From: Oceanicoccus sagamiensis
Lineage (GTDB): Bacteria > Pseudomonadota > Gammaproteobacteria > Pseudomonadales > Dasaniaceae
Direction: 5' to 3'
NCBI RefSeq assembly: GCF_002117105.1
Contig: NZ_CP019343.1
Coordinates: 3,534,001 to 3,598,000 of the forward strand
Length of the DNA: 64,000 bases
In this document: one piece after another, positions 1 through 64,000 of the stretch
How positions within the stretch are numbered: the first letter of the stretch is position 1
How the letters are laid out: every line of letters starts with the position of its first letter
The notes under the pieces: generated by a model
What the model was told of the DNA's origin: nothing
Databases searched by the model: none
Seen by the model: the letters and a program-made list of their open reading frames with translations, nothing else
Position numbers and translations under genes: made by a program

Positions 1-3000
1 TCACGTTTGATTTTAGCTCACAGATATTGCGCGCCAGTGTTGAAGAAGCTGAACTGCAAATTTCAGACTATGTGTTTATCAACGGTTCTTTAGCGTTTGA
101 AAAAGGGCCTGTACAACTTGTCAAATTAAGTAATGGCACTACCAAGTTATCGAATACCTTAAAGGTGGGTGCTGATGGTGTCAGCATGTTCTTCGGCGCC
201 GATGGCCCTTATTGGACAGATGAGAATGGTGATGACATTGTTGATGCTGATGAATTGAGTGACAGTGCCGTAGGTTTACAAATTACCAATGCCAGTCTGG
301 CCGTCGCCATTATTAGCCCCGTGACTCCTAATGGTATTAAGTATATTGGTCTTAAGGCAACGTCCAGTGAATTAGGTTTTGTTGGCGTTGATGCGTTCCA
401 GTTAGAGGCTTCAACGGCTGTTGTTGAACTTAACCTGGCAACAGGTACCGGCGTTACTGCGGCAACCCCAGTGGTTAATTTCACAGATTTTGCTGCTGAG
501 TTTACCTCACTGTTTGATGCTGAAGATGATGGTATTACTGTTGGTGAGCTAAGGGTTCTAAATGGTGAAACTGCAGATTCGGCAACGGCCTACTCATCAG
601 CGGTTGGTGAACTTTACTCGGACGCTGCTGCCGCTGACGATATTATTGGCCTTGACCTAATCGTAGCTATTTTGGATGTTGATGGTGATGGCGTGTTATC
701 CGTCACCGAAGCTCAGGCCTTCCTGGCTAATGGCGGGCTTGCTGCCAGTGCTGACCTGGATGGTGATGACCGTATTGACTATGGTATGGAGATTGCCACA
801 GGCTCAAGCTTTATTTATCTGGATGAACCCACTCGCCGTATCTTCGCTTCTGCGGATGATGTGCTGATAAATGTGGCCGAGTTCCTCTATGTGAACGGTA
901 GTGTTGCTATCGATCTGGGTTCTCGTGAAACAGTGACTATTAATAGTGGTATCCCGGACGCACTGGGCAGCCTAATTCCAGCCAGTACGATTGACCAGAT
1001 CAATACCACTCTGGCCGATCTGTCAGATGCTCTGGATACCTTGCAAACAGAACTACAAGTTCAGCTTGATGCTGCCTTAGTGACCTTGCAGACCACCATT
1101 GATAATTTGATCGATACCGTTGTACAAACCATTAAAGACAATATTAATGCTGGTGTAGAAGCGGCTAAATCGGCAGTGAATTCTACAATGACTAGTGTTC
1201 TGGATGCTGAGTCTTCCGGTATTGTTTCTTCACTGATTAGCTCACTGATAGATCCCTTGATTGATAATCTGGCTAATCTGGTTGGTGATGACACCATAAA
1301 AAGTTTATTGGAAGGCTTGCTAAGCCCGATTAAAACCTTAATTGGCGATACCCTGGATTCTGCTTTAGGGGATGCCATGACCAAGATTGTTAATCGTATT
1401 GGTAGCAGCGTAACCGGTGCGCTGGATTCCGCCGCTGGTCAAGTCGGTGCTCAAATTGATGCGGCCATAAGAAATGTAGTAGACCCACAAGTGCAACGGA
1501 TTTATGTCGAGTTGGGTAGACTCTCTGCACAAGTACAATCTGCCGTTGCCCCGGTGTTTGATAAGTTGAAGGGTTTGGCCACAATTCAAATCGGTGAAGG
1601 CTTTGGTGTTCTGGAAGATGTCCAGGTTGAAGTCACAGCCATCGGCATTAGTAATGCCACTGCCTTTGTTGGCTTGCCACCTGCCGGAGGCTTTGATTTT
1701 GACAAGCCATTTGCCGAGCAAAATGAAGCTATTGGCCTGTTAATTGAAGACTTTACCATGGGGCTGGGTATCTTTAAGCCGTTAGCCAGCGAAGTACTGC
1801 CAACCTTTACCGCCGCTAAGATTGATGCCGAAACGGCCTCGTTCCGAATTGGTGATGGCAATGATGACCCTGACGATGATTTCCTCTCAATTATTGCCCA
1901 GAAGATCGATGTAGCGCTTAACCTGGGTGGTCCGGTTGTTCCTGGCGCCTCTGTTCTGGGTCAAAACGCTGTGATCGATTTTGCCACCAGCTTTGCGGCT
2001 GAGGGTGGTTATGAAGTGCAGACTGGTTCTACCACTGACTCAGTTCTACTGGACTTTACTGGCAGTGAACTTATCCTCGCCAGTATTGGTCGCGCTACTA
2101 TTCAGGTTGCCGAGTTTATCTATATTACGGGTAGCGTAGCCTTGGAGAAGGGCGCCGTTGAAACCTTTGAAGTCGCAGAGGGCTTGCTGCCGATTGATGA
2201 CCTGGCCGGTATTGCTGAGTTGGCGGGTCTGGATCTGGATGACTTACCGGTTGCCAATAGCATACCTGCACTGGGTGCTACTGAGACTACCGTTTCTACA
2301 TTGACTATTGGCGCTTCCAATGTGAATGCCTTTGTCGGTCTGGATGGCCCTTACTGGACCTATTCAATGGATGCGGTTGCCAATGGCGGCAATGGTGATG
2401 GCCTGATCGATGAGAATGAAATTAACACCGAGGCCATCGGTCTTGTTATTGATGACTTTGACTTTGGTTTGGCGATGATGAAGCCCACCAATATTATCGA
2501 CTTCAGTAAGTACTTTGCGCTAAAAGCCACCGCGGCCGGTGTCAGTATGGTTGGTGTTGAAGATGATATTGTGGTTGATGCCGAAGAGCTGCTGGTTGAA
2601 GTGAATAGTTCAACCCCAAGTATTTATGGCCTGTCCTTATTCCCGGTTATTGATTTTGCCAATACCGCCAAGTTTGCCGTGGACGAGCGCCAGAACCTGT
2701 TTGACTATCTGGCCGATGGCGATGACACCATCACTTTGGCTGAGCTGACCACTATCTTTGGTTCTGACCTGGGTGCTACGGAAGATCTGACCACCGTTGA
2801 AGAGTTGGTGACCTTGTTGGATGTGGGTGGTGCGCCGCCCGTTGATGGCAACCCAGTCCCCGATGAAAAAATCTCTGTTGACGAAGTAGTCGGCAGATTT
2901 ACACAAGACTACAAAGACGCCAACGAGTCGGCCATTCTCGCCTTCGATGCAGATAACGACGAAAAATTTGATCCACTTGGCTACGAAATCAATACCGGTA

Positions 3001-6000
3001 ATACCCCTGTCTACTTAACAATGGATTCTCAGTTAATTAAAGCTGAGGGCCGCCTTGACCTTGATATCCTTTCTGTACTGACCCTGAGCGGTAGTGTTGC
3101 CTTTGAGCTTGGCCCAACCCAAGACGTTATTCTGGAAAACGGCGATACCAAAAATGTCACCACTATGACTATCGGCGGTGCTGATCTTTCTGCCTTCGTC
3201 GGCGCCAACGGCCCTTACTGGGATGACGTGAATGAGAATGGCGAAGTCGATGATGGCGAATTAAATGGCGACGCTATTGGTCTGGCCATTACTGATCTCG
3301 ATATTGGCCTGATGCTGATGGCTGCCACCGACCTGGATGACCTGGGTATTTATCTGGCCGGTAAAGCGGATATTCCTGAAGACGGTTTTGCCTTTGTTGG
3401 CGTCGATGGTTTAACCGCAGCGGGTTCACTGGGTATTGAAATTAACCTCGGCCTGGGTGATTCCGGTGTGGCTGCGGTGAATTTTGAAGAAAGTTTTGTC
3501 GGTGAATTTGCGGCTCTTGATACCAATGATAACGGCCAGTTGGATGTTGTAGCTGACAGCCTGCATGCCGATCTGGTGGCGGCAGATACCGCAGGTAATA
3601 ACGACGGTATTGTTACTGAAGATGAAATCTTTGCACTGTATGACACTAATGATAATGGCTACCTGGAAGTGGGTGTTGATACCTTAACGGATTATCTGGA
3701 CTCGCTGGATGTTAATGAAGATGAATTTATTAATGTACCGGGCTTCTATGTGAATACTGGCCCTGGCGGTAACCCTGTAGTACTGGATTTTGCCGCCAGT
3801 CTGGTTAGCATCAAACTGGAAGGTGAGTTGGAGCTGGTTGATGCCTTCCGCCTAAACGGTGCCTTCCTGTTTGAAGCGGATGCACAGGGCGTTAAAGTCT
3901 TTGCCAATGCCGGTCTGGCGATTGGTCCCGCCGGTGACTTCTTCGATATGCAAGCACTGGGTGTGCTGATTATCAATGGTGACGGTGTAGCCGCTGACTT
4001 TGAAGTGTCATTGGAAATTGGTGATGACCTGAGTAGCAGCCTGGACAATGCCAGCGGTGCCGATATCTCTGCCCGTTTAATTATGAATACCACCGGTATT
4101 GAGCAGAGCGTCGATATTCCCGATGAATTCCTGGAGTCATTGGCCTCGGTAGCCTTGTTAAGACTGCAAACGCAAAGCGGCGATAGCATTGATACCAATA
4201 ATGACGGTGTGGTATCTGAGCTGGAGTTGCAAAATGCCAAGGCTGCTAATGAAGACTTAAAATACGTTGTTCCTGCCGCGGCACCCAGCCTGGCGACTCT
4301 GTTTGATGACCCCAGCATTTCAGATGACGAATTAACGGACCCCGGTTTCTATATCGCCATTGCCTTTAGTGCTGAGCTGACTCTGGGTGGCGCGTTTGTT
4401 ATGGACGGTAAGTTCGGTCTTATCGTTACCGAAGATCGCTTTGATCTGTTAATCGGCGCGCAGCTACAGTTAGGCTCGCTGGGTGGTATGGGTGCCTCCG
4501 GTGCACTGCGTATTGACTCAGACGGTATTGTCGGTCGCTTGCAATTGCAGTTGGCAGCGGACTTTGGTGATGCCGCTGATATTTCACTGTCCGGTGATGT
4601 CTTATTTGAAATAAATACCACGGCAGCAACCCAGACGCTAACCGTATTTAACTTTGTTGATGGCGGCGGTCTGGCGCTGGAAGAAGTTGATATTGAAGTG
4701 GGCTTCCTGGTTAGGGCACAGGGTGTACTGAGTATTGGTGGCGTGTTCGACCTTAATGGTCGCGTTGATATTGTTGCCAGTGATGATGACTTTAAACTGC
4801 TTATTGCCGCCAGCCTGAATATTGGCCCACTGGGTTCTATGAATGCATCTGGCTCACTGCTGGTCAATGACCAGGGTGTTGTGGGTCGACTGGTATTAAC
4901 ACTGGATGGTGATTTAGGCGCCAGTGTGGGTATCCGCATTACCGGTAACTTCCTGTTCCAGGTCAACACCACCGGTAGCAGCGTTGATCTTGAAGTGCTC
5001 GACTTTGATGCCAATGGCGCTATCTTGCCGGACCCACGTCTGGTTACGATCGACACCGGTTTCTTGATTCAGGTTGAAGGCCAGCTTGAATTTATCAATA
5101 TGATTACCGCCGAAGCCTCGCTGATTATTAGCGTGACTGACGATGAGTTTTATCTTGGCGGTACCGCCTCTATTGATATTGCGGGTCTGTTAAGTACCGA
5201 TCTGGCACTGAATGCCCTGATCAGGGATGAGGGTATTGCCTTCCAGGCAGCGGTTAATGTCGATGCATCCATCTTTGAAATTATTACCATTGATGCCGGC
5301 GGTGTATTGCGACTCAGCACCTTTAATACTGATCGAACTATTGATGGCCAGTTATATGATGCCAATTCCTTCCTGTTGGATTTGGATGGGGAAGTAGCCT
5401 TCCTGGATGTGCTGAAATTTAAGTCGGGCTTTAAAGTACAAGTGGGCGGCGGCACCTTTACCCATGACGAAGGTAGCCGAGCCACCAAACCCACAGGCTC
5501 TGATGCCATCGTAAACGATGGGGAATGGGCAGTAAGCTTTAACTCTAAAATTGATTTATTCGGTATTGTGAGTCTGGATGCCGATGGTTGGTTTAACAGT
5601 ATTGGCCACTTTGCTGTTGGGCTTGGCGGTGAAATGGTAATCGGTACCCGTTCATTCGGGATTATCGGCGACTTTGATATTACAGCCCATTATCTGGGTG
5701 CCAATGATGTCTTCTTCGGCGGTTCTGCATCCGCCAAAGTAGTGCTGTTTGGCTTCCAGTTAGCGGGTGTTGGCGTTAGCTTCTCCTATGACGGTATTAG
5801 CGGCCTGATTAAAATCACCGGTAGAATTGAACTGGACTTCTTCCTGTTCAGTGTGGATGTATCCGCCACCTTCTCCATTGGTGTATTTAAACTGCCACCA
5901 CCTGTATTCCTTGCCGGTAGCACGAGTAACGACAAGCTTGAAAATGGCAGCCGCGTAGATAGCGACGGCAAGCTCTATTTGAATATGGGTGATACCGGCG

Positions 6001-9000
6001 ATAACCGCTCTCAGTACCGTGACCTTCAGGAAAGCGAAGCCGATGAGCCCTATATCATCAAGCATGTTGGTGGTACTGAAGGCAATGAAACCGTTGATGT
6101 TACTGCCTTTGGTCGTACCCAGCGCTTTACCGGTGTCAGTGAAATTATTGCCAACGGTGGTTCCGGCAATGACATGATTATCCTGAAAGAGGGTGTACTG
6201 TCTAAAGCCACGATTGAAGGTGGCGCTGGTAATGACTCGATACTGATTGAATCAGCGGGTGCTGGCAGTGTAATCAACGGTAATGAGGGCGATGATTATA
6301 TTGAGATCGGCAGTGCCGTTACTTCCAGCTTTACCCTGACCGGTGGCCCAGCCAGTACCGGCAGTTCGGATGATGATTATATTCTCGGTGGTGCCGGTAA
6401 TGACATTATCAATGGTGGTGATGGCATTGACACCCTGGTCGGCCGTGGCGGTATCGACACTATTGATGGCGGCGGTGATGCCGACTCCATCGTTGGTGGT
6501 ACCGGTGCTGATATCCTGTTTGGTGGTGACGGTGGTGATACCTTCCGCTGGGCATCCGGTGATGGTATTGATACCACCATTGCGGGTGAAGCCGGTGACG
6601 ATACTCTGGTGATTGTACGGGGTGATAATGATGATAATGGTACCGTATCAGCCAATGGTGCTGACGCTATTACCATTAACTGGGTTGGCACCGAAGCGGG
6701 CCTAATGTCAGCCACATCGATTGAAGGTCTGGAGATTGATCTGGCAGAAGGCAGCGACAGTTTAATCTTTAATGATCTGGATGGTAGCGGTGTTAATCGC
6801 CTGATGATTGATACCGGCCGCTCCGCTGATCCAAGAAGAGATGGTTCTAACGGTGATGGCAGCAGTGACCGGGTAGAAATTTATGGTGGCGCTGCTGCCG
6901 ATGAGTTTACCCTAAGTACTCTGGTCGAAACGGTTGATCTTGAGATTCTGGAAAATCCGGAAGATGCTACGCCAACGGCTTATACCGTGACCCAAAGAAC
7001 TGTTGAGCTTGCCAGAGATGGTGCCTATGTTGTGTCGGCTTCAATCCTGGGCGGCAAATGGAGTGAGAACGACGAGCTAATTATTCACGGTGCCGCTGGC
7101 GATGATAGCCTCAATGCCGCGGGTGTTGAATTGCAAATGATCCGCATGACCTTAAATGGTGATGCGGATGACGACGTGTTAATCGGTACGCCTTATGCCG
7201 ACAGTCTAAACTCCGGCACCGGTAGTGATACGGTTACCGGTGGTATCGGCCAGGATATCTTTACCGATACCAGTACCTCAGCGTCAGATATCGACACCCT
7301 GGTAGAAACCATGACTCAGGATGTGTCACTATTTGATGATTACTTTATCCACGGCCAAATTCTGGGCGATGATGGCGGCGCCTTCTTTAAAGGCGATAGG
7401 GCGCTAGAAGCGCAGCAAGATGTGCTCGATCCTTTGTTCCCGGTTCCTTATATTGATGCCCTGCAAGATCGCGGTGATGTGTATGCGGCCACCTATGGCG
7501 ACAACCAGCCAGTAGAAATTGAAGTGCTGACCAAAGCCGATGGCGTAACCCCGATCTTTACCCGCGCCATTTTGACCGGTTCCAGTGATAACAATATTAT
7601 GGTGATCGGTGATTTTGATAACACCATTACCGTTGCTGGTACCACCTATACGGTTGCGCCCTGGACCGGTGAAGTAACGCTGGATAATGTGGGCAACGGC
7701 GGCGGCGGTGATGGTGCACCACTGGGTGATACCTTAAACGAATACTATATTGTTAATCTGTTAGACAATATTCCAGCCAAAGTCTTTATCACTGATATAG
7801 GCTCAAGCAATGGCAGCGGTGGTTGGAGTGAACTGTATGTTTACGGTACTGACAATTCCGATGCGGTGACTTTACTGGGTGCAAGACAGGGTGCCGATGA
7901 AGTAGGTACGGTTATCTTTGGCGACCGCTATGGTTCAGGTCTGGTCCAGAAAACGGTTTATAACGGTAGCTCTTTAGTACCGGTTTATTACCAGTTAAGC
8001 GGTGGTGAACGCATCCAGAGAACCGATGCTGATGGCAAATTAATTTATGACCTGACCGCAGGCGTAACTCCAGCCACCGGTGCAGTGCCTATTTATTTAG
8101 AAACCACCGTTAATACCGGCGACCCGGTAATGGTATTTGAAGATAATGCCAACCGCGCCGAAGTGGTATTCCGCAACCTGGATCGTCTAACCGTTAACCT
8201 GTTGGGTGATGACGATACCATTCTGGTAGAAGATACCGCCGCAGAGACAATATTGCGTATGGGCACCGGTCTGGATATCGGTATTGTGGGTGTGGTTCCA
8301 CAGATTAATGACCCCGGAAATATCTCGCTGGAATTCCCACTGGGTGTGCCCATTGTTGATACCGATAACCTGAGTAACGGTAACTCCCATGTCACTGTAG
8401 TTTATGGTGGTACTGGCAATGATGAGTTTGAAGTTAACCATAACTCCGCCAAACTCTACCTCTCCGGTGAAGCGGGGGATGATACCTTTATTATCAACAC
8501 CTTCCTGGTACTGACCGATGAAGAGACTCAGGATATTGCCAACCTGACCACCTTATTTGGTGGTGCCGGTAGCAACCGTTATACCTACTTACAAAATGCG
8601 CCAGTCTTTATCAGTGGTGGTACCGGTCTGGATACCGTGGTGATTAACGGTACACCTATCGGCGATCTGTTTATTGTGACGGATAAATATGTGGTCGGTG
8701 CCGGTCGCGTTGTTTACTTCACCGGTATTGAGCGACTTGAAGTCAATGGTGCTGGCGGCGATGATGAAATTTATATTCTCAGCTCTTCTGACCAGCTGGA
8801 AATCAAAGTGCGCGGCGGTAGCGGCAATGACCAAATTAATTTAGGTGGCGATCCACCACCGCTGGTATTTGATCCCCCGGAGTTTAGCTATCAGCCACCG
8901 GTTTATCAGGTGCAGGATCCTCCGGTTACTCAGGTAACTGACTATATTGCCAACTTTGGTAAAGTGAACTTTAGGTTTAATAGCTGGTGGTACTTCGATA

Positions 9001-12000
9001 CCCATAATACCGATGATTTAATTGATGCGGTTGCCTCGTATATCAATTTCCGGATGAGTTTGCTGTCTGCTAACTTGCCGGGGCTGCGTTTGGCAAATGG
9101 TGAAACCGCACTGAGCATTGCCCAGCAGATAGTCGGCAGTGGTTCAGTGGTTGTAGAGAATCGCTATCGCTTCCTATTGTGGGGCCGCGAGAGCACCTTT
9201 AAGGTCAACCTGAACTCGATTGCGATGGAATACGATAAGCAGGTATTGCCACCGCTAAGAACCGTTGTTCCTGATCGGGTATTGGTTGATCCACCGCCGT
9301 TTGCCTTTAAGCAAGATGCGGTCTTTACCCTGGATGATATTAAGGGGCGTATCACTATCGATGGTGGCCTTGCCTTTGAATCAGCAGGTGATGAGTTGGT
9401 AGTTCATGCCGAAGGCGCAAGCTCAGCGCTAGTCGGTGAATTACTACAAACTACCTTGCCAAACCTGGCCGGTGAAGAATTCCAGATTTACCGTAATGGC
9501 GGTAATGAAATCTATGTATCCCTAGACCCTGCCTTTAGCAGTGGTAGCGAAGTGCGCTCCTTCTACAGCAATGGCGCCACCGTTAACGAACGTATTTACT
9601 CGCTGGCTGCAGCACTAAATGCTGGCTTTACGGAAAAAACTGAAACCGGTCTGGTGGAAGTGTATCGCTTTGAAGTGACCGCAGAGGCGCAAACTAATCT
9701 GCTGAACCATGCCGGCCTGCCATTACCACAATCGGTAGTGAATAAACTGGATGCACTATTGGGTCAGTTCTTTGATAGTGAGGCCGATTTTACCAATGCA
9801 TTGGCCGGTGAATTAACCACCACTGAATACAATCAGTATGTTGCGGTGATTCTGTCAGAAGTGGCTGAACTGGTGGTTGATGCCAGCGGTAACCCGGTGC
9901 TGGAAACCGGCATTGTTGGCGTCTTTGAAACGCTTTATACACAAACCAGCGTTGATGTTGATCGCTATCGCATCACGTCTGCCATACAAAATGTTATCAG
10001 CAGTTCGGTCAATGCCACGGCGGCCGCAAAACTCACTAGCCTGATTGGTCAAACCTACCAGGATGAGCAGAGCTTCCATGTGGCTCTGGTAGGCTTGCTG
10101 GCCACCAATGAGATTGACTTATATGAAGCGGCTATCTTTGATCTTGCCGAGTTCCAGGAAGCATCTGATACCCGTACCTTCTATAGCTTAAACGGTTTGG
10201 GCCTGGGTACCGGTACTGCACTGGATGGCACGCTGTTTGAAGGTGTTGAGTATGGCAACCTTGAGTCCATGATCATCTTGTTAGGTGATAGCGCTGATCG
10301 CTTCACTCTGACAAATTCTGGCCCGGTCTCTGTGGAGTTATCAACGGCCGGTGGTAACGATGAAATTAATATCATCAATATCGGTGGTGATGTTCGGGTT
10401 ATGGCCGGTGCCGGTGACGATACCATTAACGTCAGCGATGAATTATCACTGGAAAATATTACCGGCAATCTAACCGTAGAAGGTGATACCTACTATGTAG
10501 AAACGGTGACCAACACTTTATACGATCCGTCGATCCCCATCCCTGATTCTGACCCGGTTGAGTCATTGCATGATGCGGTACTTAATGCTGGCCTGATGGT
10601 GTTTATTAATAGTGCACCGTTTGGCGCAGGCTATACCACCTATAGCTTTACCGATGCCGGTGGCAATACCACCTTTTATGCTCGTCAGGATCTGGCCCCC
10701 TTAGTGTTCCGCGCAGGGCCGGGTAATAGTGAACTATGGGTACGCCCTGTGGACCTGGATGCAGTGACCGGTCAACTGCAAGAAGATGAAGTGCAGCTGG
10801 TTGAAAACGGCTCGCCCATTTGGCGTGATACTGATGGCAATCGAGTAGAGTGGAACCCCGATGCGTCTGGCGCCTGGGACCAATTCCCGATTCAGCTACT
10901 GGATTACAGCAATGCCTCGCTGGTAACACTGTTGGATGCCAACCCATTTACTATTTTCAATAATGCCTTTGGCTTGATGGACTTCTTTGACAATTTAATC
11001 AAACAGGAAATCCTCAGAAGTATTGCGCCCTGGTTGATTCCGGTTAATCGTGTGATTACCGATGGTAAGGTGCTGACCTCTTCAGAAATTACACTGGCCA
11101 CAGCGGCCGCTGGCAATGACACCTTAAACCTGATTAATAGCGCCGGTGTGATTTCTACTAACGGCACCTTGACCAGTGATCAGATTCTAGGCTTGGGCGT
11201 TGGCTTTACTACCAGCTATGAAGGGATTGAAACACTTAATATCGAATTAGGTACACAGGCCGATAACTTTACCGTTGAGTCCACCCACAGCAATGTAACT
11301 AATATCTTTGGCTATAACTCTGCGGATAACTTTATTGTTAAGAGTATTGCCGGTACCACCAATATCTATGGCGGCAACAGCAACGATACGCTGACTGTCA
11401 GTAATGATGCCAACCGCCTGCAAGCGATTAATGCGACGCTGAATTTCTTCGGTAACAGCGGCAGCGATACAATTAATGCGGATAATAGCGGTGCGGTAGC
11501 CAGCGCAACATTAACCAGTGATGCGGCGGCAGGGCGATTAACGGCCAATAAACTCAGCGGCTTGAATATGTTGGGTGGTGAGATTAACTACTTTAGCTCT
11601 GAAGATATCAATATTACTTTGGGCTCTGGCAATGACCTGTTGTCGGTTATCAGTATTCATGCCGGTACCACCGATATCGATAGCGGCAGCGGCAAAGATA
11701 CCGTGATTGTTGGCAGTGATAGTCAAACACTGGCGGGTATTATTGGCACGCTGACCATTGATGGTGCCGACAACAATCAGGATGCGCTGATTATTGATAA
11801 CAGCGGTGCCACTGCACAGCAAAGCGGATTGCTAACGGACACACAATTTACCGGCTTTGGTATGGCGGGTGATATTAGCTTTAGCCGCTTTGAAAATGTG
11901 ACCGCTCAAACCGGTTCTAATATTGATAATCTGACCATCAATACTCAGGGCTTAATTAATGAGTTAGTGGCCGACACTGGCGCCGGTGCTGATATTATTG

Positions 12001-15000
12001 ATGTACTGGCCGATAACGGTACCGGTAATGTGACGGTGCTTGCCGGAGCCGGTGCTGATGTGCTGGATGTTGCGGTGAATAACTGGAGCGGTGATTTCAG
12101 TATTAACTCCGGTAGCGGTCTCGATATTATTGATTACATCATTACCGGCATTAGCAATACCTCAAGTATTGATGTTGATGATCGTGCGGCCAGAGTCGAT
12201 GTAACTTTACTGGGCCGGATGAATAACTTCAGGCTGGATGCTGATGACGGTATTGCTGACTTGAATATGTTGGTTGATGCCACGGTCTCTTCTGCGGATA
12301 GTGTGACCGCAGCTATTATTGTTGACCTGGGCGCGCAGGATGCCTCAGATGTTGATCTTGTTATAACCGACGACTCGCTGATTGAAACCATGACCCTTGC
12401 TACCGGGGCCGGAGCTGATCTGCTTAAGCTGGACCTTGCCGGTAATATTGTTGCGCTGGACTCTGCTGTTCCTGCCTTGCGTGTATTAACCGCCGATGGT
12501 CAGGATACTATTTTGACAACCCTGACCGGCAATATTGAAGGCGCCTATTTTGACGGTGGTTTTAATGCCGATAATTATCAGTTCAAGATTTACGGCACTG
12601 CCACTGGCGATATCGAAATTAACGATACCCTGGCTACCGATGAAAACTCAGCGGGTAACTCTCTGGTAATTAGCACCGAAGACGAACAGGCTGTGGATGA
12701 CTCGTTCTTATTCCGCACGGGCCTGTTATACCGCTACGATGTGCAGCAGCGGATTGATTATCAAGGCTTTACCGCCTTGTCACTATCAACCTATGGCGGC
12801 AACGACAGCTTTGTATTTGATGATACTCAAACATTGATTACGGTGGATGCAGGTGCTGGTGATGATACCTTCCAGGTAGGCCAGGTATTCCAGTCGCCAC
12901 GGGATGAACTCTCCGGTCTGGTCAGTGGTGATACCTATCTAACTTACCTGACTACACAGGGCTATTTATCTAACGGTATTAGTGCGGCAACCACACTGGT
13001 AGGTGGTGCCGGTAACGATAGCTTTACGGTCTACAGCAACCAGGCCACACTCAATCTCCAAGGTGGCGCTGATAACGATAACTTCCTGGTACGTTCATTC
13101 GTACTGGTTGATCCGGATGACCCTAATGCACCAATTACCAATATCAATGGTGGTGATGGTGCCGACTATATTTCTTACGCGGTAAATTCACCGGTGCGCA
13201 TTGCCGGCGGTGACGGTCTGGATTCATTAACGATTATCGGTACTGAATTTGCCGATGACTTTGTAGTGACTGATGAAGGCGTCTTTGGTGCTGGCCGCTA
13301 TACCAGCTATGAAAGTATTGAGCAGCTAGTGGTCGATGGTTTAGAGGGTAATGATGAGTTCTTTATCTTCAGTACACCTGCCGGTACCGAGCTGCAACTG
13401 ATCGGTGGCCTGGGCTCCGATATCTTTAATATTGGTGATGGCCCATCCGGCGATGAAACCTCGGTAGTGGCCGATGATCTGGAAGGGCATAACACGCTGA
13501 TTCAGCATACCGCTGAGGATGTGGTTAGAACCCTAAGTGCGAAAGTCCTTGATGAAGATGAAGCCGGTGTGCGCATTGTACAAATCAGTGCGGGTACCAC
13601 CTTGTTTGAAGATCCTACCGACGTTGCTGGCTCTGCAGCCACAGAATTTGGCGCATTGGCAGAAGTGCAATATGCCGTGGTATTAACCCGTCCGCCCAAA
13701 GGTGTGGTGTCATTCTCTGCCATTCCTGCCGGTGCTGATGATGCACAGGATGCGCGCTCGGATAACAACCTAATATTGCCGCAAGGTCTGTTGCTCAATG
13801 GCAGTGACGATGGTGTGACCCTATTGTTTGATAACACCAACTGGTTTAAACAACAGATTATTACGGTGACAGCACCTTATGATGGCGATGCCTTTAATGA
13901 CGGCGTTGAAGGTATACTGTCCTATGAAATCCAGCACAGCATTGTAGAAGATGGTGCGGTTGATGGTGATGAGTATGACAATGTAGAAGTGAATAGCTTT
14001 GTGGTTAATGTGGTTGATGCCCAAACCGCATCGGTGGTGGTGATTCCTGTACAGGAACAATTAATTGCCGGTGAGCTGGATACATCAGTAGGGCAGCTTA
14101 ACTACGCGGCTGGTTTTGATACTTATCAGTTGCTGTTGTCACAGCGTCCGGATGCGCCAGTAACGGTTAACCTCAATGCCTATATTCAGCAGATTGTTAA
14201 CCCGCTGGATGGCCAGACCATTAATATTACCCAGTTGGGCACCAGTGTTGATTTCGTTACCTTCGATGGTAGTAATTGGTCAGACCCGGTCACTATTACA
14301 GTGAGCGCTGTGGATGATGATCTGGTAGAAGGTATTCACTTTAGTCGTATTGAACATAGCGTTACTAGCAGTGATGCCGACTTTAATAATGTGGCTGTCG
14401 ATAATGTAGAAGTACTGATTGGTGATAACGAAGTTCAGGATATGATTTTCCTTGAAACCAACGGCGGCACCATCGTTACTGAAAGAGCCCAGGAAGTCAT
14501 CTATGTTGAAGGTCAGTTATTAGGTGATAACACCGGTAGCAGTGGTGCATGGGTGGTTAAAGGTACCTTCGGTCTGCCTGAAATTGGTGAAAACCGTAAG
14601 AACAATACCTTTGCTACCGCACAAAATCTGGATGCCTCTGAATGGGGTGTTGAACCTAATGCGGATATTAAAGATTCCAGCACCATCCCGCATATCAGTG
14701 TCACTGGTGAGTTAGAAGGCTCTGCGGATTTCTACAGCTTTGTTGTTACTCAGGATATGATTGACGATGCCGGCGCCTCGCTAACCATTCATCTGGATAT
14801 CGATTATGGCTACCAGCGCGGTGATGATATTTGGTGGCGCAGTGAAATTAATCTGTACCGCGATACCGGTGATCAGCAAGTTGGCGCGCAAAACTACTTT
14901 ACTGACCGCGCCGCACGGATTAATGGTCAATTCGACAGCAGCGGTAGTGAAAGTTACTACAGCGATGATTTCCTCTCGGTCAATATTACTACTGCCGGTA

Positions 15001-18000
15001 CCTATGTGGTTGAAGTGACCAACCGTTATAACTGGTATATCAGCCGCTCTGAAGGCTTTAAGTTTGGCTTGCCTGATGGCGCCAGCTATGAATTGCAGGT
15101 GTCGGTAGAAGAGCATGCCAATTCAGCCTGGGCCTTTACCCCTGAAAGTGTGCTGGAAGATGAGAGCGGTAATAACTCAGGCCTTGGTAGCAATATCGAT
15201 ACTTCCCCTGGCAGCAGCGAAGCTGATAATTGGTTTACTTTTGCCAATGCGAAAATTGGTGATGAGGTTGCCAGTGATATCGCCGGTTATCTGGGTATCG
15301 ATTCGTCCACCCCATACACCACGATTCGCGGTGGCGGTAACGGCACCATTGACCGTTACAACTTTGATATTGATAGCGCCATGATCAGCGCCGGTGGCAC
15401 CGTGTTTAGTAATGACTCGCTACTGAGTAACGAGCCATGGCTGTCGGCTAATACTTTCCAGTTAGAAGGTGTAGCGATTGAAGGGCAAACCTTAAGCGGT
15501 ACTATTTTGGTGAATAAGCCAGGGCAGTCGGCGCATACCACCTTAACCATTAGCAACTACCTGGTTGATGCCAATCTTTCACTGGCACAAAACCTGGCTA
15601 ATGCCGTTAACAATAATGTGAATAATGGTGGTGCGATTGTTGCCACGGTTAATAATACTGGCGATGAAGTGACACTGGCTGGTAGTGACAATGTGGCGTT
15701 CTACTTTATCAGTGGTCCGCAAATTACCCTGACTCAGCCTGAGAGTCCGGTGATAGCGAATACCATTATTATTAATAACCATGATGGCAACAGTGATGTC
15801 ACATTTACCGATGCGACTATCAGCTTTAATAGTACGGTTGAAGTGGGTGATACCTGGTTTATCCAAATTGGTAATACCACGGTTTCCAAAGAGATTGAAA
15901 ATGGTTCAGATAACTTGGCGGCGTTATTTGACGGTGAAATTTCCGGTTTGGATCGCAATGGTGCGGTACTGGAATACTCTGGCAGTGCTGAGGCGATTTC
16001 TATCTGGGTTGTCCATACTCGCGATAGCCAGAATAGTGAGAATACACCTGCGGCTACACTAATTGGTACACCAGAAGCCATCGGCGCTGACCAGACTTTG
16101 ATAATTGACTTTGGTAGCGCCGAGGTTAACTACTACGGTGAAGACTGGACCTTGACCATTACTGATGGCGATAGCAGTACCGTCTTTAATGAAACGATAA
16201 CCACTGACAATAGCGTATTTACCCGCGCCGCTATTTTATTAGCACTGGAAACTCTGCTGGATGCCGCCGGCCACGCAACTGTTGTGGGTAGCGATGGTTT
16301 CACGATTACCGTACCCACTGGTGAAGGTTTCAGCTACTCAGTGGCTATCAGCTACAGCGGTGTGACAGCCCCGGTTACCAGCAACAGTGCGGTTGAAGTG
16401 ATTGAAATACCCGGCAATGCCACCGTGGGCACCGTCTGGTTATTTAACGACGGCACTACCGATACCACCTTTACGGTTGCCGATACCGGCAGCCTGAATG
16501 ATTTTGCTGAGTCCTTTGATGCTGCCTATACCGGTGTTGATTATGTGATTGATGGCGACTACCTGATTATCGAAACCAGTGGCGCTACTTTGCAGCAGTT
16601 GGCTAGCGGCCTGACAGATGCAGCGATTACCGGTGGTACTGCGCAAATCACTTCATTGCCTGCTCATGGCAATGGCAATACGCTGGCGATTACCGTGATA
16701 GCCAATCGCCTGGCGGGCGCTGGTGATACTCCGATTGTGGTGAACTTTGTTTCCGATGGCAGTGCTTGGGATCTGGCGACGGGTAGCGGTTATAACCTGG
16801 GTGATTATGCGCTGGATAATAATGGCAACCTGAGTACTACCTTGGGCCATAGCGATCTGGATATTACCGGCTACGATTTTGTGGATGTTGACAGCTTTAC
16901 TGCTGTGACTACCACCACCAGCACCAGCTATGGTACGGCCATTATTGACAAACCTGTCGCGGCTTTGGCTGATGGCAAAACACTAACAGTTGATATTAAT
17001 ACGGTAGCGCATACCTTTACTTACAATAGCGGCGCCTGGTCTGCCAGTTCACCAGCAGGCTTTAGCCTGGTTGAAGTGAGCGGCCAGTTTGAAATAACTG
17101 CGACGGTTGCCGGTACTGAAATTACCTTGGCCAACGCCGTCTATGATGCGGCTGGTGATAATGAAGCTCTGGCTTCAACCAGTGCGCCACTATTACCGAC
17201 ACTGGATCTAGCGGCACTGGATGGAGCTGGTTATACCGATGGTGACCAGCTAGTCGTTAATATTACGGCCGATACTATACCGGCCGAGTTAATCTTTGTT
17301 CGCAATGGTGCTGGCTGGGATAATTCCGGTGACTATGCCTTAAGTGCTGCGGGTGTTATTTCCGATACCACTTCTGACCTGACTGCGATTGTGTTCACCG
17401 ATGCCAGCTTCCAGCCTTTAAGTGCCTTTAGCAGCTCCACTGCAGGCATTAGCAATCTGAATATCTTTGGTGCTGCGCTGATTGCTATGACGGATATCAA
17501 TCAGTCCCGCGATGATGTGCTAACCATTGTATTGGCCGACACCACCACATTGGTTTTTGATGCGGCCAACGGTGTTTCAACGAATTGGGGTAGCGATGGT
17601 GACTATAGCCTGACCAGAAATGGTAATAGCTTTGAGTTAAGCCATAGCAGCAATATTGCTATTAGCCTGACATCGGCCAGCTACAGCTTTGATAGCAGCG
17701 CCATCTTTGTGGCACAGAAAGTGGTGATGGGCACGATTGATATCGGTGCTTTCCAGTTGGTTGAAGATGGCGAGGTGAGCAGTGCTGCCACTGCTGTTGG
17801 CCTGATTGATATTATTGATACCTACCTGATTGCTGAAGGTAATGATACGGTACAGTCCGCTGACGGTACTGCGGTCTATGTTTATGACCAGGGTAATGAC
17901 CTTAATAGCGTTGCCGAAACACTGACCTTTGCCGCTGCTGTTAATGCATCAGTAGCCAATGGTCAAATCAGCTATCAAGTGACTGCTGCCAACGATGATC

Positions 18001-21000
18001 TCTATATTGTGGACGTGGACTTGTCGGATTTATTCGATGGCTTTGCCAATAATGTAGAGTGGGTGGTTGAGCTTGCTGGCAGCAGCGCTACCGTAACGCT
18101 GACTGAAACCGGCTCACCAGCGGGTGTTAATTATGCGGCGCTGTTGGCAGACCTTGAACTTGCCTTTGCCGGTTTTGATTTTGAATTAGTCGATAGCAAT
18201 AACACGCTGCGAATTACGGCTAGCGATGATTCTGCCTTTGCTGCTGACACCGTGGATATCTATGTGGCCAGCTCAGTTACCAGCAGTGATATTGACGAGT
18301 TTGTCGATGAGCTATTTACTCGCTATGAGAAAGACTTCCAGACTATTATTGCTACCAATAATCAGGTTTGGACGGTCAAAATCGATGGTGTAGAAATTAC
18401 CAGCTATACCGTGAGCCTGGATCTTAATGCCAACAACCCAACGATTGATTTGGTATTGAATGCCTTGAAGTCGCAGTTGGAGTCAGCAGGTTATACCGTG
18501 GCATTAATTGGCAGCGATAATAGAACCTTACAAATCTCAGGTTTGAATGACACCACCGTTGATATCTCTACCAATATCAACGGTGTGGGCGCCTTATTTG
18601 ATCTTGATAATGTGAGAGAGACTCGTCAGTTATTATTTAACTTTAATAACCTGTTCTTTACCGAGTCTTATTATGTAACCAATACCCCTTACCTGATTGT
18701 TTATGAGCAAATCAGTTTGGCCGATCGCGCTGGCAGCATTGCGGAGTTGACCGTTGAATTGGCCGATCTATTAGCGGATCTGCCGGCTGCTGTTCGCGCT
18801 TCTTTTGTTCAGTATATTCAGCAGGTTCAGACTGAAGTTATTAGCGGCATGGTGCTTAACCCTGTGGCCGTAGCGACTAATACTGATCCTTATATCCAGC
18901 ATGTCTTTAGCACGGAAGGTGTCTATGTGGTTGAGGTGGGTGATATTGAATATCTGAGTCGCGAATTAAATATCAACGGTGCTCTGTTTGTTGATGACTT
19001 TAATTACTTCTGGGGTGGCGTGTCTGCAGGCACTTCCTACAACCTGAATGTGTCTTTGCAGCATCATGAAGTGAATCCTGATAACCAGACGCTGGTGGGT
19101 AAGCGTATTCGTATCGTCTCAGGTAATGGCCTTGATGCAGAAGGTGTGATCGACAGCTTTATCGCTTATGGTCCTAACGGTGAGAAACTGAATCAATTTA
19201 CTATCAATAGCTTTGATGCCCGCTGGGATCTGGTTGATGCCCAAAGCCGTTATGAAATCTTTGATGACACTGGTGTCGCCTATGCTGGTAATGCCGATTA
19301 CCAGATCTATCTGGATAATCTGGGTGATAGCTATACCGTGGCACTCACACAGCAGTCAAGCAGCCTGATTACTGTAGAAGACTTGTCCACGCCGAGCTTT
19401 AATGTTGATGAAGCCTTTACCACCGGTGGTGCTTATGACCAAATCCAGACTGCTTCGGTTATTGATGGCAATGGTGTGGTTACAGTTGTTGCGCTGGACG
19501 ATACGATTATCGACGGCGGTGACTTGCAGGTGTTTGCCCCCGCTGAGCAACGTATTAACCAGATCCGCGGCCCAATCAGCATTGATGGTGGTGCTGCCAG
19601 CGCCAGCTACAACAATCTGAATAACCCTGTGTTATTACCGGGTGAAACCAATAGCCCAATTCTAAACGGTACCAGAGCTGCGGCGAGTGTTGCCGGTGAT
19701 CAAGACAACTTATTATCAGCTAATCCGATCGGCGAAATGATTACGCGCGCTGAACTGGAGGCCTTCCTTGCTACCGTCAGCGCCGATGATTACTCCATCC
19801 TCGCGGCCTATCTGGCAGAGAATCCAGACCTGATGGTCTTTGCCACCTTTGTCGATGAAAATATCGATTACTTCGATATTGAAGCGGATCAGGACTTTGA
19901 AGGTTTTGACCCAAGAATTAACACCTCACCTTATGAGTTAGGTCTGGTTAATATCACGACTCGCCAGATTGTTGATCAATTTGAAATTCTGGCAGTGGTT
20001 GGCAACCGTGTCATTCTCAGTGATAACTGGTCAGCCGATTATGACGGCAGCGCCGATTACTACTTCAGCCCCATCAACAGAAACGAGTTGGTGATTGAAG
20101 CAGACCAGGTCGATACACTGAATGTAAACAATAGCGGTAGCCCTGCGGATGAACTGGGTGTGCTAACCGATAGCACCTTAACCGGCTTTGGTATGGGTGA
20201 CGATATTGTACTGGCGGGTATTAGCATTCCTGGCGGTATTCGTTACAACAACCTTGAAGCCCTCAACCTGTTCCTGGGTAGTGGTGCTGATAAGCTGATT
20301 ATTGAGTCTACACATACCGGTACTACAGCGGTCTATACCGGTGCCGGTGATAGCGATATTCAAGTGAAAACGATATCTGGCCATACCACCATTTACCAGC
20401 AGAGCGATGCAGTAGCCGTTAGCAACAATGTACTGACAATAGGCAGTGATGACGGTCTGGTTGATCAGATTCTTTCGCTGCTAACGGTTATCGGTGACGA
20501 CAATGGCAATAACAGCGTTATCCTTAATGATAGCGGTGATACTAACGATAATGAGTTGTTAGTGACCGATAGCACCGTCACCGGTTTGGATATGCCCAGT
20601 GTTCAGGAGCAGTTTGTATTAGAGGTTCAAGCGCAAGTCGGTAATTTCCTATTAAGTATTGATGGCGGCAACACGGGTATTATCCTGCCATGGAATGCCA
20701 CAGCAGCGATGGTAGCCGATGCCGTTAGCCAGCTAACCGGTGTGGCTTTGAATGAGATTCTGGTTAGCCTGCTAGTTGGCACTGCTGATGATCAGGTTAA
20801 AGAATATCAAATCACCTTTATTGGTGAGTCTGCCGGCGTCAATATTGTAGATATTGCTGCCATTATTCCAGCGCAGAATGCACTGGCCTTTGCTAACGAG
20901 TTTACTTTAGTAAGCAGCGAAAACGGTGGCGATTATATTATTACTGTCGATGGTGTTGACCATATAGCGCCCATTGCCTGGAATACCAGTGCCAGTGAGA

Positions 21001-24000
21001 TTGCGACGATTATCAGTGACCTGATTAACCAGACAGGCTTGGTGGTAACTGCCCAGGTAGAGGTGAGCCCGCTGGATAATTCGCGCCGCTATGTGATTAC
21101 CATCGATCCTCTGTACTTAAACGATGGCAGCTTGTTTGTTGTACCTGATATCAGTGTTAGTTCTGTTGGTAGCTTCGCTGTTGATTCTTCGGTGCCCAAC
21201 CAGTTTGCACTTAGCCTGACGAGTATCGCTACTGGTGAGTACTTGCTGGTATTAAGAGACGATAATGGCGTCACTGTTGATCAGGTAGCCTTGGCCTGGA
21301 ATGCGACCACAACAGCCATTGAAGAAGCCATAGCCGCCTTATTGTTTGATAATGATGCTACCGACCTGACTGCTGTTGTTGATAGTGCCTTAACTGCAAC
21401 TGACAAAACCTATACGGTCACTTATAGCGGCCCCATTACTGACTTCTCTAAGTTGGCCGCTACCCATAAGTCTTTAACCCTGATTGATAGCACCGCCTTC
21501 TCAGCCCAGGCTGCTATTGAATACAGGGCTCAGGGTGCTACAGAAACAGCATTGAACCCCATGCAAACCATTACCGTAGGGACGGGTACAATTACGCTGA
21601 CGATTTACTCCGCCGATGGCAGCACCGTTATGGGTAGCGTTAACTTTGATGCTAACAGTGTCGCTGCAGCGGGTAATGATTGGTATGACCAGCTCAATCT
21701 GCTGTTTAATCCTAACAACAGTGATGAGCGTCGCAGCCAGTTCCCTGAAACCAATAACTTTGGCTTAGTCAAAGTGGGCAATGTGTTTATCTTTACCTTG
21801 CAGGGTGAATATGCGGATTACCGAATTGATGCCAGTGATATTAGTGGCGATGCCGTGCTGGCCGACCGCGCTTACGGTATTAACTACTACGGTGTTGATG
21901 AACTAACGATTAACCTGGGTAGCGGTAACGATATTGTTAATGTGCATGCGACCAACAACGGTACGGTTACCAATATCAATACGGCAGCGGGCGAAGATGA
22001 AATTTATATCAGCTCTGACGCCGCCAACGACTTTGTCAATGGTGAAACAGCTCACGGAACACTTGACGGTATTAATGGCCTGCTGAATATCGATGCCGGC
22101 GCCGATATTAACAAACTCTATATCAGCGACTTCGATAGCACCGTTGCCGATAACGCAACATTCTCTAACGGCTTGATTTCAGGTCTGGCCAATGGCGATA
22201 TCACTTATACCGCAAGCAACGGTGGTAACTTTAATAATGACCTGGTGATTTGGTTAGGCCAGGGCAGTGACATAATTACGATCAATAGTCTCTACCTTGA
22301 AGATATGGCAGTGACAACGCTCTATGCCAATGAAGGTAATGACACCATTATCGTTACGGCTGACGACAACCTTGCCGTTCCTGCTCACGAGGTATTAGCA
22401 GGCCGTGCTGGTATTGATGCACTTGAAATCATTGAAGGTCGTCGTTTGAATATCTTTGGCCAGACCGGCGCCGATACGATCAACGCATCCACCGCCAATA
22501 TGGCCATCCGTGTCTTCGGTCAGGACGGTGATGACATTATCTTCGGTGGCTCCGGTGACGATGTGCTTTACGGTAATACGGATAATGATCGCATTTACGC
22601 CGGTGCCGGTAATGACAGAGTGTTCGGTAACGAAGGTCACGATACTCTGGATGGTAATGAAGGCAATGACCTGATCCTTGGCGGTATCGGTGATGACATT
22701 ATTCGCGGTAATGAAGGTGAAGATACCTTATTCGGTGATGCGGGCAATGACATTATCTTTGGTGATCAGGGTAGTGTTGAGGACGATTCCGGCAATGACA
22801 TCCTTGCCAGCGAGCTAGATCAGCTGGGTTTAATTATTAATAGCGATACCACCGTTGTAGCCGTCGATACCATTGATGGTGGTTTGGGCAATGACCGTAT
22901 TATTGGTGGCCTGGGTAATGATCTGATTGAAGATGCCAGCGGCAATAATGTGGTGCTCGGCGACCTGGGTGAGCTTTACTACGACGCTGGTTTGCTAACA
23001 CTGGCCAGAGCCAATAACAGTGCTGGCGGTGATGATGTGATTACTGTCGGCCAGGCCGATGGCAATAATATCGTACTGGCCGGTCAGGGTAACGATACCG
23101 TTAACAGCGCAGCAGGTGATGACCTGATCCTGGGTGATAACGGTGAGGCCAGCTATAACAATGGCATTCTGGTCAGCGTAGCGAGTATTGATACCAGCCT
23201 CGGCGGTGATGATCTGATTAATGCTGGCGAAGGCAATAATACGGTGATTGCAGGTCAGGGTATGGATACTGTTACTGCCGGTGCCGGTAACGACCGTGTG
23301 ATCGGTGATAATGGTGAAATCAGCTTTGATAACGCCGGCGTGATTACCGCTATTCGCAGCACGGCACTGGATCAGGGTGGTGATGATGAGATTACCCTTA
23401 TCGGCGGCAATAACACCGTGATCGCCGGGCAGGGCAATGACACCGTCACTACCGGTACTGGCAACGATGACATTATCGGTGACAACGGTGAGATCACCTA
23501 TACCGCTGGTATCGCCAACCGCTTGGCTACCACCGATACTGCTAACAGCACAGCCGGTAACGACACCATCGATAGCAGCGATGGCCTTAATCGCGTACTG
23601 GCCGGTCTGGGTCAGGATACGGTGACCACCGGTGTGGACAGCGATACGGTGCTGGGTGATAACGGCGAACTGATTTACTTAAACAATATTCTGATCGCAG
23701 CCACCAGCACCGAAACGGATCTGGGCGATAACGATACGCTGACCGTTAGCGAAGGGGATAACACCGTAATCGCTGGCCTGGGTGAAGATACCGTCACCGC
23801 AGGTTTGGGCAATGATCGCGTGATCGGTGATAACGGTGCAATCATCTATGCAGAGGATGGTGTCATTACCGCTATCCGCAGCACCGCACTGGCTCAAGGT
23901 GCGGCTGATACCATCGCAATACTGGGTGGCACTAACACCGTGATTGCGGGTCAGGGCAATGACACAGTAACCACCGGTACTGGCAACGATGACATTATCG

Positions 24001-27000
24001 GTGACAACGGTGAGATCACCTATACCGATGGCATCGCCAATCGCTTGGCCACTACGGATAGCGATAACAGCACTGCCGGCAACGACACCATCGATAGCAG
24101 CGATGGCCTTAATCGCGTACTGGCCGGTCTGGGTCAGGATACGGTGACCACCGGTGTGGACAGTGATACGGTGCTGGGTGATAACGGCGAACTGATTTAC
24201 CTGAACAATATTCTGATTGCAGCTACCAGCACCGAAACGGATCTGGGCGATAACGATGGCCTTGCAGTTAGTGAAGGGGATAACACTGTGATCGCAGGTT
24301 TGGGTGAAGATACCGTCACCGCAGGTTTGGGCAATGATCGCGTGATCGGTGATAACGGTGCAATCATCTATGCAGAAGACGGTGTCATTACCGCTATCCG
24401 CAGCACCGCACTGGCTCAAGGTGCGGCTGATACCATCGCAATACTGGGCGGCACTAACACCGTGATTGCCGGTCAGGGTAATGACACAGTGACCACCGGA
24501 ACTGGCAACGATGACATTATTGGCGACAATGGTGAGATTACCTATACCGACGGTATCGCCAACCGTCTGGCCACTACGGATACTGATAACAGCACCGCAG
24601 GCAACGACACCATCGATAGCAGCGATGGCCTTAACCGCGTACTGGCCGGTCTGGGTCAGGATAGTGTCACCACCGGAGTGGATAACGATACGGTACTGGG
24701 CGATAACGGCGAGCTGATTTACTTAAACAATATTCTGATTGCAGCCACCAGCACCGAAACGGATCTGGGCGATAACGATACGCTGACCGTTAGCGAAGGG
24801 GATAACACCGTAATCGCTGGCCTGGGTGAAGATACCGTCACCGCAGGTTTGGGCAATGATCGCGTGATCGGTGATAACGGTGCAATCATCTATGCAGAGG
24901 ACGGTGTCATTACCGCTATCCGCAGCACCGCACTGGCTCAAGGTGCGGCTGATACCATCGCAATACTGGGTGGCACTAACACCGTGATTGCGGGTCAGGG
25001 CAATGACACAGTAACCACCGGTACTGGCAACGATGACATTATCGGTGACAACGGTGAGATCACCTATACCGATGGCATCGCCAATCGCTTGGCCACTACG
25101 GATAGCGATAACAGCACTGCCGGCAACGACACCATCGATAGCAGCGATGGCCTTAATCGCGTACTGGCCGGTCTGGGTCAGGATACGGTGACCACCGGTG
25201 TGGACAGCGATACGGTGCTGGGTGATAACGGCGAACTGATTTACCTGAACAATATTCTGATTGCAGCTACCAGCACCGAAACGGATCTGGGCGATAACGA
25301 TAGCCTTGCAGTTAGTGAAGGGGATAACACTGTGATCGCAGGTTTGGGTGAAGATACCGTCACCGCAGGTTTGGGCAATGATCGCGTGATCGGTGATAAC
25401 GGTGCAATCATCTATGCAGAAGACGGTGTCATTACCGCTATCCGCAGCACCGCACTGGCTCAAGGTGCGGCTGATACCATCGCAATACTGGGCGGCACTA
25501 ACACCGTGATTGCCGGTCAGGGTAATGACACAGTGACCACCGGAACTGGCAACGATGACATTATTGGCGACAATGGTGAGATTACCTATACCGACGGTAT
25601 CGCCAACCGTCTGGCCACTACGGATACTGATAACAGCACCGCAGGCAACGACACCATCGATAGCAGCGATGGCATTAACCGCGTACTGGCCGGTCTGGGT
25701 CAGGATAGTGTCACCACCGGAGTGGATAACGATACGGTACTGGGCGATAACGGCGAGCTGATTTACTTAAACAATATTCTGATCGCAGCCACCAGCACCG
25801 AAACGGATCTGGGCGATAACGATACGCTGACCGTTAGCGAAGGGGATAACATCGTGATCTCAGGTCTCGGTGAAGATACCGTGACTGCCGGTGCCGGCAA
25901 TGATCGCGTGCTCGGTGATAGTGGTGAAATCCTCTTTGACAATACGGGCGTGATTACCGCGATCCGTAGCGTGGCACTGCAACTGGGTGGTGATGATGAG
26001 ATTACCCTTATCGGCGGTACTAACACCGTGATTGCGGGTCAGGGCAATGACACAGTAACCACCGGTACTGGCAACGATGACATTATCGGTGACAACGGTG
26101 AGATTACTTATACCGACGGTATCGCCAACCGTCTGGCCACTACGGATACCGATAACAGCACCGCAGGCAACGACACGATCGATAGCAGCGATGGCATTAA
26201 CCGCGTACTGGCCGGTCTGGGTCAGGATAGTGTCACCACCGGAGTGGATAACGATACGGTACTGGGCGATAACGGCGAGCTGATTTACTTAAACAATATT
26301 CTGATTGCAGCCACCAGCACCGAAACCGATCTGGGCGATAACGATAGCCTCGCGCTTAGCGAAGGGGATAACACCGTGATCGCAGGTCTGGGCGAAGATA
26401 CTGTGACTGCCGGTGCCGGCAATGATCGCGTGATCGGTGATAGTGGTGAAATCCTCTTTGACAATACGGGCGTGATTACCGCGATCCGTAGCGTGGCACT
26501 GGAACTGGGTGGTGATGATGAGATTACCCTTATCGGCGGTACTAACACGGTGATTGGCGGTCAGGGTAATGACACAGTGACCACCGGAACTGGCAACGAT
26601 GACATTATTGGCGACAATGGTGAGATTACCTATACCGACGGTATCGCCAACCGTCTGGCCACTACGGATACTGATAACAGCACCGCAGGCAACGACACCA
26701 TCGATAGCAGTGATGGCATTAACCGCGTACTGGCCGGTCTGGGTCAGGATAGTGTCACCACCGGAGTGGATAACGATACGGTACTGGGCGATAACGGCGA
26801 GCTGATTTACTTAAACAATATTCTGATTGCAGCCACCAGCACCGAAACCGATCTGGGCGATAACGATAGCCTCGTGCTTAGCGAAGGGGATAACACCGTG
26901 ATCGCAGGTCTGGGCGAAGATACTGTGACTGCCGGTGCCGGCAATGATCGCGTGATCGGTGATAGTGGTGAAATCCTCTTTGACAATACGGGCGTGATTA

Positions 27001-28763
27001 CTGCGATCCGCAGCCTGGCTCTGGCGCTGGGGAATGATGATGAGATCACCCTGTCAGATGGCAACAATACGGTGATTGCGGGCCAGGCCAACGATACCGT
27101 GACTACCGGCGCTGGCGATGATGACATTATTGGCGACAACGGTGAGATCACTTATACCGAGGGTATCGCCAACCGTTTGGCCACTACGGATATCGATAAT
27201 TCAACCGCAGGCAATGATGTGATCGACAGCGGTGATGGCAGTAACCGCGTCTTGGCTGGTCTGGGTCAGGATAACGTCAATACCGGTGCGGATAACGATG
27301 CGGTATTGGCTGATAACGGCGAGCTAATCTACCTCAATAATATTCTAACGCTGGCAGTGAGTAGCGAGCCTGAACTAGGCGGAGACGATATCCTTGAACT
27401 GGGTGATGGCGATAACCTTGCCATTGCCGGAACTGGTGCTGATAGCGTTAGCAGTGGCTTCGGTAATGATCGTCTACTTGGCGATAACGGCAGAGTGAGC
27501 TTTAACGATCAAGGTGTTATCACCGCGCTATTGAGCGAATCACCCGCCAATGGCGGCAATGATGAGATTACCGCCCGCGGTGGTGATAATACGGTGATAG
27601 CAGGCACTGGCGACGATATGATTAGCACCGGTGCTGGTATGGACGACATTATTGCTGACCACGGCATTATCGAATACAGCGATGGCCTGCTGACGTCTCT
27701 ACTGAGTAACGATAGCGATGACAGCTTTGCCGGTAACGATATCATTGAGAGTGGTGAGGGTGATGACCGCGCCATTGCAGGTCTGGGTAGCGACACCGTT
27801 GATACCGCAGCCGGTGATGATATTGTGATTGCCGATAGCGGTAGCTTTACTTACCAGAATGGCGAGTTCTTCGAGTTAAGAACCGATCTGCCAGAGCAGG
27901 GTGGCGATGATATTGTGGCACTGGGTGACGGCAATGACTGGGCATTTGGTGGTGATGGCCGTGATAGTATTTTCGGTGAAGATGGCAATGATTATATCTT
28001 TGGTGATTTCGCCGTTGCCGGCTTTGATGAGTTTGACCAGTTCTATGTAGATACCATAGACCCCTTGTTTGGTGGCGATGATTCACTGGATGGTGGTGAA
28101 GGTTCTGATTGGTTAATTGGCGGCGGCGGCAGCGATCTGTTCTTCGCTTTATTTACCGACGATATCATTATTGGTAACTATGGCCGAGTCACTGATGTTA
28201 ACTTTACAGAAGGTGTTTCAGTCTCCAGTGACCCTGCCAACCTTGAACTGATTAGTGCCGAGCAAGTAGCGCTCTATAATGGCTATGTATTGGTACAAGA
28301 AGAGATTGCCGCGGTGCAACAGCAGGCAGAAACGGTTGAGCGGGAAGTCCAGGTAAGCGCTGTTGAGCTGGTGTTGGTTGAAGATCCTATTATGGCCACA
28401 GACAGCAGCAGTAGTAGCCAGACCTCCTTTGGTAGTTTGCCTGCAACAGGTGGCGGCACCGAGGGTGGCGGCGATAGCCCGGCTAATGCTCCGGTTGCAC
28501 CAGAAGAGGTGCCTGAGGAGGAGCAGGAAGAACAACCGGTCGAAGAAGAGTGTGAAGCTGAAGCTGGAGCGGACGCTGATAACGGTTGTGAGCCAGGGCA
28601 AGATGAAGCCAATACCGATAGCACCGAATTGGCGGCCGCTATAGACGTTGATAGCTCCGATAGCGCAGAAAACCTGGCCGCTCTGGCCTTTATGGCTGCG
28701 ATTAAGCGCACGACTACCCGCCAACAGGCCAGCAAAGCTGAGTCAGCAGATTGTCTGGCCTGA
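1..28763 (+). CDS. Giant RTX-type calcium-binding repeat protein (adhesin-like), 5' end outside window
   Basis: The frame is open to the left edge. The codons before the first possible start (TTG at 27) continue a repeat seen again further in, so the N-terminus is missing. At least 9,578 residues, about 1 MDa, acidic. Order seen: beta modules with EF-hand-like loops (DxDGDG, DTNDNG) at about residues 1-1950, one interrupted by a helical stretch (about 312-510); RTX-like GGxGxD repeats at about 2030-2200; mixed repeat regions with Calx-beta-like segments (FDxxNW...VEG type) at about 4590-4810; a domain resembling bacterial pre-peptidase C-terminal domains at about 4890-5030; many further repeats; RTX repeats at about 7470-7600; a 174-residue tandem array to about 9320; RTX again; then a coiled-coil-like and Glu-rich tail with several Cys. 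RTX proteins normally fold in external calcium after type I secretion. Surface adhesion or matrix role is inferred. It may belong to the giant LEPR-XLL class, whose diagnostic N-terminus would lie upstream. Confidence 0.9.
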   Translation, partial: TFDFSSQILRASVEEAELQISDYVFINGSLAFEKGPVQLVKLSNGTTKLSNTLKVGADGVSMFFGADGPYWTDENGDDIVDADELSDSAVGLQITNASLAVAIISPVTPNGIKYIGLKATSSELGFVGVDAFQLEASTAVVELNLATGTGVTAATPVVNFTDFAAEFTSLFDAEDDGITVGELRVLNGETADSATAYSSAVGELYSDAAAADDIIGLDLIVAILDVDGDGVLSVTEAQAFLANGGLAASADLDGDDRIDYGMEIATGSSFIYLDEPTRRIFASADDVLINVAEFLYVNGSVAIDLGSRETVTINSGIPDALGSLIPASTIDQINTTLADLSDALDTLQTELQVQLDAALVTLQTTIDNLIDTVVQTIKDNINAGVEAAKSAVNSTMTSVLDAESSGIVSSLISSLIDPLIDNLANLVGDDTIKSLLEGLLSPIKTLIGDTLDSALGDAMTKIVNRIGSSVTGALDSAAGQVGAQIDAAIRNVVDPQVQRIYVELGRLSAQVQSAVAPVFDKLKGLATIQIGEGFGVLEDVQVEVTAIGISNATAFVGLPPAGGFDFDKPFAEQNEAIGLLIEDFTMGLGIFKPLASEVLPTFTAAKIDAETASFRIGDGNDDPDDDFLSIIAQKIDVALNLGGPVVPGASVLGQNAVIDFATSFAAEGGYEVQTGSTTDSVLLDFTGSELILASIGRATIQVAEFIYITGSVALEKGAVETFEVAEGLLPIDDLAGIAELAGLDLDDLPVANSIPALGATETTVSTLTIGASNVNAFVGLDGPYWTYSMDAVANGGNGDGLIDENEINTEAIGLVIDDFDFGLAMMKPTNIIDFSKYFALKATAAGVSMVGVEDDIVVDAEELLVEVNSSTPSIYGLSLFPVIDFANTAKFAVDERQNLFDYLADGDDTITLAELTTIFGSDLGATEDLTTVEELVTLLDVGGAPPVDGNPVPDEKISVDEVVGRFTQDYKDANESAILAFDADNDEKFDPLGYEINTGNTPVYLTMDSQLIKAEGRLDLDILSVLTLSGSVAFELGPTQDVILENGDTKNVTTMTIGGADLSAFVGANGPYWDDVNENGEVDDGELNGDAIGLAITDLDIGLMLMAATDLDDLGIYLAGKADIPEDGFAFVGVDGLTAAGSLGIEINLGLGDSGVAAVNFEESFVGEFAALDTNDNGQLDVVADSLHADLVAADTAGNNDGIVTEDEIFALYDTNDNGYLEVGVDTLTDYLDSLDVNEDEFINVPGFYVNTGPGGNPVVLDFAASLVSIKLEGELELVDAFRLNGAFLFEADAQGVKVFANAGLAIGPAGDFFDMQALGVLIINGDGVAADFEVSLEIGDDLSSSLDNASGADISARLIMNTTGIEQSVDIPDEFLESLASVALLRLQTQSGDSIDTNNDGVVSELELQNAKAANEDLKYVVPAAAPSLATLFDDPSISDDELTDPGFYIAIAFSAELTLGGAFVMDGKFGLIVTEDRFDLLIGAQLQLGSLGGMGASGALRIDSDGIVGRLQLQLAADFGDAADISLSGDVLFEINTTAATQTLTVFNFVDGGGLALEEVDIEVGFLVRAQGVLSIGGVFDLNGRVDIVASDDDFKLLIAASLNIGPLGSMNASGSLLVNDQGVVGRLVLTLDGDLGASVGIRITGNFLFQVNTTGSSVDLEVLDFDANGAILPDPRLVTIDTGFLIQVEGQLEFINMITAEASLIISVTDDEFYLGGTASIDIAGLLSTDLALNALIRDEGIAFQAAVNVDASIFEIITIDAGGVLRLSTFNTDRTIDGQLYDANSFLLDLDGEVAFLDVLKFKSGFKVQVGGGTFTHDEGSRATKPTGSDAIVNDGEWAVSFNSKIDLFGIVSLDADGWFNSIGHFAVGLGGEMVIGTRSFGIIGDFDITAHYLGANDVFFGGSASAKVVLFGFQLAGVGVSFSYDGISGLIKITGRIELDFFLFSVDVSATFSIGVFKLPPPVFLAGSTSNDKLENGSRVDSDGKLYLNMGDTGDNRSQYRDLQESEADEPYIIKHVGGTEGNETVDVTAFGRTQRFTGVSEIIANGGSGNDMIILKEGVLSKATIEGGAGNDSILIESAGAGSVINGNEGDDYIEIGSAVTSSFTLTGGPASTGSSDDDYILGGAGNDIINGGDGIDTLVGRGGIDTIDGGGDADSIVGGTGADILFGGDGGDTFRWASGDGIDTTIAGEAGDDTLVIVRGDNDDNGTVSANGADAITINWVGTEAGLMSATSIEGLEIDLAEGSDSLIFNDLDGSGVNRLMIDTGRSADPRRDGSNGDGSSDRVEIYGGAAADEFTLSTLVETVDLEILENPEDATPTAYTVTQRTVELARDGAYVVSASILGGKWSENDELIIHGAAGDDSLNAAGVELQMIRMTLNGDADDDVLIGTPYADSLNSGTGSDTVTGGIGQDIFTDTSTSASDIDTLVETMTQDVSLFDDYFIHGQILGDDGGAFFKGDRALEAQQDVLDPLFPVPYIDALQDRGDVYAATYGDNQPVEIEVLTKADGVTPIFTRAILTGSSDNNIMVIGDFDNTITVAGTTYTVAPWTGEVTLDNVGNGGGGDGAPLGDTLNEYYIVNLLDNIPAKVFITDIGSSNGSGGWSELYVYGTDNSDAVTLLGARQGADEVGTVIFGDRYGSGLVQKTVYNGSSLVPVYYQLSGGERIQRTDADGKLIYDLTAGVTPATGAVPIYLETTVNTGDPVMVFEDNANRAEVVFRNLDRLTVNLLGDDDTILVEDTAAETILRMGTGLDIGIVGVVPQINDPGNISLEFPLGVPIVDTDNLSNGNSHVTVVYGGTGNDEFEVNHNSAKLYLSGEAGDDTFIINTFLVLTDEETQDIANLTTLFGGAGSNRYTYLQNAPVFISGGTGLDTVVINGTPIGDLFIVTDKYVVGAGRVVYFTGIERLEVNGAGGDDEIYILSSSDQLEIKVRGGSGNDQINLGGDPPPLVFDPPEFSYQPPVYQVQDPPVTQVTDYIANFGKVNFRFNSWWYFDTHNTDDLIDAVASYINFRMSLLSANLPGLRLANGETALSIAQQIVGSGSVVVENRYRFLLWGRESTFKVNLNSIAMEYDKQVLPPLRTVVPDRVLVDPPPFAFKQDAVFTLDDIKGRITIDGGLAFESAGDELVVHAEGASSALVGELLQTTLPNLAGEEFQIYRNGGNEIYVSLDPAFSSGSEVRSFYSNGATVNERIYSLAAALNAGFTEKTETGLVEVYRFEVTAEAQTNLLNHAGLPLPQSVVNKLDALLGQFFDSEADFTNALAGELTTTEYNQYVAVILSEVAELVVDASGNPVLETGIVGVFETLYTQTSVDVDRYRITSAIQNVISSSVNATAAAKLTSLIGQTYQDEQSFHVALVGLLATNEIDLYEAAIFDLAEFQEASDTRTFYSLNGLGLGTGTALDGTLFEGVEYGNLESMIILLGDSADRFTLTNSGPVSVELSTAGGNDEINIINIGGDVRVMAGAGDDTINVSDELSLENITGNLTVEGDTYYVETVTNTLYDPSIPIPDSDPVESLHDAVLNAGLMVFINSAPFGAGYTTYSFTDAGGNTTFYARQDLAPLVFRAGPGNSELWVRPVDLDAVTGQLQEDEVQLVENGSPIWRDTDGNRVEWNPDASGAWDQFPIQLLDYSNASLVTLLDANPFTIFNNAFGLMDFFDNLIKQEILRSIAPWLIPVNRVITDGKVLTSSEITLATAAAGNDTLNLINSAGVISTNGTLTSDQILGLGVGFTTSYEGIETLNIELGTQADNFTVESTHSNVTNIFGYNSADNFIVKSIAGTTNIYGGNSNDTLTVSNDANRLQAINATLNFFGNSGSDTINADNSGAVASATLTSDAAAGRLTANKLSGLNMLGGEINYFSSEDINITLGSGNDLLSVISIHAGTTDIDSGSGKDTVIVGSDSQTLAGIIGTLTIDGADNNQDALIIDNSGATAQQSGLLTDTQFTGFGMAGDISFSRFENVTAQTGSNIDNLTINTQGLINELVADTGAGADIIDVLADNGTGNVTVLAGAGADVLDVAVNNWSGDFSINSGSGLDIIDYIITGISNTSSIDVDDRAARVDVTLLGRMNNFRLDADDGIADLNMLVDATVSSADSVTAAIIVDLGAQDASDVDLVITDDSLIETMTLATGAGADLLKLDLAGNIVALDSAVPALRVLTADGQDTILTTLTGNIEGAYFDGGFNADNYQFKIYGTATGDIEINDTLATDENSAGNSLVISTEDEQAVDDSFLFRTGLLYRYDVQQRIDYQGFTALSLSTYGGNDSFVFDDTQTLITVDAGAGDDTFQVGQVFQSPRDELSGLVSGDTYLTYLTTQGYLSNGISAATTLVGGAGNDSFTVYSNQATLNLQGGADNDNFLVRSFVLVDPDDPNAPITNINGGDGADYISYAVNSPVRIAGGDGLDSLTIIGTEFADDFVVTDEGVFGAGRYTSYESIEQLVVDGLEGNDEFFIFSTPAGTELQLIGGLGSDIFNIGDGPSGDETSVVADDLEGHNTLIQHTAEDVVRTLSAKVLDEDEAGVRIVQISAGTTLFEDPTDVAGSAATEFGALAEVQYAVVLTRPPKGVVSFSAIPAGADDAQDARSDNNLILPQGLLLNGSDDGVTLLFDNTNWFKQQIITVTAPYDGDAFNDGVEGILSYEIQHSIVEDGAVDGDEYDNVEVNSFVVNVVDAQTASVVVIPVQEQLIAGELDTSVGQLNYAAGFDTYQLLLSQRPDAPVTVNLNAYIQQIVNPLDGQTINITQLGTSVDFVTFDGSNWSDPVTITVSAVDDDLVEGIHFSRIEHSVTSSDADFNNVAVDNVEVLIGDNEVQDMIFLETNGGTIVTERAQEVIYVEGQLLGDNTGSSGAWVVKGTFGLPEIGENRKNNTFATAQNLDASEWGVEPNADIKDSSTIPHISVTGELEGSADFYSFVVTQDMIDDAGASLTIHLDIDYGYQRGDDIWWRSEINLYRDTGDQQVGAQNYFTDRAARINGQFDSSGSESYYSDDFLSVNITTAGTYVVEVTNRYNWYISRSEGFKFGLPDGASYELQVSVEEHANSAWAFTPESVLEDESGNNSGLGSNIDTSPGSSEADNWFTFANAKIGDEVASDIAGYLGIDSSTPYTTIRGGGNGTIDRYNFDIDSAMISAGGTVFSNDSLLSNEPWLSANTFQLEGVAIEGQTLSGTILVNKPGQSAHTTLTISNYLVDANLSLAQNLANAVNNNVNNGGAIVATVNNTGDEVTLAGSDNVAFYFISGPQITLTQPESPVIANTIIINNHDGNSDVTFTDATISFNSTVEVGDTWFIQIGNTTVSKEIENGSDNLAALFDGEISGLDRNGAVLEYSGSAEAISIWVVHTRDSQNSENTPAATLIGTPEAIGADQTLIIDFGSAEVNYYGEDWTLTITDGDSSTVFNETITTDNSVFTRAAILLALETLLDAAGHATVVGSDGFTITVPTGEGFSYSVAISYSGVTAPVTSNSAVEVIEIPGNATVGTVWLFNDGTTDTTFTVADTGSLNDFAESFDAAYTGVDYVIDGDYLIIETSGATLQQLASGLTDAAITGGTAQITSLPAHGNGNTLAITVIANRLAGAGDTPIVVNFVSDGSAWDLATGSGYNLGDYALDNNGNLSTTLGHSDLDITGYDFVDVDSFTAVTTTTSTSYGTAIIDKPVAALADGKTLTVDINTVAHTFTYNSGAWSASSPAGFSLVEVSGQFEITATVAGTEITLANAVYDAAGDNEALASTSAPLLPTLDLAALDGAGYTDGDQLVVNITADTIPAELIFVRNGAGWDNSGDYALSAAGVISDTTSDLTAIVFTDASFQPLSAFSSSTAGISNLNIFGAALIAMTDINQSRDDVLTIVLADTTTLVFDAANGVSTNWGSDGDYSLTRNGNSFELSHSSNIAISLTSASYSFDSSAIFVAQKVVMGTIDIGAFQLVEDGEVSSAATAVGLIDIIDTYLIAEGNDTVQSADGTAVYVYDQGNDLNSVAETLTFAAAVNASVANGQISYQVTAANDDLYIVDVDLSDLFDGFANNVEWVVELAGSSATVTLTETGSPAGVNYAALLADLELAFAGFDFELVDSNNTLRITASDDSAFAADTVDIYVASSVTSSDIDEFVDELFTRYEKDFQTIIATNNQVWTVKIDGVEITSYTVSLDLNANNPTIDLVLNALKSQLESAGYTVALIGSDNRTLQISGLNDTTVDISTNINGVGALFDLDNVRETRQLLFNFNNLFFTESYYVTNTPYLIVYEQISLADRAGSIAELTVELADLLADLPAAVRASFVQYIQQVQTEVISGMVLNPVAVATNTDPYIQHVFSTEGVYVVEVGDIEYLSRELNINGALFVDDFNYFWGGVSAGTSYNLNVSLQHHEVNPDNQTLVGKRIRIVSGNGLDAEGVIDSFIAYGPNGEKLNQFTINSFDARWDLVDAQSRYEIFDDTGVAYAGNADYQIYLDNLGDSYTVALTQQSSSLITVEDLSTPSFNVDEAFTTGGAYDQIQTASVIDGNGVVTVVALDDTIIDGGDLQVFAPAEQRINQIRGPISIDGGAASASYNNLNNPVLLPGETNSPILNGTRAAASVAGDQDNLLSANPIGEMITRAELEAFLATVSADDYSILAAYLAENPDLMVFATFVDENIDYFDIEADQDFEGFDPRINTSPYELGLVNITTRQIVDQFEILAVVGNRVILSDNWSADYDGSADYYFSPINRNELVIEADQVDTLNVNNSGSPADELGVLTDSTLTGFGMGDDIVLAGISIPGGIRYNNLEALNLFLGSGADKLIIESTHTGTTAVYTGAGDSDIQVKTISGHTTIYQQSDAVAVSNNVLTIGSDDGLVDQILSLLTVIGDDNGNNSVILNDSGDTNDNELLVTDSTVTGLDMPSVQEQFVLEVQAQVGNFLLSIDGGNTGIILPWNATAAMVADAVSQLTGVALNEILVSLLVGTADDQVKEYQITFIGESAGVNIVDIAAIIPAQNALAFANEFTLVSSENGGDYIITVDGVDHIAPIAWNTSASEIATIISDLINQTGLVVTAQVEVSPLDNSRRYVITIDPLYLNDGSLFVVPDISVSSVGSFAVDSSVPNQFALSLTSIATGEYLLVLRDDNGVTVDQVALAWNATTTAIEEAIAALLFDNDATDLTAVVDSALTATDKTYTVTYSGPITDFSKLAATHKSLTLIDSTAFSAQAAIEYRAQGATETALNPMQTITVGTGTITLTIYSADGSTVMGSVNFDANSVAAAGNDWYDQLNLLFNPNNSDERRSQFPETNNFGLVKVGNVFIFTLQGEYADYRIDASDISGDAVLADRAYGINYYGVDELTINLGSGNDIVNVHATNNGTVTNINTAAGEDEIYISSDAANDFVNGETAHGTLDGINGLLNIDAGADINKLYISDFDSTVADNATFSNGLISGLANGDITYTASNGGNFNNDLVIWLGQGSDIITINSLYLEDMAVTTLYANEGNDTIIVTADDNLAVPAHEVLAGRAGIDALEIIEGRRLNIFGQTGADTINASTANMAIRVFGQDGDDIIFGGSGDDVLYGNTDNDRIYAGAGNDRVFGNEGHDTLDGNEGNDLILGGIGDDIIRGNEGEDTLFGDAGNDIIFGDQGSVEDDSGNDILASELDQLGLIINSDTTVVAVDTIDGGLGNDRIIGGLGNDLIEDASGNNVVLGDLGELYYDAGLLTLARANNSAGGDDVITVGQADGNNIVLAGQGNDTVNSAAGDDLILGDNGEASYNNGILVSVASIDTSLGGDDLINAGEGNNTVIAGQGMDTVTAGAGNDRVIGDNGEISFDNAGVITAIRSTALDQGGDDEITLIGGNNTVIAGQGNDTVTTGTGNDDIIGDNGEITYTAGIANRLATTDTANSTAGNDTIDSSDGLNRVLAGLGQDTVTTGVDSDTVLGDNGELIYLNNILIAATSTETDLGDNDTLTVSEGDNTVIAGLGEDTVTAGLGNDRVIGDNGAIIYAEDGVITAIRSTALAQGAADTIAILGGTNTVIAGQGNDTVTTGTGNDDIIGDNGEITYTDGIANRLATTDSDNSTAGNDTIDSSDGLNRVLAGLGQDTVTTGVDSDTVLGDNGELIYLNNILIAATSTETDLGDNDGLAVSEGDNTVIAGLGEDTVTAGLGNDRVIGDNGAIIYAEDGVITAIRSTALAQGAADTIAILGGTNTVIAGQGNDTVTTGTGNDDIIGDNGEITYTDGIANRLATTDTDNSTAGNDTIDSSDGLNRVLAGLGQDSVTTGVDNDTVLGDNGELIYLNNILIAATSTETDLGDNDTLTVSEGDNTVIAGLGEDTVTAGLGNDRVIGDNGAIIYAEDGVITAIRSTALAQGAADTIAILGGTNTVIAGQGNDTVTTGTGNDDIIGDNGEITYTDGIANRLATTDSDNSTAGNDTIDSSDGLNRVLAGLGQDTVTTGVDSDTVLGDNGELIYLNNILIAATSTETDLGDNDSLAVSEGDNTVIAGLGEDTVTAGLGNDRVIGDNGAIIYAEDGVITAIRSTALAQGAADTIAILGGTNTVIAGQGNDTVTTGTGNDDIIGDNGEITYTDGIANRLATTDTDNSTAGNDTIDSSDGINRVLAGLGQDSVTTGVDNDTVLGDNGELIYLNNILIAATSTETDLGDNDTLTVSEGDNIVISGLGEDTVTAGAGNDRVLGDSGEILFDNTGVITAIRSVALQLGGDDEITLIGGTNTVIAGQGNDTVTTGTGNDDIIGDNGEITYTDGIANRLATTDTDNSTAGNDTIDSSDGINRVLAGLGQDSVTTGVDNDTVLGDNGELIYLNNILIAATSTETDLGDNDSLALSEGDNTVIAGLGEDTVTAGAGNDRVIGDSGEILFDNTGVITAIRSVALELGGDDEITLIGGTNTVIGGQGNDTVTTGTGNDDIIGDNGEITYTDGIANRLATTDTDNSTAGNDTIDSSDGINRVLAGLGQDSVTTGVDNDTVLGDNGELIYLNNILIAATSTETDLGDNDSLVLSEGDNTVIAGLGEDTVTAGAGNDRVIGDSGEILFDNTGVITAIRSLALALGNDDEITLSDGNNTVIAGQANDTVTTGAGDDDIIGDNGEITYTEGIANRLATTDIDNSTAGNDVIDSGDGSNRVLAGLGQDNVNTGADNDAVLADNGELIYLNNILTLAVSSEPELGGDDILELGDGDNLAIAGTGADSVSSGFGNDRLLGDNGRVSFNDQGVITALLSESPANGGNDEITARGGDNTVIAGTGDDMISTGAGMDDIIADHGIIEYSDGLLTSLLSNDSDDSFAGNDIIESGEGDDRAIAGLGSDTVDTAAGDDIVIADSGSFTYQNGEFFELRTDLPEQGGDDIVALGDGNDWAFGGDGRDSIFGEDGNDYIFGDFAVAGFDEFDQFYVDTIDPLFGGDDSLDGGEGSDWLIGGGGSDLFFALFTDDIIIGNYGRVTDVNFTEGVSVSSDPANLELISAEQVALYNGYVLVQEEIAAVQQQAETVEREVQVSAVELVLVEDPIMATDSSSSSQTSFGSLPATGGGTEGGGDSPANAPVAPEEVPEEEQEEQPVEEECEAEAGADADNGCEPGQDEANTDSTELAAAIDVDSSDSAENLAALAFMAAIKRTTTRQQASKAESADCLA
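22940..27990 (+). repeat. Tandem array of 522-bp (174-residue) units inside the giant gene
   Basis: The phrase encoding TGNDDIIGDNGEITY recurs with its marker base at 23459, 23981, 24503, 25025, 25547, 26069, 26591 and 27113, exactly 522 bp apart. A degenerate copy follows at 27635 and a diverged one precedes at about 22940. Each unit contains three sub-repeats of 59, 57 and 58 residues, each carrying a [IV][IL]GDNG motif, an aromatic or hydrophobic strand and a TVxAGxGxDTVT segment, so it is an expanded RTX-like solenoid. Central copies are nearly identical in DNA; edge copies have diverged, as expected if the middle is renewed by unequal exchange. Confidence 0.95.
23690..25779 (+). repeat. 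Higher-order 1044-bp duplication (two-unit block repeated)
   Basis: Within the array, alternate units match each other better than adjacent ones. Units carrying the TDSDNS and LAVSEG variants alternate with units carrying TDTDNS or TDTANS and LTVSEG. The DNA from about 23690 to 24734 is repeated at about 24734 to 25779 with only scattered substitutions. Two 522-bp units were therefore duplicated as one block, recently compared with the formation of the units themselves. Exact edges need a self-alignment. Confidence 0.8.
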
Positions 28764-28873
28764 TTGGTTGGCAGCCTGCAATATTCCGGTATTTATTCCA
28801 AACAATAAAATTCGTGCTAGGGTATTATTCATAACAATAAACCTGTGAGTGCTTTGCGCTGGAGATAAAAAGA

Positions 28874-29599
28874 TTGAATATAAAATGGTTGCCCCTTAGT
28901 TTGTCCTTAATCAGCCCTGCCATCATGGCTCAGGGTGATGCCAATTATTTAGATGCTATGAGCTGTATGATCGAGCCCAGTATGCGCGTCGATGTTAGCA
29001 GCGCGGTGCCCGGTGTTATCGATAAACTGGACCTGCAAGTGGGTGATACGGTAAAGCAGGGTGGCAAGTTATTTTCACTCCGCTCTGGGGTTGAAGCTGC
29101 CAGCGTTGAAATGGCAAAAGTGCGGGTTGAATTTGCCAAGCGGCAAATGCAAAGAAATGACGAGATGTTTAAGGAAAACCTGATCTCCAGCCATGAGCGT
29201 GATGAATTTGAAACCGAATACCAGCTGGCATTAAAAGAGCTTAAATATGCCGAAGAGGTACATGATCTTAGAATGATTACCAGCTCAATTAACGGTGTGA
29301 TTATTGACCGCTTTATGGACCCTGGTGAGTATGTAGAAGATGCCCCGGTTATTTCCCTGGCCAATATTGAGCTATTAAAAATCGAATTGGTTTTACCCTA
29401 TGAGAGTTTTGGCACCATCGCCAAAGACAGTGTATTAACTATTTACCCTGAGGCTCCGGTAAATGGCAGCTATGAAGCAAGCATCAGTATGATTGACCCG
29501 ATAATTGATGCTGCCAGTGGTACCTACCGAATCCGTGCCGCGCTGTTAAATACCGATAGTAAAATTCCCGCGGGTATTAAATGCCGGGCAGCCTTATAG
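28874..29599 (+). CDS. Periplasmic adaptor (membrane fusion protein, HlyD/RND-type)
   Basis: 241 residues with a signal peptide ending near AIMA|QG. The mature part shows the adaptor layout: a lipoyl-like half (VPGVIDKLDLQVGDTVKQGG), a short alpha-helical hairpin rich in Glu, Lys and Arg (about 75-130), the second lipoyl half (INGVIIDRFMDPGEYVED), then a beta-barrel segment (VISLANIELLKIELVLPYE). Start is TTG at 28874, preceded by GGAG at nine-base spacing; no in-frame ATG keeps the signal peptide. It is shorter than most adaptors, which run about 350-450 residues. It lies 110 bp after the giant gene on the same strand and may be co-transcribed with it, which would suit an export role. No inner-membrane pump or TolC-type gene is present in the window, so the partner is unknown. 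Confidence 0.85.
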   Translation: MNIKWLPLSLSLISPAIMAQGDANYLDAMSCMIEPSMRVDVSSAVPGVIDKLDLQVGDTVKQGGKLFSLRSGVEAASVEMAKVRVEFAKRQMQRNDEMFKENLISSHERDEFETEYQLALKELKYAEEVHDLRMITSSINGVIIDRFMDPGEYVEDAPVISLANIELLKIELVLPYESFGTIAKDSVLTIYPEAPVNGSYEASISMIDPIIDAASGTYRIRAALLNTDSKIPAGIKCRAAL

Positions 29600-29653
29600 C
29601 ATGCATGCTTAACTGGAGGTTATCCAGTCAATAAACAGTGAACAGGGTGGTTG

Positions 29654-30265
29654 ATGGAAAACTTTCTAGCGGCGTTTATTTTCTTTTTTGCGGTGATTGA
29701 CCCCATCGGCACAGTGCCAGTGTTTATTGCGGTTACTCGCTCCTTTGAAGAAAGTATCAAGCGAAAGATTGCCTTAAAGGCCACATTGTTCTCGGCCATT
29801 ATTCTGTTGTTCTTTGTGGTTGCCGGTGAGTTTATTCTGACTGCTATCGGTATCAGTTTGTCGGCGTTTCAAATAGCCGGCGGTATTGTGCTTTTTCTCT
29901 TTGCTCTGACGATGATATTTGGTGAGAGTAAACCCGAGGAAGAGTGTGCCATGGTTGAGACCAGCTCAACTGATACCGCTATTTTTCCTTTGGCTATCCC
30001 TTCTATAGCCAGTCCCGGTGCTATGTTGGCGGCGGTATTGCTCACTGAAAATAGTAAATACAACTTTCTGGAACAATCGATAACCGTTGCAGCGATGTTG
30101 TCGGTATTAGTGGTGGTATTAGTATTTTTATTTGCTGGCAGTGCAATCCATCGTTTAATTGGTGATAGCGGCGCGAGCCTGATCAGTCGTGTTATGGGCT
30201 TAATTTTAGCGTCAATCGCCGTTTCCAGTGTGCTTGAAGGGGTTAAAACTTACTTTGCGCTATAA
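29654..30265 (+). CDS. MarC family integral membrane protein
   Basis: 203 residues, almost entirely hydrophobic, with about six membrane segments. The opening FFAVIDPIGTVPVFIAVT and the later FPLAIPSIASPGAMLAAVLL carry the paired DP[IV]G and [AS]xPG type signatures of the MarC (UPF0056) family. MarC proteins sit in the inner membrane; their transport function is not established, and an early link to multiple antibiotic resistance was withdrawn. I chose the ATG at 29654 over the adjacent TTG at 29651. The gene follows the adaptor by 54 bp on the same strand, and a short hairpin (29612-29628 region) without a T-run lies between them. Confidence 0.9.
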   Translation: MENFLAAFIFFFAVIDPIGTVPVFIAVTRSFEESIKRKIALKATLFSAIILLFFVVAGEFILTAIGISLSAFQIAGGIVLFLFALTMIFGESKPEEECAMVETSSTDTAIFPLAIPSIASPGAMLAAVLLTENSKYNFLEQSITVAAMLSVLVVVLVFLFAGSAIHRLIGDSGASLISRVMGLILASIAVSSVLEGVKTYFAL

Positions 30266-30350
30266 TCGCATCACAAGATTCGGAGTGTTGTTAGCGCTTT
30301 ATTCACTGATAATGCATTATTAAAACCACTGCTGCTAGGACCGGACTCCT

Positions 30351-31193
30351 GTGAACACATTAATGCATGATATCTGCCGTTATATCGAAACGCATCATCA
30401 GCAGCGGTTAACGCTGGCAGTATTGGCTGAGCAGGCCGGTATGAGCCCGGCGCACTTTCAAAAACTTTTTAAAAAAACTATTGGTGTGTCTCCTCGGCAA
30501 TACCAGGAGCGCTGCCGCATACAGCAGTTTAAGCAATCACTTAAAGCGGGAGATAGCGTCACCGCGGCTATTCAAAATACCGGTTATGAATCCACTTCCC
30601 GCATTTATGAAAAGCTCGATAGCCATATTGGTATGACCCCAAACCGTTATAAAAAAGGCGGAGCGGGGGAGACCATTTCCTATGCTTCAACGCTAACCGC
30701 TATCGGTACTGCCATGATTGCCGCTACAGATCGTGGCATTTGTTTTTTACAGTTAGATGAGTGCGATGCTTTATTGCTGCAACGGTTAAAGCAGGAGTTT
30801 CCCAATGCAGAACTGCAATCGATACACGCTTCTACGCAGCCATTATTTGATCAGTGGATGCAGCAGCTAAAGGTTTTTCTAGAGGGCAAGGTCGAGGTGT
30901 TGGACTTGCCACTGGATATTATCGGCACGGCCTTTCAACATATGGTCTGGCAGTATTTAACCACCATTCCTGCCGGTGACTTACAGTCCTATACCGAGGT
31001 TGCCAGAGGTTTGGGTCGGCCAAACTCTGTGCGCGCTGTAGCCAGTGCCTGTGCCAATAATAAAATAGCTATAGCAATACCCTGTCACCGGGTGATACGG
31101 GGCGACGGGAGTTTGGCTGGCTACAAATGGGGCTTGTCACGAAAGCGTCGGTTGATTGATCTGGAATCTTCAGCCATAAAAAAAGGCGAGTAG
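30351..31193 (+). CDS. AraC-type regulator fused to methylated-DNA-protein cysteine methyltransferase (Ada-like)
   Basis: 280 residues. Residues about 5-105 form an AraC/XylS helix-turn-helix pair (MSPAHFQKLFKKTIGVSPRQY, then a second helix set ending GMTPNRYKK). Residues about 120-275 form an O6-alkylguanine DNA alkyltransferase domain with the active-site PCHRV; the acceptor is Cys245, followed by GDGSLAGYKWGLSRKRRLI. The domain moves alkyl groups from O6-guanine in DNA onto itself irreversibly. Enterobacterial Ada also has an N-terminal zinc domain that takes methyl groups from phosphotriesters and switches on transcription; that domain is absent here, so any inducible role must work differently. 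Start is GTG with AGGA about ten bases upstream; an ATG at 30363 is the alternative. A strong terminator overlaps its stop codon. Confidence 0.92.
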   Translation: MNTLMHDICRYIETHHQQRLTLAVLAEQAGMSPAHFQKLFKKTIGVSPRQYQERCRIQQFKQSLKAGDSVTAAIQNTGYESTSRIYEKLDSHIGMTPNRYKKGGAGETISYASTLTAIGTAMIAATDRGICFLQLDECDALLLQRLKQEFPNAELQSIHASTQPLFDQWMQQLKVFLEGKVEVLDLPLDIIGTAFQHMVWQYLTTIPAGDLQSYTEVARGLGRPNSVRAVASACANNKIAIAIPCHRVIRGDGSLAGYKWGLSRKRRLIDLESSAIKKGE

Positions 31194-31209
31194 TGATACT
31201 CGCCTTTTT
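31180..31209. terminator. Bidirectional intrinsic terminator
   Basis: A perfect 13-bp stem (AAAAAGGCGAGTA against TACTCGCCTTTTT) with a GTGA loop. The arms end in an A-run on one side and a T-run on the other, so it can stop transcription from both strands. It serves the Ada-like gene, whose TAG stop lies in the stem, and the convergent gene ending at 31253. Confidence 0.9.
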
Positions 31210-31252
31210 ATTGCAATCTTGCATTCACGACTAAGCGTGAAGCACGCTTGGC

Positions 31253-32068
31253 TTATGAAAAGTCTTTAGCGTAAGGCAGTTCACGATCGCCGCCCCATAG
31301 CGCTTTGGTTAAACGGTCTGCCAGCTCTTTGCCGTACATACGTTCAACCATCTCATTCATAGGGTCGCGGTCAGAGATCTCTTTACGCAGTGCTTCATCA
31401 CGGTCTTGCTGTGCCTGCCACTGATCTTCAGGGATGCGGTCCGCTTTTTCTACATTGGCCAGCCACTGGTCCACCATTTTATGGGCAGTGCTGCGCACTT
31501 CTTCCATATTAGTTTCGTTATCCGGGGCGCTGATACACAGGCTGGTAGGTGTTTGGGTGGCGCGCATATATAAGTCGCGGCTAATAAAAGAGACAAACTC
31601 CGGGTTTTCCTGCCATTTTAAATACTGCTCATTGGCTTCATCGTAGTACTTGTCCATATAAGCAGGGTTGGCTGGCAGGTCTAAACGAGGCACAAAGTCC
31701 AAATACATAAACAGGTCAGGGGTGGTACCAAAAGCCAGACCGAGGTTAGGTGCATCAATCTGTGGGCCAAGGCTGATCGTCAGGTGCATGTTGGTAAAGC
31801 TGGCTTTGGGGTTGCCTACCCAGGAATACACCAACCAATCAATTTCAGGGCCAGCGAAGGTGCTTAAGTAGCCACCGGCACCGCTACCGTCAATAGCGGA
31901 ATAGGGCTGGAGGTCGGCGGTAGAGCCGTCAGGGCTTAGCTCAAAGCGGCCTTTGATTTTCTCAAAGAGCTCACCAAGGATGCTCCATAGTTCCTTAAAG
32001 GTTTCCTCGTTATCAACGCCTGGACGGGCATCGATCTCATCGATTAGTGAACGTGTTGACTTGCTCAT
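31253..32068 (-). CDS. Red chlorophyll catabolite reductase-like protein
   Basis: 271 residues, no signal peptide or membrane segment. From memory it aligns along most of its length with plant red chlorophyll catabolite reductase (RCCR/ACD2). Shared landmarks in the same order are IDWLVYSW (plant IDFVIGSW), the APN segment in DAPNLGL, LDFVPRLDLPANPAYMDKYY (plant LDLPHRKDLVLNPDYLKEYY), NPEFVSFISRDLYMRATQTPTS, and a C-terminal RMYGKEL (plant RMFGEEV). RCCR reduces a ring-opened chlorophyll product using ferredoxin and is structurally related to bilin reductases. The acidic residue I recall as substrate-binding in the plant enzyme (VVELIQ) appears to be Ala here (LGLAFG), so the substrate may differ. 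ATG start has AGGAG upstream. No chlorophyll genes are nearby. Homology is likely; function is open. Confidence 0.75.
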   Translation of the reverse strand: MSKSTRSLIDEIDARPGVDNEETFKELWSILGELFEKIKGRFELSPDGSTADLQPYSAIDGSGAGGYLSTFAGPEIDWLVYSWVGNPKASFTNMHLTISLGPQIDAPNLGLAFGTTPDLFMYLDFVPRLDLPANPAYMDKYYDEANEQYLKWQENPEFVSFISRDLYMRATQTPTSLCISAPDNETNMEEVRSTAHKMVDQWLANVEKADRIPEDQWQAQQDRDEALRKEISDRDPMNEMVERMYGKELADRLTKALWGGDRELPYAKDFS

Positions 32069-32166
32069 GGGGTGGCTCCTGACAGCAAAAAGTTATATTG
32101 ATATGCTTTTAATACATTTAAGTTAACATACTTGCTTTTGGGGTGCAATGTTCTGGCGTTGGAGGC

Positions 32167-32197
32167 GTTAGCTAACCACTGGGACCAGTGATTTAGC
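32167..32197. promoter_or_regulatory. Nested palindromes, possible operator
   Basis: In the 282-bp gap between the divergent RCCR-like and sensor kinase genes, a perfect 10-bp palindrome GTTAGCTAAC (32167-32176) runs into an inverted repeat with arms GCTAA...TTAGC (32171-32197) around CACTGG-GA-CCAGTG (32177-32190). Such symmetry between divergent genes suits a dimeric regulator site, but no regulator is assigned. Nothing else in the gap is recognisable. Confidence 0.35.
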
Positions 32198-32350
32198 GGC
32201 TAGTGTAACGTAGAAGGGGTAGGGGGTCACTAGGCAAATTCGGCCTATTCGTATTGCCACTGGCCACTTAAGAACCTCTTGTCGCCCAATTAGATAGCCC
32301 TGATTAGTGACTTTTGTTAAGGTTTGGGAAAATAACAACTGTCTTATTCT

Positions 32351-34219
32351 ATGTTTGCTTTATTGGCCGCCCTGTTATCCTTCCAGCTGGTATACCCGGA
32401 GATTCTGGTCGACGAATCATTTGACCAGCTTTTTCTGCAAGAGCAGGTCAGGGTACTTGAGACCCCAGAGGCCCTAAGTTATGAGCAGGCGATAGCAAAG
32501 CTTACCCAGGGTGAATTTAAAACCGTGGCTGGCCAAGGCCTGGCTTACCCCAGCGGTAAACACTATTACTGGCTCCACTATCGGGTCAGGAATACCGGCA
32601 GTGCCCCCATTACGGTGTATACCGAAATCAGAAACCCGCATATCAACTATCTACAGTTATTTGAATGGGTGATTGGCGATAGTGCGGTGACGGCCTCTAA
32701 GCTCACGGGTGACTACACGCTCTTTGATACCCGGCCTATCGATCATCGCTTTTATGTCTTCCCTTCACCGCTGGCAGCCGGCGAGACCAAAGAATTTTTA
32801 CTGTTTGCTGATAAGTACAATGAGTCGATGAAGCTGCCGATTATGTTGCGCAGCGAAACCAATTTCTTAGCTAACTCTAGTCAGGAAAACGCGCTACTAG
32901 GTCTTTATATTGGGATCTATCTGGTGATTATTGTTTGTCTGGTGATTTTAAATATTAGCCGCTTTAAAGGCATTTATTTTTCATTGCTCACTTATGTGGT
33001 GTCTTTTGCCCTCTTTGCGGTGGCCAATACAGGGCTTGGCTTTCAATATATCTGGCGTGAGGTCTATTTGTTTAATAGCTTGTCGCGTCCTGTCTTGACG
33101 CTGTTTGCCGCTGTGTCTTTGTTGATTTTTTGTCATTTTTATTTTGAACTGGGGCGTCCACAGCATCGCAAAGCCATGCTTGTTCACCGTATAGCCCGTG
33201 TCTACTTTTCCCTGAACTGGTTGTTCTTCTGTCTCTATTACCTGTTGATTTTATTGCAGTTGCCGCTGCCGGGTATTGTGTTTATTCAGTGGGTACAAAT
33301 AGGGGTGGCCTTACTCCCGGTCTACCTGATCGCTATGGGAGTCTATTTTCTGGTCACGGATTTTCGCTGGAAGTATGCGGCTTTTTTATTGGCCAATGTG
33401 GGTATTTTGTCGGCGATATTGATTATTGTGCTGGAGGAGATGGGCGTTGTGCAAAATGTTTTTCTTCAGGAAAATATTACTATGCTAGCACTGGTACTGG
33501 ATTTCTCCGTGCTTACCTGTGTGATCGGGGGGGATTTTTACCGGCTGAGAATTGATAACCAGCAGCTGAGTAATTCCTTGTCGGAAGCTTTGATTGAAGG
33601 TGGTCAGCAGTTTGTAGAAGGCCAGCAAAGGGAGCGAACCCGTTTGGCACAGGAGCTTCATGATGGTGCCAGTTCACGTTTGTCAGCCTTGCAAATGCGT
33701 ATCTCTGCGTTAACTACCGATGACAAGGCCTTAAAGCAATCGCTGGTCAATGAAACACAGGTGATTGCGCAGGATATTCGTCGTTTTAGTCATAATTTAA
33801 GTTCAGTGGTATTGGAGCGTTATGGTTTTATCAATGCGATAGAAGAGTTGCTCTATTCCATTGAAGAGTCAGAAACCGGTTTTGAGGTGGAGTTTAATTA
33901 TACGGAGGATAGTGTAGCGTCCAAATCGACCGAGCGGGAGTTATATTTTATGTGTCTGGAATTAATTAATAATGCTATTAAGTATTCCACCGGTGATCAT
34001 TTATTGGTTGAATTTCGGGTCAGCGATACCCTGTATGAATTAATCGTTAGTGATAATGGTGATGGCTATCTGTCCGATAACTTAAGCCAGTCAGGGTTGG
34101 GGCTTAAGGGGATTAACTGGCGGCTGCAATTATTAAAAGGGGAAATGAAGGTAGAATACCGTGACGGTTATCAATACCACCGGATTAAAATACCTCGTTA
34201 TTCGCCTGGATATATTTAA
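32351..34219 (+). CDS. 7TMR-DISM sensor histidine kinase (LytS/NarX-type HisKA_3)
   Basis: 622 residues. An N-terminal hydrophobic stretch (MFALLAALLSFQLV) acts as export signal or anchor. A periplasmic beta-rich sensor domain of the 7TMR-DISMED2 type follows (about 40-170, with YWLHYRVRN), then seven membrane helices (about 185-395), a short coiled linker, and a HisKA_3 dimerisation domain with the phosphoacceptor His437 in ELHDGASSRLSALQ. A C-terminal HATPase_c domain has the N box ELINNAIKYS and a G box (DNGDGY, SGLGLKGI). DISM receptors are thought to bind small periplasmic ligands such as carbohydrates. The adjacent convergent NarL-type response regulator is the obvious partner; the two 3' ends overlap by 35 bp. 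Confidence 0.92.
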   Translation: MFALLAALLSFQLVYPEILVDESFDQLFLQEQVRVLETPEALSYEQAIAKLTQGEFKTVAGQGLAYPSGKHYYWLHYRVRNTGSAPITVYTEIRNPHINYLQLFEWVIGDSAVTASKLTGDYTLFDTRPIDHRFYVFPSPLAAGETKEFLLFADKYNESMKLPIMLRSETNFLANSSQENALLGLYIGIYLVIIVCLVILNISRFKGIYFSLLTYVVSFALFAVANTGLGFQYIWREVYLFNSLSRPVLTLFAAVSLLIFCHFYFELGRPQHRKAMLVHRIARVYFSLNWLFFCLYYLLILLQLPLPGIVFIQWVQIGVALLPVYLIAMGVYFLVTDFRWKYAAFLLANVGILSAILIIVLEEMGVVQNVFLQENITMLALVLDFSVLTCVIGGDFYRLRIDNQQLSNSLSEALIEGGQQFVEGQQRERTRLAQELHDGASSRLSALQMRISALTTDDKALKQSLVNETQVIAQDIRRFSHNLSSVVLERYGFINAIEELLYSIEESETGFEVEFNYTEDSVASKSTERELYFMCLELINNAIKYSTGDHLLVEFRVSDTLYELIVSDNGDGYLSDNLSQSGLGLKGINWRLQLLKGEMKVEYRDGYQYHRIKIPRYSPGYI

Positions 34220-34829
34220 TCAGGCCAAAGGTTCCACTGACATTGAGTTTTCTGAAAATATTTTTCTTATGGGTTCTGACAGTATTTTTACTGATAAATA
34301 ACAGGTCAGCAATTTCCTGTTCATTGTTGCCGGCGATAATAAGGGCAGCCAGTTCTTTTTCTCGCTTGGAGAGCTCTTCTAAATTCGCATATTGCTCAAT
34401 ATCATCGCTGGGACTGTCAGTGATTTTTAGCTCCTGATCGAACACCGTGCCGCCATTGATGACTTTCTCAATCGCCGATTGAAAACTGTCCTGGTCGGTG
34501 TTTTTCAACAGGTAGCCATTGGTATTCAAGTCACTGGCTTTATCGATCAGTTTTTTATTGTTATAGGATGAAAAAATGATAATTTTTAAGTCTTCAATAA
34601 TACCTCGGAAGGCTTCAACATGATCTAAGGAGTTGATGCCATTGATATTCAGATCCAGTAATAGCAGGTCGTACTTATTTTCGCTGAGCCGAGAGCTGAT
34701 TTCATCGATGGAAGCCGCGTAATCAAGGTCATTGATAATGCTGTGATTATTGAGCATGGTTTCAATGCCTTGGAAGATCACCTGGTGATCGTCACCGACA
34801 AGGACGTTGACTGGATTGGACTTATTCAT
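34185..34829 (-). CDS. NarL/FixJ family response regulator
   Basis: 214 residues. Residues 1-125 form a receiver domain with the acidic pair GDDH near the start, phosphoacceptor Asp59 in LLLLDLNING, a conserved Ser/Thr-type position in IIIFSSYNN and Lys in GYLLKNT. Residues about 145-212 form a LuxR-type helix-turn-helix (LSKREKELAALIIAGNNEQ, then ISKNTVRTHKKNIFRKL). The protein binds DNA as a dimer when phosphorylated, most likely by the HisKA_3 kinase encoded tail to tail with it. Kinase and regulator pairs of this class are usually in one operon, so the convergent arrangement with overlapping 3' ends is uncommon. Targets are unknown. Confidence 0.93.
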   Translation of the reverse strand: MNKSNPVNVLVGDDHQVIFQGIETMLNNHSIINDLDYAASIDEISSRLSENKYDLLLLDLNINGINSLDHVEAFRGIIEDLKIIIFSSYNNKKLIDKASDLNTNGYLLKNTDQDSFQSAIEKVINGGTVFDQELKITDSPSDDIEQYANLEELSKREKELAALIIAGNNEQEIADLLFISKNTVRTHKKNIFRKLNVSGTFGLIKYIQANNEVF

Positions 34830-34979
34830 TATGGGTTCTCAACCATTGAAAAATAAAATGGGGCGTCCCTGCCCTAAATAAATAGGTACTTCCAATCCTC
34901 GAGGTAACCTATTCACACTTATTATGGTAGTTCGGCGCCAGAAAAACATACCGCATTTGGGGTATTTTCAGTCCTCAGC

Positions 34980-36550
34980 TTACAATAAGTCGCCATCTTC
35001 GCCAATTGCGTTTAGTTGCATACCATCCGGGCCAGGCAGGGCGGGGTCGGCAATCCATGGTGCCAGGCAGTCCCGGTCCTCTACACAGGGATCGGTTAAG
35101 GCCTGTAAAAAAGCCACAATCTGGTCGGTTTCATTGTTATTGATCTGGGTGTTTTGAAACAGCGCCGTGTTGTTGTCGCGCTCTCTATTGAGTTGCTGCA
35201 AAGCCTGGTTGGAGTTTGTCTCGGCAAAGGGGTAGAGGCTTGCACAGTCGCTAATGTCAGCAAACTGTTGCAGCTGACACCAGCCGCCCTGGTCAAAGAA
35301 GTCTGCTACCCGGCCTCGCGGGTTGTCATAATGCCGCACCACCTGTCTCAGGGTCTCATAGGCTCCGCTATGGCCGTAGGGGGCCGTGGCGCTGATATTT
35401 AACAGGCTGGCGGTGCGAAAGTGATAGCGGTCATTCCTATTACCCGTCTCTCGGGCTCTGCCAAAGTCATCGTTATTGCCATCGCCATCGCCTTTACCGG
35501 GGCCGATTTGGGGGAAGGCAATAACATGATGCAACCCATCGCTAAACTGGTCACCGCTATGGCAGCTGGCGCAGCCTGCGCCGCCATCATCCACCGAGGT
35601 GAGAAATAAAATAGCCCCCTGTTTTTGTTGGTTACTTAGGGCATTGTTATTGCCTTCGATATAGTCTTTCCAGGGGCTATCGATAAATACCATGGAGCGC
35701 TCATATTCACTGATCGCCAGAGCAATATTGTCGAAGCTAATCAGTTCTTCTGCAGCTTCGCTACTGGCAAAGGCTGCTTGGAATTCACTGACCCAGGTAC
35801 TGGACGCTAACTCACCGCTGCCTTCGCCATAGTTACCGATTCTGGCCGCAAGATGGCTGCGGATACTGGCATTGCTGCTGCCGTCTTCAAAGTCCGTGGT
35901 TTTCATTTCGTCGACGGAGGTCACCGGGAAGCGTGCCTGTGCCGCGACCAGATTGTCCCCCGCATTGCTGTCAGCAGTAGCAAAAACGCTGTCTGGGGTG
36001 CGAATACCGGAAGCGGCTCCGTTGGCGCCAGTGTCTTTGCCCAGACTTTCAACCCGTGAATCCCAGAATAAGCCGCTATCCCACAGGCCAACATTAAAGA
36101 CCGTGGGGAGTTTCGGGGTACAGGTGGAGCGCCATCTCTATGTTCACGGCCTGGCCCCAATAACTCGGGGTTGGTGGCCAGGGTGCCCACTGGCAGTGAC
36201 AGGTCATCACCGCCACCTAGCAAGGGGTGGTGGCAACTGACGCAGGCGGTATCAAAACCACCGCCAAGGCTTTTGCTAAAAAACAGCTGTTTACCTAATT
36301 GTGCCAAGGGGCTATTGATTGAGGGCAGGGCTCTGCCGGTACTGGGGTCTCCGGTTAACGCCTGTTCGCTGATAAGCGCACGTAATTGCACATCGATTGG
36401 GCTGTCAGGGCTTGTGACTTCGGGGGTATTAATGACCGCGGTATTATCGTCGGTCTGGTTGGGCGTTGCGCTATTACTGCCGCCTCCGCTGCCACAGGCT
36501 GTTAATAATGTGATTGATAAGCTGGTAACTAATAGTGTTATTGGTTTCAT
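34980..36550 (-). pseudogene. Di-heme cytochrome c peroxidase/MauG-family lipoprotein gene, frameshifted
   Basis: Two frames together encode one protein. The first (ATG at 36550, good GGGGGAG upstream) has a lipoprotein signal ending LLTAC|GSGGG, then the first heme site CVSCHH and PVPRNSP. The second frame resumes with TVFNVGLWDSGLFWDSR and carries the second heme site CASCH plus the family ending APYGHSGAYETLRQVVRHYD. Family members read RN[ST]PT[VL]FN here, so one C is missing from a run of four (GGGG at 36105-36108 on the plus strand). Without it the first frame runs to an early stop near 35921. Intact, it would be about 520 residues: a periplasmic lipid-anchored peroxidase or MauG-like oxidase. 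Either a genuine inactivation or a homopolymer sequencing error. Confidence 0.88.
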
Positions 36551-36784
36551 ACTCCCCCCATCTAAGAAACTGGTGATCAGACTAAGGGATGAATGGGGAG
36601 GAATTAGGAAGCTACTGTGCAAGCAATGTGTAAAAAGGGGGGGGGAATTATGCCACTGAGAGTACAGTTTCTAACAGTTTCGCTTATACGCGGAGGTTAT
36701 GGCTGCGATAGGAATAAGCCATTTCTATGGAAACCGAGTAGTGATTAAGCTGTCTATAGTCAATAACCGGAATAGGACAACACT

Positions 36785-36976
36785 ATGAGTAATGCTAAAT
36801 CGTCCAGTATTGTATGTAAGGAACCTAAGGTTCAAGTCTCGTCACGGGGTATTAGCCGAGAGGAAGCCGAGTTTATGCAGCAGATTTTCCAGCTGGGCAA
36901 ACCGGTACGCACGCGCAGTACTTCCAGGATCGCACGGCCTAAGCCTTCGTTAAACCTCAGGCGTGATGCTAGTTAA
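36785..36976 (+). CDS. Small basic hypothetical protein
   Basis: 63 residues, not recognised. It has AGGA seven bases before the ATG and a composition typical of a real small protein: a Ser-rich start, a central helical stretch (REEAEFMQQIFQLGKPV), then a basic tail rich in Arg and Ser. No signal peptide or membrane segment. It lies in the gap between the divergent peroxidase gene and the PQQ dehydrogenase gene, and its last 8 bp overlap the end of the latter. Could be spurious; conservation in relatives would decide. Confidence 0.5.
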   Translation: MSNAKSSSIVCKEPKVQVSSRGISREEAEFMQQIFQLGKPVRTRSTSRIARPKPSLNLRRDAS

Positions 36977-39005
36977 ATAGCTTAAGTAGTCGGTCCCAGA
37001 CGCTTTGTGGCTCCCCCAGTGCAAAGGCGGTAATAAAGTCACCGGGCCGGCGATAGATAAAAGGATGGCCTCCCGCCGCTACAACAATATATTGCACGCC
37101 GTTTATTTCGTAGCTCATGGGGAGAGTAAAAGCTCCGGTAGCTAACTCAAATTCCCAAACTTCTTCTCCTGTCGATAGATCAAAGGCTCTGATTCGGTTG
37201 TCCGCTGTGGCACCAATAAAGACCAGACCACCCGCTGTGACCATCGGCCCGCCAAAGGTGGGCGTGCCCCATTTTAACGGAATCGGCACGGGAGCCAGTT
37301 TGTCGAGAGTGCCCAGTGGTGACTGCCATAGTATTTTCCCCTGCTCAATATCAACCGCCACCAGCTCTGCCCAAGGGGGCTCTGTACATGGAGCATAATA
37401 GGGTGACATAACCGGGCCCTGTTTCAGGTGGTAAGGGGTACCGTGTAGCGGGCGTGGTTCGCCCACTTTAAATTCACCGCTGTCATCAGCCTTGCTGCTG
37501 ATCTTCTCATTGGGTATCAGTTGCACAAAATGCTGGGCCCGGTTGACGTTGGTGACCAGTATTTTATTGGTCTTATCGATCGCGACACTGCCCCAATTAA
37601 TCCCGCCAGCTGTGGAGGGTTCTACGATGGTGCCCTCCAAGCTAGGAGGGGTAAAAATGGGGCCAAAGCGGGCAGAGCCGTATTTCTCTTCGCATTTGCC
37701 TTTCAGTGGCGCCCAGAAGTCGTCCTTGGAGGAACCGTGTGGGACCAGTGGTGGCGGGGCTGTGGGGAAGGGTTGAGTCGGCGATAGCAGTTCGCCAGGC
37801 ACACCGTCCTGAGGAACCGCTCGCTCTTCTATCGGGAAATAGGGAGTACCGGTTTCACGGTGGAAGATATAAATCATCCCCGTTTTGGTGGCCTGAATAA
37901 CTGCAGGGAAGGGTTCGCCCTCTTTGCTCAGTTCAACCAGTACCGGCTGTGCCCCTACATCGTAGTCCCAGACATCGTGATGGATAAGCTGGAAGTGCCA
38001 GACCACCTCGCCAGTACTGCCTCGCAATGCAACGATGGAGTCCGAATACCGGTTATCGCCGGGGCGGTTACCACCGTAGAAGTCCACCGAAGGGCCGGAG
38101 GTGGGGAGGAATACCAGATCTCGCTGCTCATCAACACTTATACCTCCCCAGGTATTGGCCCCACCGGTTTCGGTGGCGGCTTTGGGATCCCAGTTCTGGT
38201 ATTCAGGGTCGTTGGGATCACGGGGTATGGGGTCAAATTGCCAGAGCAATTCACCGCTGCGAACGCTAAAGGCGCGGATGGCCCCGGAAGGGGCGTTAAC
38301 CCGATGGTTATCCCTGACTGAGGTGCCAATCACCAGGGTGTCATTAATAATGGCCGGTGGCTGGTAGAACTTTACTTCGCCGGGCCAGGCGGGTTGTTTG
38401 GCCATAGCCAGGGGCTCGGCATTGACCACTCCCTGGACACCAAAATCTTCACATACTTTGCCGCTGATCGCGTCGATGGCAATAATTTTTAAATCGTTGG
38501 TGCCGGAAATAATTCGCTGACTACAGTGTGCTTGTTTATCCTTACTCTCTTTATCCTGCCAAAAAGATACGCCGCGACATTTGCTATAGGGCACCGATTT
38601 TTTTCCACGGGGATCATTTTTATTACCATAGCCATGGATGACGGTTTGCGGATCAAAGGTCCAGCGTTCTGCTCCGTTGACCGGATCGATGGCGACAATG
38701 CGATTAAAGGGTGTGCATGTCACCAGATGTTGGCCCGCTTCCTTAGGTAGTAAAATAGGATTGACCTGAAAGCCGGCGTTTTCGTTCTCTATTTGGGAGT
38801 GGCTGGCCACGGCTCCTGTCTGGTATTGCCAGACCGGTTGCAGGCGGTCGATGGTTTCACGATTGATTTGTTGCAGGTTGGAGTAACGACTGCCTGCTTT
38901 ATCCGCCCCCCAAGTATCCCAGCCAGAAGCATGACTATGGTTATCAATGAGTAAAAGTATCGATAAAAACAGTGTTAAAACCGTATTAGGGAATATTGTA
39001 GGCAT
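36969..39005 (-). CDS. Periplasmic PQQ-dependent dehydrogenase (glucose dehydrogenase-like)
   Basis: 678 residues from the chosen ATG at 39005, which gives a clean signal peptide (VLTLFLSILLLI, cleavage near SHA|SG); the frame stays open to 39119 with upstream starts that lack such a signal. The mature protein opens WDTWGADKAGSRYSNLQQI and has repeated beta-propeller blades with AxDxxxGexxWxF signatures (VNGAERWTF, STGEVVWHFQ, EQGKILWQS, STGEEVWEF). GANTWGGISVDEQRDLVFLP and the HHDVWDYDVGAQP loop are typical of the membrane-type glucose and related quinoprotein dehydrogenases. It lacks the N-terminal membrane domain of E. coli Gcd and any CxxCH heme, so it should be a soluble or peripheral enzyme passing electrons to quinone or a separate carrier. 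Substrate is not predictable. No PQQ synthesis genes are in the window. Confidence 0.9.
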   Translation of the reverse strand: MPTIFPNTVLTLFLSILLLIDNHSHASGWDTWGADKAGSRYSNLQQINRETIDRLQPVWQYQTGAVASHSQIENENAGFQVNPILLPKEAGQHLVTCTPFNRIVAIDPVNGAERWTFDPQTVIHGYGNKNDPRGKKSVPYSKCRGVSFWQDKESKDKQAHCSQRIISGTNDLKIIAIDAISGKVCEDFGVQGVVNAEPLAMAKQPAWPGEVKFYQPPAIINDTLVIGTSVRDNHRVNAPSGAIRAFSVRSGELLWQFDPIPRDPNDPEYQNWDPKAATETGGANTWGGISVDEQRDLVFLPTSGPSVDFYGGNRPGDNRYSDSIVALRGSTGEVVWHFQLIHHDVWDYDVGAQPVLVELSKEGEPFPAVIQATKTGMIYIFHRETGTPYFPIEERAVPQDGVPGELLSPTQPFPTAPPPLVPHGSSKDDFWAPLKGKCEEKYGSARFGPIFTPPSLEGTIVEPSTAGGINWGSVAIDKTNKILVTNVNRAQHFVQLIPNEKISSKADDSGEFKVGEPRPLHGTPYHLKQGPVMSPYYAPCTEPPWAELVAVDIEQGKILWQSPLGTLDKLAPVPIPLKWGTPTFGGPMVTAGGLVFIGATADNRIRAFDLSTGEEVWEFELATGAFTLPMSYEINGVQYIVVAAGGHPFIYRRPGDFITAFALGEPQSVWDRLLKLFN

Positions 39006-39288
39006 AATCGCTGGGTTTATTATTGTTATGGACGGTTGTTTAACAAGAGCTTGTGGCCAGATTACAACTAAGTAGCCATTAGATAACAGCTTTGATTCTG
39101 CCATAGTGAACACAGGCAACCAAGTCAGGCAAAGCCTATTACCGGGTAAAGATTATTAAAGTTGCAGCGTTTAATTTTCTGTCAGAAGTTATGACAAAAA
39201 ATCCTGAGGGCTGTCAGGGAATCGCGGCTAGCCGGCCTTATTAATTTTAAACCAGAAGAGCAGTTTGCGGTTTATTTTTACTTGTGAG

Positions 39289-39645
39289 CTATCGCTGTTG
39301 AGGGGAATTTATCGCTGTCATTTCACCGGTTTTTTTATCGGCCGTAACTAAAATAATATTACCGCTACGCTGTAGTAATCGAATCTGATAAAGCTGCGGG
39401 TCGCTTGCAGTTTTTACGCTGATCACTTTTGCTTGAAATAAATATTCAGCCTGTTGAATGATTTTTTCTGTGCTTGGTGGTGGCGGTTCTGATTGTGCGA
39501 TCACCTTGCTGCTGGAAAAAATAAACAGCAGTAGGGCAATAACAGAAAATATTTTGACGGCGGAAACGGACTTTCGCAGGGGCAGATCAGGCCAAGTCGA
39601 TAGCCGGGGAGCGCGTCTGCGATAAAAGTTTGGCTGCTTTTTCAC
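39289..39645 (-). CDS. Small exported protein with PepSY-like domain
   Basis: 118 residues. A basic N-terminus (KKQPNFYRRRAPR) is followed by a hydrophobic segment (KIFSVIALLLFIFSSS) that is either a signal peptide ending near VIA|QS or a membrane anchor. The C-terminal 55 residues (EYLFQAKVISVKT, YQIRLLQRSGNIILVTADKKTGEM) have the length and strand pattern of a PepSY domain, ending in the usual D[AK]xTG[EK]. PepSY proteins often inhibit proteases or sense extracytoplasmic signals. The start is GTG with no clear ribosome site, so the true start may be further in. It stands alone, 283 bp from the dehydrogenase gene. Confidence 0.65.
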   Translation of the reverse strand: MKKQPNFYRRRAPRLSTWPDLPLRKSVSAVKIFSVIALLLFIFSSSKVIAQSEPPPPSTEKIIQQAEYLFQAKVISVKTASDPQLYQIRLLQRSGNIILVTADKKTGEMTAINSPQQR

Positions 39646-40033
39646 GGGGGTAATTTGCCACTAATTTTATGAACTAAGCTTTATTATTGCCTTTGCAGGT
39701 CATTGGTCACTAACTTTTTTACCGCTACGTTATTCACACTTTACTCTGTTGGCGCAAACACTGGGTCAATTCTTTGTCATTTTACCTGTATAAGTATACA
39801 AATATCGTAAGTTATTGATATATAAGAGTTTAATATACTGGTCAAAATTTAACCAATCAGTAATAAGTGTTGATCTTATGGGCCTTAAGCTACCATTCTC
39901 TCAACTTATCCCCGAACTTATCCACAGAATTTGTGGATAAATTAATAGAAACATCATAATGGCTTAATTATAGGCCTTTATGGTTGCGCGGAGGCTGGCT
40001 ATGCCGGTACTGCGAGCCAAGGCTGGAGCGGCA
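39646..40033. other. 388-bp gap with AT-rich stretch and DnaA-box palindrome
   Basis: No gene seen. It contains an AT-rich segment (about 39780-39860) and then the DnaA-box cluster described separately. On the minus strand it follows the stop of the hybrid kinase and precedes the PepSY-like gene. Confidence 0.7.
39906..39940. promoter_or_regulatory. Two perfect inverted DnaA boxes plus one partial box
   Basis: TTATCCACA at 39918-39926 and its exact reverse complement TGTGGATAA at 39932-39940 are separated by GAATT, making a 23-bp near-perfect palindrome. A partial match TTATCCCCG lies 12 bp upstream at 39906. TTATCCACA is the high-affinity DnaA box. No dnaA, dnaN, gidA or rpmH is nearby, so this is more likely a DnaA titration or regulatory site than the origin. 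Confidence 0.55.
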
Positions 40034-42928
40034 TTATTCAGCCGTTGGGTTCTGTGTATTCTCCGGTAACAGTAAATTCTCAGCTTCCAGAGCATTGATC
40101 AGGTCGTTTAAGGTAATAGGCTTGGTCAGGTAGGCATCCATACCGGCTTCCAGTGCACGGGCCTTGTGGTCACTACGCGCATGGGCGCTTAGGGCAATAA
40201 TGGTGACCTTGCTTTGACCCGACTGTTGTTCCTTGGCCCGGATCTGATGGCTGGCTTCATAGCCATCCATTTCAGGCATTTCGCAGTCCATTAAGATAAG
40301 GTCGTAGTCGTTTTGTTCATAGTGATGCAGGGCTTGCAGACCGTTGGCGGCAATATCGGGAATAATATTGAGCTTTTTCAGTAGCCCCTGAATGACCAGT
40401 TGGTTGACCTGATTATCTTCTGCCAACAGCACTGTTAAGGTTTTTGTGCTGACCGCGATGGCCGCTTCCTGTTGGGCCTTTTGCTGGGGGGGCACGATAG
40501 CCTGGGTCAGGGCGTCATGTAGCAGGGCATTGGTGACCGGTTTTTCCAGCATAATCTCAATACCGGCTTCACTAAGCTCAGTGGATGAGCCCAGTTTTCG
40601 GCTGGTCGCCATTAACACAAAATTGCAGTCCTTGTGGTTGGTTTGAATCTGTTGTGCCAGTGCCAGGCTATTACCACCTTCCAGTTGGTACTCAGCCAAT
40701 ATAACGGTAAAGGGCTGCTGTTCTTCCAGTGCACGGGATAATTGCTGCTGGGCATGATCGACATCGGTCGCGGTTACCACGTCCATTTTCCATGAGCTTA
40801 GCAGTCTGGCGATAATATCCGCAGAGACGGGGTTGGGGTCGAGCAGTAATAAACGCTGACCAGCGAGCTTTGATGATTTCTCCCTAAGCAAGGAGCTGTC
40901 AGGGTGCTCGTCAATTAATAGTCTTGCGGTAAACCAGAAGGTTGACCCATGACCTGCTTCACTGCTTACACCAATCGTGCCATCCATTAACTCGGCCAGT
41001 TGTTTACCAATAGCCAGACCAAGCCCGCTGCCACCATAGCGACCATAGGTGGTTTCGTCGGCATGCTGGAAGGGGGTAAACAGCCTTTGTTGCTCGGCTT
41101 TGGTTAAGCCAATGCCGCTGTCCTGGATTTCAAATTTAAGCTCTACGCAGTTAATACTGGTTTTTGAGGTGCTGGACACTTTTAGCAAAATGTCCCCCTG
41201 TTCGGTAAATTTAAACGCGTTACTAAGCAGGTTGAGAATAATTTGCCGCAGTTTGGTGGCGTCGCCTTTTAATACCGGTTCAATGCCGGGTTCAAGGTCA
41301 GCAATAAAGTTGATCTTCTTTTCCATAGCCCGCAGGGAAAAGGTAGAGATGCAGTCATCAAGCAGGGTTTCGAGGTTAAAGCTGGCCACATCGAGGGCCA
41401 TTTGACCCGCTTCTATTTTGGCGAAGTCCTGCAAGTCGTTAATAATGCTAAGCAGTGACTGACTGGAGCGCTCGATAGTATTCAGGTATTGGGTTTGCTG
41501 ATCGCTGAGTTTGGTGGACTTCATCAGCTCGGTTTTTTCCAGCACATGATTCATAGGTGTACGGATTTCGTGACTCATGGTAGCGAGAAAGTCACTTTTG
41601 GAACGGCTCTCCAAGCGCGCTTCACTGGAGCTTTGCTCAAGCTGGATACGTTCCATTTGCGATTTTAGCAGCTCGGTTCTGGCTTTGAGTTTTTCCTCGT
41701 TGGCCTTGGCCATACTGCGGCCCGCTTCACGGCTTTCTTTTTGCAGTTGATTAATACGGTCTGCCAGCGCCAGAGAAAAGAATACCAGCATCAGGGTGAT
41801 TCCCATGGCACCCAAACTCTCGGTAAAGCCGTTGGCGCGTATCAAGCCCACGGTGGCCATATTGTCAGCCACCAGAGAAAACACCAAAATCATAATGGCA
41901 ATGACAAAATGCCCCGCTGAAATCACCCCGGCTTTACGTACTATCACCCCTGAACTTAAGGCGGCGGCAAACAGGGCGGTGGTGGTGGCCAGTCCTAGAA
42001 ATAGGGCGATCAGGCTATTGCTGGCGATCACCACAATAATGCTGAGTGCAGCAATCACGCTGAGTAGGCGAATAGTTTTTAATAAGGCCTTAGAGTGTTT
42101 TTTCAGGTTCAGGAAGTAAATACAGAACTGGGAAAACATCAGAATATTAAAGCTGTAGGCAAGTGCATAGATAGGGAGCTTGGCCCAGGCTTTGTCGGTG
42201 GCAATATATTGGTAGATATGGCCCTGATCTGCAGCAATCAGATAGGCGGCACTGGCCACATAGAGTACATAGTAAATATAGCTTTTCTGATGGGTGGAAA
42301 TATATAAAAACAAATTGTATAAGGCCATCACCACCAGAATGCCGTATAGCATGCCATAGAGCATTTGGCGGTGTTGCTCATACTCGGTAAAGTGACCCGG
42401 CTCCCAGGCTGTTACCCGAAACTGGAACAGCGGTTCGCTGTAAATACGCCAGACCACTGTTACACGGCTATTGGCTGGTAGTGTCAGGGTATTCACCAGA
42501 TTGCGATGAGGGGTTGGGCGATTATCAAAGCGGTCATCCATACCCGCATCGGCATAGAGGGTTTCGATCGTGTTACTGCTGTCGATCAAATACAAGTCGG
42601 CAACGTTGATGGAGGGGTATTCAGTCTGCAAGGTAATGGTAATACTCTGGGAGCTGGGGTTATTCAGCACGCCTTTAAACCAGTACAAGCCCGGTTGCGT
42701 AATCAATTGCCGGTCACGCTGTTGGCCGTCTTGCCAGGGTAGCTCAGTCGACAGCTCAGGGTCGGCAATTTGCCCTAAATGATAGCTTTGCTCTTGGTCA
42801 TAGAGGTAGTCGAGCAGGGGGTTTAGTTGCAGTGTGTTACCGGACTGACTGAGGTCAATCGCGTTGGCATGGGCGCTGCTGCCAAAGAGCAGGAAGGAGG
42901 CGGCGATAATGGAAAATAAAAGGCGCAT
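40034..42928 (-). CDS. Hybrid sensor histidine kinase, 7TMR-DISM with two receiver domains
   Basis: 965 residues from the ATG at 42928 (a TTG three codons upstream is the alternative). Order: signal peptide (LLFSIIAASFLLFGSSAHA), 7TMR-DISMED2 periplasmic domain (about 30-170), seven membrane helices (about 185-395), coiled linker, HisKA with His453 in SHEIRTPMNH, HATPase_c (N box LSNAFKF, G boxes DSGIGL and GSGLGLAI), a first receiver (about 695-815) and a second receiver (about 832-950) with Asp881 in ILMDCEMPEMDG. In the first receiver the expected phosphoacceptor Asp appears to be Glu (ILAEYQLEGG), so it is probably not phosphorylated. There is no C-terminal Hpt domain, so a separate phosphotransfer protein would be needed. 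It is a stand-alone gene; signal unknown. Confidence 0.92.
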   Translation of the reverse strand: MRLLFSIIAASFLLFGSSAHANAIDLSQSGNTLQLNPLLDYLYDQEQSYHLGQIADPELSTELPWQDGQQRDRQLITQPGLYWFKGVLNNPSSQSITITLQTEYPSINVADLYLIDSSNTIETLYADAGMDDRFDNRPTPHRNLVNTLTLPANSRVTVVWRIYSEPLFQFRVTAWEPGHFTEYEQHRQMLYGMLYGILVVMALYNLFLYISTHQKSYIYYVLYVASAAYLIAADQGHIYQYIATDKAWAKLPIYALAYSFNILMFSQFCIYFLNLKKHSKALLKTIRLLSVIAALSIIVVIASNSLIALFLGLATTTALFAAALSSGVIVRKAGVISAGHFVIAIMILVFSLVADNMATVGLIRANGFTESLGAMGITLMLVFFSLALADRINQLQKESREAGRSMAKANEEKLKARTELLKSQMERIQLEQSSSEARLESRSKSDFLATMSHEIRTPMNHVLEKTELMKSTKLSDQQTQYLNTIERSSQSLLSIINDLQDFAKIEAGQMALDVASFNLETLLDDCISTFSLRAMEKKINFIADLEPGIEPVLKGDATKLRQIILNLLSNAFKFTEQGDILLKVSSTSKTSINCVELKFEIQDSGIGLTKAEQQRLFTPFQHADETTYGRYGGSGLGLAIGKQLAELMDGTIGVSSEAGHGSTFWFTARLLIDEHPDSSLLREKSSKLAGQRLLLLDPNPVSADIIARLLSSWKMDVVTATDVDHAQQQLSRALEEQQPFTVILAEYQLEGGNSLALAQQIQTNHKDCNFVLMATSRKLGSSTELSEAGIEIMLEKPVTNALLHDALTQAIVPPQQKAQQEAAIAVSTKTLTVLLAEDNQVNQLVIQGLLKKLNIIPDIAANGLQALHHYEQNDYDLILMDCEMPEMDGYEASHQIRAKEQQSGQSKVTIIALSAHARSDHKARALEAGMDAYLTKPITLNDLINALEAENLLLPENTQNPTAE

Positions 42929-43113
42929 AGTTAGCAAGGTCGGCGTTAGCCGGTTGTTATTGTTGCTGCGATAGAAAGCACTGTACCATCAAATGTTTAA
43001 TCACCAAAAGCTTTAATAAGCATCCATGGTAATGGTGCTGAACGTGCGGCATAATCATGGCTGAAAACTGTAGCGGCCATCGCGCCCATATTTACGCTAT
43101 TAGGGGAGCTTCA

Positions 43114-43737
43114 ATGAAACAAGCCTTTGTCACCATGTTAGGTATGCAAGATAAAATGAATCAAAAGGTGCATGCCGACTGGATTACCCAGCGGTTTGAG
43201 TGGTACCGGGCAATCTGGATTGAGTGTGGTGAGTTGGTTGAGCACTACGGCTATAAATGGTGGAAGAAGCAAGATCCAGATATGGATCAGGTTAAACTGG
43301 AAGTCATAGATATCTGGCATTTTGGTATGAGTGCCTTATTTACTGAAGGTGAAACACTGGAAGATATCGCCGAGTTAATGCAAGGCCAGTTAATCGGTTA
43401 TCAGTATGAGGGCTTGGGTGTGCGTGAGGCTACCGAAGCGTTGGCCCAGGACAGTCTTGAGAGCAAAGGTTTTTCAGTGTCTTTATTTTGGGATTTGCTC
43501 AACGCTGTAGAGATGGATTTTGATGATCTGTATCGCCAGTATGTGGGTAAAAATGTGTTGAATTTTTTCCGTCAGGATAATGGCTACAAAGAGGGTACTT
43601 ATATTAAGCAGTGGCAAGGCCGCGAAGATAACGAGCACTTGGTAGAGATTCTCGCAGAGTTGGATAGTGCTGCTGCGGACTATAGTGATACGGTCTATCA
43701 ATCCCTGCAGCAGCGTTATCAATCGTTGACGGCCTAA
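43114..43737 (+). CDS. dUTP diphosphatase, dimeric all-alpha (MazG-like) type
   Basis: 207 residues from the ATG at 43114, chosen because AGGGGAG lies at proper spacing before it; an in-frame ATG at 43057 has no such site. The motif set of dimeric dUTPases is present: RAIWIECGELVEHYGYKWWK, then EVIDIWHFGMSAL, with Glu and Asp residues that bind magnesium. The C-terminal half (NVLNFFRQDNGYKEGTY, KQWQGREDNEHL) matches this family. It hydrolyses dUTP to dUMP and pyrophosphate, limiting uracil in DNA. It is unrelated to the trimeric Dut family; whether the genome also carries dut cannot be seen. The next gene starts 19 bp downstream. Confidence 0.88.
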   Translation: MKQAFVTMLGMQDKMNQKVHADWITQRFEWYRAIWIECGELVEHYGYKWWKKQDPDMDQVKLEVIDIWHFGMSALFTEGETLEDIAELMQGQLIGYQYEGLGVREATEALAQDSLESKGFSVSLFWDLLNAVEMDFDDLYRQYVGKNVLNFFRQDNGYKEGTYIKQWQGREDNEHLVEILAELDSAAADYSDTVYQSLQQRYQSLTA

Positions 43738-43756
43738 GCCCGGTTGGATTGTTGTT

Positions 43757-44656
43757 ATGGATGAAAAGCCCCAGGCCGAACCCCCGAAACCATTATCTAC
43801 CAGTGCCTTAGCCAAGGTGCTGGATGTGCCCTCACAACAATTATTTGCCACGCTAAAAGATTATGGTTGGATTCGTAAGCTGGATGAGGGCTGGGCGCTA
43901 AGTTCCAAAGGGGAGTTTGAGGGTGGTGAATATGTCCACAGCAAGCGCTATGGCCGTTATATTGTTTGGCCGGAAGCCTTAACCACCCATCCACTACTGT
44001 TGGCGCTGGAGGATAACCGGCATATTTCCGCCACGATTATGGGTAAAGCGGTGGGTCTTAATGCCCGCGAAGTTAACCGTATCCTGGCAGAGTTGGGCTG
44101 GATCAAGCATGGTTTTCAGGGGTGGGAATTGACACGCATAGGCGAACAGCGCGGTGGCATTCAACTTGAGAATGACAACAGTGGCAATTTCTATGTTATG
44201 TGGCCGCAGGATATTCAGAACGATAAAAATCTCAATAAGCAGTTACAATTTTCCGCAGAAGTGTACGCAGAGGCTTCAGCCGTCTCTGATGATATGTTTG
44301 CCGGTCAAAGTGAGTATCAGGGACTGGATGGCCATCAACATAGCAGCAAAGCCCATTTAAAAATCTGTCATTGGTTGTACCTGGCGGGTATTGCCCATGC
44401 CTGTCAGCGAGAGTTGCCCTTTCTTGCAGAAGATAATCCACAGCCACTTCTTGCTGATTTTTATCTACCTGCGCACCAATTGTATATCGAGTGCTGGGAC
44501 GATGCCGGTGGTTCTGGCCTGGCCCAGCGCATGCAGCGCAAAGCTATTTACCAGCAATACGGCTGTGCGGTCATTGATATTGAGAAAGAGGACCTTGAGC
44601 AGTTGGATGAGGTGTTAACGCGCCAATTTCGCAAGCAGGGGATTCGGGTCTATTAG
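43757..44656 (+). CDS. Nuclease-like protein with duplicated winged-helix-like module
   Basis: 299 residues, no export signal. Residues about 10-75 and 88-152 are a tandem duplication: each runs helix, helix, LxxxGW[IL][RK], W, then ends YIVWPEA or YVMWPQD. This looks like a DNA- or ligand-binding winged-helix pair. The C-terminal part (about 220-299) reads LLADFYLP, then LYIECWDD, then RKAIYQQYGCAVIDIEKEDLEQLD, which fits the Asp...Glu-x-[KW] core of PD-(D/E)XK or Vsr-like nuclease folds followed by the usual Tyr/Gly segment. Function not known; a nucleic acid role is inferred. It lies 19 bp after the dUTPase gene, and its stop abuts the ATG of the next gene, suggesting one operon. Confidence 0.6.
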   Translation: MDEKPQAEPPKPLSTSALAKVLDVPSQQLFATLKDYGWIRKLDEGWALSSKGEFEGGEYVHSKRYGRYIVWPEALTTHPLLLALEDNRHISATIMGKAVGLNAREVNRILAELGWIKHGFQGWELTRIGEQRGGIQLENDNSGNFYVMWPQDIQNDKNLNKQLQFSAEVYAEASAVSDDMFAGQSEYQGLDGHQHSSKAHLKICHWLYLAGIAHACQRELPFLAEDNPQPLLADFYLPAHQLYIECWDDAGGSGLAQRMQRKAIYQQYGCAVIDIEKEDLEQLDEVLTRQFRKQGIRVY

Positions 44657-45049
44657 ATGAAGAATAGCCTTATTGCTTTATTGCTGATGGTGCTGGCCCT
44701 GATGGTCGGTCTGGTTTATAGCGTTTGGCAGTCACGACAGGTTGCGATTTATGAATTGGAAGTTATCAACCGCAGTGGTGTCACGGTGCAATCTGTTCGC
44801 TTGTTTGGTAGCGGTGTTCAGGCAGAGGCTAGTCTCAAGCCTCTAATGCCTGGCCGTTCAGCGATTATGTCGGTGATGCTAAAAAAACAGGGCGGTCTGC
44901 AATTTGAAGTACAGCAAGGTGATAGCCGGATTGATACGTTTATTGAGCAAAATATTAACGCTATCCACTCGTTCCATCAGCAATTAATGATTGAGCCCGG
45001 ACAGCGTTATCTGATCAGTAATTATGAAGAGTTAACGATCACCGATTAG
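44657..45049 (+). CDS. Membrane-anchored hypothetical protein
   Basis: 130 residues, family not recognised. One N-terminal membrane helix ([20 protein letters not shown]) is followed by a periplasmic beta-rich domain of about 100 residues ([20 protein letters not shown], then [17 protein letters not shown]). The ATG directly follows the stop codon of the nuclease-like gene, so translation is probably coupled. Its last 18 bp overlap the end of the convergent phhB gene. Confidence 0.75.
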
Positions 45050-45328
45050 GTGTTCAATTTTTTCCAGTAATTCAAAATCCCTTTCGCTGACACCGCCCGC
45101 CTCATGGGTGGTCAGGTAAATATCTACGGTGCGGTAGACATTGGCCCACTCCGGGTGGTGATCGATTTTTTCTGCCACGATGGCGATTTGGGTCATAAAG
45201 CCAAAGGCATGTACAAAGTCTTCAAAAACCAGACGACGATAGAGTTTACTGCCCTGTAAGGCCCACTCGTTATGTGATTCCAATCTGGCTTGTACTTCGG
45301 TATCACTTAATGCGGCAATCTCACTCAT
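45032..45328 (-). CDS. phhB: 4a-hydroxytetrahydrobiopterin dehydratase (PCD/DCoH)
   Basis: 98 residues from the ATG at 45328, supported by AAGGAG upstream; the frame stays open further but would overlap trmA deeply. The family signature is present: [32 protein letters not shown], with the catalytic His-His-Pro, the aromatic, and a later His and Asp. The enzyme dehydrates the carbinolamine formed when aromatic amino acid hydroxylases use tetrahydropterin, regenerating the cofactor. phhA is not in the window, so the symbol rests on the family. The start overlaps the 3' end of trmA by 8 bp, indicating joint transcription. Confidence 0.92.
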
Positions 45329-46430
45329 TCTCTTCTCCTTGCTGTTTTTTTGTAAGCATAACACCACACTCAATATGATCGGTATAGGGGAACTGATCAA
45401 AGATAGCGAATTGGGTGATTTGGTGGCTCTGGCATAGCTGTTTTAAATTGTTATATAAGGTATCGGGGTTGCAGGAGATATACAGAATATTCTCAAACTG
45501 GCTAATCAGCTTTTCAGTGAGTGTGTCCAATCCGGCCCGGGGTGGGTCTACCAACACGGTTGAAAATTGATAGCTGCCAAGGTCGATATCCTTTAATCGA
45601 CGGAACTCCCTCTCACCAGCCAGTGCTGAGGAAAAATCTTCACTGGACATACGGGCAACGGTAACATTGCTGACCTGGTTAAGTTCAAAGTTATAGTTGG
45701 CTGATTTTACCGAAGTCTTGGAAATTTCAGTGGCCAGAACTTTATTAAAGTTTTGCGCGAGCACAAGAGTGAAATTACCGTTGCCGCAGTAGAGTTCTAC
45801 CAGATCTCCACCCAGCCCCTGAGAGTGGTCCAGTGCCCAGGTCAGCATCTTTTGATTAACCGTGGCATTGGGTTGAGTAAAGCTATTCTCTACCTGCTGA
45901 AAGTTATACTGCTGGCCTTTAACGGTCAGGGTCTCAATGACATAGTCTTCACTGAGCACCATACGCTGTTTTTTACTGCGGCCAATAATCTTGATTTGAT
46001 ATTGCTGCTGTAAATCTTCGGCCAGTTGCTGCCAGTCCTCACCCAGGCGTTTATGGTAAATCATGCTGACCAGAGCTTCGCCACTCAGGGTGGTTAGAAA
46101 TTCAATCTGGAATAACTTATGACGCAGCAAGGGGGACGCTTTGATCGCGGTCATCAGCTGGTCCATTAGCCGGGTGATAATCGTTGAGCCAATGGGAAAA
46201 TGGTCAATTCTAACCGGTTGCTTGGGTTCAGCTTTATTGAACATTACATAGTAGGAATCATCGTCCTGATGCCAGATTTTAAATTCAGCGCGCACGCGAA
46301 AATGTAATTCTGGCGAGTCATAGACCGACAGCGTCGGTGGTGAAAACTCACTAAATTGTTGGGTGATTCGCTCAGCCTTGGCAGTCAGTTGCTGCTGGTA
46401 ATTGGCCGGGTTGACTTTGCTAAGGGGCAT
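45321..46430 (-). CDS. trmA: tRNA (uracil-5-)-methyltransferase
   Basis: 369 residues from the ATG at 46430; this start gives [15 protein letters not shown], matching the length and opening of E. coli TrmA, while a GTG four codons upstream is possible. It makes m5U54 in the T-loop of tRNAs from S-adenosylmethionine. Landmarks: [11 protein letters not shown] near the N-terminus, [15 protein letters not shown], the SAM site [27 protein letters not shown], and the nucleophile Cys in YISCNPDTL. The C-terminus [10 protein letters not shown] is typical. There is no N-terminal TRAM domain or Fe-S cluster, which separates it from RlmD. It is the first gene of a trmA-phhB transcription unit. Confidence 0.96.
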
Positions 46431-46559
46431 GATTCGGGTCACATTGTAAATAGTGCAGGCATTATAGTGATTTATTGCCCTGATGCGTAATGAAATAAGT
46501 ATGGCTTTTGGCTACAATTTGTTGATTATAAAATGAAGCTGCTGAATAAGGGATAGGTC

Positions 46560-47576
46560 ATGAAGGTATTGGTAACGGGCGGAGCGGGCTATATTGGCAG
46601 TCACACCTGTGTTGAGCTGTTAGCAGCCGGCTATGAGGTGATTGTGGTAGATAACCTGTCTAATAGTCACCCTGAGTCCCTGAGTCGGGTACAGGAAATT
46701 ACCGGTCGTGAGTTGGTTTTTCATCAGGTTGATATTCGCGATGCTGCAGCTCTGGAAGTTATTTTTAGCCAGGAAAATATCGATGCCGTGATTCACTTTG
46801 CAGGCCTTAAAGCCGTGGGTGAATCCGTGGCCAAGCCCTCCCTGTATTACCAGAACAATGTCTACGGCACTTTAGTGCTGTGTGAGGCAATGGCAAAGTA
46901 TGGGGTATTTAATCTGGTATTTAGTTCTTCGGCCACTGTCTATGGTGACCCTGCCACCGTCCCCATTAATGAAAGTTTCCCCTTATCGGCGACTAACCCC
47001 TACGGGCGCTCTAAACTAATGGTGGAAGAGATTTTACGTGATTTGAATAGATCGGACGATCGCTGGAATACAATACTGTTGCGATATTTTAATCCCGCTG
47101 GTGCTCATGAGAGTGGCCGTATTGGTGAAGACCCCAATGGTATACCTAATAATTTATTACCCTATATTACTCAAGTGGCCGTAGGTAAGCTCGAAAGTCT
47201 GGCGGTGTTTGGTAGTGATTACGATACGGTTGATGGTACTGGCGTAAGAGACTACATCCATGTGGTAGATCTTGCATTGGGCCATCTTAAAGCCTTGGAA
47301 AAATTATCATCCAACCCGGGAACTGTTGCCTATAACCTGGGTACGGGTACGGGCTACTCGGTGCTGGAAATGGTGGCGGCTTTTGAAAAGGCCAGTAGTA
47401 AGGCAATAGCGTATAAACTGGTAGAACGTCGTGCCGGTGATGTCGCCAGTTGTTATGCTGACCCAGCCTTTGCCGCACAGGAGCTTAACTGGACGGCAAC
47501 ATTAGGGATAGAAGCCATGACCCGTGACAGCTGGCGCTGGCAAAGCGACAACCCTAACGGTTATAAAGATAGCTGA
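46560..47576 (+). CDS. galE: UDP-glucose 4-epimerase
   Basis: 338 residues, the usual GalE length. The N-terminal Rossmann motif GGAGYIGSH binds NAD. The catalytic pair is Tyr148 and Lys152 in [11 protein letters not shown], with the Ser-rich [11 protein letters not shown] before it. The C-terminal substrate part includes [20 protein letters not shown] and the [15 protein letters not shown] segment. It interconverts UDP-glucose and UDP-galactose, supplying galactose for lipopolysaccharide or other surface sugars. It stands alone between two minus-strand operons; its 3' end is 4 bp from the convergent ybiB-like gene with no visible terminator between them. Confidence 0.97.
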
Positions 47577-47580
47577 TAGT

Positions 47581-48603
47581 TTATAAGCGGTTTCGGTCCC
47601 GCTCTAACCACCATTGTTTAGCCAGAGAAAAAGCCGATGACTGGTCATCGGCTTTTTGCATTAAGCGAATGCTAATGGCTAGCGTGCCGATAATTGCATC
47701 CCTCCCATAGGCATCCTCTGCATCACCGCGCCACACCGCGGTTAAGTGATCAATGTCCAGTGTTTCGGCTAAGGCTTGGCGGCCTTCAAGCATTTTTGGC
47801 CAGCTCTCTTCGCCTGCTACACCGTCAATAACGGTTTTGACCAGACAGCTGGCTTCTGGCCTGCGCTCAATTTCACCGCCTTCACCTTTAAAGACCGCTG
47901 CATGGCTTTGCCCCAGGCTGATCGCAGCTTGCTGGTGGCTGTCACCATAGGCGGGGTGAAAAATGCTTTGCATAGAATAGGGCGCAGCTAAAGGGTTTAG
48001 TAGTCTGGATAAGGTATGCACCGGCGAACGCAAACCCAGATAATGACGAAAATCGATAATGCGCTTTAATGGCGGGCATAAAAACTCAAGTGGCATAAAA
48101 GAAAAGCACTGTGTGTTTAATTGCTGCTCCACCATCGGCCAGTCCTGTGCTGGCGTAATACCCAGCGCGGTTAATACCTGCTCTGTATAAAGTCTACCTT
48201 CGGTATGGCCGCTGGCACCGTGCATATAAACAGGAATACCCTGATCGGCAATGGCAAAGCAGCTTAATAAATACCAGGGCAGCTGTTTTTTCTTACCGGC
48301 ATAGCTGGACCAATCCAGCTGCACATTCACTGCTTTGGGGGCGGCTATATGCTCTCTGGCTGCGGCAACAAAGCCGGTTAACTCTTCATGGCTTTCTTCT
48401 TTAACGCGCAATAACATCAAAAAGGCACCTAGCTGTAGGTCTTCCACATCGCCTTTTAAAATCATTTGCATGGCATCAAAGGCTTCCTGTTCGGTAAGGG
48501 AGCGGGAGCCTGTCTTGCCTTTGCCGAGGATGCGAACATAGTGAGCGAAAGGGTGTTCGCCGTTTTTGATTTGGCTAAGTGTATTGCGGTACTGTTCTGA
48601 CAT
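47581..48603 (-). CDS. YbiB-like protein of the TrpD2/anthranilate phosphoribosyltransferase fold
   Basis: 340 residues. It has the helical N-terminal domain of class IV phosphoribosyltransferases (LTEQEAFDAMQMILKGDVEDLQLGAFLMLLRVK) and a divergent catalytic domain (YMHGASGHTEGRLYTEQVLTALGI). The glycine-rich PRPP loop of true TrpD is replaced, as in the E. coli YbiB family, which binds nucleic acid and is not a tryptophan enzyme. Annotations often call it glycosyl transferase family protein. It is the last gene of the tusDCBE cluster, 12 bp after tusE, the same place as in Pseudomonas as I recall it. A role linked to RNA is inferred from that. Confidence 0.82.
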   Translation of the reverse strand: MSEQYRNTLSQIKNGEHPFAHYVRILGKGKTGSRSLTEQEAFDAMQMILKGDVEDLQLGAFLMLLRVKEESHEELTGFVAAAREHIAAPKAVNVQLDWSSYAGKKKQLPWYLLSCFAIADQGIPVYMHGASGHTEGRLYTEQVLTALGITPAQDWPMVEQQLNTQCFSFMPLEFLCPPLKRIIDFRHYLGLRSPVHTLSRLLNPLAAPYSMQSIFHPAYGDSHQQAAISLGQSHAAVFKGEGGEIERRPEASCLVKTVIDGVAGEESWPKMLEGRQALAETLDIDHLTAVWRGDAEDAYGRDAIIGTLAISIRLMQKADDQSSAFSLAKQWWLERDRNRL

Positions 48604-48615
48604 GATGGTATAGTT

Positions 48616-48948
48616 CTAAAGACAGTTATCAGGCTTGGGTAGACCTGCGATTTTTGCAGCGAATTTTGCCGGGCTGCCAGGAAATAAGGCGAGTAGATAA
48701 ATGCTTTTGCCTTTATCATCCCCCAGTTGCTGGCCAACATATTTTACTAGAGGGCGCATAGCCGGAGATAATTCAAACTCCCGGTAAAACTGTTGCAGCA
48801 AATCAATAATTTCCCAATGATCATCGCTAAGCGCGATCCCTTCGTTGTTGGCAAGCTGCTCAGCGACTTGTGGGTTCCATTGCGACAGGTCTTTTAGAAA
48901 ACCTTCTTTATCCAATAGGATGGTTTGCTGGTCAACGATCATTTCCAT
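48616..48948 (-). CDS. tusE: TusE/DsrC family sulfur carrier
   Basis: 110 residues. The DsrC fold is clear: LDKEGFLKDLSQWNPQVAEQLA, then HWEIIDLLQQFYREF, SPAMRPLVKYV and the C-terminal arm GLPKPDNCL, whose penultimate Cys carries the persulfide. Only that Cys is present; DsrC of sulfur oxidisers has a second one about ten residues before it, so this is the TusE type. It receives sulfur from TusBCD and passes it to MnmA for 2-thiouridine at tRNA position 34. Two ATGs two codons apart are possible starts; the second has AGGG at better spacing. Confidence 0.93.
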   Translation of the reverse strand: MEMIVDQQTILLDKEGFLKDLSQWNPQVAEQLANNEGIALSDDHWEIIDLLQQFYREFELSPAMRPLVKYVGQQLGDDKGKSIYLLALFPGSPAKFAAKIAGLPKPDNCL

Positions 48949-48952
48949 AACC

Positions 48953-49252
48953 CTAGAACCAGCTTTGTACGCTATGGTGCGTTACCGTTAGCTCAACAAA
49001 TTCACTGTCGCTAATCAACGTAATATTTGTGCTTATATCTTGCTTAAGTCCCCGAGCATTAACATCCACTGCCAGCGCATAGAATGTAATATCACGGTGG
49101 TTTTCAATCAGTTCGCTATAGTGAGTCGCTTTTTTTCCTGCATAGACTCCGTCTTCAATAAGCAGTACGGAGCTACCGGCACGACAAAACTTTAAGCAAT
49201 CAGTAAAGCTTGAATCACTAAAGGGGGATTTGTTAACGGTGTGTAAAATCAT
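48953..49252 (-). CDS. tusB: Sulfurtransferase complex subunit TusB (DsrH family)
   Basis: 99 residues, typical length. It opens MILHTVNKSPFSDSSFTDCLKF, the common DsrH beginning (M-LH-VN-SP), followed by SVLLIEDGVYAG and a C-terminal TVTHHSVQSWF. TusB is the non-catalytic member of the TusBCD hexamer that relays sulfur to TusE. It lies 5 bp after tusC and 4 bp before tusE in a tight operon. Confidence 0.92.
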   Translation of the reverse strand: MILHTVNKSPFSDSSFTDCLKFCRAGSSVLLIEDGVYAGKKATHYSELIENHRDITFYALAVDVNARGLKQDISTNITLISDSEFVELTVTHHSVQSWF

Positions 49253-49257
49253 CAGGT

Positions 49258-49620
49258 TTATACCGTTAAAAGCATATCAGCTTGCTCAAATAACTCAGAC
49301 AACTGTTGTTGATTAACTGGCTTGGCTGCGAGGCTAAGTCGTGAGGGTTCAATCTGTCGTTCAGTCAGGGCTTCAGCTTCTACATAGCTTTCGCTAATAC
49401 CATAAAGCTCAAAGGCGGATAATAATTTCTGGTGATTTTTCTGTTGGATATCAGTGCTGTCCTGTTGGTCTATAGTCTGCCAAACGCCATCGCCGATAAA
49501 CGCTATCGCCAACTCTTGATCGAAGGCTCCGGCAGCCAGCGCCATATCCGCGGCAGCTCTGGCCAGAGCGTTACCATAGGGGGCTTTTCGACAAATCAGT
49601 AGAATACGCTTGCTCGCCAT
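49258..49620 (-). CDS. tusC: Sulfurtransferase complex subunit TusC (DsrF family)
   Basis: 120 residues. It opens with KRILLICRKAPYGNALARAAADMALAAG, the conserved DsrF strand-turn-helix with APYG, and continues FIGDGVWQTIDQQ and FELYGISESYVEAEAL, both family landmarks. It forms the TusBCD complex in the cytoplasm. Position and 2-5 bp spacing between tusD and tusB confirm it. Confidence 0.93.
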   Translation of the reverse strand: MASKRILLICRKAPYGNALARAAADMALAAGAFDQELAIAFIGDGVWQTIDQQDSTDIQQKNHQKLLSAFELYGISESYVEAEALTERQIEPSRLSLAAKPVNQQQLSELFEQADMLLTV

Positions 49621-49622
49621 TG

Positions 49623-50015
49623 TTAGGGCCCAAAGGTGATCAGGCGATCAGAATTGATAGAGGCATCCACTAACTGGCCCAGCCCTGAAAGGGTAACACT
49701 ATCACTGAGATTGTGGCTGGGTTTTTCATAGCGGTCGGCTTCTTTGGCATCCATCACCCCTCGTTTTAAAGCGCTGGCAATACAAACCACCAAATCAATA
49801 TCGTGCTGGTTTGCTAGTATCTGCCACTGCTGAGGGATATTGTTTTCATCCTGTGGTGGCGTTATCAGGGCGTTGCCGTTATTGACGGCATCGTGGTAGA
49901 AAAATATACGGTAAACATTATGACCTGCGTCTACAGCAGCCTGGGCAAAGCGCAGCGCGGTAGCCACCGACTGGCTGGAATAGGGGGCGCCGAGGATGAG
50001 TAATGAAAAACGCAT
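49623..50015 (-). CDS. tusD: Sulfurtransferase complex subunit TusD (DsrE family)
   Basis: 130 residues. It opens MRFSLLILGAPYSSQSVATALRFAQAA, with the DsrE-type AP[YF] loop and VYRIFFYHDAV strand. The catalytic Cys is in DIDLVVCIASALKRGV, where TusD takes sulfur from TusA. It is the first gene of the tusDCBE-ybiB-like unit. This thiolation relay supports accurate decoding by tRNAs for Lys, Glu and Gln. Confidence 0.94.
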   Translation of the reverse strand: MRFSLLILGAPYSSQSVATALRFAQAAVDAGHNVYRIFFYHDAVNNGNALITPPQDENNIPQQWQILANQHDIDLVVCIASALKRGVMDAKEADRYEKPSHNLSDSVTLSGLGQLVDASINSDRLITFGP

Positions 50016-50070
50016 AGAATAAAACCCTTAAAAAGCTATTCCTAAAAAACAGCCCTAAATATCAAACCCC

Positions 50071-50103
50071 AAAAAACAAAAGCCCCGATAAAATCGAGGC
50101 TTT
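50071..50103 (-). terminator. Intrinsic terminator after yccA
   Basis: On the minus strand an AAAGCC/GGCTTT outer stem and an ATCG/CGAT inner stem, with one mismatch between them and a 3-base loop, are followed by TTTTGTTTTTT. It lies just after the stop of yccA and separates it from tusD. Confidence 0.85.
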
Positions 50104-50123
50104 GGTTTAATTAGCAGGGTGAT

Positions 50124-50813
50124 TTAGTCGTCACCCATCACACCTAAGATATGCAGTAGGCTGGTAAACAGGTTGTAAATATTCAGGTATAAAGAAACCG
50201 TAGCCATCAGGTAATTGGTTTCACCACCATTAATAATCCGGCTGGTATCAAACAGAATAAAACCGGACATTAACAGCACAATACCGGCACTTAAGGCCAG
50301 TGAGGCCGCAGGCATATGGAAGCCAAACATTGAGCCGACCATTAAGGCTAATGCAACCATCACCAGAACGACTAAACCGGTCATCAGGAAACCACCCATA
50401 AAGCTAAAGTCTTTACGAGTAGTCAGTACATAACCTGACAGTGAGAAGAACACCAAAGCTGTGCCGCCCAGCGCCTGCATCACAATTTCACCACCATTGG
50501 ACATGGCAAGGTAGCGGTTCAGGGTTGGCCCCAAGGCCGCACCCATCAGGGCAGTAAAGGCAAACACGACGTAAATGCCAGAAGAAGAATTGGCGGTTTT
50601 AGGAAGAACGAACCAGATTAAAACGATGGCAGCGATCATCATTATCATGCCAGCGCCGTAGCCGACGTTCATCCACATGGACAGACCGGCGGTGATAGCG
50701 CTAACCATCATTGTCATGGCCAACATCATATAGGTATTACGAAGTACCTTGTTGGTAGACAGTGCCGAATCAGCAGAACCTGACTGGGATGAAAAAACTG
50801 GGTTGTCACGCAT
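50124..50813 (-). CDS. yccA: Bax inhibitor-1/YccA family inner membrane protein
   Basis: 229 residues with seven hydrophobic segments and the family's N-terminal cytoplasmic tail (QSGSADSALSTNKVLRNTYMML). The C-terminal FDTSRIINGGETNYLMATVSLYLNIYNLFTSLL matches the Bax inhibitor-1 signature, including the Asp that acts in pH sensing in structural studies of the family. E. coli YccA is a substrate and modulator of the membrane protease FtsH. GGAG stands eight bases before the ATG. It lies next to tRNA-Ser and the tus operon as in Pseudomonas. Confidence 0.93.
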   Translation of the reverse strand: MRDNPVFSSQSGSADSALSTNKVLRNTYMMLAMTMMVSAITAGLSMWMNVGYGAGMIMMIAAIVLIWFVLPKTANSSSGIYVVFAFTALMGAALGPTLNRYLAMSNGGEIVMQALGGTALVFFSLSGYVLTTRKDFSFMGGFLMTGLVVLVMVALALMVGSMFGFHMPAASLALSAGIVLLMSGFILFDTSRIINGGETNYLMATVSLYLNIYNLFTSLLHILGVMGDD

Positions 50814-51059
50814 GTTATATCTCCATAGTGTGAACAGGGTTTTTTAAGTTGCTTTAGCTGTTGTCCATCATAGCTGGATCCTCTTTAAAATCAAGGCTTT
50901 GTGTATAGCTTAAGCGGTTGATTTTGCAGCTTCTGGGCTTCAAACCACTAAGACAATAAGCGCGGTAAAGGGTTCCATAACAGCAGGTGCATATTGGGGT
51001 AATCCAATCGGGGGATTCTGGTATTGATTTGGACGTGAAGGTACCGCTAGAGAGAAAAA

Positions 51060-51147
51060 TGGCGGTGGGGGAGAGATTCGAACTCTCGGAGGTATTACCC
51101 TCGCTGGTTTTCAAGACCAGTGCTTTCGGCCACTCAGCCACCCCACC
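51060..51147 (-). tRNA. tRNA-Ser(UGA)
   Basis: 88 nt with encoded CCA. The acceptor stem is GGTGGGG against CCCCACC, the discriminator is G, the anticodon stem CTGGT/ACCAG encloses loop CTTGAAA with anticodon TGA, a long variable arm follows (GCGAGGGTAATACCTCC region), and the T-loop reads GTTCGAATC. The long variable arm and TGA anticodon identify a serine tRNA reading UCA. It is a single tRNA between rne and yccA. Confidence 0.97.
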
Positions 51148-51270
51148 AACGGGACGGAATTATACAGAGCTTAGCGGGTGAGACAAGGGTTTGGCCGGAT
51201 TAAAACCGTAACTAAGCCATTGTTTTTATGATTGTTATTGGGTTTTTGCCGGGTTGGTTGTTTTTAGAGC

Positions 51271-51299
51271 AAAAAAAAGCCCAGCATTTAGCTGGGCTT
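51271..51299 (-). terminator. Intrinsic terminator after rne
   Basis: On the minus strand the stem AAGCCCAGC/GCTGGGCTT with a 5-base loop (TAAAT) is followed by eight T in total. It sits 12 bp after the rne stop codon. Confidence 0.92.
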
Positions 51300-51310
51300 G
51301 ATATTAGCAC

Positions 51311-54004
51311 TTAAGCGGAGCGTTTAAGCCGTGGGTCGTTATGGGCCCGCTCTGCTTTGGGTTTGGCAGGATCTGGCGCAGCAGCAGGAGCAGGGGCTTT
51401 TGGCGCAGTGTCCAGGTGCGATGTAGCTATATCAACCTCGGTAACGGCCTTTGGCGAGATACGTGGGTCGTTAGCGGCACGGCCTACTGGCTTCTCCTGA
51501 GTTGTAGCAATGGGGGCTGGCTCAGTAGCTGCTGGTGCAGGTTTAGGCGGTGGAGCTGCTTGCTCTATAGCCGGTTCAGCTGCAACAGGTGTTGCTGGAG
51601 CTTCTGGAGCTGCTTCAGTGTCTTCTGCTACAGGTTCTGCAGCTGTTTCGGCAACAGCTTCTTCAGTCGCTTCCTCGGCCGGAGTGGCTGCGGCAGTTTC
51701 TTCTACAGTTTCTGTAACAGCTTCTGCTGCTTCCGCAGGGGCTGTCTCATCAGAGGCTTCTGCAACTGTTTCGGCTGGAGCCTCAGCGACGGTTTCCACT
51801 TTTACTTCAGTTGCCGTTTCAACGCTACCTTCAGTCGTATTCTCAACCACCGCTTCAACAGCCGCCTCGTGAGCGGGTGCTGATGTTGTTGCATCTACGG
51901 CCGCTTCTTCAGTCTGGTTGTTTTCGGCTTTGTTCTCGGCATTACGTGGTCCACGATTACGGCGGCGACCTGAGTTACGGGGTCTGCGGTTAGAGGGACG
52001 ACGTTGCGGACGATCACCGTTATTCTCGTTGCTCTCATTAGACTCAGAAGCTTCTCTGGTCTCATTTTTATCTTCGGGCTTTTTATCTTGCCTGTTTTCT
52101 TTAGAGCGATTGCGGTCATTACGGTCATTGCGCTCTTTGCGATCACCGCGATCTTCACGGTTATCATCGCGACGGTTTCTGTTGCGATTTCTATTGCGGT
52201 TACGGTTTTGATTGCGACCCTGGCCTTGACCCTGACGGTTATTGCGCTGGTTATTGCGCTTACGCTGGGGTTTTTTCTCTTCAACCACTTCTTCTTCAGC
52301 GGGGCTGCTAAAGAAACTCATGATTTTTCCGAATAAACCGGTGCTTTCAGTTTTTGCAACCGGTGCTTTTTCGGCAGCCGCCGGTGCAGCAGCGGCTGGT
52401 GCCGGAGCTTGAGGCGTTACGCTCTGTACCGCTGCTTGCTGAACCGGTACTGGGGCTTCTTCCTGACCCAGTACTTCTTCAGGCTGTTCGGTTTGTATCT
52501 TATAGCTCAGCTCTACATCTTTGCTGATTTCATCGTCCCGCAAACGCTGCACTTCAAAGTGTGGCGTTTCCAGTTGTGGAATAGGAGCGATAACAACACG
52601 GACTTTAGTACGTTGTTCTATATCGTGAATCGGCTGGCGCTTTTCATTCAGTAAGTAGGAAGCGACATTAACCGGGACCAGTGCACGAATCTCTGCACTG
52701 CGGTCTTTACTGGCCGCTTCTTCAACCAGACGCAAAATAGACAGTGACAGTGACTTGGTATCACGGATAGTGCCCTGACCGGTACAGCGTGGGCAGACCT
52801 TGGCGCTGGTTTCACCTAGTGATGGACGCAGGCGCTGGCGTGACATTTCCAATAAGCCAAAGCGTGAAATGCGGCCTACCTGAACCCGTGCGCGGTCAAT
52901 GCTTAGCGCGTCGCGCATACGGTTTTCAACAGCGCGCTGGTTTTTGGCAGCATGCATATCGATAAAGTCGATAACCACCAGACCGCCCATATCCCTTAAA
53001 CGTAGCTGGCGAGCAATTTCGTCGGCCGCTTCAAGGTTGGTTTGCAGGGCGGTTTCTTCAATATTGCCACCTTTGGTTGCGCGGGCGGAGTTAATATCAA
53101 TAGACACCAATGCTTCAGTTGGGTCGATAACAATAGAGCCACCGGAGGGGAGCTGCACTTCGCGCTGGAAGGCGGTCTCAATCTGGCTTTCGATTTGGTA
53201 GCGGTTAAATAGGGGGACCGGGTCATTATAGTGACGAATACGGTTTTGATAATGGGGCATAACCTGAGTGACGAAGTTCAGGGCTTCGGTATAGGCGTCC
53301 TTATTATCAATCAGTACCTGATCGATATCTTCACGCAGATAGTCGCGAATAGCGCGAATAATAACGTTGCTTTCCTGTAATAGCAGGAAGGGGGCTTTTC
53401 GCTCTGCGGTGGCCTTTTGAATGGCTTCCCAGAGGTGTACCAGATAGTCTAAATCCCATTGTAGTTCTTCACCGCTGCGGCCTACACCGGCGGTACGGAC
53501 AATGGCGCCCATGCCGTTAGGGACAGTAATAGAGTTTAAGGCGGCTTTTAGCTCGGCCCGTTCATCACCTTCTATGCGGCGAGAAATACCACCGGCGCGA
53601 GGGTTGTTAGGCATTAAGACCAGATAGCGACCCGCCAGGCTGACGAAGGTGGTTAGGGCTGCGCCCTTATTACCACGCTCTTCTTTGTCGACCTGAACAA
53701 TTACCTCAGTGCCTTCTTTAACTACGTCTTTGATCTTAAAGCGACCACCGACATCCTGTGGTTGGCGGTAGAAGTATTCGCGGGCAATTTCTTTGAGCGG
53801 TAAAAAACCATGGCGTTCAGCGCCGAAGTCGACAAAAGCGGCTTCAAGGCTGGGCTCTACACGGGTGATAGTGCCTTTATAAACGTTTGATTTTTTCTGT
53901 ACGCGGGTGCGGTTTTCGATATCCAGGTCGTATAAGCGTTGGCCATCGACAAGACCGACGCGCAACTCTTCAGGTTGAGTTGCATTGATAAGCATTCTTT
54001 TCAT
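51311..54004 (-). CDS. rne: Ribonuclease E
   Basis: 897 residues. The catalytic half is complete: an opening identical in style to E. coli ([21 protein letters not shown]), the S1 domain (about 36-125), a 5'-sensor and RNase H-like region, catalytic Asp in [14 protein letters not shown] and [13 protein letters not shown], and the zinc-link CPRCTGQG. The C-terminal half is disordered: a Pro/Ala stretch, an Arg/Asn RNA-binding block (many RN repeats, about 570-690), then a long Ala/Glu/Thr region and two ANDPR or HNDPR motifs near the end. The enzyme makes single-strand cuts in mRNA decay and rRNA and tRNA processing and scaffolds the degradosome at the membrane. It is transcribed away from rluC, with a structured leader. 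Confidence 0.97.
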
Positions 54005-54013
54005 GGTGGAAAC

Positions 54014-54036
54014 AAATCCTAATTAGCAGAGGATTT
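54014..54036 (-). promoter_or_regulatory. Hairpin in the rne leader covering the likely ribosome site
   Basis: In the rne mRNA, AAATCCT pairs perfectly with AGGATTT across a 9-base loop, ending 9 bases before the ATG. AGGA in the 3' arm is the only Shine-Dalgarno-like sequence near the start, so the hairpin could limit translation. E. coli rne is autoregulated through its 5' leader; the same here is inference. Confidence 0.5.
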
Positions 54037-54189
54037 GCGCAATAACCGGAAAACGGTATTGGAAGAGGACGTCGAGCTAATGCTATCCAGGGTTGATAAC
54101 GTAAAACATTAACAACAGTGTTACTGATAAATGGAGCTTTTTACGGCAATAAAGGCACGATTAAGCTTTATGTTCAGTAATAGCGGTAC

Positions 54190-54225
54190 TTAGTACTCTT
54201 AATTTAGTACTAACCTCGCTATAAT
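54190..54225 (+). promoter_or_regulatory. Putative rluC promoter with paired TTAGTACT repeats
   Basis: A consensus TATAAT lies at 54220-54225. The -35 position is poor (TCTTAA at 17-bp spacing) but is bracketed by two copies of TTAGTACT, at 54190-54197 and 54204-54211, 14 bp apart. A poor -35 with direct repeats suggests activator dependence. A hairpin with CCTCC/GGAGG arms begins about 17 bp downstream. If used, the rluC leader would be about 590 nt. Confidence 0.4.
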
Positions 54226-54379
54226 CGCCGCGGATTCTGTGGCCTCCTGTTATTGAAGGGAGGTTCACTGCTTACGGGCGTTTCTATTTAGCAATAGTTC
54301 TGGTGAAGTAATGGTGGTTGAGCAGAGGGCATATTCTTCAACTAGCCGTGCTATTTAACCAATGAACTAATCCGTTTAG

Positions 54380-54409
54380 CTGCTTAAGGTTTATTTAAAC
54401 GTTAAGCAG
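54380..54409. repeat. 30-bp near-perfect palindrome in the rne-rluC gap
   Basis: CTGCTTAAGGTTTA and TAAACGTTAAGCAG pair at 13 of 14 positions around a 2-base centre. There is no T-run on either side, so it is not a terminator. It may be an RNA structure in either leader or a protein site. Confidence 0.6.
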
Positions 54410-54823
54410 GGGATAGTCGTTTACGCTTCACCTGCGTCTCAAATTCAAAACTGTTTAAACGATGCTTGCGACATGTCGTCTGCATTGTTAATTAATTCAC
54501 TTACAATCAATTCTGGCTTTCCAGTAAAGGCATTGCGTAAGTGGACTGATAAAATTTTTATCTCGCGTCGCCCTGAAATAATTTGTTATCTTTCAGAAAA
54601 AAAGCGACAGCGGAACAACATTTGGTGTAGCGGTATTTCCTACAACCCGATCTTTGTTTACGTTATGTTTTCACGATTGATGAGTACTAAGCTCGTTAAT
54701 CGGGCCGGCAACTGGCCGGTAAGATGACGTAAATTTTAGCGAGGAGGAAACCTGACCTAGCAAAATGTGGCTGGATCATAACAGGATTTACTATGTGTAT
54801 CAATTACTTACAGCGGAAATTTA

Positions 54824-55813
54824 ATGACTGATCTTTTTACTAAGGATAAGGCTGAAAAGTCGGCCTCCAGCAAGCCTGGTAATGGGGTCAGTTTTGTAGA
54901 AGTGACGGATGCTCATGCTGGCCAGAGAATCGACAATTTTCTGTTGCGGCACCTGAAAGGTGTACCCAAGTCCAAGATTTACCGCATTGTGCGCAAGGGT
55001 GAGGTGCGGGTTAATAAAGGACGAGTTAAAGCCGAGTATAAGCTCTGTGAAGGGGATGTTATCCGGGTACCACCGGTAAGAGTGGCTGAGGAAAAGGCCC
55101 GCCAAGGTGTGTCAGAAAGTCTTCATCAGCTGCTAACGTCGTCGATCTTGTTTGAAGATGACCGTTTAATGGTGATTAATAAGCCATCCGGTCTTGCGGT
55201 GCATGGCGGTAGTGGAATTAATCAGGGTTTAATAGAAGCGTTGCGGGTCATGCGCCCGGAATTACGCTTTTTAGAGTTGGTGCATCGCTTGGATAGAGAT
55301 ACCTCTGGCTGCATTATGATCGCTAAAAAGCGCAGTATGCTGCGCTATCTCCACGAGCAGTTGCGTACCGGTAAAGTGGATAAGCGCTATTTGGCGCTGG
55401 TGGCTGGTCGCTGGCCAAATCGCCGTAAGCTGGTTAAAGCCCCTTTATTAAAGAACACCCTGCGCTCTGGTGAGCGTATGGTCAATGTCTCCCCTGAGGG
55501 GAAACAGTCCACCACGGAGTTTGCCATTGTTGAGCGCTATCCGCAGGCCACTCTGGTTGAGGCTAAACCCATTACCGGGCGAACCCATCAAATCAGGGTT
55601 CATGCGCTGCATGTAGGCCACCCGCTATTAGGGGATGATAAATATGGCGATCAACAGGCTTGCCAGAATTTTAAACAGAAGGGCTTAAAGCGCTTATTTC
55701 TGCATGCGGCCAGTTTACGTGTGCCTATGCCCGAGGATGAAAAAGACCTCACTGTCAGTGCTGCCCTAAGCCCTGAGTTACAATCCGTATTAGAAAATCT
55801 ACCTACCGAGTAA
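54824..55813 (+). CDS. rluC: 23S rRNA pseudouridine synthase RluC
   Basis: 329 residues. An S4 RNA-binding domain (about 30-90: GQRIDNFLLRHLKGVPKSKIYRIVRKGEVRVNKGR region) precedes the RluA-type catalytic domain with LVHRLDRDTSG, catalytic Asp157, and the later GRTHQIRVHALHVGHPLLGD. RluC makes pseudouridine at 955, 2504 and 2580 (E. coli numbering) in 23S rRNA. The place beside rne supports RluC over RluD. The ATG has only a weak GGAAA site and a long upstream leader. The HAD phosphatase gene follows 6 bp downstream. Confidence 0.95.
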   Translation: MTDLFTKDKAEKSASSKPGNGVSFVEVTDAHAGQRIDNFLLRHLKGVPKSKIYRIVRKGEVRVNKGRVKAEYKLCEGDVIRVPPVRVAEEKARQGVSESLHQLLTSSILFEDDRLMVINKPSGLAVHGGSGINQGLIEALRVMRPELRFLELVHRLDRDTSGCIMIAKKRSMLRYLHEQLRTGKVDKRYLALVAGRWPNRRKLVKAPLLKNTLRSGERMVNVSPEGKQSTTEFAIVERYPQATLVEAKPITGRTHQIRVHALHVGHPLLGDDKYGDQQACQNFKQKGLKRLFLHAASLRVPMPEDEKDLTVSAALSPELQSVLENLPTE

Positions 55814-55819
55814 TGTTGT

Positions 55820-56452
55820 ATGTTGTTTGTTTTTGATTGGGATGGGACCTTACTGGATTCCACTGATAAAATTGCCGGCTGTATGCAAAAGGCCATTGCC
55901 GAACTGGGCTTACCTGAGCGCAGTACCGAGCAGGCCAAGAGTATTATCGGTTTAGGCCTGCCAGAGGCGGTGCAAACGCTCTTTCCGGAGATAGATAAAG
56001 CGATAATTCCTGAGGTGACGGCTGCTTATTCCCGCCACTTCGTTGCCGATGACCAAACCCCCTGTGACTTTTTCCCCAATGTCGATGACGTATTAAAGCA
56101 GCTGCGTGCTGAAGGGCATTTATTGGCGGTAGCCACCGGTAAGAGTCGCCGTGGGCTGAATCGAGTATTGGCTAATATGTCATTAACGGATTTTTTTGAT
56201 GGCAGCCGTTGTGCCGATGAAACCGCATCCAAACCTGACCCCTTAATGCTGAACCAGTTATTGCAGGAGTTGGATGTTGAGGTCAGTTCGGCCGTGATGG
56301 TGGGGGATACCGATTTTGATTTGGGGATGGCAGCCAATGCCGGTATGCGAAGTATTGGAGTGAGCTATGGTGCCCATTCGGTTGAGCGCTTACTGCCCCA
56401 CAAGCCTGTTCGCATTATTGACCGTTTTGAGGAGTTGCTAGAGTGGGGCTAA
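55820..56452 (+). CDS. HAD-IA family phosphatase (Gph-like)
   Basis: 210 residues. The HAD motifs are all present: nucleophile Asp6 and Asp8 in FDWDGTLLDS, the Thr of AVATGKSRRG, Lys in ASKPDPLML, and the acidic pair in VMVGDTDFDLGMAANAG. A helical cap lies between motifs 1 and 2 (class C1). It resembles phosphoglycolate phosphatase, but members of this family next to rluC are not proven to use that substrate. It follows rluC by 6 bp and overlaps the convergent maf-like gene by 4 bp. Confidence 0.9.
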   Translation: MLFVFDWDGTLLDSTDKIAGCMQKAIAELGLPERSTEQAKSIIGLGLPEAVQTLFPEIDKAIIPEVTAAYSRHFVADDQTPCDFFPNVDDVLKQLRAEGHLLAVATGKSRRGLNRVLANMSLTDFFDGSRCADETASKPDPLMLNQLLQELDVEVSSAVMVGDTDFDLGMAANAGMRSIGVSYGAHSVERLLPHKPVRIIDRFEELLEWG

Positions 56453-57027
56453 GGGATATTGATGCCCTCAGTCTTTAGCATATCCACCAGTTTGATCAGG
56501 GGCAGGCCTACCAGGCTATTGGGGTCATCGCCCTGCAGTTGCTCAAATAGACTTATCCCCAGTCCTTCCATCTTAAAGCTACCGGCGCAGTCAAAAGGCT
56601 GCTCAGCGGCAATATAGCGTTCGATGGTCGCTGTATCCAAGTGTCGAAATTTTACCGAGAAGGGCTCAATACAGCTTTGCTGTTGCCCGGTTTTACTGTT
56701 GAGCAGGCTAAGGCCGGTATAAAAGGTAACGGTTTTACCACTACAGGCGGCAAGCTGGGCCTGGGCTTTGTCGCTATGACCGGGTTTGGTCAGAATGTCT
56801 TGCCCCAGGCTGGCCACTTGGTCAGAGCCGATAATCAGGTGTTGGGGGTAATCTGCTGCCACCGCCTGGGCTTTCTGTTGCGCCAGCCTTTCTACTAGCT
56901 GCTGGGGGGATTCATCGGGCAGGGCAGTTTCATCAATATCGGGGCTGCTACAAACAAAGTCTATGGCTAGTCGGCCCAGTAATTCTCTGCGGTAGGGGGA
57001 GCTTGAAGCGAGTATGATGGGGAGCAT
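56449..57027 (-). CDS. yceF: Maf-family nucleotide pyrophosphatase, YceF type (7-methyl-GTP)
   Basis: 192 residues. Maf landmarks: ILASSSPYRRELL at the N-terminus, SSPDIDE, IIGSDQVASL with the catalytic Asp, GKTVTFYTGL, and CAGSFKMEGLGISLFEQLQGDDPNSLVGLPL. The SSPYR start and the CAGSFK region distinguish the YceF subfamily, which hydrolyses m7GTP, from YhdE, which uses dTTP and UTP. Position before yceD and rpmF agrees. It is transcribed divergently from yceD, and its 3' end overlaps the HAD gene. Confidence 0.93.
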   Translation of the reverse strand: MLPIILASSSPYRRELLGRLAIDFVCSSPDIDETALPDESPQQLVERLAQQKAQAVAADYPQHLIIGSDQVASLGQDILTKPGHSDKAQAQLAACSGKTVTFYTGLSLLNSKTGQQQSCIEPFSVKFRHLDTATIERYIAAEQPFDCAGSFKMEGLGISLFEQLQGDDPNSLVGLPLIKLVDMLKTEGINIP

Positions 57028-57174
57028 AAAAGGGCTCTGCAGACCGTATTGTTAGCAAGAAGGCGTGAATTTGATGGATTATAGGTAGAAATCACTGATT
57101 TCCCTACAAAAAATCGGTAATTGCCGGTATTTTCCTTTGACAGTCCCAGCCTACAGCCCTATGATTGCGCGCTT

Positions 57175-57732
57175 ATGTTGACCGCCCCCCTGCCAAGCCA
57201 GATAGATATCCGTAAATTGGTGGTGAAAGGTGCTGAAATCAGTGCTAATCCGCCGATTTCATCCCTGCCTCGTATCGAGGACTTATTGGCTGAGGGTGAT
57301 AGCGGTAAAGACAGCGAAATCGCGGTTAAACTTGAGTTCTATATAGATGATGAACGCAAGCGCAGGGTAGACGGTAAAATCACTGGCACCGTGAATATGA
57401 CTTGCCAGCGCTGTCTAGAGCCGATGCCGGTTCCGATTGATGTGCAGTTTGAATTGGGTATTGTTTGGTCCGAAGAGGATGCAGAACGTTTACCTAAAAC
57501 ATTAGAGCCATTAATTGTTGGAGAAGAATTAGTTGATCTTGCAGATATTGTCTCGGAAGAGTTGATCTTAAGTTTGCCCTATGTGAATTATCACCCAGCG
57601 GCAGATTGTAAGCAGGATGTAGGTTATAGCAGTGTTGATCCTGAAGCGGCCGAAGCGGTTGCAAAGGCAGACGCAGATAATGAGAAGGACAATCCTTTTC
57701 ACGTTTTAGAACAGTTAAAATTCGATAAGTAA
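57175..57732 (+). CDS. yceD: YceD family protein (DUF177), 23S rRNA accumulation
   Basis: 185 residues from the ATG at 57175, which gives MLTAPLPSQIDIRKLVVKG, the usual YceD beginning; the frame is open upstream to a TTG at 57121. The family core contains MTCQRCLEPMPVPIDVQFELG with the conserved CxxC, an acidic centre (EPLIVGEELVDLADIVSEELILSLPYV) and a later PAADC. YceD is needed for normal 23S rRNA levels and is linked to rpmF across bacteria and plants. rpmF starts 41 bp downstream and is probably co-transcribed. Confidence 0.93.
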   Translation: MLTAPLPSQIDIRKLVVKGAEISANPPISSLPRIEDLLAEGDSGKDSEIAVKLEFYIDDERKRRVDGKITGTVNMTCQRCLEPMPVPIDVQFELGIVWSEEDAERLPKTLEPLIVGEELVDLADIVSEELILSLPYVNYHPAADCKQDVGYSSVDPEAAEAVAKADADNEKDNPFHVLEQLKFDK

Positions 57733-57773
57733 TTGCGTGATGCAATCACTGAGTAAGTAGAGGAGTTAAGGCC

Positions 57774-57956
57774 ATGGCCGTACAAAAGAGTAAAGTAACC
57801 CGTTCACGTCGCGGTCAGCGTCGTTCACACGATTCGCTAACCGGACCAACGCTGTCTGTTGATCCTACCAGCGGTGAAACTCATCGTCGTCACCACGTAT
57901 CAGCTGACGGTTTCTACCGTGGCAAAAAAGTTGTTGATACTCAAGACGACGAGTAA
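57774..57956 (+). CDS. rpmF: 50S ribosomal protein L32
   Basis: 60 residues, standard length. [20 protein letters not shown] at the start and [14 protein letters not shown] at the end are typical L32. It lacks the four zinc-binding Cys of some L32 forms, the usual gammaproteobacterial state. The ribosome site GAGGAG lies upstream. It belongs to the yceD-rpmF-plsX group. Confidence 0.97.
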
Positions 57957-57976
57957 TCAAAGTTTTAGACCATTAA

Positions 57977-58984
57977 ATGGCTTCGCGAATACGCATAGCT
58001 ATTGATTGTATGGGCGGGGACTTCGGTCTCCGCGTTTCTATCCCCGCCGCTGTAACATCTCTTTCCCAATTTTCTGATATTGAACTCACGCTTGTGGGTG
58101 AGCAATCCGCTATTGAATCGGCGCTACCCGATACCGACCGCAACCGCTTAACGATTGTACATGCCCCTGACGTTGTCACGATGTCAGATAAACCCTCTCA
58201 TGCCCTAAGAAAAAAATCCCAGTCTTCAATGCGTATGGCCATTGATTTGCTAAAGGACAAGCAAGTAGATGCCGTGGTCAGTGCTGGTAATACCGGAGCC
58301 TTAATGGCTATGGGAAGTTATGTGCTAAAAACCTTGCCGGGTATTGATCGTCCGGCGATTTGCTCGGCGGTCCCTTCGGTTAAAGGGCATAGCTATTTAT
58401 TAGACCTGGGGGCCAATGTCGACAGCAGTGCCAGTCATCTGCATCAGTTTGCAGTCATGGGTTCGGCCCTGGCTTGTGCCGTTGATGGTATTGAAAGCCC
58501 GCGAGTGGCGCTACTCAATATTGGCGAAGAAGCTACCAAAGGTAATGAGCAAGTTAAATTAGCGGATGCATTGATTCGGGCTAATCAGCAGCTAAACTAT
58601 ATCGGCTTTATAGAAGGTGACGGGCTATTTGCCGCCAGTGCCGATGTGATTGTTGCTGATGGTTTTGTCGGTAATGTGGCCTTGAAGGCCTGTGAAGGCA
58701 CAGCGGCTTATATCTCAGGGATTTTAAATGAGAGTTTTAAAGCGAACTGGCTAAGTCGTATGGCCGGTTTTTTTGCTTTGCCTGTCCTCAAAAGAATCTA
58801 CCAAAAGCTGGATCCTGAACAGTATAATGGCGCCAGTTTTTTAGGCTTGCAGGGTGTGGTGGTTAAAAGCCACGGCAGCAGTAATGTCAAAGGTTTTGTA
58901 CATGCGATTGAGCAAGCACGGTTGGAAGTTGCTAGTAATATGCTGGATATGATCGATCAGCAACTGACGACTTTATCAGAATAA
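57977..58984 (+). CDS. plsX: Acyl-ACP:phosphate acyltransferase PlsX
   Basis: 335 residues. IAIDCMGGDFG at the start, MRMAIDLLKDKQVDAVVSAGNTGALMA, SYLLDLGANVDS, LLNIGEEATKGNEQ and GFIEGDGLF are PlsX signatures. It makes acyl phosphate from acyl-ACP, the donor used by PlsY in phosphatidic acid synthesis. It starts 20 bp after rpmF and precedes fabD, the standard order that ties phospholipid to fatty acid synthesis. Confidence 0.96.
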   Translation: MASRIRIAIDCMGGDFGLRVSIPAAVTSLSQFSDIELTLVGEQSAIESALPDTDRNRLTIVHAPDVVTMSDKPSHALRKKSQSSMRMAIDLLKDKQVDAVVSAGNTGALMAMGSYVLKTLPGIDRPAICSAVPSVKGHSYLLDLGANVDSSASHLHQFAVMGSALACAVDGIESPRVALLNIGEEATKGNEQVKLADALIRANQQLNYIGFIEGDGLFAASADVIVADGFVGNVALKACEGTAAYISGILNESFKANWLSRMAGFFALPVLKRIYQKLDPEQYNGASFLGLQGVVVKSHGSSNVKGFVHAIEQARLEVASNMLDMIDQQLTTLSE

Positions 58985-58996
58985 AGTTTAAGTTTG

Positions 58997-59035
58997 TCAT
59001 ACCCGCCTTTGCGGGGATGATGGGTGTTTTTTTTT
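58997..59035 (+). repeat. Palindromic CCCGC/GCGGG element with T-run between plsX and fabD
   Basis: TCATaCCCGC and GCGGGgATGA pair around CTTT (5+4 bp with one mismatch), followed after 5 bases by nine T. The GTCATxCCCGC form resembles dispersed REP-like elements common in gammaproteobacteria. The T-run could make it a partial terminator that lowers fabD expression. Confidence 0.55.
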
Positions 59036-59054
59036 AAGAAAGGATAAATAATCG

Positions 59055-59984
59055 ATGAGTGATCAAACACTTGCCTTTGTCTTTCCCGGTCAGGGCTCAC
59101 AAAAAGTTGGTATGTTGGCGGATATAGCCGAGCAGCATGCCGTGGTTCAAGAAACCTTTGCCGAAGCGTCGGATGCTCTGGCTTACGATCTCTGGGACCT
59201 TATTCAAAACGGTGAACAGGAACAATTAAACCTGACCGAAAGAACTCAACCGATTTTATTGACCGCCAGTGTTGCTCTTTGGCGTGTCTGGGAGCAGCAA
59301 GGTGGTGCCAGACCTGCAATGATGGCAGGACATAGTCTGGGCGAATTTTCAGCGCTGGTTTGTGCCGGTAGTTTGGCTTTTGCTGACGCGGTAACCCTGG
59401 TGCGTGATCGCGGCCAGTTTATGCAAACAGCAGTGCCGGTTGGTGAAGGGGCTATGGCCGCTGTCTTGGGGCTTGATGATGAGGTCATTATTGATATCTG
59501 TCAGCAGACGGGTGCAGAAGCCGTTAACTTTAATTCTCCAGGTCAGGTGGTTATTGCGGGTAAGGTAGCAGCGGTAGATCAAGCGATTGTCTTGCTCAAA
59601 GAAGCCGGCGCCAAACGGGCAATGCCACTACCGGTCAGCGCACCTTTCCATACCTCGTTGATGCGTCCCGCCGGTGAAAAGCTGGCAGAAAAAGTGGCTG
59701 AGTTAGCGGTAAGTGCTCCAGCAACGCCGGTTGTACATAATGTGCATGCCCAGACAGAATCTGAACCGGAAAAAATTAAAACCTTATTGGTTGAGCAAAT
59801 TTATAGCCCGGTTAAATGGACCAGCTGTATTCAAACCATGGCCGCTGCAGGTATTAGCAATACCCTTGAATGTGGCCCAGGTAAAGTGCTGGGTGGTTTA
59901 AGTCGTCGTATCGACCGCTCGCTAAGCAGTTTTAGTATTGAAGACCCTGCCGGTTTAGAAAAAGCATTGGCAGAATTTAACTAA
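59055..59984 (+). CDS. fabD: Malonyl-CoA:ACP malonyltransferase
   Basis: 309 residues. FVFPGQGSQ near the start, catalytic Ser94 in GHSLGEFSAL, and His199 in PVSAPFHTSLM are the family's active-site features; ECGPGKVLGGL is the C-terminal motif. It loads malonate onto ACP for chain extension. AGGA lies upstream of the ATG. fabG follows 15 bp later. Confidence 0.97.
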   Translation: MSDQTLAFVFPGQGSQKVGMLADIAEQHAVVQETFAEASDALAYDLWDLIQNGEQEQLNLTERTQPILLTASVALWRVWEQQGGARPAMMAGHSLGEFSALVCAGSLAFADAVTLVRDRGQFMQTAVPVGEGAMAAVLGLDDEVIIDICQQTGAEAVNFNSPGQVVIAGKVAAVDQAIVLLKEAGAKRAMPLPVSAPFHTSLMRPAGEKLAEKVAELAVSAPATPVVHNVHAQTESEPEKIKTLLVEQIYSPVKWTSCIQTMAAAGISNTLECGPGKVLGGLSRRIDRSLSSFSIEDPAGLEKALAEFN

Positions 59985-59999
59985 TTATTGGAGAGAAAA

Positions 60000-60737
60000 A
60001 TGTCGGATAAAGTTGCATTAGTGACAGGGGCGAGTCGCGGTATTGGTCAGGCTATAGCTAAGCAGTTAGGTGCTGATGGCTTTACTGTTGTTGGCACGGC
60101 CACCACAGAAGGTGGTGCAGAAAACATTAGTGCCTATATGGCCGAGGCGGGTATGGCTGGCGAAGGTATGATGCTGAATGTATCTGATGCAGATTCAGTG
60201 GCGTCGGTATTAAAAGCTATTGCTGAAAAATATGCGGCTCCCACGGTACTGGTTAACAATGCCGGTATTACCGGAGATAACCTGCTAATGAGAATGAAAG
60301 AAGATGAGTGGGATAATGTGATGGCCACTAATCTGACCTCCATCTTCCGTCTTTCCAAGGCCTGTGTTCGTGGTATGTCTAAAGCGCGTTGGGGTCGTAT
60401 TATTAATATCAGCTCTGTAGTGGGCTCGATGGGTAATGCAGGTCAGTCCAACTATGCCGCGACCAAGGCCGGTATGGAGGGTTTTTCCCGTTCGCTGGCT
60501 AAAGAATTAGGCGCTCGCAGTATTACTGTTAACGCGGTAGCACCGGGTTTTATTGATACAGATATGACCAAAGAGCTGCCCGAAGAGAACAAAAACCTGA
60601 TGCTTTCACAGATCCCTTTGTCCCGTTTAGGGCAGCCAGAAGAGATTGCAGGTGTGGTTGGCTTCCTTGCTAGTGACGCCGGAGGCTATATTACCGGTGA
60701 AACCATCCATGTTAATGGTGGTATGTATATGGGTTAA
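60000..60737 (+). CDS. fabG: 3-oxoacyl-ACP reductase
   Basis: 245 residues from the ATG at 60000 (GGAGAG upstream). SDR features: TGASRGIGQ for NADPH, NNAG, catalytic Ser139 in INISSVVG, Tyr152 and Lys156 in NYAATKAGMEG, and VAPGFIDTDMTK. It reduces 3-oxoacyl-ACP in each elongation cycle. It lies between fabD and acpP. The 228 bp to acpP hold no other gene and probably carry an acpP promoter. Confidence 0.97.
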   Translation: MSDKVALVTGASRGIGQAIAKQLGADGFTVVGTATTEGGAENISAYMAEAGMAGEGMMLNVSDADSVASVLKAIAEKYAAPTVLVNNAGITGDNLLMRMKEDEWDNVMATNLTSIFRLSKACVRGMSKARWGRIINISSVVGSMGNAGQSNYAATKAGMEGFSRSLAKELGARSITVNAVAPGFIDTDMTKELPEENKNLMLSQIPLSRLGQPEEIAGVVGFLASDAGGYITGETIHVNGGMYMG

Positions 60738-60965
60738 GTTGCTGAAATATAAGATCTTTTTATAATTTTAGCAGATTTAATCAAGGTTTTTTAGAAAACC
60801 GTGGTACACAGCGGATAAAATCGAGTAAAATGCCCGCCGAAAATCAGTAGTAATGCCTATATAAGCTTTACTCGCTATGATTTGGTTTTCGTGGGTGAAA
60901 GCTTAAACAATATTGAACAATCTATAGAGCTATTTATAGCTACACAACAGGAGTCGATTACGACC

Positions 60966-61202
60966 ATGAGCAGCATTGAAGAACGCGTAAAGAAAATTGT
61001 TGCAGAGCAACTAGGTGTTAAAGAAGACGAAGTACAGACCTCAGCTTCTTTTGTAGAAGATTTGGGTGCAGATTCACTGGACACCGTTGAATTGGTAATG
61101 GCTCTGGAAGAAGAATTCGAAACTGAAATTCCTGATGAAGAAGCCGAGCAAATTACTACTGTTCAGTTGGCTATCGACTATATCAACAAAAACCTGGGTT
61201 AA
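60966..61202 (+). CDS. acpP: Acyl carrier protein
   Basis: 78 residues, acidic, from the ATG at 60966. This start gives [17 protein letters not shown], the standard AcpP opening; the frame is open 28 codons further but that extension is not ACP-like. Ser37 in [10 protein letters not shown] takes the 4'-phosphopantetheine arm that carries growing acyl chains. AGGAG lies 12 bases upstream, slightly far. A strong terminator follows. Confidence 0.98.
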
Positions 61203-61248
61203 CTCCTTCGTCTGCATTGCTATTGGCATTGCAGAGGTAAACCTTTTT

Positions 61249-61283
61249 AAAAGCCGTTCTATTGTTTAATAGAGCGGCTTTTT
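61249..61283 (+). terminator. Intrinsic terminator after acpP
   Basis: A 14-bp stem (AAAGCCGTTCTATT against AATAGAGCGGCTTT, one G-T pair) with a GTTT loop and a T-run of five. It ends the acpP transcript and would let fabF be expressed separately. Confidence 0.9.
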
Positions 61284-61400
61284 GTTATCCGGGTTTTGTC
61301 TCAGGCCGCTCTTAATGGTTAAATAAGCATTATGGTTAGTGAACTTCAGTCGTTAATTTTTGTAATCCGTTGTTACCGTGTCATCGCATAGGAGGCAGTA

Positions 61401-62642
61401 GTGTCAAAACGAAGAGTTGTAGTCACCGGTTTGGGTTTGGTTACACCCGTTGGGAATGATGTAAATAGCACTTGGCAAAATATCGTCAATGGTAAAAGTG
61501 GTATTGGTCCACTGGAGCAATTTGATGTCTCCGCTTACAGCACCCGTTTTGGTGGTTCGGTAAAGGATTTTGATGTTACTGACTATATGACAGCAAAGGA
61601 TGCCCGGAAAATGGATACCTTTATCCAGTATGGTATGGCTGCTGGTATTCAAGCAATAGAAGATTCAGGCCTGGAAGTCACTGATGAAAATGCTGGCCGT
61701 ATTGGTGTGGCTATCGGTTCCGGTATTGGCGGTGTCAGTTATATTGAAGAAAATTATCAAAAGCTGATCAATAGCGGCCCAAGAAAAATCTCTCCGTTTT
61801 TTGTCCCCGGTACTGTTATCAATATGGTGGCTGGTAACCTGTCGATTAAATATGGTTTGCAGGGCCCTAACTTTGCGATCACTACCGCCTGTACCACTGG
61901 TACACACAATATTGGTCATGCTGCCCGTGTCATTGCCTATGGTGATGCCGATGTGATGGTAGCCGGTGGTTCTGAAATGTCATCCACACCTCTGGGCTTG
62001 GGTGGCTTTGCCGCTGCCCGGGCTTTATCAACCCGCAATGATGATCCGCAGCGCGCCAGCCGCCCCTGGGATAAAGACCGCGATGGTTTTGTTTTGTCTG
62101 ACGGTGCTGGTATGTTGGTATTAGAAGAATATGAAACCGCCAGGGCTCGTGGTGCCACTATCTACGCTGAATTGGTAGGTTTTGGCATGAGTGGTGATGC
62201 CTACCATATGACATCACCTCCTGAAGATGGCCGTGGTGCAGCGGCTTCTATGCGTAATGCAATTTTGGATGCAGGTATTAATGTTGATCAGGTCAATTAT
62301 ATTAATGCTCACGGCACGTCGACACAGGCAGGTGATGTGGCGGAAAGTAAAGCGGTAGAGTCAGTTTTGGGTGATGCGGCGAATAGTGTGGCGGTCAGTT
62401 CAACAAAATCTATGGTTGGTCATTTGCTAGGAGCTGCTGGTGCTGTAGAAGCAGTCTTTTCCATTTTGGCCATTCGCGATCAGGTGGCTCCACCAACAAT
62501 TAACCTGGATAACCCCGACGAAGGTTGTAATTTGAATTATGTGCCGTATACCGCTCAGGAAATGACAATCAACTATGCCTTATCCAATTCCTTTGGCTTT
62601 GGTGGCACCAATGGCAGTTTGCTCTTTGGCAAATGTGATTAG
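61401..62642 (+). CDS. fabF: 3-oxoacyl-ACP synthase II
   Basis: 413 residues, GTG start with GGAGG at good spacing. The Cys-His-His triad is Cys164 in [10 protein letters not shown], His304 in [11 protein letters not shown] and His341 in [13 protein letters not shown]. The C-terminal [13 protein letters not shown] is typical. FabF condenses malonyl-ACP with longer acyl-ACPs and adjusts cis-vaccenate content with temperature in E. coli. pabC starts 10 bp later. Confidence 0.97.
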
Positions 62643-62652
62643 TTGATTATCC

Positions 62653-63489
62653 ATGCCCGCTGATGCATTGGTTAATGGTAGTTTCTCCCGCTCTATTGAT
62701 AGCCGCGATAGAGGTCTTGCCTATGGCGATGGGCTTTTTGAAACGATAAAAATCAATGCTGGTCACCCGGAGTTCTTATCGCTTCATTTAAGGCGTCTGC
62801 AATGGGGGTGTGCTCGCCTTGGTATTGATTGTGATGTGTCGGTCATTGAAAGTGATATAGAAAAAATCCTCCCTGTGGCTTCTACACAAGCGGCTGTTTT
62901 AAAAATTATTATTACCAGAGAGTCCGGGGGCAGGGGATATCAGCCTGATGCTAATGCAGGCTTTAACCGAATACTAAGGGTTGAAGGTTTAACCAGCGAT
63001 TACGCTGTAGAGGCAAGCCAGGGGGTTGCTGTAAGACTTTGCGATACTCGTTTGGGGATTAACCCTCAGTTAGCAGGTATCAAGCACTTATCCCGTTTGG
63101 AGAATGTGCTGGCCCGTGCTGAATGGCGTGATAAAGCAATTACAGAAGGTTTAATGTTCGATAGCGATGGCCGTTTAGTTGAAGGCACGATGTCGAATGT
63201 TTTTATCGTCAAAGATAAAGTCTTGTTAACACCCCGGTTACACCGCTGCGGTGTTAATGGTGTGATACGGCAACTGCTTATTGAGCAATTAGCACCGTCG
63301 CTAAAATTAAGTTGTGATACAGCTGATGTCGTTCTGGAGGATATTTATCAGGCCGAGGAAGTCTTTATCTGCAATAGTTTAATGGGCATAGTGCCGGTAG
63401 TGACCATAGGCTGCCATACAAAAACGATTGGCGATATCACCCGTTCACTACAGCAGTCATTGCAAGCGGTGAGAAACAGCCATGCCTAA
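62653..63489 (+). CDS. pabC: Aminodeoxychorismate lyase
   Basis: 278 residues of fold-type IV PLP enzyme. RGLAYGDGLFETIKI is the N-terminal signature; the PLP Lys is Lys144 in AGIKHLSRLENVLA; EGTMSNVFIVKD and the C-terminal EDIYQAEEVFICNSLMGIVPV follow. It releases pyruvate from aminodeoxychorismate to give p-aminobenzoate for folate. Its end overlaps the start of mltG by 8 bp, so the two are translated together, as in most gammaproteobacteria. Confidence 0.95.
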   Translation: MPADALVNGSFSRSIDSRDRGLAYGDGLFETIKINAGHPEFLSLHLRRLQWGCARLGIDCDVSVIESDIEKILPVASTQAAVLKIIITRESGGRGYQPDANAGFNRILRVEGLTSDYAVEASQGVAVRLCDTRLGINPQLAGIKHLSRLENVLARAEWRDKAITEGLMFDSDGRLVEGTMSNVFIVKDKVLLTPRLHRCGVNGVIRQLLIEQLAPSLKLSCDTADVVLEDIYQAEEVFICNSLMGIVPVVTIGCHTKTIGDITRSLQQSLQAVRNSHA

Positions 63490-64000
63490 GTTGCTTAGCA
63501 AAGTACTGTTCCTGTTAGTGTTGGCCGTGGTGGTGCTAATCGTTTTGGCCTATTCACAAATGCAGCGCTATTTAGCCACGCCGTTAAATATTCCTCAGGG
63601 CGGTGTTGAATATACACTGGCCAGAGGCGGCTCTTTAAATGCGCTGGCTTATAGTTTATCGAATAAGGGCTTGTTGACCTCGCCGCGTTGGCTAATTGCC
63701 TACAGCCGCCTCAGTAAAAGGGGGCAGGTGATCAAGGCGGGAGACTATTGGCTGGATGAAGGCTTAACGCCCTTAATACTGTTGGATAAGCTGGAGCAGG
63801 GTGATGTGCGCTACTATCAGGTCACGCTGGTGCCCGGTTGGACGCTGGGTCAGGTTTTAACGGCGCTGCGCTCCCAGCCTAAACTCAAACAAACCATTGC
63901 CAGTGATGCCCTGACGATTAAAGCCTCTGATCTGGGCATCGAGGTGCCTTATGAGCGGCTGGAAGGATTGTTCTTTCCCGATACTTACCGTTTTCATAGC
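63482..64000 (+). CDS. mltG: Endolytic murein transglycosylase MltG (YceG), 3' end outside window
   Basis: Only the first 173 codons are present; the right edge cuts the gene. The ATG at 63482 lies inside the end of pabC. The protein starts with one membrane helix (VLFLLVLAVVVLIVLAY), then a LysM-like segment (IPQGGVEYTLARGGSLNALA), SRLSKRGQVIKAGDYWL, a second repeat (VTLVPGWTLGQVL) and YERLEGLFFPDTYRF, where the YceG catalytic domain begins. MltG cuts new glycan strands and helps set their length. The catalytic Glu lies beyond the edge. Confidence 0.94.
   Translation, partial: MPKLLSKVLFLLVLAVVVLIVLAYSQMQRYLATPLNIPQGGVEYTLARGGSLNALAYSLSNKGLLTSPRWLIAYSRLSKRGQVIKAGDYWLDEGLTPLILLDKLEQGDVRYYQVTLVPGWTLGQVLTALRSQPKLKQTIASDALTIKASDLGIEVPYERLEGLFFPDTYRFHS

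Follow-up and report, generated by a model that had tools for sequence, protein, structure and literature searches.

A homologue of plant red chlorophyll catabolite reductase in Oceanicoccus sagamiensis and the possible pigment-degrading pathway behind it

What does a relative of a plant chlorophyll-catabolic enzyme do in a heterotrophic bacterium? The question is raised by a gene on the minus strand at positions 31253..32068 of the window (the whole stretch of 64,000 nucleotides of Oceanicoccus sagamiensis DNA that was analysed). A first-pass annotation, made from the sequence letters, had described it as a bacterial homologue of red chlorophyll catabolite reductase (RCCR), with the RCCR/bilin-reductase fold, in a non-phototroph, and had thought of the detoxification of algal chlorophyll breakdown products as one example of its role.

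Family membership and predicted fold

The open reading frame of the gene (P0001) covers exactly positions 31253-32068, begins with ATG and encodes 271 amino acids with zero internal stops; the opposite (plus) strand, translated from the identical first base, is full of stops. The protein matched the Pfam model of the RCC reductase family (PF06405) over residues 34-256 with 73.9 bits (E 1.5e-20), about three times the curated gathering cut-off of 24.9, and stayed below the cut-off of the bilin reductase model (PF05996; 22.2 bits, cut-off 31). Used as a single query it found Arabidopsis RCCR (AtRCCR) in the PDB at 7.6e-12, and a profile of 23 rows found AtRCCR at 2.2e-23, followed by tomato HY2 (1.5e-8) and Guillardia PEBB (2.8e-7). 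Relatives in other genera are 65-67% identical to it across 265 amino acids, which fits selection on the protein.

The structure model of the protein (pLDDT 91.4, pTM 0.90) had as its best structural match in the PDB the substrate-bound F218V mutant of AtRCCR (3agc; E 3.5e-14, TM 0.73/0.76, the former by query length, 22% identity). The first nine Foldseek rows were all AtRCCR (which is represented by, e.g., 2zxk, 3aga and 3agc), with HY2, PcyA and PebB next. The 50 Foldseek matches listed consisted of RCCR, bilin reductases, coproporphyrinogen oxidases and a protein named PcyA that is a subunit of the Ycf2-FtsHi motor complex (8xqw, 8xks), the last indicating that the fold can be recruited to other roles. 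Ferredoxin-dependent bilin reductases, RCCR and coproporphyrinogen oxidase are described in PMC13193486 as the three known enzyme families with an RCCR-type fold, all of them tetrapyrrole-binding.

In a tree of 52 rows, in which the plant and algal sequences are partial, AtRCCR forms a long branch and other long joins were flagged, AtRCCR and 26 bacterial rows (hereafter A-type) formed a clade with support 99/96, with HY2 and PEBB outside it; the A-type rows without AtRCCR had support 90/77. Constraining AtRCCR to group with HY2 and PEBB cost 8.27 log units (p-AU 0.039), a weak rejection. The gene is thus well supported as a genuine RCCR homologue by its sequence and its predicted structure, and a chance match or antisense artefact is ruled out by the stops on the plus strand, the PF06405 score, the structure match and the tree. 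The first-pass annotation had staked its proposal on a family match and a bilin-reductase-like fold, and both were found. With the plant enzyme the protein shares the C-terminal Asp and an LD..R motif besides family, fold and clade. HY2 and PEBB have the C-terminal DP motif in common with it as well.

The nearest kin of the gene were found in a Candidatus Azophilus MAG (L006) and in two Pseudohongiella MAGs (L007 and L008), all at 65-67% identity, followed by L009 (55%) and G103 (50%). The congener G003 has a copy in pieces, the larger of which is only 49% identical to the window copy over 166 amino acids, and the GC content of the gene is 0.506 against 0.485 for the window; the closer affinity to L006-L008 than to the copy of the congener and the GC offset are suggestive, and no more than that, of a recent transfer of the window copy. 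As a separate observation, four RCCR-superfamily genes lie on a contig labelled Bifidobacterium breve (L010, CAMCVY010000012.1), which is possibly mis-binned; in the tree three of these genes fall among rows from other actinobacterial MAGs and the fourth next to those rows.

Active-site positions of the A-type proteins

Two residues of AtRCCR, Glu154 and Asp291, are presumably the substrate-pocket residues that matter for the substrate (the AtRCCR residues were numbered with the help of chains 3agb and 3aga, which differ by F218V). Glu154 lies opposite Ala112 of the window protein (codon 31733..31735, minus strand) in both the profile alignment and the tree alignment, and opposite a gap in the single-sequence alignment. 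The alanine that had been noticed at the place of the substrate-binding Glu of plants is therefore borne out, and it recurs among the relatives: in the 23 A-type rows of alignment A1 the position holds A (18), V (4) or I (1) and never Glu. Outside the A-type it was Asp or Glu in all 12 superfamily rows of the wider alignment A9, with exceptions in the larger tree set (Phe in L103 and L109, His in L105 and L108, Asn in HY2). Since the acid is absent from all A-type rows and mostly present in other members of the superfamily, Ala112 appears to be a trait of the clade and not a defect of the window copy. Nor does the loss of an acid rule out activity, as pre-1 bilin reductases lack the catalytic acids of PcyA and the one pre-1 enzyme tested still yielded small amounts of product (PMC10151467).

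Other positions are strictly kept. Asp235 (codon 31364..31366, minus strand) pairs with Asp291 of AtRCCR in the profile and tree alignments and with the adjacent Asp290 in the single-sequence alignment, and an Asp at or next to the plant Asp291 was present in 23/23 rows of A1. Asp124 of the LDFVPR motif (codon 31697..31699, minus strand) was conserved in 23/23 A-type rows and in 22/22 rows of A9. The RM[YF]G segment (R243-M-Y-G246, codons 31331..31342, minus strand), put forward earlier as a landmark of RCCR, proved not to be a signature: Gly246 is invariant but Met244 is present in only 4 of the 23 rows, and PEBB, a bilin reductase, also reads RMYG.

Genomic context, partner proteins and distribution

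The source genome (G000) is a single contig of 4.47 Mb. A search with P0001 found five homologues in it, and the broader superfamily profile A9 found 11 loci, at approximately 668, 680, 724, 927, 940, 967, 2423, 2595, 2652, 3565 (the window copy) and 4210 kb. Three of the paralogues exceeded the PF05996 cut-off of 31 (L103 with 63.8, L029 with 56.1 and L030 with 31.7 bits). The earlier remark that no chlorophyll or bilin genes are visible holds for the ten genes within 28874-42937 according to Pfam and fails for the genome as a whole, given the ten further superfamily loci. None of the families of the RCCR clusters described below was found within 10 kb of the window copy, and its neighbours are unrelated. 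The photosynthetic reaction centre family (Photo_RC) was absent from the source genome, with matches in control genomes, in agreement with a non-phototroph, and haem oxygenase (PF01126) was absent in the search with that family, for which 3 of 14 control genomes were positive. The absence of both suggests that the substrate is probably imported, and the absence of PF01126 disfavours a supply of bilin for phytochromes. The Staygreen Mg-dechelatase model gave zero matches in the source genome and zero in the 14 control genomes too, so that this control was silent, and the best match to PaO (PF08417) reached 23.4 bits, under the cut-off of 27.

Elsewhere in the window, a giant adhesin-like protein of 9578 amino acids, with GNDxx-type repeats towards its C terminus, is encoded by one open reading frame at positions 27-28763 (plus strand). 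A di-haem cytochrome c peroxidase (CCP_MauG) at 34980-36622 (minus strand), adjoined by a PQQ dehydrogenase gene, consists of two overlapping open reading frames that each match one end of PF03150; judged from this arrangement, the gene looks split.

The relatives contrast with the isolation of the window copy. We compared the neighbourhoods of superfamily genes in 16 sources (genomes or contigs), using a custom gene caller (the RCCR gene of L006, which the caller missed, was added manually). The sources are partly related (L007 and L008 are near-identical, G386 and G481 belong to one genus, as do G000 and G003), the G386 and G481 contigs measure only 9.8 and 10.8 kb, and some loci of the source genome and of G003 were chosen for their Rieske or K6 gene. 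Within 10 kb of the superfamily gene we found a Rieske oxygenase in 13 of the 16 sources (in 11 of 14 when G000 and G003 are left out), hydrolase K3, flavoenzyme K5 and aldehyde dehydrogenase K8 in 11 each, MFS transporter K4 and short-chain dehydrogenase (SDR) K2 in 10 each, the K6 protein and the maleate-isomerase-like protein K7 in nine each, nitrilase K9 in eight, isochorismatase K14 and TonB receptor K16 in five each and K15 in three. The count of 11 for K3 takes in a divergent hydrolase of the source genome that escapes the A3 search, and the hydrolase of L009 was found by a first gene caller and missed by the second, which was the one used for distances. The cutinase-like K3 lies 0-19 bp from the RCCR gene in 9/16 sources. 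For the closest orthologues (L006-L008) the hydrolase is 7 bp and K6 about 1 kb away, and the Rieske gene 65 bp (L006) or 7 kb (L007/L008). In L009, L010, L013, G113, G140 (C7) and G481 a cluster contains a divergent B-type paralogue alongside the A-type RCCR. G508 has the SDR and almost nothing else of the set. RCCR-superfamily genes, those of the closest orthologues included, are situated in catabolic clusters with oxygenases, hydrolases and transporters.

The source genome itself has such a cluster at 1015-1025 kb, with genes for an aldehyde dehydrogenase, an acyl-CoA-dehydrogenase-like flavoenzyme, a nitrilase, an MFS transporter, a maleate-isomerase-like protein, an SDR, K15 and K6. Profile A9 found no RCCR-superfamily match in it, and K15 and K6 are 44 bases apart. 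In the matching cluster of the congener G003 an RCCR gene sits between K15 and K6, and both it and this K6 are fragmented (L036, 8966-10655); elsewhere G003 has another, whole K6 match and whole RCCR-superfamily genes without internal stops.

The partner proteins were characterised by conserved residues and by their kin. In the Rieske alignment (A4) the Rieske motifs are visible in the eight full-length rows, with D177, H180 and H185 among the invariant residues; the two cluster Rieske proteins scanned with Pfam were of the VanA_C/KshA_C type, and the best PDB matches of the Rieske profile were SxtDIOX, SxtT and NdmA. The invariant S156, D214 and H262 of K3 fit the triad of a hydrolase. We do not claim K3 as a proven chlorophyllase: the Chlorophyllase model scored 17.8 bits on L038 (E 0.0016), below its cut-off of 26, and the kin of K3 in the PDB are of the PETase/cutinase type. 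In nitrilase K9, E46, K118 and C151 are invariant in the first domain and the second domain is without an invariant Cys. The best PDB matches of K7 were maleate isomerases, and we checked two Cys positions that we take to be the catalytic pair of that enzyme: one Cys is missing in all 14 rows and the other in nine of them, so that for K7 we claim membership of the superfamily and not the identity of a true maleate isomerase. Isochorismatase K14 had N-carbamoylsarcosine amidases among its PDB kin. No Pfam family was found for K15, nor for the members of K6 that were scanned, and the PDB search with K6 gave no convincing sequence relative (one match, E 1.7). The best of five models of K6 is a two-barrel protein (mean pLDDT 84.8; the other four ranged down to 48.3), with plant BFA1 and a cyanobacterial DUF3598 protein as its best fold matches and nitrobindin as a weaker one; that K6 might bind a pigment is a guess.

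The genes also co-occur. Among 145 related genomes PF06405 was found in five, K6 in five and a close Rieske protein (at least 258 bits) in five, and these are the identical five genomes (G000, G003, G103, G113 and G140), which are also the only ones among the 145 relatives to match profile A9. Some Rieske match occurs in 93 of the 145, the best outside the five carriers being 163.5 bits. An identical set of five would arise at random about once in 5e8, a figure that ignores kinship (the carriers fall in three family codes, f1, f24 and f41). A strong K3 (at least 418 bits) was present in only three of the five carriers, and the search of related genomes found no A3-type hydrolase in G000 and G003, indicating that the K3 hydrolase is not needed everywhere. 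HemF, the coproporphyrinogen oxidase, is expected to be common among these genomes; although it shares the fold, it is ruled out as the source of the superfamily-profile matches, since 140 of the 145 gave zero match.

Five further genomes of the genus of the window (one of them 64% complete) gave no match to PF06405 or K6. The family was found in 4 of 369 genomes of the class and 1 of 398 genomes of the phylum (the source genome counted in both) and in none of 14 controls, so that it is rare in the genomes sampled. A scan of genome contigs with P0001, by which only close relatives are detectable, gave eight loci from 29 stretches. Carriage by plasmids, phages or viruses is rejected on the sequences searched: plasmids and phages gave no match (the phages were also searched with the L029 paralogue), and the 19 (A1) and 13 (A2) pattern matches in viral contigs included no relative.

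Candidate function of the protein and its pathway

Plant RCCR is free of cofactors and driven by ferredoxin, and reduces red chlorophyll catabolite by protonation and single-electron steps (PMC4950323); the enzyme immediately upstream in the plant pathway, pheophorbide a oxygenase (PAO), is of the Rieske type (PMC8219035, PMC4950323). On this basis, and from the comparisons of sequences, gene neighbourhoods and genomes above, we lean with moderate confidence towards the window protein being a reductase that receives electrons from ferredoxin and acts on a linear tetrapyrrole, as part of a bacterial route for degrading chlorophyll-derived pigments, the substrate and the pathway being the inferred parts. 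The protein would be a cofactor-free reductase of a ring-opened tetrapyrrole, with ferredoxin as the donor by analogy to the family and Asp235 as the remaining acid in the reduction. The pathway would be an aerobic catabolism of imported chlorophyll-derived pigments, in which TonB receptors and MFS transporters may bring in the pigment, the alpha/beta hydrolase may cleave a phytyl or methyl ester, Rieske oxygenases may open the ring or hydroxylate, several RCCR-superfamily reductases may saturate the bilin stepwise, and the aldehyde dehydrogenase, the flavoenzyme and the nitrilase-, isochorismatase- and maleate-isomerase-like enzymes may break formyl, lactam and maleimide-type pieces. The lone window copy would then serve a pathway encoded elsewhere in the source genome; like the order of the steps, this is inferred.

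The combination of a Rieske oxygenase, an RCCR and an ester hydrolase resembles the PAO/phyllobilin pathway of plants in kind, but the bacterial Rieske type is different, by family the bacterial partners are neither PAO (PF08417) nor Staygreen, and the bacterial clusters add further catabolic enzymes. A 2009 survey reported that bacterial PaO-like proteins are generally without the PaO motif (PMC2716323). Against the chlorophyll-pathway reading count the isolation of the window copy, the VanA/KshA type of the Rieske proteins scanned, the PF08417 score below cut-off, the missing PaO motif of most bacterial PaO-like proteins, the lack of an A3-type hydrolase in G000 and G003, the incomplete Cys pair of K7, the other use of the fold in the Ycf2-FtsHi motor and the fragmented RCCR and K6 of the G003 cluster; furthermore, clusters with an oxygenase, an aldehyde dehydrogenase, an SDR and a nitrilase also fit the degradation of other N-heterocycles.

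The best surviving alternative, which we rate as unlikely though worth keeping in sight, is that the pathway serves to break down linear tetrapyrroles of another origin (bilins from haem, or cyanobacterial phycobilins), the protein then being a catabolic bilin reductase that is not specific for chlorophyll. The fold also covers biliverdin reductases, the three paralogues of the source genome above the PF05996 cut-off would suit such a role, and free-acid bilins would suit a source genome in which no A3-type ester hydrolase was found. However, the tree places the window protein with plant RCCR and not with HY2/PEBB, PF01126 haem oxygenase was not found in the source genome, and we know of no role for the hydrolase and Rieske partners in the canonical supply of bilins.

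Distinctly less probable is that the fold was recruited, within an ordinary cluster of catabolic genes, to reduce or isomerise a non-tetrapyrrole such as a steroid, an alkaloid, a pyridine or a pyrrole. Rieske oxygenases of the VanA/KshA type, maleate-isomerase-like proteins and isochorismatase-type hydrolases occur in ordinary catabolic pathways, and all three are present here; moreover, the plant acid Glu154 is missing, the 11 divergent superfamily loci of the source genome suggest diversification, and the PcyA-named motor subunit is a precedent for recruitment. Yet the A-type rows all retain Asp235 and Asp124 and, 8xqw and 8xks apart, the 50 Foldseek matches listed all belong to families that PMC13193486 describes as tetrapyrrole-binding.

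That the enzyme is a lone detoxifier, with which the bacterium renders phototoxic breakdown products of algal chlorophyll harmless and does not feed on them, seems very improbable: the window copy does stand alone, chlorophyll catabolites that accumulate in PAO or RCCR mutants are phototoxic (PMC8219035) and PAO-like genes are up-regulated in algae grazers (PMC6898599), but in most of the 16 sources the superfamily genes lie in multi-enzyme clusters with oxygenases, hydrolases and transporters, which suggest catabolism, and the source genome has its own such cluster with K6, albeit free of RCCR.

Returning to the degradation of chlorophyll-derived pigments, a wider proposal, which we put forward tentatively and hold to be rather doubtful, is that aerobic heterotrophs, rare and, as judged by MAG titles, belonging to two or more phyla (Pseudomonadota and Actinomycetota), share a dedicated pathway for the import and mineralisation of chlorophyll, of which plant RCCR is a relative. 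Such a pathway might run from the ester hydrolase via ring opening by the Rieske oxygenase and serial reductions to a maleimide/maleamate-type breakdown, with the reductions performed by RCCR-superfamily paralogues with and without the pocket acid, and with K6 as a new bilin-handling double-barrel protein.

The occurrence of the RCCR family in bacteria was already known, as a 2009 paper had described RCCR-family proteins from symbiotic cyanobacteria (PMC2716323); what is possibly new here is the variant in heterotrophs and a new pathway behind it. The homologues of Nostoc and Anabaena, which we liken to the window protein by their description, are likewise bacterial and recognised by Pfam as RCCR family, but their hosts are oxygenic phototrophs and a catabolic cluster is not reported for them in the excerpts of PMC2716323, a paper that did not decide between cyanobacteria and plants as the source of plant RCCR. 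RCCRs "and related sequences" served as outgroup in PMC10151467 and were collected for a tree in PMC13193486. The pre-PcyA proteins (Rockwell et al. 2023, PMC10151467) are another case of the bilin-reductase superfamily in heterotrophic non-phototrophs, but pre-1 and pre-3 clusters typically contain haem oxygenase, Fe-S, V4R and globin genes, and the haem oxygenase, V4R and globin families were not found among the Pfam-scanned neighbours of the RCCR-superfamily genes.

Chlorophyll is synthesised and degraded in enormous amounts, and among the open-access literature matches listed we found no account of the RCCR-cluster gene set or of genes with which bacterial heterotrophs break down the chlorophyll ring. 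The bacterial RCCR clade and its recurring gene set provide candidate genes, substrates to test and marker genes for metagenomes, and they bear on the origin of plant RCCR and on the question of how a protein of this fold can function when Glu154 is missing. If true, a pathway for chlorophyll pigments would offer a new way to trace the fate of chlorophyll.

Bilin-reductase-like genes were also observed in other settings. In both congeners (L029, 7414-11536, and L035) such a gene, in which Asn replaces the conserved Asp, is accompanied by genes for a thiamine-diphosphate enzyme and a small cytochrome c. In the source genome the gene at L103 (2375-3061) lies between a cytochrome c gene and an uncharacterised gene of 338 amino acids, with genes for a GST and an aldehyde dehydrogenase nearby.
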